A DNA stretch of 30,793 nt from a virus: positions 1 through 30,793 of the IMG/VR virus record IMGVR_UViG_3300025305_000086; one strand, written 5' to 3'. The notes below the pieces were generated by a model. That model did not search any database, was not told the origin of the DNA, and was given only the letters and a program-made list of their open reading frames with translations. Positions 1-30,793 of this stretch are shown piece by piece (positions within the stretch are counted from its first letter, which is position 1; the number at the start of each line of letters is the position of its first letter). Position numbers and translations under genes: made by a program.

Positions 1-1
1 A

Positions 2-61
2 TTTCCGTGTAGTTATTGCGGTACATGTATTGACAGTAATGGGATATTGAAGTACGTTTAG
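2..61 (+). CDS. 3' end of an upstream gene, Cys-rich tail
   Basis: An open frame enters from the left edge and stops at TAG 59-61. Its last 19 residues are FPCSYCGTCIDSNGILKYV. The CxxCxxC pattern looks like half of a zinc-binding ribbon, as found at the ends of many small phage proteins. Only the tail is present, so no function can be given. The stop lies 17 bases before the preferred start of the next gene, which fits a same-strand operon. Confidence 0.45.
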   Translation, partial: FPCSYCGTCIDSNGILKYV

Positions 62-78
62 GTGTGGGGAAGCGTGAT

Positions 79-345
79 ATGAGTACATATAGTATTTATA
101 ATGACCGGTATGAGAAGAGAAAAGGCGGTACGAGGGGCCGGATGAGTGGTAAGTCTCTTGATATAGCGAGAACGGTGTTAATGGAGCCTGACCTGAGTTA
201 CGAGTTGATTGCGGGCAGGTTTGGTGTATCGAGGCAGAGGGTGGGGCAGATCGTGGTGAGGATGGGTGTGGCGAGGAACAGGATAAATGAGATGAGGCGT
301 TCTCTCAATATACCGGGCGGAGGCGGAGATGGTGAAGAAGAGTAA
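79..345 (+). CDS. Small helix-turn-helix DNA-binding protein
   Basis: This is an 88-residue basic protein. Its centre (about residues 39-60, LSYELIAGRFGVSRQRVGQI) reads as a helix-turn-helix of the sigma-70 region 4 or resolvase type, so it probably binds DNA. It sits directly before the terminase genes and overlaps the small terminase by 17 bases. It could be a regulator of the packaging operon or an accessory packaging factor; the sequence does not decide. I prefer ATG 79, which has GGGGAAG just upstream, over an in-frame GTG at 64. The acidic, Gly-rich C-terminus (GGGGDGEEE) overlaps the next gene and may simply be constrained by it. Confidence 0.7.
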   Translation: MSTYSIYNDRYEKRKGGTRGRMSGKSLDIARTVLMEPDLSYELIAGRFGVSRQRVGQIVVRMGVARNRINEMRRSLNIPGGGGDGEEE

Positions 346-829
346 TACTGATAATAGTATTCCTGTTAAAAAGATGCTTGCGAACCAGGATGCTTTCCTG
401 GCCGCGTACACGCTGGTTGGTTCGGTGAAAAAGGCGTGTGAGTCCATAGGGATTACGAGAGAAGCGGTATCTTCGTGGAACAGGAATGATATAAAGGGAT
501 TTAGGGAAAGGTACATATCGGCGCAGGAAGATTTCAGGGAAGGGCTTCAGGACATGGCGGTGGAAAGAGTCAAGATGCAGAAGCCGTCTGATAATCCCGT
601 GTTGCTGATAACCCTGCTCAATGCCCACTGGCCTGAGAAGTACCGGCGCACAGGATATGCTGTCGAAAGCGCAGGTAAGGATATGATCGACGCATGGAAG
701 AAGTGGGAAAAAGAGAACAAGAAGACAAAGGGTAAAGAACAGGTAGAACAACGCGACAACGCTGTCGAGGAAGCCGAGAGGATCCTTGCCAGGAAATCTA
801 ACAGCGACACAGACGGGACCAACGGCTGA
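329..829 (+). CDS. terS: Terminase small subunit (putative)
   Basis: This 166-residue protein lies immediately upstream of the large terminase and overlaps it by 44 bases. The N-terminal half holds a helix-turn-helix-like stretch (FLAAYTLVGSVKKACESIGI, then TREAVSSWNRND) typical of phage small terminase or phBC6A51-type proteins that recognise packaging sites. It continues with a helical segment (SAQEDFREGLQDMAVERVKM) and a motif seen in such proteins, NAHWPEKYRRTG. The C-terminal 50 residues are highly charged and probably flexible or oligomerising. The assignment rests on the fold-like pattern and on position. Start ATG 329 follows GGCGGAGGCGGAG. Confidence 0.75.
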   Translation: MVKKSNTDNSIPVKKMLANQDAFLAAYTLVGSVKKACESIGITREAVSSWNRNDIKGFRERYISAQEDFREGLQDMAVERVKMQKPSDNPVLLITLLNAHWPEKYRRTGYAVESAGKDMIDAWKKWEKENKKTKGKEQVEQRDNAVEEAERILARKSNSDTDGTNG

Positions 830-2162
830 TAGCCCGTCTATAAATGACTATATCTTCTCGCGGCTTGAGTTCATGCCCACACCCCTTCAGGCGAGTATAC
901 TCAGGTCAAGGAAGAGATTTGTCCTCGTGGCAGGCGGGGAACAAGCAGGGAAGTCTATGGTGGCTTCCAAATACCTGGTATCGAGGTTCCTTGAGAATGA
1001 GGACCCCGGACTGTACTGGCTTGTCGCCGCAGACTATGAACGCACAAGGGCAGAGTTCGATTACCTGGTCGAAGACTTTGCGACACTCGGTGTCCTTTCG
1101 GAAGTGTCTAAAAGGGTTGACCCCGGACGGATTGTCCTCGCCGACGGCACAAAGATAGAAACGAAATCCGCAAAAGATCCCAGGACACTCGCAATGAGAG
1201 CCCCTAACGGGATTCTCGGCTGCGAAGCATCACAGCTCGATCTCGACTCCTATCACAGGCTCAGGTCAAGGGTCGCACCGAAACGGGGCTGGCTCTTCCT
1301 CTCAGGTACGTTTGAAGGATCACTCGGCTGGTATCCACAGCTCTTTACCTCGTGGCAGGCAGGAAGAGATGACGAACAGTCCTTCTCGTTACCCTCATAC
1401 TCCAATACGAACCTGTACCCGGAAGGGATAAATGACCCTGAAATACTCAAGCTCAAGACAATGGCTTCCGATGAGTTCTTCATGGAACGTATACAGGGTA
1501 TCCCGTGCCCGCCCGTGGGACTCGTGTTCGGTGAGTTCAGGGCTGACCTTCATATAGATCCAGAACTTAAATACGTTAAAGGTGAACCGGTGTACCTGTG
1601 GATGGACCCGGGGTACGCAGGAGCATACGCGGTAGAAGCGGCACAGATTATTAACGGCCAGGTCTGCGTGTTCGACGAGATATATGAACGCGGCCTGACT
1701 ACCGAAGAGGTCATAACCGTAACAACGAACAGGCCCTGGTGGCCCGATGTCCATTCGGGAACAATAGATATAGCAGGCTACCAGCACCAGGCCATGTCTG
1801 CACCCGCAGAGATGTGGATGGATAAGACAGGTATATATCTCGATGCACAGAAAATACGGATAAACGAAGGTACCGAACGGCTCAAGGGATATATGAAAGT
1901 AGATCCCATGACAAGCAAGTCAGGTATCGTGTTCGCACCGAACTGCACAGGGATACTGTCCGAGTTCGGTGCTGTGCCGAGCCCGTTTGACGGCCAGACA
2001 CGGGCCTACAGGTGGAAATCTGACCGGGAAGGCAACATAGTCGGAGAAACACCCGAAGATAAGAACAACCACGGTGTTAAAGCCGTGATTTACGGCCTGG
2101 TCAGCAGGTTCGGGTACGGCGTGGTTAATAACAGGGAGTTCATAAAGATTAAGAGGCACTGA
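786..2162 (+). CDS. terL: Terminase large subunit (ATPase and nuclease)
   Basis: The packaging motor drives DNA into the procapsid and cuts the concatemer. The Walker A-type loop is GGEQAGKS (residues 50-57). A Walker B-like strand with the catalytic acid is ILGCEA (143-148), and the coupling motif is LFLSGT (170-175). The nuclease half has the expected acid triad: D274 in LWMDPGYAG, D297/E298 in VFDEIY, and D425 in EDKNNHGVKA. The length of 458 is normal. The predicted start is TTG 786, with GAGAGG 4-5 bases upstream, overlapping terS. The only later ATG (873) would leave barely 20 residues before the P-loop, so TTG is favoured but not proven. Confidence 0.95.
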   Translation: MPGNLTATQTGPTADSPSINDYIFSRLEFMPTPLQASILRSRKRFVLVAGGEQAGKSMVASKYLVSRFLENEDPGLYWLVAADYERTRAEFDYLVEDFATLGVLSEVSKRVDPGRIVLADGTKIETKSAKDPRTLAMRAPNGILGCEASQLDLDSYHRLRSRVAPKRGWLFLSGTFEGSLGWYPQLFTSWQAGRDDEQSFSLPSYSNTNLYPEGINDPEILKLKTMASDEFFMERIQGIPCPPVGLVFGEFRADLHIDPELKYVKGEPVYLWMDPGYAGAYAVEAAQIINGQVCVFDEIYERGLTTEEVITVTTNRPWWPDVHSGTIDIAGYQHQAMSAPAEMWMDKTGIYLDAQKIRINEGTERLKGYMKVDPMTSKSGIVFAPNCTGILSEFGAVPSPFDGQTRAYRWKSDREGNIVGETPEDKNNHGVKAVIYGLVSRFGYGVVNNREFIKIKRH

Positions 2163-2163
2163 T

Positions 2164-4008
2164 ATGGCACGACCCAGGCCTGAAGATATAATCGATAAGG
2201 TAGAAGCACACCGCGATGCCACCAATACGCTGCGTGATCGTATGGATGCAGATCACCAGCTCTATAAACTTACTCCGTTTGATGCGGGTGACGGCTACCA
2301 GAGCTACACGTCTAACGAGCCGCAGACATATGCCGATAAGGTCGTGGCATGGCTTACCGCAGCCGATATGATTGTGCGGATACCGCCCAACGGTAATCCC
2401 CGCAATAACCGTGATATCAATAACGATAAGGAACGGTTTATCATCGGTGCGCTGCGCTCTGCCGATGAAAGACTGACTAAAAGACTCGTACCCGGCCTGA
2501 AAGATCAGCTTGCATGGCACATAACTGTCAGGGGCTGGTATGCGGGTAGGGCTCTTCTTACCAAGAACAGTGATAATAAAACTACCGTAGATATCACGCC
2601 TTGGGATCCAATGCACACTCACTGGGGCGTGGGACCGGATGGTCTTGCATGGGCTTGCTACAGGATCAAGAAAACACTCGACGAGGTAGAGTCACAGTAC
2701 GGTGTTAGGCTCGGAGAGAGCCGTATGGATACCGATGGGATTACGGTATATGACTATTACGATAATGAGTACAACACTGTCGTTATACCCGGCAGGTTTA
2801 TTAAGAAGCGCACACCACACGGCTCCGAGGGACAGGTTCCTGTATTCCTCGGCCCTGTTGGTTCTACACCACTTGTTCAGTCACTGGAGTGGTCGTCTAT
2901 AGAAGATACGCTTGAAGACTACGGAGAGTCAGTATACAAGGCAACAAGAGAACTCTACGACAAGCATAACCTGATGATGTCCGTGATGCTTGAACTTACG
3001 GCAAGGGCAAGGAAACAGGGACTGAAGGTCAGGTCAAGGGACGGTGTGAAAACACTTGAAGAGGATCCATACCAGGAAGGTACGGAGATATCCCTCGGAC
3101 AGGGCGAGGACGTGGAACCGCTCGGCCTGATGGAGATGGCACGGGAGTCCGGTGCATTTATGGGACTCGTGTCGGGAGAGATGCAGAGAGGCTCTATCCC
3201 GCATACGGTTTACGGTGAGATACCGTTCCAGTTATCAGGGTTTGCCATAAACACTCTCAGGCAGGGCGTGGAGTCCGTACTCGTGCCCCGCGTAGGTGCT
3301 ATGCAAAAAGCCTATACCCAGATATCTAATATGCTCTGTGATCAGTACCAGTCAGGCTCATTTGAGGCAATGGAACTCACGGGGCAGGACAATAACAGGA
3401 TGTACTTCTCAGAGACAATTACTCCTGAAAGGATACGAGAAGGCGGTGACCCTGAGATAAAACTCGTTACGAACCTTCCCGAAGACGATATGTCCAGGTA
3501 CGGGATGGCACAGATCGCAAGAGAGGGACAGACACCGCTCCTGCCAGACCTGTGGATACGGGACAACATCCTCGGTATACAGGACTCCGACCAGATCGAG
3601 GATGCAGTCAAGGAACAGATCGGGGAACGTACTCTGCCTGAAGCAGGTATATGGTCACTCTACCAGGCTGCTGTCAAACAGGGCAGGGAAGATCTTGCCC
3701 AGCTATATCTCGGAGAACTCCTGTCGATGTTATTTGCCAAAGCACAGCAGATGGCCCAGACTATGGGAGGGATGGCAGGGCCACCACCAGGAACTCCCTC
3801 CCCTGGGCCGGGAATCGCTCCCCCCGCAGCAGGTGGCCCGCCACCTATGCAGCCACCGGGAGTCATGCCGCCAGCTATGGCAGGAGTACCGCCTCCTATG
3901 CCAACGCCACAGGGTGGGCCGGTAGTTCCACCGGGACAACCAAGACCGGGGGCACTGACTGAAGAAGAGCGATTACGTAGAATAGGACTTGCAGGACCGA
4001 GAGGATAA
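2164..4008 (+). CDS. Portal protein
   Basis: The portal forms the dodecameric ring through which DNA enters and leaves the head and is the docking site for terminase. It is identified by position directly after terL, its length (614), and a portal-like body: an N-terminal helical part, a wing with WDPMHTHWGVGPDGLAWACY, and a helical stem region around residues 250-350. The last roughly 60 residues (about 537-595) are almost only Pro, Gly, Met and Ala (for example GPPPGTPSPGPGIAPPAAGG), a disordered tail uncommon in compact portals. ATG follows the terL stop by one base, with AAGAGG upstream. Confidence 0.88.
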   Translation: MARPRPEDIIDKVEAHRDATNTLRDRMDADHQLYKLTPFDAGDGYQSYTSNEPQTYADKVVAWLTAADMIVRIPPNGNPRNNRDINNDKERFIIGALRSADERLTKRLVPGLKDQLAWHITVRGWYAGRALLTKNSDNKTTVDITPWDPMHTHWGVGPDGLAWACYRIKKTLDEVESQYGVRLGESRMDTDGITVYDYYDNEYNTVVIPGRFIKKRTPHGSEGQVPVFLGPVGSTPLVQSLEWSSIEDTLEDYGESVYKATRELYDKHNLMMSVMLELTARARKQGLKVRSRDGVKTLEEDPYQEGTEISLGQGEDVEPLGLMEMARESGAFMGLVSGEMQRGSIPHTVYGEIPFQLSGFAINTLRQGVESVLVPRVGAMQKAYTQISNMLCDQYQSGSFEAMELTGQDNNRMYFSETITPERIREGGDPEIKLVTNLPEDDMSRYGMAQIAREGQTPLLPDLWIRDNILGIQDSDQIEDAVKEQIGERTLPEAGIWSLYQAAVKQGREDLAQLYLGELLSMLFAKAQQMAQTMGGMAGPPPGTPSPGPGIAPPAAGGPPPMQPPGVMPPAMAGVPPPMPTPQGGPVVPPGQPRPGALTEEERLRRIGLAGPRG

Positions 4009-4011
4009 CAG

Positions 4012-5439
4012 ATGGCTATAGGACCGTTTGAAGGAAAGTCGCCATTCAGTATTACAGATATTGATCCCAATGACCTGTTAAGGGCATACGGGGATCTTTC
4101 TCCAGCCCTGTTTCATGGAATGATCACACAGGGAAGAGGCCCGATAGAGATAGCCTGGGATGTAGTAACAAATAAAAAGGGACAGCAAGGCCAGATCGGC
4201 ACTACTTTTAAAGACTTCAATAACAGGTTAGGAGATGGTCAAGGACTTTCAGAAAAGGAGATGAACGACTATACAAGAGTAGTCTTGAATGGCGGCAATC
4301 CCGGAGATGTTGCCAGTGCTCAGATGGGATCTACTGTTAATAATGTTGAGAGAGTACAGTTAGCTTATGACCGAGAAGAAAAGAGCAGAAGTTTTGCCGC
4401 AGCGGCAAATAAAAGATTTCCTGAACTCGGCATGATGGATCTTGATATATTCATTAAGGATTATCCTGAACGGGCTGAACAGCTAAGGATTAGCCTGGAA
4501 GAAGTAGGTCTTACCTTTAATGATATTAAGGGATATCTGGAAACACATCAGAAAGAAGCATTGGGAACAGGCTATGAGCCTCCCGGTCCACCTCCATCAG
4601 ATGGCGAAGATCCTACAGAAGAGTTTTTTAAGACAACAGAGGCGGCGGCTGCTGCTGCTACAGATCCTTATGCAGATCCTGATGTAGTTGGATATCAATC
4701 ATATGATCCGAAGATTCAGGAAACAGAGCTTGAAAAGTTGCGCGGAATCCTGTATCAACCTGAAGAAGAACAGTCATTAGCAGATTTACAAAAGGTGCAG
4801 TACAGTTTAGAAAGTGGATTTGAAAGTGAAAACGAGGCTGAAGAAGATGAAAGATCTAAGTATGTTCAAAACAATAGCTTACCGCCAATAGTTATGCTGT
4901 CACCAAAAGAACAGTTTATGATGATAGCCGGTTCTAAGATGGGTGCTCAAATGTCCAGACCCGGTATGCGTCAGCAACTTGCAGCATATCACGATACAGC
5001 TTTCGGTGGATTTGTATTAGATAATATAGTGCCCAGAGATTATCGGGCAACACCAGATCCAACTACAGTAGAGTATCCTTATCAGTATTATATGAGGGGA
5101 TTTACAGAATCACCTACTGAATTCCACTCTGATAAAGTAAAAGAAACACGAAATAATAGCATGGCTAAGTTAATAGAGATGGGGAAAAGTATGGAAGACC
5201 TGAGTGGTTATTCTTACTTTGATCGAAAAATAGCACATAACAATGCCATGCAAATTGCTGCGGTAAAAACTAATGCAAACATAACCGGGATTGGAATACA
5301 TGGAAAACTTGAAGAAGCAGGTTTTAACAGTATGTTGAACCGATATCGGGAAGAGCGTGGTCTTGGCAAAACGAAGCTTGGTATAGCTGCATGGTTTGCC
5401 CAGAAAGGCCCTCGTTTTAACGTACGACCAGCGGCTTAA
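4012..5439 (+). CDS. Uncharacterised protein after portal
   Basis: I do not recognise this 475-residue protein. It is mostly hydrophilic and helical. An acidic, low-complexity middle (about residues 185-275, with poly-Ala AAAAA and EENEAEEDE-like stretches) joins two better-conserved-looking halves. No signal peptide or membrane segment is visible. It starts 4 bases after the portal stop with GAGAGG upstream, so it is part of the packaging or head operon and is probably a virion or head-assembly component. Its base composition is visibly more AT-rich (codons such as TTA, AGA, GAA) than terL and portal, which may indicate a different origin. Confidence 0.7.
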   Translation: MAIGPFEGKSPFSITDIDPNDLLRAYGDLSPALFHGMITQGRGPIEIAWDVVTNKKGQQGQIGTTFKDFNNRLGDGQGLSEKEMNDYTRVVLNGGNPGDVASAQMGSTVNNVERVQLAYDREEKSRSFAAAANKRFPELGMMDLDIFIKDYPERAEQLRISLEEVGLTFNDIKGYLETHQKEALGTGYEPPGPPPSDGEDPTEEFFKTTEAAAAAATDPYADPDVVGYQSYDPKIQETELEKLRGILYQPEEEQSLADLQKVQYSLESGFESENEAEEDERSKYVQNNSLPPIVMLSPKEQFMMIAGSKMGAQMSRPGMRQQLAAYHDTAFGGFVLDNIVPRDYRATPDPTTVEYPYQYYMRGFTESPTEFHSDKVKETRNNSMAKLIEMGKSMEDLSGYSYFDRKIAHNNAMQIAAVKTNANITGIGIHGKLEEAGFNSMLNRYREERGLGKTKLGIAAWFAQKGPRFNVRPAA

Positions 5440-5467
5440 TAAAAATTAGTGTAAGCCAAGGAGAAAA

Positions 5468-6823
5468 GTGATGCCACTGAGATGGGATCCCACCACATTT
5501 AGGTATGTAGATACTGGGGAAGAAGGAGGTATCTACGGAAGTGCCTTTGAGGGCGCAATTCTGCCAACGCTGCCTGCTGCACAGCAGTTCGGTGCTGGAG
5601 CCGCAGCCGCATTACCGGGGTATTATGATAATCCCTATGCACAGAGTGCTGTAGAAAGGTTATATGATCCCCTCTATGGACAGTATCTTACTGGATTTGG
5701 TGGCGTTACAGGCGAGGAAGAACCAACACAGTCTTTTGCAAAGTATGCAGGCGAAGCCCTTAGAGGAGGCATACCTGGAGGAGGCCTACCTGGTATTGTT
5801 GGTGAAGCTAGGCCTGATAACTGGCAAGATATCCTTACTGTAGCCAGGGCACGGGGATTAGGATATACCGGAGTCCAGCCTGGTGCAGAGTTAGAAGATA
5901 GGTGGGCACCTGCATTATCAGATCAAGCACAAGCAAGGGCATTAACAGCCCTGGCAACATATGACCCTACTGCCGGAAGTATATATGGAAGGATGAGACA
6001 AAGAGGATTGGAGCGGTTGCAACGGCGGTTTGGAGCAGGTGAAATACTAGGAAAGGGAGATGTAGTGCTGGGAGGTCCCGCTTCCACCACGGCAGACTGG
6101 CTTGCCTTTATCACTGACCCGTCGAGAAATATTGTTCCAGAACAATACCGATATAGAACGCCTACATATGTTGGGCAAACTGGAGCAAACTTTGATCCTA
6201 CAACAGGTTTCCCGTTAGACCCTACGGTTAGCCAGTCTTCCACTATGTTTACCGAACCAACCGCTGGTCGTGAAGTTGATCAAACTGTTAAGTCCCAGCC
6301 TATGGTGCCTGCATCAATTACTCCGCCATCAGATATTCCGCTAACCCCTGAGGAGATCGAGGATCTCGCTAACAGGCCGTCAATTATCCCAGAGCCTACA
6401 TATCTACGGTTTAATGCAGGTTATGGGCAAACTGGAGCAAACTTTGATCCTACAACAGGATACACGCCAGAGCAACTGGCACAGATGCAGAGAGCATCCG
6501 CTTTCCCGTTAGATCCTACGGTTAGCCAGTCTTCCACTATGTTTATCGAGCCAACGGCTGGTCAATCTACCACTATGTTTAACCAGCCACCTGGAACTTA
6601 TAATGTTGCCCCGCCCACAACAATACCTGGTGTTCCGGGAAGTAATTTACCCTTTTCAGCAGACTGGGGACTTAGCGCTTCTCAAGCCTTTGGAGCCCCA
6701 CAAGTAACACTTCCTAATGCATATACTCAGGCGTTGTACCGTATTCCGGGAGGAGCAGGGTATAGTGTTCAGGCACCGGGCGGATCAGTACCTGATCCTT
6801 GGCAACCGATAGCGTGGAGATAA
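5468..6823 (+). CDS. Uncharacterised structural-region protein with internal duplication
   Basis: This 451-residue protein is rich in Gly, Pro, Tyr and Thr, with no recognised domain. It contains a direct duplication: GQTGANFDPTTG followed by FPLDPTVSQSSTMF occurs twice (around residues 236-260 and 320-360). In the second copy, 14 residues, YTPEQLAQMQRASA (332-345), are inserted between the two halves; nearly the same peptide occurs in the scaffold-like protein. A short extra SxTMF unit follows. It has an AAGGAG ribosome binding site and lies between portal and the giant protein, so a virion-associated or assembly role is likely but unproven. Confidence 0.7.
   Translation: MMPLRWDPTTFRYVDTGEEGGIYGSAFEGAILPTLPAAQQFGAGAAAALPGYYDNPYAQSAVERLYDPLYGQYLTGFGGVTGEEEPTQSFAKYAGEALRGGIPGGGLPGIVGEARPDNWQDILTVARARGLGYTGVQPGAELEDRWAPALSDQAQARALTALATYDPTAGSIYGRMRQRGLERLQRRFGAGEILGKGDVVLGGPASTTADWLAFITDPSRNIVPEQYRYRTPTYVGQTGANFDPTTGFPLDPTVSQSSTMFTEPTAGREVDQTVKSQPMVPASITPPSDIPLTPEEIEDLANRPSIIPEPTYLRFNAGYGQTGANFDPTTGYTPEQLAQMQRASAFPLDPTVSQSSTMFIEPTAGQSTTMFNQPPGTYNVAPPTTIPGVPGSNLPFSADWGLSASQAFGAPQVTLPNAYTQALYRIPGGAGYSVQAPGGSVPDPWQPIAWR
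6173..6563 (+). repeat. Direct duplication with a 42-bp insertion in copy 2
   Basis: A 35-bp block at 6173-6207 recurs identically at 6425-6459. The following 61 bp, 6209-6269, recur at 6503-6563 with four differences by my count. The offset is 252 bp for the first block and 294 bp for the second. The difference is exactly 42 bp: the in-frame insertion 6461-6502. That insertion matches 13026-13067 in the scaffold-like gene at 37 of 42 positions. Confidence 0.9.
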
Positions 6824-6847
6824 TTAAGATAGTAAGGGAGATAGATA

Positions 6848-7201
6848 ATGCCTGATGATTGGGGTAATTTCTGGAAAGATTATGCCCTTCCTTATGAACC
6901 TCAAGCGGCATACTACAGTGCTGCCCCGTTTGGAACGGGTGCAACTGCTGCAACACCGTTTGGCGGTGGGTACTCACCTGCGGCACAGGGTTACTGGTCA
7001 GGGCAGTACGGAAACGTAATGAACCAGTTTATGGGACAGGCAGGCAGAAGGATGAGGGCAGGAGAGGATCCCTCATCACTGTCATTTGTTGATTACCTGG
7101 AAGAGTATCCCTGGACAGAGCGATACACGTCCATGAGTCCGAGGCTCAGGGCAGGAGGAGCAACGTCCAGGTTTAATCCCGCAGCACGATACATGTACTA
7201 A
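6848..7201 (+). CDS. Small Gly/Tyr-rich protein of the head region
   Basis: This 117-residue protein has an aromatic, Gly- and Ala-rich N-terminal half (YYSAAPFGTGATAATPFGGG), followed by a more ordinary segment with PSSLSFVDYLEEYPW. No family is recognised. It has a good ribosome binding site (AAGGGAGA), and its stop codon overlaps the start of the giant gene by one base (TAATG), so the two are probably translationally coupled. Its bias towards Pro, Gly and Tyr resembles the preceding gene, and both may be parts of the same virion substructure; that is inference only. Confidence 0.65.
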   Translation: MPDDWGNFWKDYALPYEPQAAYYSAAPFGTGATAATPFGGGYSPAAQGYWSGQYGNVMNQFMGQAGRRMRAGEDPSSLSFVDYLEEYPWTERYTSMSPRLRAGGATSRFNPAARYMY

Positions 7202-10200
7202 TGCCTAACGGAGATGATGTAAAAGAACGACTCAGGAAGCTCAAGGCTAGGTGGAAGCAGGCTATAGAGACATACCCAAGTCTCTTAAAGGAGTTTCCAA
7301 AAGAGCCGTGGGATGATCAGGGCAATTTTGATCCCAGGGCACTTGAGGCATATAAACAAGCAGAAGAAAAGACACGCTATACAGCACCTCCAATCTCTAC
7401 TACGGAACCTCCACGTCAACCTGCACTGACCCAACGTCAAAGTCTTCCTGAGATCAAGTATCAGGCTACGACAGATGCACCGCCACCCACGCCATCAGAA
7501 ATGGGGCGGCGTTTATTCGGTTTGAAACAAGCCGATCCTGAACAACGACTGGGTATTCCCGGCACACCTATTTCTATTGGTCCTAGGGAGAGAAGCTGGA
7601 AAACAGATCCGTCAATTCCAATATGGAAAGGTGTTACTAAGGGAATAGACGTTATTCAGAAAAAGGGCGTTGTACCGACTGTAAGCGATATTATCCGATA
7701 CCTGCCACTTAAATTTGAACCAGAGGAAGGATGGCATAGGTATCAAACTCGTTTTGGTTCAATTCCTTACTATCCCAAGGGTGAAACTACTCTGAGTTTT
7801 GATCAGTACATGACACCAGAAGGCAAGCCTTCAATGCAGGCAATTAGTGATCTGGTAAGTAGGATGTACCCCAATATTGGTGTATCAGGAACACAAGCCG
7901 CTAGATCAATACTGTCTGAAGCTCTTAATAGGGCAGATATTGGCGGAGATCCTACTGATACTGAAAGGGCTCAACGTGTTGGAGAACAGGTAAGGGCTAT
8001 AGAAGAACAAGAGGGACGAGTGCTGAGTCAGGCAGAGCGTAGAGAAGTAGAAGAGAAATTATATAAGTTACCACCCGGTGGAAGAGGGCTTGCCGAAGAA
8101 TTACCTTGGGCTTTTATTCCGGCAGCTCGTGTAATGAAAGGAGCTATTACAGGAACAGGGCTACTTCCTCGTGCAGCAAGAGGTGCGCTGCGACCAATGG
8201 AGATACTTGAAGAGGCAGCAACTCGTGGCCTGACAAAGACTCTTGATTTGACTTCTCGTCCTTTTAAGAAGTTCTGGGATTTGCAGCGTGGTAGACCTTC
8301 TGCAACAAATATAAGTGACTTTCTTACTCCACAACGTCCCCCGGTTCTTCCCACTGCCCCCGCCGCCGCACGAGTTGGCGCGACTGCACGAGAGAGTATC
8401 CGTATAAATGTTATTAATGATCTTCGGTTAGGTAAGGCTTCAACAAATTTCATGTTTCATGCTAGTGACGAGGTAGAAGGTATTGTTAAAAAGGGCTTAA
8501 AAAGTGGTGGATTGTCTACTAGCCCAATAGGAGAACAAGGATATGGGGGTATTATCCACGTATTTCGGATATCGGATTTACCTCCTAATATTAAGGATCT
8601 TGGAGCAGATATTTCTTTTGGTAAAGGGTTTGATCCGCTTAATCCACCAAAGCCAATCGCTACATTTACTAGAAAGGAACTTGGTGGATTGCGAGAAGGG
8701 GAGCTTCCCCTTGGCGCAAGAGCAGAGGAACAAGGTTTTCTAGATGAGCCTCCAGATGAGTATTTTTGGAGTCCCGAAGAACTTGCCGAGGGTGAGTTAC
8801 TGATTTCTGCGAATGAACGTAAAATAATAAACAGGATAGAACAAGCATATGCCACCGCCGCACGGGCTGCTGATGTCACCCCTGCCACTACAGCAGACAA
8901 TATTAGGCTGTATCGCGGACAAGCACAAGGAGGGCAGGGCAGGTACTATAGCACAGACAAGAATTTTGCTAGAGAGTTTACACAGTCAGGCCAAGATAGT
9001 GAGATATCGGAAATTATTTTCCCTGCTAGCCGGATATATAGAAGTAAGGAACTTCCTTTTGCCAAAGATGTCGATGCAATAGATAAAACTCTTATTGATG
9101 CTCGTGCTAAAGGCTACGACGCTATTTGGGTTGATGAAGGACTTAAACAGCCTCCTTCAGTATTATTCGCCCCCGCACGGGCTGCTGATGTCCCCCCCAC
9201 CGCACGGGCTGCTGATGAAGCTGTACCTGGTGTTGTAGGTACTGCTCGTGCCGAGATTGATAATATTATATCGCGGGTACCTGAGACTTCTGTTAATACC
9301 ACAACTCAAGGAAAAAGAAGTGCTGCTGCCATTGTTAGAAGAAACTTTGATGAACTTCTTGCGGGTGGAGAAGTCAAGGGTCAGGCAGCCAAAGTATCTT
9401 ATATAGCAAGACAGACAGGACGATCAAAGGAAGAGATAAATGGCCTCATAGGCCGAGGTCCTACTGAGCCACCTACTGTTGGCGTAGGAGACAATTTTAC
9501 TGGTGATTCTGTTGATGAACTCCTCGCCACACACCTAACTCCTAACTTCGTAAGAAGGGCGGGTGAGTGGCTTGCTGGACTGCCTGGTATGAAATCTGTT
9601 GTGAAACGAGTGTTTACTCCTGCCTCTGTTGCTAGGATAACAGGTAACGAGGCAGTAGCAGAGGGCTATGGATACCGTCTACTTCAGGAAAGCCAGCAAG
9701 CAATCGCAAGTGAGAGACTTATAGGGTTTGCCACTACTAAGGCCGACAGGATGTTGGATCGTACAACACGTATCTTTGATGTTGCGAGGGAAGGGCCGGA
9801 AAAGGGCAAGGTGTTGCTGGTAGATGGCAGTCGAAGGGCTTTTGGTGACGTAGCAGAAAATCCCGCTGCCCATCGGGCCAAAGGACTTATAACTGCCGAG
9901 CAGGAAAAGTGGATAACTGATGCTCACGAATATATAGATGAACTGGCTAGAAACTATCAACTTGTTTCGGGTAAGCAGTTGATATTCAAGAAGAAACGTG
10001 AGCATTATTGGCCTAGATTTGTAGTGAAGGAAGACGGCAGTGTTGGTGTCAGTAGTGAGAAAGTGTTTGCAAGACAGTCGCCAGGTGCGCCTCGGATATA
10101 TGAAACCGTAGAAGATGGTATGGAGGCTGGTAAGGACTATATGTCGGATCCTTTGGAACAGTTAACAGCTTACTCTAGAGCTGTAAGTAAGATGACTAGG

Positions 10201-12660
10201 GATAGTATTTTTGAGAAAAGGCTTTTAAGTAAGAACATCATTCTGCCAGATGGAACACCGCAAGTAATGGCAATTCGTAGACCTAGAGGTGAAAGGGTAA
10301 GAGATCTGCCTGAATGGCAGCAACGAAGGGGTTTGGGAGAACTAGATATTAGTGAGGCAGCAAGGAAGCAATTAGTACAACCTATGGGACTCAGGCGAGG
10401 CGGGTTCTTGCGTATTGCTGAAATGCTTGCGGCAGTACCGAAGATGATTGTAACTGGTTTGTTCGATACAGGACAGTTCTTTATCCAAGGTATGCCCCTT
10501 TTATTCTACAGGAAGGGCAGATGGGGAGAAACTGTAGCAGGATCTTTAAGAACCCTATTTTCTAGGAGTCCAGAGGACTACTTCAATCACTGGATGAGGA
10601 CGGGCTATGCTGACAAGATAAAGGATGCATCCGCCCACGGCATGGATGTATCTGCCCTATCTGAATATTATCAAGCAGCAGGTATATTAGGCCGAGTCCC
10701 TGTAGCTGGTGCTCTTGGTCGTCGGTTTGGGGCAGCTTTTCATGCTTATATGAATGTGGGACGAGTAGAGATGTATGATGCAATGGCTATGGTGGCTCGA
10801 AGTAAAGCAGCAAGATCGGGTCAATCTGCAACAGAGTTGGAAAGAGAACTACGCAGGATCGCTCGGATAGCAGATAGTATTATGGGTGGTACGTCTACTA
10901 AGGGTCTGGGCTTGTCTGCTACCCAACGTCAGGTTGAAAATGCCTTCCTCTTCTTTGCCCCTAGATATACACGATCAGTGTTTGGGACAGTTTCACATGC
11001 GGCAGGCAGTGGTGTGGGTGCAGTAGAAACTAGAAAGATGTTGGCCCAGATGATGTTTGGTGGTGCCGCAGTAGTTGCTGGTGCCGTTGGGGCAATAGGT
11101 ATTGCTAAAGGGAAGTCTTCAGAAGCTATCACAAAGGATATAGAGAAAGCACTTGACCCCAGGAGTGGTGCTGCTTTTATGTCAATAGAGTTAGGAGGTC
11201 AGTATTATGGAATTGGTGGTGGGTATCGAGCTATGGCTAGGCTGGTAGCTAATGTTACGCCTGGTATTCCGGGTCGGGAAGGTCGTCCAAGTCCTTGGAG
11301 CCGTGTTATGGAAGATGCTGCGAAGGGAAAGTATGGCGATGTGATTCTTCGGAATCCGATAGTGATGTTTTGGAGAAGTAAGATGGCTATACCAACAGGA
11401 AGTCTTGCTGATTTCATTGATGGGGAGGACTTCATTGGGGAAGAATTTAGTCTAAATGCGTTCACTGAAGATCCCGGAAGATTCGGACGAGCGGTAATGA
11501 ATAGAACTACTCCATTCCCAGTACAGGCATTTATAGAGGTTTTGGCTTCAGGTTCCGGGGTCGGTCCAGCGGTTGCCGCTGGAGCAGCGGAGTTTATCGG
11601 TGGCCGTCAGGTGCCGGTATCTCTAGTTCAGCGTAGAGAAGAGAAAGAAATGGATTTACAAACATCAATAAAGGATAAACTTGATATAGAAGGCAGTTAT
11701 GAAGAACTCGTGGATAAACGAGGTTATGGCGACGGCAAGGCCTGGTCCACATATAAAGATATGGAAGAATCTCCGACACGTACATGGGAACTAGATCCCA
11801 AGACTAGATTGTTAATAGCCCGTGATCCCGAAGTATCTGAACTTTCTCAAAGGAGTAGGGAAGAGACTAAAAGATGGAATCCTGAATTGGGAAACTATTA
11901 TGAAGAAATTGACTTGTTATTTAATAATGAGGATGAAAAAAATCTAGGTCTTATCCAGCAGTTAAATAAGGCTTGGAGTGTATCAACAGAAAATAACGAC
12001 AATCCGGGCATGGCATACAGGCTGGCTCGTAAAGCTATCTTCACTAAATATTACACCCTGCTTCAGGATGCTCGAAGCAGAGCAGAAGATGCCGGTCTTT
12101 TCCGTGATTTCGACCCTGAAGGTCCTTTTGCCAAGGCTAATGATATCTACAACAGGATCTTATTCGCAGAAGACGAGGAGTTAATTAAGGAATTAGTTGA
12201 GGGATCATATGTTCCCCTTGAGCCTCTCCCCGGCCAATTCAATTGGGACGAGTGGGATCGAAGAATGAACTATCTTGTTGGTGAGTTCAGCCAGGAATTC
12301 GTGAATGATACCAAGGCTATCTCAAGAGAGAAGCTACCTGAATTTGAACGTATGTACAGGGATAGTGTTGATAGGATAAGCAATGCAGGCTATTTCGACA
12401 CCCGTGATCAAGCTGCTATGGATTTGAGACTATCCTCAAAATGGAATGACTATAAAAACCTTCCAGACGGACGAGAGAAAGAACGTAAGAGAGATGAAGA
12501 TATTAAGAGAATTGAGGCTCTTGGTAAAAATAAAAGAAGTCGGCTGCGCCTCGATGAAAATCTAGAGAGCCTATTGCAATACTGGGGATACGAGACAAAG
12601 GATGTAAATATAGATCTATTAAAGCCGGAAGGAGTATATATAGGCACCTATGGCCTGTGA
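7201..12660 (+). CDS. Giant multidomain virion-associated (polyvalent-type) protein
   Basis: This 1819-residue protein has a basic N-terminal region, then two segments resembling ADP-ribosyltransferase folds. The first begins FMFHASDE (residue 417) and continues to KKGLKSGGLSTS. The second runs from RLYRG (569-573) through YYSTDKNFAREF (582-593) to GYDAIWVDEG (638-647). Ala/Arg-rich linkers (ARAADV) bracket them. The C-terminal two thirds read like large polyvalent or internal virion proteins of short-tailed phages, including HYWPRFVV, LFFAPRYTRS and a hydrophobic, glycine-rich stretch near residues 1281-1300. Position between portal and scaffold suggests a protein carried in the head and possibly ejected with DNA. 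The ART assignment is from motif memory; a clear catalytic Glu is not certain, so activity is unproven. Confidence 0.75.
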   Translation: MPNGDDVKERLRKLKARWKQAIETYPSLLKEFPKEPWDDQGNFDPRALEAYKQAEEKTRYTAPPISTTEPPRQPALTQRQSLPEIKYQATTDAPPPTPSEMGRRLFGLKQADPEQRLGIPGTPISIGPRERSWKTDPSIPIWKGVTKGIDVIQKKGVVPTVSDIIRYLPLKFEPEEGWHRYQTRFGSIPYYPKGETTLSFDQYMTPEGKPSMQAISDLVSRMYPNIGVSGTQAARSILSEALNRADIGGDPTDTERAQRVGEQVRAIEEQEGRVLSQAERREVEEKLYKLPPGGRGLAEELPWAFIPAARVMKGAITGTGLLPRAARGALRPMEILEEAATRGLTKTLDLTSRPFKKFWDLQRGRPSATNISDFLTPQRPPVLPTAPAAARVGATARESIRINVINDLRLGKASTNFMFHASDEVEGIVKKGLKSGGLSTSPIGEQGYGGIIHVFRISDLPPNIKDLGADISFGKGFDPLNPPKPIATFTRKELGGLREGELPLGARAEEQGFLDEPPDEYFWSPEELAEGELLISANERKIINRIEQAYATAARAADVTPATTADNIRLYRGQAQGGQGRYYSTDKNFAREFTQSGQDSEISEIIFPASRIYRSKELPFAKDVDAIDKTLIDARAKGYDAIWVDEGLKQPPSVLFAPARAADVPPTARAADEAVPGVVGTARAEIDNIISRVPETSVNTTTQGKRSAAAIVRRNFDELLAGGEVKGQAAKVSYIARQTGRSKEEINGLIGRGPTEPPTVGVGDNFTGDSVDELLATHLTPNFVRRAGEWLAGLPGMKSVVKRVFTPASVARITGNEAVAEGYGYRLLQESQQAIASERLIGFATTKADRMLDRTTRIFDVAREGPEKGKVLLVDGSRRAFGDVAENPAAHRAKGLITAEQEKWITDAHEYIDELARNYQLVSGKQLIFKKKREHYWPRFVVKEDGSVGVSSEKVFARQSPGAPRIYETVEDGMEAGKDYMSDPLEQLTAYSRAVSKMTRDSIFEKRLLSKNIILPDGTPQVMAIRRPRGERVRDLPEWQQRRGLGELDISEAARKQLVQPMGLRRGGFLRIAEMLAAVPKMIVTGLFDTGQFFIQGMPLLFYRKGRWGETVAGSLRTLFSRSPEDYFNHWMRTGYADKIKDASAHGMDVSALSEYYQAAGILGRVPVAGALGRRFGAAFHAYMNVGRVEMYDAMAMVARSKAARSGQSATELERELRRIARIADSIMGGTSTKGLGLSATQRQVENAFLFFAPRYTRSVFGTVSHAAGSGVGAVETRKMLAQMMFGGAAVVAGAVGAIGIAKGKSSEAITKDIEKALDPRSGAAFMSIELGGQYYGIGGGYRAMARLVANVTPGIPGREGRPSPWSRVMEDAAKGKYGDVILRNPIVMFWRSKMAIPTGSLADFIDGEDFIGEEFSLNAFTEDPGRFGRAVMNRTTPFPVQAFIEVLASGSGVGPAVAAGAAEFIGGRQVPVSLVQRREEKEMDLQTSIKDKLDIEGSYEELVDKRGYGDGKAWSTYKDMEESPTRTWELDPKTRLLIARDPEVSELSQRSREETKRWNPELGNYYEEIDLLFNNEDEKNLGLIQQLNKAWSVSTENNDNPGMAYRLARKAIFTKYYTLLQDARSRAEDAGLFRDFDPEGPFAKANDIYNRILFAEDEELIKELVEGSYVPLEPLPGQFNWDEWDRRMNYLVGEFSQEFVNDTKAISREKLPEFERMYRDSVDRISNAGYFDTRDQAAMDLRLSSKWNDYKNLPDGREKERKRDEDIKRIEALGKNKRSRLRLDENLESLLQYWGYETKDVNIDLLKPEGVYIGTYGL
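8859..9217 (+). repeat. Repeated linker DNA flanking an ART-like domain
   Basis: The 18-bp string cgcacgggctgctgatgt occurs at 8859-8876 and 9174-9191, and its first 17 bases occur again at 9201-9217, all in the same reading frame and encoding ARAADV or ARAADE. A looser relative precedes the first ART-like segment near 8350-8380. The repeats bracket residues about 560-655, so they mark domain boundaries inside the giant protein. Confidence 0.85.
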
Positions 12661-12723
12661 AATTAACGTCCTTAGCTTGGCAATTAACAGTAATGCAAAT
12701 CAGTTTTATAGTGACATAAATAC

Positions 12724-12736
12724 CTACATGATGTAG
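12724..12736. promoter_or_regulatory. Palindrome, possible operator
   Basis: CTACATGATGTAG has 6-bp inverted arms around a single central base. It lies 8 bases before the -35-like hexamer of the scaffold/capsid promoter candidate, in the only intergenic gap of over 100 bp in the head block apart from the RNA leader. The position would suit a regulator site. A short palindrome can occur by chance, so confidence is low. Confidence 0.35.
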
Positions 12737-12744
12737 TCTGTAAC

Positions 12745-12774
12745 TTGACAATCACAATATTCTGTATTTATGCT
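12745..12774 (+). promoter_or_regulatory. Candidate sigma-70 promoter for scaffold and capsid genes
   Basis: A perfect -35 hexamer TTGACA (12745-12750) is followed after 18 bases by TATGCT (12769-12774), four of six matches to TATAAT. It lies in the gap after the giant gene. Transcription would start only some 14 bases before the scaffold start, a very short leader that still includes the GGAGGG ribosome binding site. The most abundant virion proteins lie just downstream, where an extra promoter is expected. Confidence 0.5.
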
Positions 12775-12794
12775 TATGCTTGGAGGGACATGCA

Positions 12795-13559
12795 ATGACA
12801 ATGGAACAGACTGAACAAGCTGAGATTCCGGTAGCTGATACGGCAGAGCCTGCTGTTGAGCAACAGGTTGATGCGCCGGTAGAGAATACTGTTACGGATC
12901 AAGTAGAGGGGATTGCTACCCCTGATCCTGTATCTACTCCACCCGCAGTAACTGAGCCTGCCCCGGCAGCTACAGCACCTGTACCTGATAACGGACAGCC
13001 AAACACGTTTGGATCCCAGCCCCAATACACGCCAGAGCAACTGGCACAGATGCAAAAAGCGTCCGTAGAATATGAGCAGGTGAGACAGCGGGCAGCTTTA
13101 CAGAAACAGGCAGACGAGTATAAAGGTCAACTGGAAGCGCAGGGGTATCTTCCTGAACAGGCAGATCAGATATCACGCCAGTATATGCAATCCCAGGAGT
13201 ACCAGGCCACACTTGTACAGCAGGCGGAGAACTACGGAAGGCATATACAGGAAAAGCAGATGGCTGTAGAGTTCTTCGTTAATAAATATAATCTTGGCAT
13301 AGGCGACATGGGAGCACTGAGAGCGTACGATGATCCCAAATCTATGGAAGACGCTGCTAAGGCCATGTCGGCTAACAGGGAGCGCGATGCAGAGTTGGCG
13401 AGGCTGAAGCAGGCACAGGTGCCTGCCCAGTCATTTGATAATAGTCAGGGCAACCCACAAGTGGCTGCTGATGAGGGAAGCTGGCTAAGTAGGTACAACA
13501 GCGGAGACAGGACAGCACCAGCACTGGCGGCGGCGAAAAAAGCAGCAGGACTTGGATAG
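12795..13559 (+). CDS. Scaffold-like capsid assembly protein
   Basis: This 254-residue acidic protein sits directly upstream of the major capsid gene, the usual place for a scaffold. The N-terminal third is Pro, Ala, Glu and Thr rich and looks disordered (PVSTPPAVTEPAPAATAPVP). The middle is Gln/Glu-rich and helical, likely coiled coil (about residues 75-165). The end is Ala/Lys-rich (TAPALAAAKKAAGLG), which could be the capsid-binding tip. ATG 12795 is chosen over an in-frame TTG at 12780 because GGAGGG lies 7 bases before it. Residues 78-91 (YTPEQLAQMQKASV) are nearly repeated in the 451-residue protein encoded at 5468-6823. Scaffold is inferred from composition and context. Confidence 0.72.
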   Translation: MTMEQTEQAEIPVADTAEPAVEQQVDAPVENTVTDQVEGIATPDPVSTPPAVTEPAPAATAPVPDNGQPNTFGSQPQYTPEQLAQMQKASVEYEQVRQRAALQKQADEYKGQLEAQGYLPEQADQISRQYMQSQEYQATLVQQAENYGRHIQEKQMAVEFFVNKYNLGIGDMGALRAYDDPKSMEDAAKAMSANRERDAELARLKQAQVPAQSFDNSQGNPQVAADEGSWLSRYNSGDRTAPALAAAKKAAGLG

Positions 13560-13583
13560 CTTACCATAAGGAGGTAAACAGCT

Positions 13584-14462
13584 ATGGCCCAGACAGCGAC
13601 GGCAGGTAATCTGGAAAATGCCCAGAAGATTATTATTGCGGCGAGTAGGTATACGGAGGAGCATAATTCTCCGGCTGTTAATTTACTAGAGCAGTTCGCT
13701 CTTCCGAAGGGAGCCAAGCAGGTCACTGTACCCAAGGTGGGACAGATGACTATGAGCGATCTTCAGGACGGTGTGGATATCGTAGACGAGGAAGATATTG
13801 GTATGACCACGGTTGACCTGACCGCATCAGAGGTCGGGGCCAAGGTTATTTTGACTGACAAGCTGGTCAGGCAAGCTGCCGATAATGTATTCAGTATGAT
13901 CGGGCGACAGCTTGGTGACGGCATGGCAAGGAAGAAGGATACAGACGTTATAGCTCTGTGGCCTAATCTAAATGGAGGCACAGTGCTTTCTGCGGATAAC
14001 CAGACATTCTCTACTGCGAATGTTCACGCTGCTATAAGCAGGGCAAAGGCTAATAAGTTCGGCAACCAGTTGTACATGATCCATCATCCTAATGCTGTTG
14101 CAGAACTATCAAAGGCATCGGCCACTACTGCTGATACTGCTGCTGCTGCCGGTCTAACATCTGGATGGAGCGTAGACCTGTTGCAGAATTTCTATAGTGG
14201 ACTTCGTCCCATCAATGGTGTCAGTATCTTTGAAGATGGGAACATCGAGAAGATTGGCACTACCGACTCCGGGTACGGTGTCATAGCTGATAAGACTGCT
14301 ATGGCAGCTCTTAACAGCGTCGATACGAGAACTGAGCGACAGCGTGATGCCTCTCTCAGGGCCACGGAAGTAGTTATGACTTCTGACTACGGCGTATTTG
14401 AACTTGATGATAGCCGTGGAGCAGCATTTAGGGCCGAGATTGGTGACCTTTCCTTCAGCTAG
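13584..14462 (+). CDS. Major capsid protein
   Basis: This 292-residue shell subunit follows the scaffold gene and has a very strong ribosome binding site (AAGGAGGT, 8 bases before ATG). The text resembles HK97-fold coat proteins of phages: an N-terminal arm with NSPAVNLLEQF, then TVPKVGQMTMSDL, the DLTASEVGAKVILTDKLVRQ strand-helix region, and a spine-helix segment with DGMARKKDTDVIALW. It ends with MTSDYGVFELDDSRGAAFRA. No protease gene was recognised between portal and capsid, and no long N-terminal delta domain is visible, so a separate scaffold is consistent. The family-level call is from pattern recognition, not alignment. Confidence 0.88.
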   Translation: MAQTATAGNLENAQKIIIAASRYTEEHNSPAVNLLEQFALPKGAKQVTVPKVGQMTMSDLQDGVDIVDEEDIGMTTVDLTASEVGAKVILTDKLVRQAADNVFSMIGRQLGDGMARKKDTDVIALWPNLNGGTVLSADNQTFSTANVHAAISRAKANKFGNQLYMIHHPNAVAELSKASATTADTAAAAGLTSGWSVDLLQNFYSGLRPINGVSIFEDGNIEKIGTTDSGYGVIADKTAMAALNSVDTRTERQRDASLRATEVVMTSDYGVFELDDSRGAAFRAEIGDLSFS

Positions 14463-14485
14463 GCATAGGTAAGTGAGGGTAAGTA

Positions 14486-14896
14486 ATGGTAGGAATAACT
14501 GAGCGTAATAAGCAGAGACAAGAACTTGTTAGCGTAGGGTTTTCGATGGACTGGATAGACCAGGATCGTCCTAAAGTTACGTTATACCGTCACAAAGCTA
14601 GTTACAATGCAGAAGGCAATATATCAGAAGATGTCGGCTCTACAGTAAAGGGAGTACCGGGAAGTCCTGATTACGTTTTACGTAAGGCTAAGATAGGATT
14701 ATTCCCCTGGGTCCCCAGTGAAAGCTGTGAATGTCAGTGGTGTAATACTGTAGAGGAGCCCGAAAAGGCTGATGTACCTGAGTCATTGTTTAAGTGCCCT
14801 CATTGCAAGGAAGTTATTACTGCATCAAATGCACAGGGTGCAGCGATGAAGCTGAGGACTCATATCAAGGATAATCATCCTGATATCGAAAGTTAG
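14486..14896 (+). CDS. C2H2-type zinc-finger protein next to capsid gene
   Basis: This 136-residue protein has a C-terminal metal-binding region: C81, C83 and C86 (CECQWC), then C104-x2-C107 (CPHC), then H126-x4-H131 (HIKDNH). The last four ligands make a C2H2-like finger with a long 18-residue spacer. The N-terminal part (YRHKASYNAEGNIS) has no recognised family. Similar short zinc proteins sit beside capsid genes in some environmental phages, but its role (head completion or nucleic acid binding) is unknown. Its start lies 24 bases after the capsid stop, in a purine-rich leader. Confidence 0.7.
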   Translation: MVGITERNKQRQELVSVGFSMDWIDQDRPKVTLYRHKASYNAEGNISEDVGSTVKGVPGSPDYVLRKAKIGLFPWVPSESCECQWCNTVEEPEKADVPESLFKCPHCKEVITASNAQGAAMKLRTHIKDNHPDIES

Positions 14897-14903
14897 ATAG
14901 AAG

Positions 14904-15002
14904 ACCCGGATGGTTGTAACGATAGGCCGAGATCGTCCGGGTAGTACAGAATCGGCCTGTCGCAGGATATAAAACCTGTAAGTTAACCTTTAAGGAGGTT
15001 TT
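14904..15002 (+). ncRNA. Structured leader RNA candidate (pseudoknot plus RBS stem)
   Basis: In the 110-base gap before the decoration-type gene, ACCCGGA (14904-14910) pairs with TCCGGGT (14936-14942), and GATAGGCCGA (14921-14930) pairs with TCGGCCTGTC (14952-14961, one GU). The stems interleave, which gives a pseudoknot or two mutually exclusive hairpins. Further down, AAAACCT (14971-14977) is complementary to AGGTTTT (14996-15002), covering the AAGGAGG ribosome binding site; AACCT (14985-14989) can also pair with AGGTT (14996-15000). No run of T follows the upper stems, so a simple terminator is unlikely. It may act as a translational control or RNA-processing element. Confidence 0.45.
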
Positions 15003-15006
15003 AGAA

Positions 15007-15747
15007 ATGTCTTTTAGTGCGATTCAGAGTGGAAGATATGGATTTGAGAAACAAACTACATCGGCCAAGAAACAGATTTATGGTGCTACGATGGCACTCC
15101 CTGACGGAAGGGTGTTCCGTTATGTAGAGAATGGTGGAACTGCTATTGGCGAGGGTTTAGTTGTAGCCAGTGAGGCCCCTGCCGGTAACCATGATGAAGA
15201 CCTTGTCGTATCAACTAGCGGTTCTGCTGGTGGAACAACCATCGGTGTCACTCTTGGTGGTACAGCAGCAGCCAAAAACCTTTATGCAGAGGGGTATCTG
15301 TTTTCTAACCTGGCATCTACAACTCCGCATGAGATGTACAAGATCAAGTCTCATGCTGCTATAGCTTCCAGTGGAAGCGGAACAATCACAATAGATGAGA
15401 CTGACGGATTCCAGACTGCTATCACGGCAGGTACGGATACCGTAGGTCTTATCAAGAGCCCTTACAAAGATGTTGTTGTTGCTCCCGCAGCCGTTGCAGG
15501 ACGATTCGTAGGCGTAACCTGTGCAGATCTTGAGGCCGATTACTTCGGTTGGGTACAGGTATCAGGGATGGCATCTGTTAAGATTGATGGTACTCCCGCA
15601 GTTGGTACACTGGTAGGCGCAAGCTCCAATCACGCAGGGCAGCTTCTCGCTGTTGCTGCTGATACCACTCCTGCCCTGGCAAGGTTACACGGAAAAGCTG
15701 GTGTGGATAATGAGTTCCATACAGTATTCCTGATGAACATGCATTAA
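15007..15747 (+). CDS. Capsid decoration / head fibre-type structural protein
   Basis: This 246-residue, beta-rich, Gly/Ala/Thr-rich protein lies just after the capsid gene. It contains a text typical of an environmental-phage structural family placed beside the capsid: NLYAEGYLFSN, MYKIKSHAA, LIKSPYKDVVVAPA and YFGWVQVSGMA. These proteins are thought to decorate the head, though I know of no direct assay for this one. AAGGAGG lies 8-10 bases before the start and within the possible RNA stem described for the leader, so its expression may be controlled at translation. No membrane segments or enzyme motifs are seen. Confidence 0.72.
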   Translation: MSFSAIQSGRYGFEKQTTSAKKQIYGATMALPDGRVFRYVENGGTAIGEGLVVASEAPAGNHDEDLVVSTSGSAGGTTIGVTLGGTAAAKNLYAEGYLFSNLASTTPHEMYKIKSHAAIASSGSGTITIDETDGFQTAITAGTDTVGLIKSPYKDVVVAPAAVAGRFVGVTCADLEADYFGWVQVSGMASVKIDGTPAVGTLVGASSNHAGQLLAVAADTTPALARLHGKAGVDNEFHTVFLMNMH

Positions 15748-16143
15748 ATGGTAAGTGAACTTTGGACTCCACCGGGGGTTACGGATTACTCCGTAGCCCC
15801 TGTGGGGCATAACGCAGAAACCGGCGGATCAATAGAGCAGCACATTTTCCAGGTGCATGATCCTGTCACGAACAAACGGCATAAGTTCTGTGTCATTACA
15901 GACGAGGATACTTCGCAGGCCCACCTGGAAGACATGGTATCGAGTGCAGTTGACACATGGTTTACCGAGGTCAGGCAGAAAGACCACAAGCCTGCTCCTA
16001 CGCCTGAGCAACGTAAGGAGATCGGTGCGATCCTGAACGATATCAGGATAAACAGAACGAAACGTAATGAGAGTTCTAATAATCGCATATACTACTCTGG
16101 ATTAAAGGGAGGCCGTAATGGCAATCACAGAGGTACAAATTAA
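15748..16143 (+). CDS. Uncharacterised small protein of the head-tail region
   Basis: This 131-residue protein starts immediately after the preceding stop (TAAATG) without a clear ribosome binding site, so it is probably made by coupled translation. The N-terminal half is beta-like (IEQHIFQVHDPVTNKRHKFC), and the C-terminal half is basic (NDIRINRTKRNES). No family is recognised. Its last 26 bases overlap the next gene. Context suggests a connector or minor head component, but this is inference. Confidence 0.62.
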   Translation: MVSELWTPPGVTDYSVAPVGHNAETGGSIEQHIFQVHDPVTNKRHKFCVITDEDTSQAHLEDMVSSAVDTWFTEVRQKDHKPAPTPEQRKEIGAILNDIRINRTKRNESSNNRIYYSGLKGGRNGNHRGTN

Positions 16144-16348
16144 TGAACAAGACATAGCATCCGTGCTACAGCAGAAGATCGGAGAGGCAGTTAACCTGCA
16201 ACTCAGAGTTGAGGCAATGACCCGAACTATTGCAGCACAAGATGCAAAGATAGCTGAGCTGGAAGGACAGATAACGAGTCCTAACGGCAGGGAGGCTTCA
16301 GATGCCAAAGGTCGGACGGAAGAAATTCCCGTATACGAGCAAGGGTAA
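16118..16348 (+). CDS. Small coiled-coil protein
   Basis: This 76-residue protein is mostly one amphipathic helix (ASVLQQKIGEAVNLQLRVEA, then AAQDAKIAELEGQI), a likely coiled coil of the kind used by small phage assembly proteins. The ribosome binding site AAAGGGAGG is well placed before ATG 16118. It overlaps the preceding gene by 26 bases, and its last 47 bases overlap the 36-codon basic gene in another frame. No enzymatic motif is present. Confidence 0.65.
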   Translation: MAITEVQINEQDIASVLQQKIGEAVNLQLRVEAMTRTIAAQDAKIAELEGQITSPNGREASDAKGRTEEIPVYEQG

Positions 16349-16412
16349 ACGAGCAGCATCAACCTACGCAAAGCGTACCGGCAAGAAGGTTCGTAAGGCT
16401 AAGAAATACTAA
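16302..16412 (+). CDS. 36-residue basic phage protein
   Basis: A short open frame overlaps the end of the coiled-coil gene. It begins MPKVGRKKFPYTSKGKRAAS and ends KKVRKAKKY. CAGGGAGG lies 6 bases before ATG, an excellent ribosome binding site, and the next gene begins 13 bases after the stop. Sixteen of 36 residues are Lys or Arg. The MPKVGxKKFPYTxKG pattern is a recurrent small phage protein usually placed next to head or tail genes. Its job is unknown; nucleic acid or portal binding is possible. Confidence 0.75.
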   Translation: MPKVGRKKFPYTSKGKRAASTYAKRTGKKVRKAKKY

Positions 16413-16424
16413 AGGGGGGCAGTC

Positions 16425-17693
16425 ATGCCTGTAGTACAGGGCAGGACTCGCGCCCAGATACGCCAGTCTATAGGCTATAATCTTGGTGCTGTCTATGTAT
16501 CCTCTGCCAGTGGAAACGGATCTACTACTACAATAGTAGATAGTTCTCTTATAGGCGCAGATGATAACCATAACGGTAAGTGGGTTGTCTTCAATGATGT
16601 AGACGGAACATCAGGGCAGGTCACACGGGTATCTGATTACACGTCGAGTTCTACGACACTTACATTATCTCCTGCAATCGCAGCATCTTCAGCTACGGAT
16701 GATACATACGAACTCTGGGATGATGAGTACAGTCCCACAGCATTAAACGACTTTATTAACCAGGCCATCATAGATGCCTCTGACAGGATCTTTGACCCTG
16801 TAGAGTCTCTTGCATTACATACAGACGGTCATCAGCTACGGTTTGACATACCATCTGGGCTCTCGATGTTACAGAATATCTATTACCGTAACAGCGTAGA
16901 ATCAAAACAGCTTCATGCCTGCGCTACTACGTTTGATGAGACTACTGATTCTGATATTACACAGGCCCTGGACACCAAGGACAGGCGACAGGGAACACAG
17001 TCTCTGAAACTGACTATAGCTGCGGGGCTCTCTGCCGGTGATTTCATAACTGACAGTATCACGAGTGCCGATATCTCAGGATATGACTATATTGAGATGT
17101 GGGTAAAGAGCACGGTGGCTACGAGTTCAGGAAACCTCAAGCTTCATCTTGATAACGGAACCGTAACAGCAGACGGGAACGATCTTGAGAGCCTGAATAT
17201 CCCTGCATTGTCTGCGGATACGTGGACATTTGTTCGTATATCCATGTCAAATCCCGAAAGCGATACCGCAATCGTATCTATTGGGCTTGAATACGATTCT
17301 GATCTTGGTGCATGTACAGTATGGATGGATGATATTAGGGTAGTCAGAAATGACAGTGCGGTATGGGGACAGATCCCGAAAAGTCTCTGGCGTATTGACA
17401 AAGAATCGCAGGATATCGTGTTAGACAGATATGTTCACGGTATAGCACCGTATAAGCTTCTGAAGCTGGTAGGCGGAGACAAGCCTGCGCTACTGACAGC
17501 CGATACGTCTACACCGGAGATACCTGACCAGTACCTGATAGCACAGGGCACTGCCCTTGCATTTGCAGCCAGTTCCGGCGGGCCTTCTACAGACCCTGAC
17601 CAGAGGCGTAACCAGGCAGGGTTCTGGTTTGGACGAGCTTCATCTGACAAGCGGTCATTTCCCCTACTAACTAATGTACGCTTGGTGTCCTAA
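16425..17693 (+). CDS. Head-tail/neck region protein with carbohydrate-binding-like insert
   Basis: This 422-residue protein begins MPVVQGRTRAQIRQSIGYNL and has ALNDFINQAIIDASDRIFDP near residues 105-125, a pattern seen in phage adaptor or tail-attachment proteins that sit between head and tail genes. A beta-rich segment at about residues 165-310 (TQSLKLTIAAG, YIEMWVKST, CTVWMDDIRVVR) resembles a galactose-binding or carbohydrate-binding jelly roll inserted into the protein. The C-terminus holds DQYLIAQGTALAFAA. AAAGGGGGG provides the ribosome binding site. The adaptor role is inferred; the jelly-roll reading is from motif layout. Confidence 0.65.
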   Translation: MPVVQGRTRAQIRQSIGYNLGAVYVSSASGNGSTTTIVDSSLIGADDNHNGKWVVFNDVDGTSGQVTRVSDYTSSSTTLTLSPAIAASSATDDTYELWDDEYSPTALNDFINQAIIDASDRIFDPVESLALHTDGHQLRFDIPSGLSMLQNIYYRNSVESKQLHACATTFDETTDSDITQALDTKDRRQGTQSLKLTIAAGLSAGDFITDSITSADISGYDYIEMWVKSTVATSSGNLKLHLDNGTVTADGNDLESLNIPALSADTWTFVRISMSNPESDTAIVSIGLEYDSDLGACTVWMDDIRVVRNDSAVWGQIPKSLWRIDKESQDIVLDRYVHGIAPYKLLKLVGGDKPALLTADTSTPEIPDQYLIAQGTALAFAASSGGPSTDPDQRRNQAGFWFGRASSDKRSFPLLTNVRLVS

Positions 17694-19828
17694 TGGCGGC
17701 AAAGGTTGAAAGCCTAAACGAGATCTACCTAAACGGTGTTTATTACCCTGTTACAAGGCCTGTTCAAAGTGTTCTCTCCTCGCTCTATCCTGCCAAAGTA
17801 GTCATAGGCGACACGTCGAAGGATTCCCAGGCCCGTACCTCTGTTGTAGCGTGGTCTGACTGGCGTGGCGGGATCGGTGTTAACCGCATGGAAGCAGGCG
17901 GTGACATTAACCGTGCATGGTGGTCCACCCTACAGTTACGATACAAGAACCACCTGATTCTTCCGGGGCTTGATAATGATGCTGCGGCCAATGCCTCTTC
18001 TACGAGCCTGACAGGGCCTGCTATAGGAGCTATAGGAGAACTTAGCGGAGAGATATATGTTGCCTGGAACGGAAGTGTCTCAGAAGCTTCCAAGATATAT
18101 AAATACAACAATACTTCAGACGCATGGGGATCAGCTTTAGCTACTCCTGCTGACCGGGTAACAGATACTGTTACGTGGCAGGCTCTTTCAGATGTGACAT
18201 TCATGGTGTTCGCACACTATGACTCTAATGGGTCTGGCTATACATATTATTCTAAGTTCGCAACGGCTCTTGATGGTGCTATCACTAGTACTGGTGCTAC
18301 TTCAGTTCCGGTAGATGACGCTAGTGGGTTTGTAGCGGGACAGATAATAGTAGTAGATAGCGAAGACATGAGTATCGATAGCATCTCGTCAAACACACTC
18401 ACGGTTACCAGAGGAGCTAATAGTACAACGGCTGCAACTTATTCAGATGGAGCAACTGTTTCCACGGGTTGGACATCTGATGCTACTGATACACAGTATG
18501 TTGCTGTATGGGATGACAGGCTATGGGGTATCAGCTATGCAGGACAGTTATGGTACTCGATAGTAGCCGGTGAAGAGAATACTGATGCCAAGCTTCCTCT
18601 TCCTGCTGGGTCAGTAACGGGTCTGTTCGTAGCCCGTGATGCAGGCGGGGAGCCGATCCTGTACGCAGCTACCAAGAAGGGCCTTTTTGCCCATGATGCT
18701 GCTAATGCCAAGTTTATCCAGACAGAGCTGACACTTCCGAATCATCCTTTTGCAGGTAAGGGTACTATCAGGTGGCGAGACAGTATCTATATGCCAGCAG
18801 GACTTGGTCTATATAGGTATATAAACCAGGCTGGTGGGGCTGTATTGACCATCACAGGCCCTGATAGGGATGATGGGCTCCCTACCGACAATAGGGGCAC
18901 CATCAAGTACATGAGTGGCTCCCATAACGAGTTGTTTGCGGGGGTGGACTCAGCGACTAAGACACCGCTTGAGTCTCAAAATTCAGTACCGCACCAATGG
19001 AGGAGCCATCATGGCTCTCCGGTTATAGACTCCTCGGGATTTTCGTCCATCCTTGGTTATAACGGCCTGGGGTGGGAAACCAAGTGGGTTGCAGCGACCA
19101 ATAGTGAGGGCAAGAGTGTCCAGCACATATTCGTGAGTGATGCCTATGACGAATATCGCCTATGGTGGGGCTTTAACGGCGAGATTAAGTTTATGAAGAT
19201 CCCGTCTGACATAATCAATCCCAGTTTTGTGTCTGACTTTGAATATAAAGCCCGTGGAACTCACGAGACACCTTGGTTTAATGCAGGACAGTCAGAGGTT
19301 GATAAGCTGGCATTGAACTTGAGAGTAGAAGTACAGGATTCTTCTTCAACAGAGAAGGTAACTGTCTCATATGCAACGGATTACAGTGAGTCGGCTTACA
19401 CTTCTATGGGAGAGATTACATCAGACGGAATAACTACCTATACATTTGGTTCATCTGCGGGCACTACGTTTCGGGCAATCAAGTTCAAGCTGGAGCTTGA
19501 GCGTACCACGAATACCGACACTGACAATTATAAGAAGAAGACTCCTGATGTCGTTTCACTGACATTGGAATGGAGAAAGAAGCTGCCTGCTAAGTGGGGC
19601 CATCAAGTACAGATAGACTTGAATAAAGATTACAAGGGCAAGAGTCCGAAAGACCTGAGATCTGCCCTGTTAAGTGCTATTGAAAGCACAACGCTTGTTG
19701 AGTTCACATTCAGGGACGATAGTGGCGGTACCCGCAATTTCTATGTAGACGTAGCTTCTGCTACCGGTATGGAATACAGCGGATATGATGAACGCGGGGC
19801 GACTACGATCAACCTGGTGGAACCATGA
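17693..19828 (+). CDS. Tail protein, beta-propeller-like
   Basis: This 711-residue protein starts inside the previous stop (TAATG overlap). Repeated beta units (GEIYVAWNGS, TQYVAVWDDRLWGISYAGQL, PILYAATKKGLFAHD, SIYMPAGLGLYRY) resemble a beta-propeller, as in tail hub or receptor-contact proteins of short-tailed phages. Residues about 191-260 (GAITSTGATSVPVDDASGF through LTVTRGANSTTAATYSDGA) match a small beta module that recurs in phage tail proteins. The C-terminal third looks like beta-sandwich domains (about 530-711). A tail or baseplate-equivalent role is likely; exact position in the virion is unknown. Confidence 0.7.
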   Translation: MAAKVESLNEIYLNGVYYPVTRPVQSVLSSLYPAKVVIGDTSKDSQARTSVVAWSDWRGGIGVNRMEAGGDINRAWWSTLQLRYKNHLILPGLDNDAAANASSTSLTGPAIGAIGELSGEIYVAWNGSVSEASKIYKYNNTSDAWGSALATPADRVTDTVTWQALSDVTFMVFAHYDSNGSGYTYYSKFATALDGAITSTGATSVPVDDASGFVAGQIIVVDSEDMSIDSISSNTLTVTRGANSTTAATYSDGATVSTGWTSDATDTQYVAVWDDRLWGISYAGQLWYSIVAGEENTDAKLPLPAGSVTGLFVARDAGGEPILYAATKKGLFAHDAANAKFIQTELTLPNHPFAGKGTIRWRDSIYMPAGLGLYRYINQAGGAVLTITGPDRDDGLPTDNRGTIKYMSGSHNELFAGVDSATKTPLESQNSVPHQWRSHHGSPVIDSSGFSSILGYNGLGWETKWVAATNSEGKSVQHIFVSDAYDEYRLWWGFNGEIKFMKIPSDIINPSFVSDFEYKARGTHETPWFNAGQSEVDKLALNLRVEVQDSSSTEKVTVSYATDYSESAYTSMGEITSDGITTYTFGSSAGTTFRAIKFKLELERTTNTDTDNYKKKTPDVVSLTLEWRKKLPAKWGHQVQIDLNKDYKGKSPKDLRSALLSAIESTTLVEFTFRDDSGGTRNFYVDVASATGMEYSGYDERGATTINLVEP

Positions 19829-20118
19829 TCATTGATATCGGCACAACTACAGTTTCTACGGCTGGTACTGAGCAGCAGATATCCAACACGAATAACAGGG
19901 TACTGTGGATCAAGGCAAAGGCACTGGCTGCAAACAGTGGTATAGCCTATCTGGGCGTGTCAGATGTCACATCAACTAACGGGTATGAGTTATCTGCCGG
20001 TAACGAGATCGAGATAAACTTCAAAGATGTAGGTGGATCTGTAGTGTTCTCAAGTATCTATGTGGATGTTGCCACAAACGGAGACAAGGTCTGCTGGGCC
20101 GTGATACTGGATGGCTGA
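19825..20118 (+). CDS. Small beta-rich tail-region protein
   Basis: This 97-residue protein overlaps the preceding stop by four bases (ATGA). It reads as a compact beta-sandwich (RVLWIKAKALAANSGIAYLG, SDVTSTNGYELSAGNEIEIN), similar to small accessory proteins encoded beside tail genes in many phages. No catalytic or membrane motif is seen. It is likely a virion component. Confidence 0.62.
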   Translation: MIIDIGTTTVSTAGTEQQISNTNNRVLWIKAKALAANSGIAYLGVSDVTSTNGYELSAGNEIEINFKDVGGSVVFSSIYVDVATNGDKVCWAVILDG

Positions 20119-20145
20119 ATATGGCAGGGAAGGTAAAGCCGGTAA

Positions 20146-20526
20146 ATGACTACTCAACAGGCCACTGTGCCAGATACATGGAAGGGCAGCGATGTGGCAT
20201 ATGTGGCATATGAGGCACTTATACGTGCAGGCAAGGAACCCGGCAGAGATTTCAGCTATCAATCACGTACCCAGGGAAGGCGGTTAGAGAGTAGCCTTGA
20301 AGTAGACTTCAGTTTCCAGAATCCGCCTAATCTTGCAATGCAGATACAGGAATCATTATACAGCCATCCGGGTGGCATAGAGACACGGGGAACTGATGTT
20401 TTGGCAAGGGCACAGCTTGCAGGACAGGGTGTTACGCTTATAATGTTGTCGCATGAGAAGCTTCAACAGGACCCTGACTGGCTCATATCAGAAGCATTAC
20501 AGTACCGTGATCATAGCTGGGAGTAA
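20146..20526 (+). CDS. Small protein, possibly a degenerate endonuclease-like fold
   Basis: This 126-residue protein has WKGSDVAYVAYEALIRAGKE, then DFSYQSRTQGRRLESSLEVDF, then NLAMQIQE. This order (helix, YQS-GGR-like turn, xVDF strand, then a short strand) recalls small PD-(D/E)XK or VSR-like nuclease-fold proteins found near phage tail genes. The expected D-x(n)-E/Q-x-K core is not clean here: D of VDF is present but a following E-x-K is replaced by QIQ. It may be inactive or structural. It sits 28 bases after the preceding gene and 3 bases before the fibre gene. Confidence 0.6.
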   Translation: MTTQQATVPDTWKGSDVAYVAYEALIRAGKEPGRDFSYQSRTQGRRLESSLEVDFSFQNPPNLAMQIQESLYSHPGGIETRGTDVLARAQLAGQGVTLIMLSHEKLQQDPDWLISEALQYRDHSWE

Positions 20527-20529
20527 ATT

Positions 20530-23517
20530 ATGGCTATAACTGATATTAATATAAGTGGAAAAATCTATCAAGACGATGGGGGTGCTGTAAATGGGGCCAC
20601 GGTTGCCGTTCTTCATACTGGTACTACGAGTCAAGAAACATCAACAACCAGTGATTCTAACGGTGCGTGGTCAATTACTGAAACTTCCCTTGATGCCACC
20701 TATGACATTAAGATCACATCGGGTGCCAGTGTCAGGTACATCCTCTGGTCTGACGAGATTACAACCAAGGGAGTAGATACTGCGTCCCTGAAGGTTCGCG
20801 GTGTGGAAGGTGCAGCAGCTCCTATATATTTCTTTGCCGATCAGGCGGATCAAGATATCGACGTATGGAGGATAAACGCAGCCGATGGGGGCATACTAAC
20901 TTTCGACAACCGGGCGAGTGGTAGTAGTGACAGTGATCTCGTCGCCCAGATGACTATTACCCCTCACGCAACCGTAGCTTCGTCATCAGTGACATTCCCC
21001 GGAATTCTTGACGTAAACGGTACTGCTGATTTCGATGTAACTGATTTCGATATAGCATCATCAGGCGATATAGATCTTGTCTCTACCAACGACGCTGCTG
21101 CTGCTATCTATCTACGAGAGAACGCAGGCACAAGTGGGACTGTCAAAATACACGCAGATCAAGGAACCTCTGTTACTGAGGGTGCTGAGTCTATAAATAT
21201 ACTCTCAGATGCCGGGGGAGTAGGTATACGTTCAACTGCGAATCTTGCCAAGGCAGTTAACATAACTTCTGATGGTGGCACAACTGGATCCATCTCTATC
21301 TTTAACGATCAGGGAACATCGGTCACAGAGGGAGCAGAGTCTATATCACTTCTGTCTGATGCAGGGGGAGTTGGAATACGATCTACAGCGAACCTGGCTA
21401 ATGCAGTCAATCTAACTGTAGACGGCGGGACCAGCTCTACTATGACATTGTTTAATGACCAGGGCACGGCAGCTACTGAGGGTGCTGCATCAATACAGCT
21501 ACTGTCAGACGTAGGTGGGATCAATGTTAAGTCTGGGTTGAACGCTGCAAGTGCCATACTCCTGACTGCTGACGGTGGTACATCTGAAACGATTGTTGTT
21601 CATGCTGATCAGGGTACAGGTACCGGATCTATTCAACTCCTGTCTGATGCCGGGGGAATAACTCTGACCTCTGGAGTAGATATAGACCTCGCTGCAACTT
21701 CGGATGTAAACCTACCGGCTAATGTAGGACTGACCTTTGGTGATGATGGAGAAAAAATTGAGGGGGACGGTACTAACTTAGTAGTAGAGAGTTCAGGCAC
21801 TCTTGATATGAATTCAGGAGGTGTCCTTACCTTAGACTCAGGTGCAGCTATCAATATAGAACCTGCCTCTGGGTCTGCTATTTTACTTGATGGAACTATC
21901 AGTGTAGATGCGGGGGTAGTAACAGGCGCAACAAGTATTACTTCTACCAATTTTGTAGGAACTGTTACTACTGCTACTCAAAATAGCATCACTACTATGA
22001 CAGGCTTAGTCACTACTGGTGCCTTGAACTCTGGGTCTATTACAAGTGGTTTTGGCACTATAGATACAGGATCTTCAGCTATAACAACCACAGGGTTGAT
22101 ATCTGGTGGGTCATTGGACGTTGATGATGTACTCATCAACGGGACAACTATAGGACATACAGATGATACAGACTTGATGACAGTTGCTGATGGAGTCTTA
22201 ACTGTGGCAGGCGAACTAGATGCAGCAACTCTAGATATATCGGGTAATGCTGATATAGACGGAACCACTAACCTCGATGCGGTTGATATTGACGGTAACG
22301 TACAGCTTGATGGCACGTTTATTACCGGTGCTACTACAGACGGTTACGATGTTAAGTTTTGGGGGAATACGTCCAATACATATATGCTCTGGGATGAGAG
22401 CACTGATGACCTGGTGTTAACTCTCGGAGCGGAACTATATTTCTACGATGCCGCTGGTGGTGAACACATCAAGTCAGACGGCACGGACATGACCATCTAC
22501 GCCGGTACTGATCTCAACCTCACCGTTGGGGCTGATATCAACATTCCTACTGACAAGGGACTTACCTTCGGGGACGATGGGCAGAAGATAGAGAGTGACG
22601 GCACTGACTTCACGATAGCGTCAGGGGCACAATTAAACCTGACAGCTACCGGAAATGTTTCTTTCGGTGATGGAGATATCACAAACGTCGGAACAATTGA
22701 TCTTGACCAGATTGACCCAGACGGTAACACTATCGGGATCGGAAGTGCGCCGAGTGCGTCAGGCTATTTTCGGATTGGTGCAACGTCTGCTCCTGCTTCT
22801 TCAACTGACTATTATCAGTCCATAGTTGGAGGTCGAGTGAATCCTGTAGGTGGTAGACGGGGCGGTTTATTTTATGTTTCAGGAACTATTGGAACCGCAG
22901 CGGATGCCAGTAACGAACATCCACTGATAACAGCAGTAAATATAGGTGCGCCGACAGTATCGGCTGGTGGCGAGGATGTCGGTAAGCTAGTAACTCTCTA
23001 TGTCGCAGCGGCACCAAGCGCACTAAGTTCAGGTTCAGTTACTGAAGGCGGTCCCCATGCGCTATGGGTAGATGCTGGAACTTCACGGTTTGATGGTGGA
23101 GTGATAATAGGTGCATCAGAATCCACCAATAACTTGATTGATGATGCCAGTACAGGTTCTGGTTCTACTACGTTATATGTTGGGAATCAGTCCATCACAA
23201 CATCATCAGATGCGCGATTGAAGGAGAACATAACTGACAGCACGGTTAATGCCCTGGATAAAATCAAGGAATTGCGTGTCGTAGATTTCGATTGGGTTGA
23301 TCCGTCTGATACCAGTCCTAATAATAAGAACGCTCGTGGACGGTGGACAGGTATGCTGGCGCAGGAAACGGTTGAAACTGTGCCTTGGATAATCAATGCG
23401 CCACGTACTGAGGATGGAGAGATTGACCATGCAAGCAGTAATACGTGGTTCGTAGATTACCAGCATCTTGTTCCGATGTTGGTCAAGGCAATTCAGCAAC
23501 TGGAAGCGAAACTCTAG
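20530..23517 (+). CDS. Tail fibre with C-terminal intramolecular chaperone (peptidase S74)
   Basis: This 995-residue fibre mediates adsorption. Residues 1-85 resemble a carboxypeptidase-regulatory or Ig-like module (GAVNGATVAVLHTGTTSQET). Residues about 190-389 contain four 50-residue repeats. The following beta-rich shaft carries LTFGDDG(E/Q)KIE(G/S)DGT twice, near residues 400 and 677. The C-terminal 100 residues form an endosialidase-type chaperone domain: SSDARLKENI with predicted cleavage before S893 and K898 as partner, then MLAQETVETVPW, VDYQHLVPMLVKAIQQLE. In known members the domain folds the trimer and cuts itself off. GGGAG precedes ATG 20530. Confidence 0.9.
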   Translation: MAITDINISGKIYQDDGGAVNGATVAVLHTGTTSQETSTTSDSNGAWSITETSLDATYDIKITSGASVRYILWSDEITTKGVDTASLKVRGVEGAAAPIYFFADQADQDIDVWRINAADGGILTFDNRASGSSDSDLVAQMTITPHATVASSSVTFPGILDVNGTADFDVTDFDIASSGDIDLVSTNDAAAAIYLRENAGTSGTVKIHADQGTSVTEGAESINILSDAGGVGIRSTANLAKAVNITSDGGTTGSISIFNDQGTSVTEGAESISLLSDAGGVGIRSTANLANAVNLTVDGGTSSTMTLFNDQGTAATEGAASIQLLSDVGGINVKSGLNAASAILLTADGGTSETIVVHADQGTGTGSIQLLSDAGGITLTSGVDIDLAATSDVNLPANVGLTFGDDGEKIEGDGTNLVVESSGTLDMNSGGVLTLDSGAAINIEPASGSAILLDGTISVDAGVVTGATSITSTNFVGTVTTATQNSITTMTGLVTTGALNSGSITSGFGTIDTGSSAITTTGLISGGSLDVDDVLINGTTIGHTDDTDLMTVADGVLTVAGELDAATLDISGNADIDGTTNLDAVDIDGNVQLDGTFITGATTDGYDVKFWGNTSNTYMLWDESTDDLVLTLGAELYFYDAAGGEHIKSDGTDMTIYAGTDLNLTVGADINIPTDKGLTFGDDGQKIESDGTDFTIASGAQLNLTATGNVSFGDGDITNVGTIDLDQIDPDGNTIGIGSAPSASGYFRIGATSAPASSTDYYQSIVGGRVNPVGGRRGGLFYVSGTIGTAADASNEHPLITAVNIGAPTVSAGGEDVGKLVTLYVAAAPSALSSGSVTEGGPHALWVDAGTSRFDGGVIIGASESTNNLIDDASTGSGSTTLYVGNQSITTSSDARLKENITDSTVNALDKIKELRVVDFDWVDPSDTSPNNKNARGRWTGMLAQETVETVPWIINAPRTEDGEIDHASSNTWFVDYQHLVPMLVKAIQQLEAKL
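21097..21696 (+). repeat. Four tandem 150-bp (50-residue) repeats in the fibre
   Basis: The motif DQGT begins at 21157, 21307, 21457 and 21607, a spacing of exactly 150 bp each time. Units share A(x)AINL-like strand, DGGTS, DQGTxxTEGAxSI and LLSDAGGI. The DNA has drifted at third positions, so the array is old or selected at protein level. The fourth unit lacks the TEGAE portion but keeps enough length to hold frame. Confidence 0.85.
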
Positions 23518-23528
23518 AGAGGTGACGT

Positions 23529-23744
23529 ATGTCAACAGTATATAACGAGGACGTTTTGGAGTGGCTTGAGTCCAAGAAGTCCATAATGGTGGCAGGTATA
23601 CAGGAAGTACGGAGATTACAGGCACAAGGCTCGTTGTATACGACTGCAAACAAAACGACTCTTCTAAACTCAATCAAAGCGAAATGTGCTGCCATTACAG
23701 CTTTAGATGTAACTGAGTATGCGGGAGCAGATGAGGCAACATAA
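23529..23744 (+). CDS. Small uncharacterised protein after the fibre
   Basis: This 71-residue protein is mainly helical (EDVLEWLESKKSIMVAGIQE, TLLNSIKAKCAAITALDV), with no membrane segment or recognised family. GAGAGGTG lies before ATG 23529, 11 bases after the fibre stop. It could be a fibre chaperone or a minor lysis-region protein; nothing in the sequence decides. Confidence 0.6.
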   Translation: MSTVYNEDVLEWLESKKSIMVAGIQEVRRLQAQGSLYTTANKTTLLNSIKAKCAAITALDVTEYAGADEAT

Positions 23745-23750
23745 TTTATT

Positions 23751-23927
23751 TTGAATGAGCGAGAGAGGCATGAGGCCGTCAAGGCACTACTGGCAATAAA
23801 AATATTACCGTTACTGAAGTCTCAGCAACGGCGTGTCAGGCTGATTGTGATAATGCAGGCAGTAGGCTTTGTACTTTTGATAGTGTTGATCGCATTAGTA
23901 GCGATATCCAGATTTATATATGGCTGA
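23751..23927 (+). CDS. 58-residue single-pass membrane protein (TTG start)
   Basis: A short frame beginning at TTG 23751 encodes NERERHEAVKALLAIKILPL, a basic stretch (KSQQRRVR), then a strong hydrophobic helix at residues 31-53 (LIVIMQAVGFVLLIVLIALV). It overlaps the following holin-like gene by eight bases, which is typical of this genome, and fills what would otherwise be a 175-base gap. No good ribosome binding site is seen before the TTG, so the start is uncertain. It could be a spanin-like or holin-partner peptide. Confidence 0.45.
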   Translation: MNERERHEAVKALLAIKILPLLKSQQRRVRLIVIMQAVGFVLLIVLIALVAISRFIYG

Positions 23928-24174
23928 CAGTCCTAATGGCAACGGTAAGAAGGGCAAAGAGTCTGTAACGCTGTCAGGGCGTGAACTGATACAGCTAGTG
24001 ATATTCACGCCGGTGGTGTTTACATGGTTGTTCCTGGCAGCAAGGATCATATGGAGTGCATCTTCTAACCCGGACACCCTGGATAACATCGAGGGACTTT
24101 TAACAGCCCTCGCAGTCCTCACGATACCAGTGAGTGCGGGTATTGGAAAGATATTTGAAAGTGGCAAGGAATAG
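23920..24174 (+). CDS. Holin-like two-pass membrane protein
   Basis: This 84-residue protein has a charged N-terminus (GNGKKGKES) and two predicted membrane helices, about residues 24-46 (LIQLVIFTPVVFTWLFLAAR) and 57-77 (IEGLLTALAVLTIPVSAGIG), then a short charged tail. Size and topology fit class II holins, which open the inner membrane at lysis. It lies after the tail fibre, where lysis genes are common. There is no adjacent recognisable endolysin, so the function is probable rather than shown. Confidence 0.6.
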   Translation: MADSPNGNGKKGKESVTLSGRELIQLVIFTPVVFTWLFLAARIIWSASSNPDTLDNIEGLLTALAVLTIPVSAGIGKIFESGKE

Positions 24175-24177
24175 GAC

Positions 24178-25089
24178 ATGAAAAAGATAAAGCTGGTTGT
24201 CAAAGAACGCCGGATCTACTTTCCTTCAATCCCGTTTATCGGAATAACACTTCCCCTTAACCTTGCTTTCAAACTACCGGCCCTGCAAGGGCTTAGTTTC
24301 GGGCGCAATGCAAAGGCGATGGTGGTCTTCACCGTAATGATGTCCTTCGCTGTGATAGCAGGTGCGGTGTATTTCGCAATCAAGGGCATTGATCCTGCCC
24401 CTGTGTGGCCCCAGAGCGCAACGTATGACGCAGCAAGGGCGCAGAGGCTTGGACAGGAGCAGATCGGTGTAGGGCAGGATATGCCAGAAGATACACAACA
24501 GGGAACCATGACCTTGGAACTCAACATCGGTGGGGCCAGGATCGAGTCCATCAAGTTCAGTGATATGTCAGTAGGTAAAGCGTCCGGGTTGACTGATGCA
24601 ATTGCTATCTCCGCTACGACAGGTAACATCCTCTGCGAGACCCTGGAACTGATAGACGTTGAGGCAACTGATTTCCTTTTCAACACGAGCACTGCCTACT
24701 CGCTACAGGTTTCAACCACTACGGCAGACGGACTATCGATCTCTCCGACGCTATCCAGTGATCCTGTGAAGTACGCCTTTGGATCTACTCGTGGTGCGCT
24801 CAATGTACCTGAAGTTTCCGGTGGTACGTTTGACAGGATACTTTTGACCAGCAGTGAAACCAGTACGGTGGGTACGATCTCGTTCACGAGGGTTAAGGCG
24901 TTTGGAGCGGGGATTACGATGACCAACCTACAGTGCGGCACGGTTGTCATCCGTGGCACTGATGCCGAGGAGTCTGTGTACGGTGACGGTACAGGTATCG
25001 ATACGCCGAGCTTTACCATTGCCAGCTCAGTGAAGGTCCAGTCAAGTACATTAACGGGTAACGTAGAGAAGCCTGTTTCTGTAAAGTGA
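24178..25089 (+). CDS. Membrane-anchored beta-rich protein
   Basis: This 303-residue protein has a basic N-terminus, one predicted membrane helix at residues 47-69 (AMVVFTVMMSFAVIAGAVYF), and a long beta-rich C-terminal region with repeated short strands (GARIESIKF, GNILCETLELIDV, GTISFTRVKAF, CGTVVIRG) that reads like a small beta-helix. By the positive-inside rule the large domain would be outside the cytoplasmic membrane. No peptidoglycan-hydrolase motif is visible. It begins 4 bases after the holin-like gene. It could be a surface or superinfection-exclusion protein, or part of lysis; function unknown. Confidence 0.6.
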   Translation: MKKIKLVVKERRIYFPSIPFIGITLPLNLAFKLPALQGLSFGRNAKAMVVFTVMMSFAVIAGAVYFAIKGIDPAPVWPQSATYDAARAQRLGQEQIGVGQDMPEDTQQGTMTLELNIGGARIESIKFSDMSVGKASGLTDAIAISATTGNILCETLELIDVEATDFLFNTSTAYSLQVSTTTADGLSISPTLSSDPVKYAFGSTRGALNVPEVSGGTFDRILLTSSETSTVGTISFTRVKAFGAGITMTNLQCGTVVIRGTDAEESVYGDGTGIDTPSFTIASSVKVQSSTLTGNVEKPVSVK

Positions 25090-25095
25090 TATAAT
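25087..25095 (+). promoter_or_regulatory. Extended -10 promoter candidate
   Basis: TGATATAAT matches an extended -10 element (TGnTATAAT) exactly and overlaps the stop of the preceding gene. There is no convincing -35, which extended -10 promoters can do without. It would give a leader of about 50 bases for the 25156-25589 mini-genes. The leader contains a weak hairpin around GCTCtatGAGC. Confidence 0.45.
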
Positions 25096-25155
25096 CCCCT
25101 ACACTTTGTTATTGCGTCGCTCTATGAGCAACGTAGTAATCAGGAGGGTATGTGA

Positions 25156-25338
25156 ATGGACGTGTTGAATGTTCTCAGTAATTTCATTGGTAAAATTCGG
25201 CCCCAGGTCTTCCTAGCACTGACAATTCTTGGAGTGATTGCATATATAGGAGTTCAGGAGAATCTGACCGAGATTGCGGTGGGCTGTATAGCGGGCATCA
25301 TAGCTCTCGCAAAAGATGTGATGCAAGCCGATGCTTAA
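25156..25338 (+). CDS. Small two-pass membrane protein (holin-like)
   Basis: This 60-residue protein has two hydrophobic segments, about residues 18-33 (VFLALTILGVIAYIGV) and 38-53 (TEIAVGCIAGIIALAK), separated by a short turn. AGGAGGGT is a strong ribosome binding site before ATG 25156. Its stop overlaps the next mini-gene by eight bases. Size and topology resemble phage holins or accessory membrane peptides; which of the membrane proteins here is the actual holin cannot be told from sequence. Confidence 0.62.
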   Translation: MDVLNVLSNFIGKIRPQVFLALTILGVIAYIGVQENLTEIAVGCIAGIIALAKDVMQADA

Positions 25339-25417
25339 TAGACTTGCACAGGTCGCAACTATCGGGATATGCCTCGGCGTCTGGGTCACCCTCGCATGGC
25401 TGGTGATGAATGGCTAG
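25331..25417 (+). CDS. 28-residue single-pass membrane microprotein
   Basis: This tiny frame begins MLNRLAQVATIGICLGVWVT and ends LAWLVMNG. Almost all of it is one membrane helix (about residues 7-26). It overlaps the preceding gene by eight bases and the following zinc-ribbon gene by eight bases. The repeated overlap pattern is the main support that it is translated. A lysis-accessory or membrane-signalling role is possible, but unsupported. Confidence 0.45.
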   Translation: MLNRLAQVATIGICLGVWVTLAWLVMNG

Positions 25418-25589
25418 ATTACTGGAATGGTTGGGTGTTACACCTGTCGTCCGTGACGTCTGGTGCGTGAGATGTAAGGCGAGGCGCACCGTTAAGAAAA
25501 TCGCAGTCCACGAGGAGCGATCAGGATCACGGCGCATGGTCGGCAAGTGTCAGGTCTGCGAATCTGCTACCTCGACATTCGTTAAATGA
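25410..25589 (+). CDS. Zinc-ribbon protein, DUF5679-like
   Basis: This 59-residue protein has two zinc knuckles: C19-x2-C22 in WCVRCKARRTV and C47-x2-C50 in GKCQVCES, spaced with a basic strand between them. This is the DUF5679-type pattern (YCVKCK ... GxCPxCG) common in phages and some bacteria, of unknown function. The gene overlaps the 28-residue membrane gene by eight bases and is the last gene of the + strand block before the terminator-like hairpin. Confidence 0.7.
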   Translation: MARLLEWLGVTPVVRDVWCVRCKARRTVKKIAVHEERSGSRRMVGKCQVCESATSTFVK

Positions 25590-25647
25590 TACCTATGTAC
25601 AAGGCACCCGGCATAGAGTAAGATAGCCTCGTCATTCTCCTTTAGCT

Positions 25648-25702
25648 GGGCCGGGTAGTAGCGGAGACAGGCCTCTCCATAATCGCGACTACTACCCGGC
25701 CC
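25648..25702. terminator. Strong hairpin between convergent gene blocks
   Basis: GGGCCGGGTAGTAG (25648-25661) is perfectly complementary to CTACTACCCGGCCC (25689-25702), a 14-bp GC-rich stem. Its 27-base loop contains a second small stem, GGAGA (25663-25667) with TCTCC (25674-25678). On the + strand it is followed by TCTTGTTT, a modest U-tract; on the - strand there is none. It lies between the + structural block and the - replication block, so transcription termination is the likely role. The other intergenic bases of 25590-25744 show nothing else clear. Confidence 0.7.
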
Positions 25703-25744
25703 TCTTGTTTCCGGTACTAATCTCAGGCTGTTTTTTCTTCTTTG

Positions 25745-26170
25745 TCATGCCAGTATCTCCTTAATAGGGTCCATGTCATCGGGACAGTACCATAGATACG
25801 CTTCTATTCCGGGTATCTGTTGCAGCTTCTCAAGCCACAGTTCCTGTTCAGGCGTGGGCTTGTTGCCTTTCATCTTGAGTTCTGTAAAGAGGAGTCGAGG
25901 GGGGCGCACAAGTACCAGGTCAGGGAATCCCTTGTCACTGCCCCTGGAGTTCCGTGTGTGATAAATTAGATCCCACCCTGTTAAAGTTGCTTCATCCCGG
26001 ATCATTTCAAGAAACTCTTTCTCGTTCTTCGGCACTATTACCAGCTCTACAGGTTCTTCGATCTCTGCTTCAACAGGATCTGCCTCATGGCACTCACACT
26101 CACACTCTTCGTATTGACAGTGTCTCCACTTGTCCCGGTGTACATTGTATTTGCATATTAGTGAGATCAT
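25745..26170 (-). CDS. VRR-NUC domain nuclease
   Basis: This 141-residue protein has a C-terminal VRR-NUC domain (PD-(D/E)XK superfamily, as in FAN1 and phage stand-alone nucleases that act on branched DNA). Core residues are D84 in GFPDLVLV and E97-x-K99 in FTELKMKG, followed by TPEQELWLEKL and YLWYCPDD. The N-terminal 50 residues are unusual for stand-alone VRR-NUC proteins, with a Cys/His cluster (CKYNVH, HCQYEECECECH) that may bind zinc, then an acidic linker. It overlaps the methyltransferase stop by four bases (ATGA). It may resolve replication or recombination intermediates. Confidence 0.82.
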   Translation of the reverse strand: MISLICKYNVHRDKWRHCQYEECECECHEADPVEAEIEEPVELVIVPKNEKEFLEMIRDEATLTGWDLIYHTRNSRGSDKGFPDLVLVRPPRLLFTELKMKGNKPTPEQELWLEKLQQIPGIEAYLWYCPDDMDPIKEILA

Positions 26171-27249
26171 TCAACAGAATCTCTTGATATCAATTCCCTG
26201 AGCGCATAAGCGGCCTGTGCGGGCACGACGGCGTTGCCGAGCATCATCAACGCAGCCACCCTATCCGAGATTTTCCAAGCATCATCCACGTTACGAACAG
26301 GGGATTCAGTCTCATACATCCCACTCCGCACCGGTGTTCCGTGCTTACAGGTTGCGGGGGCGAGCTCTGGGTAGTGTTCGACGATCCATTCCCAGGCTGG
26401 GTCTCCTGGGCCAGGGGGGAATTCTGGGAGTTCGGGTCTGTCCAATTCCCAGCAATCGCCGAGAGGTTGTTCTGGTGATTCTCTCGGATCAATAGATTTG
26501 ACTTGATCTCTGATGCCTGTGGCGTGGGCCAGTTCGTTGCTACCCCGTCTAGTGTTGCTCCCCACTCCGTTCCGTCCTTGCCCGTCCGTATGAACCGTCC
26601 GTTTTTGACTGTCATGGTATTCTGCACCATACCTTTGTAATCCCTCGTGGCTGGCGTGGGCCAGTTCTCCGCTTGGTTTGGAAGCATCTCCTGAAATCCA
26701 GTGTTCCTGCCCTTGTAGTCCCGTGCCTGTGGCGTTTGCCAGGATGAAGAGCCTCTCGCGCCTGTGGCTTGCGCCGATGTCCGAGGCTTTGAAACAGCCC
26801 CACTCCGCATCGTACCCTGCTTCGGCCAGCTCTCCGAGAATGGTACCAAAGTATGGGTGAGCAACGAGGCCTGGGACGTTTTCCAGGAAGACGTAGCGTG
26901 GTCGTAGTTCGCGTATGATCCTGATGGTATCGGGGAAGAGATTTCTATCGTCTGAGGCACCGGATTGTTTGCCGGCGACCGAAAAGGGCTGGCAGGGGAA
27001 ACCGGAGAGCAAAAAGTCGATGTCCACTTTTCCAGCAAAGAGTTCTGTTGGGAATGTTTTAACATCAGAGTAGATCGGAGCTTCGTCAAGTAGTCCTTCT
27101 GAAGCTCTCTCTGCCAGGATTCTCGCCGCCTTGATTCCCCGTTCAACGTAACAGATCGTTCTAGTCGGGAGAACATCTCGGACTCCGAGGTCAAGTCCAC
27201 CGATTCCTGAGAACAAGCTGATAACGGTATATTCGGTATATAAATCCAC
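26167..27249 (-). CDS. dcm: DNA (cytosine-5) methyltransferase
   Basis: This 360-residue protein has all main C5-methyltransferase motifs: I, SLFSGIGGLDLG (11-22); IV, GFPCQPFS with nucleophile C86; VI, ENVPG (123-127); VIII, RRERLF (163-168); X, LGNAVVP (337-343). The region between VIII and X, with repeated LANAT/ELAHAS/ELAHAT units, replaces a typical target recognition domain. No restriction endonuclease is adjacent, so this is probably a lone phage enzyme protecting DNA from host restriction. The start is GTG 27249, with AAGGAG upstream. An ATG two bases further out opens a different frame that stays open for 334 codons. Confidence 0.92.
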   Translation of the reverse strand: MDLYTEYTVISLFSGIGGLDLGVRDVLPTRTICYVERGIKAARILAERASEGLLDEAPIYSDVKTFPTELFAGKVDIDFLLSGFPCQPFSVAGKQSGASDDRNLFPDTIRIIRELRPRYVFLENVPGLVAHPYFGTILGELAEAGYDAEWGCFKASDIGASHRRERLFILANATGTGLQGQEHWISGDASKPSGELAHASHEGLQRYGAEYHDSQKRTVHTDGQGRNGVGSNTRRGSNELAHATGIRDQVKSIDPRESPEQPLGDCWELDRPELPEFPPGPGDPAWEWIVEHYPELAPATCKHGTPVRSGMYETESPVRNVDDAWKISDRVAALMMLGNAVVPAQAAYALRELISRDSVE

Positions 27250-27251
27250 AT
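26247..27251 (-). CDS. Overlapping 334-codon frame inside the methyltransferase gene
   Basis: This frame is on the same strand as dcm, shifted, from ATG 27251 to a stop at 26247. Its text is not random: YDHATSSWKTSQ (116-127), FSESWPKQGTMRSG (138-151), then WQTPQARDYKG (171-181), WPTPATRDYKG (197-207) and WPTPQAS (241-247), ending LNPLFVTWMM (315-324) and GW. From memory these are hallmarks of a phage protein family often annotated near DNA methylases, with a usual ending of LNPxFVExLMGFPxGWT. The frame may encode a second protein, or the similarity may be an imprint of dcm-like coding. Its AAGGAG is slightly too close to the ATG. Confidence 0.4.
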   Translation of the reverse strand: MWIYIPNIPLSACSQESVDLTSESEMFSRLERSVTLNGESRRRESWQRELQKDYLTKLRSTLMLKHSQQNSLLEKWTSTFCSPVSPASPFRSPANNPVPQTIEISSPIPSGSYANYDHATSSWKTSQASLLTHTLVPFSESWPKQGTMRSGAVSKPRTSAQATGARGSSSWQTPQARDYKGRNTGFQEMLPNQAENWPTPATRDYKGMVQNTMTVKNGRFIRTGKDGTEWGATLDGVATNWPTPQASEIKSNLLIRENHQNNLSAIAGNWTDPNSQNSPLAQETQPGNGSSNTTQSSPPQPVSTEHRCGVGCMRLNPLFVTWMMLGKSRIGWLR

Positions 27252-27264
27252 TACTCCTTCTTTC

Positions 27265-27657
27265 TTATCTACCGCATGACCTGCATATTATAGGGGCTTC
27301 CGGGTCACAGCCATCAGGCCCTATCGGACAGACTCGTGGCACCATAAGCGTGTCGAGGATGTCCCACAGTGCGAGGCGTTCACCAAATATGCCAACCTGC
27401 TTATCGCTTCCTACAGGCCAGCCGTCCTTATCCCAAAGGGACTGGTTCTGTGATATCAATAGCTGCTGTCCCTTCCTCAGACGTGTCCCCAGTTGGGCGT
27501 AGAAGGCTTCTATGCCAGGCTTGCAGTCTCTGAGCTTGCTGATGAGCGGATGTCCCTTATAGGGGCTCGTCACGCGCATCTGTCCCTCACCAGGATGCAC
27601 CTTGATACCTGTATAGTATGCGTCCAGTAGTAAAGCTATTAAAACTGTGTCGTCCAT
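27265..27657 (-). CDS. TubC_N-like protein with C-terminal zinc ribbon
   Basis: This 130-residue protein has residues 1-60 (LLLDAYYTGIKVHPGEGQMR, then KLRDCKPGIEAFYAQL) resembling the TubC N-terminal docking domain, which in phages and plasmids is often found beside primase or helicase genes. Four cysteines near the end (C110, C117, C125, C128; CRSCGR) can form a zinc site. It overlaps the helicase gene end by 19 bases and precedes dcm by 15 bases, so it belongs to the replication operon. The role is unknown; a protein-protein adaptor for the helicase is a reasonable guess. Confidence 0.62.
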   Translation of the reverse strand: MDDTVLIALLLDAYYTGIKVHPGEGQMRVTSPYKGHPLISKLRDCKPGIEAFYAQLGTRLRKGQQLLISQNQSLWDKDGWPVGSDKQVGIFGERLALWDILDTLMVPRVCPIGPDGCDPEAPIICRSCGR

Positions 27658-28973
27658 AAGTCGTCTTTCTCCTCTTTGTCAGGCGCAACAGTAGAATTGG
27701 CGTGATCATATATCATGCCGTCTTTCTCCACGAGCTTGCCTGCCTTACAGAAGCGGCTGATGGCAGTTTTTACTGCTGCACGTAGGCCATCTTCCTTAGC
27801 TTCCTTGAATTCAGCTACCAGTTTCGGTAACGCATCTTTACTTGTAGGCCCCTCAGTCTCAATGATGTGCAGTACCACCTTTGCCACGCTCATTTCACGG
27901 GCAAAGTCAGTGTCAATCGGGTCTTTTGCAACGATATTTACAGACTGAGTGGTACCGGTAGTGGGATCAGGCGTGAAGTTGAGGCGGTATGCTCTCGGCA
28001 CTTCCTTGCCAACGCTGTTGCTCTTTCTATGGAACAACCCAACATCGATTTGCCCTCGCGTCACGGCAGATCGTTTCACTTCCCAGAGATTTCTCGCTGC
28101 TGCGAGTGTGTACTGGGACCCGAACAGATGACCGTCCTTGTTGGTGTGAGTTATAGTCAGCGAGGTCGAGCCCAGTACTCTCAGGGCAGCAAAGTAGCTG
28201 ATCACCATCTCCTCATCCACCAGTTTGCCGCCTGTGGCAAGGCCCATCGAGTCCACCATTATGACGATAGGCGTATCATCGCCGCCCCATCTACGTTCGA
28301 TGAGATCCAGTATGTAATCAGTCTCTACGACCAGGGGCTGTGTACAATATCTGTACACAACATTAGAGGGCGCGGTTATCTCCATGCCCCTATGTAGCCA
28401 TTTCAAGCGATGTAAAATTTCTATCTCGTCTGTTTCGTAGTCCAGGTAGAGGACATTAGCCCGCCGTGTGACCACCTTGAGTTGAGAATTCACATGGCCT
28501 GTGTCCATTAGCGCAGCCCATTGCAGGGCCATCATGCTCTTGGCTGTGCCGGGATCTCCATATATCACATTGGATTTGCTCTCTAGTATGTACGGCTCGA
28601 CAAGCCAGGTGTCTTGCTCGATCTCCTTATCCCAGAGGTCGGAGACTGCCACTTCGGGTTGCCCCTGCCGGTGGGCATCGAGCGTACGTCCGGCTAATTC
28701 CTCGGCCCAGTCGCGCCAGTTGATCCCATAGTCGGTGGCTTTGCGTCTGTCCTCAAGCAGTCTACAGAAGTCCCGCATCGAACTCATTGATGTCAACGTG
28801 GGATGGGCTCTCACGAGCTGCACGTCATCGAGCCATACACATATCTGTGCTTTCAGGCTATCCTGTCCTTTTGACACAAGCCGTGATATCTCGGCCTTGA
28901 CATCGTGCCCCGCCCAGTTATCGATCCACTGGTATCCCGATCCTACTTTCTGCCACGTTGTTACGTGGTCCAT
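27639..28973 (-). CDS. RepA-like hexameric ATPase / replicative helicase
   Basis: This 444-residue protein has an AAA_25/RecA-type ATPase core: Walker A GDPGTAKS (139-146), strand VLYLDYET (174-181), Walker B IVIMVDSMG with D241, and the LTITHTNKDG sensor region followed by GSQYTLAAARNLWEV. This layout matches plasmid RepA-type and phage replicative helicases. The N-terminal 120 residues are unassigned. The last 100 look like a winged helix (VVLHIIETEGPTSKDALPKL, then AISRFCKAGKLVEKDGMIYD). AGAGGAGA precedes ATG 28973. The helicase role is strongly suggested; loading partner and polymerase are outside the window. Confidence 0.82.
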   Translation of the reverse strand: MDHVTTWQKVGSGYQWIDNWAGHDVKAEISRLVSKGQDSLKAQICVWLDDVQLVRAHPTLTSMSSMRDFCRLLEDRRKATDYGINWRDWAEELAGRTLDAHRQGQPEVAVSDLWDKEIEQDTWLVEPYILESKSNVIYGDPGTAKSMMALQWAALMDTGHVNSQLKVVTRRANVLYLDYETDEIEILHRLKWLHRGMEITAPSNVVYRYCTQPLVVETDYILDLIERRWGGDDTPIVIMVDSMGLATGGKLVDEEMVISYFAALRVLGSTSLTITHTNKDGHLFGSQYTLAAARNLWEVKRSAVTRGQIDVGLFHRKSNSVGKEVPRAYRLNFTPDPTTGTTQSVNIVAKDPIDTDFAREMSVAKVVLHIIETEGPTSKDALPKLVAEFKEAKEDGLRAAVKTAISRFCKAGKLVEKDGMIYDHANSTVAPDKEEKDDLWTTQF

Positions 28974-29224
28974 TTGTACGTTCTCCTCTCATCTGTCTGC
29001 TGTTGTGGTTTCGGAACAGGAACCGGGGCTTTCTGAGGTGCGTTGTCTGTGATGGGCCGCCGTTTATTAGGTACCTGGCTACCGTCAAGTAGCAGCCTCG
29101 CAATGGTATCCATAGAATCACTGAGCTTTTCTAGCGTAGCTGACTGCCGGGATTGTTGCTGTTGGTCCCAGCAATAGCCACAATAGACAGGGCTGTGAGG
29201 GCTATCAAAGTCGCACTGAGTCAT
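28961..29224 (-). CDS. Small Cys-rich, Gln/Pro-rich protein
   Basis: This 87-residue protein has MTQCDFDSPHSPVYCGYCW at its start; C4, H10, C15 and C18 could bind one zinc. The rest is Gln-, Pro- and Lys-rich (PVPVPKPQQQ) and probably flexible. I chose ATG 29224, which overlaps the preceding stop as ATGA, over an upstream in-frame ATG at 29257. The end overlaps the helicase start by 13 bases. No family is recognised; a helicase partner is possible from position. Confidence 0.6.
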   Translation of the reverse strand: MTQCDFDSPHSPVYCGYCWDQQQQSRQSATLEKLSDSMDTIARLLLDGSQVPNKRRPITDNAPQKAPVPVPKPQQQTDERRTYKWTT

Positions 29225-29412
29225 GGTCTGATCACCTTTAAGTCCTCGATGAAACAAATTCTAACGTAGCCATCTGCGTTCTCCACGAGGGCGCGATCTC
29301 TCTCTCTGAATATGTGCCGTACAAGACAAGCCTGGTGAAAACAGTCTCTAGGATCTCGGTGCAGGCACTCAGGTACCTGAGTCATTTTGACGGTTGAATA
29401 TACTTTCAACAT
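29221..29412 (-). CDS. Small Cys/His-rich protein
   Basis: This 63-residue protein has a central cluster C16, H18, C24, H26, C29, H33 (CLHRDPRDCFHQACLVRH) that could bind zinc, then a strand-like end (GYVRICFIEDLKVI). It overlaps the preceding gene by seven bases and the following one by four. A later in-frame ATG exists at 29385 (M10). No family is recognised. Confidence 0.58.
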   Translation of the reverse strand: MLKVYSTVKMTQVPECLHRDPRDCFHQACLVRHIFRERDRALVENADGYVRICFIEDLKVIRP

Positions 29413-29783
29413 TGTTCATCCTGTGCCTTCTTAGCGCACCATTTACACAGCCCTTCCCAGGGTTCCGGCATTGGAAGCAACCCACCTGCGTGAGTGCCCC
29501 CAAAGAACAGCCCGCACGTAGGGCACTTCAGATGATCTGCAAGGGCGTTGAGTTTCAGCCCACTCACTCTTTTATATATACGGGTCAGATCGCTCCGGAG
29601 GCTGGTAATGACTGACAGAATCGGCTCCACTGTAGCCGCGATCATTCTGTCAGCATCCTCGCACATACCGCAAGTGACCGGCGGCTCCGCCTCAGCGGGA
29701 ACCTTCTCTTCACATACTTCCTCAACCACAACCACTGGCTTTCCCTTGGTTTTCTTTGCCGCTTTCTTTGCCGTTTTCTTCAT
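29406..29783 (-). CDS. Zinc-ribbon protein with Lys/Ala-rich N-terminus
   Basis: This 125-residue protein begins MKKTAKKAAKKTKGKP, a histone H1-like basic tail that could bind nucleic acid. C38-x2-C41 (CGMC) precedes a helix, and C87-x2-C90 (CPTCG) with C113-x2-C116 (CKWC) make a complete zinc ribbon. AAGGGGGG precedes ATG 29783, 14 bases after the nuclease gene. It is probably a DNA-associated replication or transcription accessory protein, but no specific family is recognised. Confidence 0.65.
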   Translation of the reverse strand: MKKTAKKAAKKTKGKPVVVVEEVCEEKVPAEAEPPVTCGMCEDADRMIAATVEPILSVITSLRSDLTRIYKRVSGLKLNALADHLKCPTCGLFFGGTHAGGLLPMPEPWEGLCKWCAKKAQDEQC

Positions 29784-29797
29784 GCTCTTTCCCCCCT

Positions 29798-30574
29798 TTA
29801 TTTATTTGATTCTTCCAGGGCGTTGTACAGTTCAAATGCAGCGTCCCAGATTCTATATAGGGACTCGTACTCACCAGGTTCTATCTCGACTACCTCAAAA
29901 CCCACCTCATCCTTACCCAGCCGAACGATCATTGCGTCAATCGGACTGCCGCTATACGGTGCCATTGCACGAGCATACTGTAAAATCTGTGTTTTATGTT
30001 CGAGATAGATTCGGTTGGAAGTCTTCCAGTCTACCAAAAGAAGCCTGTCTCCACGCTCAAAAAGTGCATCAATGGTGCCTGCATAGCCATAACCCATTTT
30101 GTCATAGCCATACACAGCTACCTCGCTATCGACGAGGTTGAGATGATGAGAGTCAAACCACTCATGGAAGGTTGCCATTACTACTTCCAATGCATCGGGT
30201 ACAGGCGGGTCTTCGCCGAGCAACACCCGGTTGATTAGATCATGGGCCTGGCTACCCAGAGCCGCCGCTTCATCTGCATCAGATTTCGGCCTTATCTTGG
30301 CTTCGGCCACGGCTTTGTCCAGAAGCGGGGCATGGATCGGTTCGCCAATATGCCCCGCTAGGTAGTCTCGCATCGCTTCCCTCGATCTTTTTTGGTACCA
30401 ACCCATGAGGGCTGGCTTGGGAATGACCTTGCCAAGAACCGTCGTGATACTCGGACAAGGACGGGATGCTGGATCAACTACGTAGTGTCTGCGTGTGCGT
30501 TTGGTGACACGCTCAATGTGTGTGTGATCAAGCCGCTGTTGAAATCGGTTTAGCGGAATAAGTTCTGAGGTCAT
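29798..30574 (-). CDS. RecB/Cas4-like PD-(D/E)XK exonuclease
   Basis: This 258-residue protein has the full RecB-type nuclease motif set: LGSQAHDLIN with H111, E151 (DSEVAVYG), D169 (GTIDAL), D182-W-K184 (LLLVDWKTS), and Q196...Y200 (TQILQYARAM). These are the metal ligands and motif IV Gln/Tyr of phage and Cas4/AddB-like nucleases that process DNA ends in recombination or replication. No Cys cluster for an iron-sulphur centre is apparent, unlike true Cas4. ATG 30574 overlaps the upstream stop as ATGA, with GAGGAAA as ribosome binding site. Confidence 0.88.
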   Translation of the reverse strand: MTSELIPLNRFQQRLDHTHIERVTKRTRRHYVVDPASRPCPSITTVLGKVIPKPALMGWYQKRSREAMRDYLAGHIGEPIHAPLLDKAVAEAKIRPKSDADEAAALGSQAHDLINRVLLGEDPPVPDALEVVMATFHEWFDSHHLNLVDSEVAVYGYDKMGYGYAGTIDALFERGDRLLLVDWKTSNRIYLEHKTQILQYARAMAPYSGSPIDAMIVRLGKDEVGFEVVEIEPGEYESLYRIWDAAFELYNALEESNK

Positions 30575-30793
30575 AGAGTTTCCTCAAACATTTCTTCTGT
30601 ACTGGCACTGCTTTCAGGTTTAGATTCAGGCACAGGTTCTGGTTCTGGCTCTGATTCCTCAAGGATCATCCTCGTGATCGGATCCAGTGCTTCCTTGAAC
30701 ATCTCAAGGGCGGCACTGATATCAACTGCGCTTTTGTGTTTAGATATCAGGGCCACCACTAATTCACTGGCTAGTTTTGCTGCCACCTGTCGA
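30571..30793 (-). CDS. Acidic protein, 5' end possibly outside window
   Basis: The frame is open to the right edge. A GTG at 30786 could be the start (71 residues), but the frame continues upstream without a stop, so the gene may be longer. Visible residues form a helical part (AALEMFKEALDPITRMILEE) and an acidic Glu-Pro repeat tail (SEPEPEPVPESKPES). It overlaps the nuclease gene by four bases. It could be a single-stranded DNA-binding or nuclease partner protein with an acidic tail; this is speculation. Confidence 0.5.
   Translation of the reverse strand, partial: RQVAAKLASELVVALISKHKSAVDISAALEMFKEALDPITRMILEESEPEPEPVPESKPESSASTEEMFEETL

Follow-up and report, generated by a model that had tools for sequence, protein, structure and literature searches.

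The small chain of the two-polypeptide C5-cytosine methyltransferase M.EcoHK31I is encoded in another reading frame inside the gene for the large chain. In both M.EcoHK31I (YGGCCR) and M.AquI, motif IX resides in the small chain (PMC3404938). The large chain of M.EcoHK31I contains motifs I–VIII and X as well as the predicted target-recognition region, and M.AquI is split after motif VIII, with motifs IX and X in its small chain (PMC3404938). Overlapping methylase genes have also been described in cluster O mycobacteriophages. The authors of the Corndog study noted coding potential in the overlap of the split pair and asked whether two products assemble or a frameshift takes place, and where the second product starts; the pair was not detected by mass spectrometry (PMC4351075). 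A different phage methylase gene, gp65, likewise contains a hidden frame, but this is a homing-endonuclease insertion and not an enzyme subunit. Well-established cases of large same-strand gene overlap are rare in prokaryotic genomes, and such overlaps are discarded by gene-finding programs.

Here, we analyzed a 30,793-nucleotide stretch of viral DNA (IMG/VR record IMGVR_UViG_3300025305_000086; hereafter the window) whose dcm gene contains a second long reading frame on the same strand. Sequence comparisons make it likely that this dual-coding gene specifies a two-chain C5-cytosine DNA methyltransferase, composed of an alpha chain in the dcm frame and a nested beta chain. The likeness to M.EcoHK31I is one of motif layout: in both, there are two chains, the large one carrying motifs I–VIII and X without IX and the small one carrying IX. 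However, the predicted recognition region of M.EcoHK31I lies in its large chain, whereas the modules of the window's family lie in the nested chain. A plasmid search with one beta protein returned three weak matches and no EcoHK31I relative. The split plan of M.AquI is shared by split pairs of mycobacteriophages and Streptomyces phages, but motif X of M.AquI is in the small chain, whereas the window has motif X in the large chain and beta nested inside alpha. The gp6/gp7 pairs of Corndog and Dylan show the same +1 relation, an LPTP module, and NPxFxEWMMG in the second ORF; they differ in overlapping only partially and in having motif X on the second ORF, and they were published without a family-wide test. 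The published cluster O puzzle is a split form of the arrangement proposed for the window, which offers a testable answer to the printed question of two products or a frameshift and of where the second product starts. The protein families phrog_1008 and phrog_16143 contain these beta chains, but their labels are silent on nesting in, or need by, another methyltransferase frame. Our literature search, with most subscription journals outside its scope, found no family-wide or genome-scale published account.

The gene pair in the window

The dcm gene (26167–27249, minus strand) begins with GTG and encodes the 360-residue alpha chain. The second frame (26247–27251, minus strand), +1 relative to dcm, begins with ATG and stays open for 334 codons, as the initial annotation had pointed out. 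This length is not a by-product of the dcm protein and its codons: in 600 synonymous shuffles that kept both, the longest +1-open run averaged 146 codons, and none matched the observed 333. Five close relatives (L009, L010, L011, L013, and L005) gave a result like that of the window, and nothing comparable was found in 14 other window genes (p = 0.01 at most). A somewhat long +1-open run of 154 codons (p = 0.01) in the gene at 2164–4008 (plus strand) has no apparent cause and may be due to chance, given that 15 genes were tested.

The alpha chain contains motifs I, IV (PCQ), VI (ENV), and VIII (RxR) in one frame, which identifies it as a C5-cytosine DNA methyltransferase. We take SLFSGIGGLDLG (27184–27219, minus strand) to be motif I from general knowledge of these enzymes. 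Motif IV, with the catalytic PCQ, is GFPCQPFSVAGK (26968–27003, minus strand), and motif VIII is GASHRRERLFILA (26737–26775, minus strand); both were placed by sequence and by alignment with M.HhaI. Between them lies motif VI, YVFLENVP (26872–26895, minus strand). Motif X, RVAALMMLGNAVVPAQA (26212–26262, minus strand), was assigned by sequence and by a match to the phrog_1008 profile. We found motifs I–VIII and X in frame and no recognizable motif IX.

The beta frame reads SSWKTSQ (residues 121–127) opposite motif VI and FSESWPKQGTMRSG (residues 138–151) opposite the GELAEAGYDAEWG stretch, also written TILGELAEAGYDAEWG (the GYDAEW stretch). Three WQTP/WPTP modules follow at residues 170, 196, and 240, which we regard as putative target-recognition modules: SWQTPQARDYKG (26709–26744, minus strand), NWPTPATRDYKG (26631–26666, minus strand; the alpha frame there reads ELAHASHEG), and NWPTPQASE (26508–26534, minus strand; NELAHATG in the alpha frame). 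The frame closes with the motif-IX-like end MRLNPLFVTWMMLGKSRIGW (26256–26315, minus strand), with LNPLFVTWMM at residues 315–324; a related in-frame stretch, LNPRFVEWMMGLPDGW, aligns with motif IX of M.HhaI. The repeated DNA unit noticed earlier as ELAHAT/WPTPQA is translated as ELAHA(S/T) in dcm and as WPTP in the second frame.

All of the motifs quoted in the initial annotation occur in the second-frame translation, but they differ in weight as evidence. Conserved dcm motifs lie across from SSWKTSQ and FSESWPKQGTMRSG (quoted as FSESWPxxGTMRSG), so the conservation of these two says nothing on its own. In contrast, the putative target-recognition region and the conserved motif IX, both of which are missing from the dcm frame, are carried by the WPTP repeats and LNPxFVxWMM.

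The neighbors of dcm include an AAA ATPase gene and VRR-NUC and PD-(D/E)XK nuclease-like genes. Because no adjacent gene was recognized as a restriction enzyme, we predict that the methylase is likely an orphan phage enzyme, probably protecting DNA from host restriction. The VRR-NUC nuclease gene lies directly downstream of dcm (25745–26170, minus strand), and a VRR-NUC gene is also found near the methylase of Streptococcus phage pST (L022).

Stop codons across the family and the start of beta

Relatives of beta were found by DNA patterns, as a broad beta alignment offered too few conserved stretches. A search of viral and bacterial genome collections with a pattern for the motif IX stretch gave 239 sites. 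At approximately 210 of these, the dcm motifs are read in a different frame, always the same one; at only about nine are they confined to the frame of the motif IX stretch. Because the loci, reduced to below 70–75% identity, are still related, the expectations from shuffling are not exact probabilities. With this caveat, shuffling predicts 168.6 (sd 10.6) +1 stops between motifs VIII and IX for the 128 nonredundant loci, which contain none. The third frame, with 806 stops against 751, is near expectation over the same stretch. As this set had been selected on the nested motif, a second was picked on the dcm-frame protein, by a pattern for the alpha-frame residues around motif X alone with all codons allowed. 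All 84 nonredundant loci obtained in this way are +1-open from motif VIII to motif X.

A per-column map of 130 loci delimits the protected region. Stops in +1 are at expectation in motifs I–III, thin out from about column 60, and are nearly absent from column 86–88, just past motif IV, to motif VIII (1 versus ~296 expected). In each of the 13 loci where a +1 stop occurs late in the region, an ATG is retained ahead of column 88, mostly near columns 85–87 (8.2 expected, p = 7e-4). A Shine-Dalgarno score of at least 4 was obtained for 88 of 196 candidate start ATGs and for 22 of 230 downstream +1 ATGs (p = 5e-17). As judged from these patterns, beta is started separately from alpha in the family. 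A conserved ATG in the shadow of the GYDAEW stretch was considered as the start and rejected, since stops vanish approximately 45 codons earlier.

The family pattern does not settle the position of the beta start in the window. Within the clade of the window, all seven members tested have a +1 frame free of stops over motifs I–III, and a dual start, ATGTG or TTGTG, follows a Shine-Dalgarno sequence in four clade members and is kept in L009, L010, and L011. In the window, AAGGAG (27254–27259, minus strand) precedes ATGTG, in which the candidate beta start (ATG 27251) overlaps the alpha start (GTG 27249). On these grounds, the window beta probably starts at ATG 27251 and shares the alpha Shine-Dalgarno sequence (single-locus probabilities 0.1 to 0.4), and both overlapping starts may be used. 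The alternative is the ATG at codon 26 (27174–27176, minus strand), which has GGAG six bases upstream and is kept in L009.

These patterns bear on a different mode of expression, in which ribosomes would shift or hop out of the dcm frame into +1 and make one fused product instead of two separately started chains. This option was left open for Corndog gp6/gp7 (PMC4351075), and a start ahead of motif IV would leave the same stop pattern as a shift at that place. However, a frameshift after motif VIII cannot explain the openness, because +1 protection begins at motif IV, where such a shift does not need it, and a shift before motif IV would lose motifs IV–VIII. The joint enrichment of ATG and Shine-Dalgarno sequences marks starts, and with motif X in the dcm frame a single shift cannot yield the full enzyme. 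We therefore consider a fused product unlikely.

Division of motifs between the two proposed chains

The alpha chain matches PF00145 (E = 2.8e-43) only to position 251 of the 324 in the profile and aligns with M.HhaI only through motif VIII. The second frame matches phrog_1008, labeled 'DNA methyltransferase' (E = 3.8e-23), in agreement with the phage family near DNA methylases to which the initial annotation had pointed. Residues 326–355 of dcm, the motif X stretch (LGNAVVP), match positions 291–319 of phrog_1008, at the end of the profile. Because beta and the dcm end both match this profile, its members follow the second frame over their middle part and go on into motif X. Among the beta chains that are nested with motif IX in their own frame (class A), 58 of 58 match phrog_1008, and matches to this profile occur in 9 of 200 genomes of one bacterial family.

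LNPxFVEWLMGxPxGW is present in beta, the small chain, in most of the approximately 130 diverged homologous loci; the window's version is deviant (WMMLGKSRIGW). L115 has this stretch in the dcm frame, and there it can be aligned with M.HhaI motif IX, weakly and with a low score. As the window's dcm aligns only through motif VIII, we assign motif IX to the nested chain: by these alignments, alpha lacks it and beta contains it. In the window, motif IX and the target-recognition region are accordingly not in the chain that holds the PF00145 motifs; motif IX is in the +1 frame.

Mapping the family relative to dcm revealed nested, split and overlapping, and in-frame arrangements. ShiLan and SchottB have an LNPxFVEWMMGxPxGW-like stretch in the dcm frame. 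The first ORF of Keziacharles14, Vash, and Dylan ends after motif VIII, and an overlapping second ORF in +1 carries an LPTP module, the LNPxFVEWMMGxPxGW-like stretch, and motif X; each of the two ORFs bears a methylase annotation. A nested second ORF, with motif X left to the dcm frame, is found in S-H1, Rialto, Gryphonian, and the window. For Gryphonian, the annotators listed the nested ORF even though no program called it.

A translated beta might instead be something other than a methyltransferase chain, such as an anti-restriction or regulatory protein overprinted on dcm. Profile and structure searches offer some room for this: the window's second frame has no match in Pfam or NCBIfam, a Pfam search with 58 beta proteins gave no match, and a search of the PDB returned no relative. 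With pLDDT values of 64 and 58, the AlphaFold models of beta are too poor to establish its fold. However, motif IX and the LPTP/WPTP modules are in frame with the methyltransferase motifs in the fused ShiLan enzyme, motif IX is also in that frame in L115 and L141, and both elements adjoin motif X in the split beta chains. Alpha, moreover, is without motif IX. Taken together, these placements make a function outside the methyltransferase improbable.

In the two-chain methyltransferase that we favor, the dcm frame would supply the SAM-binding and catalytic motifs I–VIII, then a linker that is a shadow of the beta recognition region, and then motif X. Beta would be translated in +1 from its own ribosome-binding site, with a start at or before motif IV; its N-terminal part would be a shadow of alpha motifs IV–VIII, followed by the WPTPxAxD repeats and motif IX. 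The position of the WPTP modules and the fused enzymes suggest that these modules recognize the target. Each chain would supply what the other lacks, and we infer that the two assemble to rebuild one methyltransferase. Such an arrangement would explain many phage methylases that are annotated as single genes without motif IX, and it predicts that the annotated dcm frame cloned alone gives an inactive enzyme. Naturally split methyltransferases are also possible tools for targeted methylation.

Conserved frames and arrangements across phages

We also performed the reciprocal test, in which the codons of beta were shuffled. Alpha-frame stops between motifs VIII and IX number 4 against 404 expected. 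Since stop depletion is seen in each frame when the other's codons are shuffled, selection keeps both of them open. Across 57 disjoint pairs of loci, the substitution pattern switches between frames along the gene. In motifs I–III, the dcm third position changes fastest (0.383 versus 0.093 for the first), as it does after motif X (0.378 versus 0.135). Between motifs VIII and IX, the fastest position is the alpha first position, which is the beta third (0.309 versus 0.177). The conserved frame of this region is that of beta, and the putative recognition region is not in the large chain, where that of M.EcoHK31I is predicted. The constraint per frame, which the initial annotation had proposed to compare among relatives, follows the +1 frame here, and +1 stops do not accumulate freely. 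By these measures, both frames are protein-coding across the family. In the window's clade, differences in shared modules fall at beta positions 1/2/3 as 5/5/20 (L009/L010) and 6/2/13 (L009/L011), and the flanks of the modules, including the stretch around motif IX, evolve as the dcm frame.

A set of enzymes with motif IX in the dcm frame was intended as a canonical control and was rejected as such: 47 of the 57 carry a post-VIII DILE...YFLS segment in +1 and constitute a second nested class (class B). Only about eight of the set are plain single-frame enzymes. The class B nested ORF has DILETGDVPQRYFLS at its end; in ordinary single-chain enzymes (e.g., L389 and L431), this segment comes after motif VIII. 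With this segment in +1, stops over motifs IV–VIII number 5 versus 102 expected, and single-frame enzymes have about the expected number; the roughly eight methyltransferases with the segment outside the +1 frame have that frame closed. Class B betas, including the phage MM1 'C5 methyltransferase beta subunit', match phrog_16143.

The initial annotation had asked whether the two genes are truly overprinted or the whole family is a translated shadow of dcm genes. Regional +1 stop depletion, reciprocal shuffles, the switch in substitutions, and the split forms support the overprinted pair. That the +1 frame is never translated and looks conserved only through the dcm protein and its codon choice is very improbable: although SSWKTSQ and FSESWPKQGTMRSG do lie opposite the conserved motif VI and GYDAEW stretch and a similar frame lies under the annotated dcm of S-H1, codon shuffles that preserve the dcm protein predict 169 stops between motifs VIII and IX where 0 are seen, the effect ends upstream of motif IV and is absent from the third frame, substitutions between VIII and IX follow +1, the reciprocal test agrees, and true single-frame enzymes have a closed +1 frame.

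The overprinted arrangement occurs well over 100 times among diverged phages and prophages from many phyla, and in it two frames of one enzyme constrain each other over 200–300 codons. We lean toward the view that two-frame coding is a general and old plan of phage C5 methyltransferases, with the specificity chain in the +1 frame of the catalytic chain. At least three arrangements would exist: class A, with modules and motif IX in beta; class B, with DILE...YFLS in beta and IX and X in alpha; and a third class, in actinophages, with modules in beta and motifs IX and X in alpha. Modules would be gained, lost, and swapped in beta while alpha stays readable.

The class B arrangement is common in viral contigs. 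L017 (1992–3149), L398, L462, L449, and others have a +1 ORF over motifs IV–VIII that ends in CSLSDILE...YFLS and matches phrog_16143, whereas the dcm frame retains motifs IX and X. In actinophage loci of the third class (L021, 1995–3065; L115, L141, L142, L217, and L250), LPTP modules are in +1 and motif IX is in the dcm frame. In L005 (2713–3740), L006 (2368–3395), and L007 (2803–3269), motifs I–III are in the frame of the recognition chain, and motifs IV–X are in the other frame, with an internal ATG. These three loci represent a natural swap of the chain that bears the N-terminus, which a two-chain enzyme could tolerate. Finally, L009, L010, L011, and the window (26500–26745) contain one to four WPTP modules, with whole modules shared or missing, suggesting gain, loss, and exchange of modules among close relatives.
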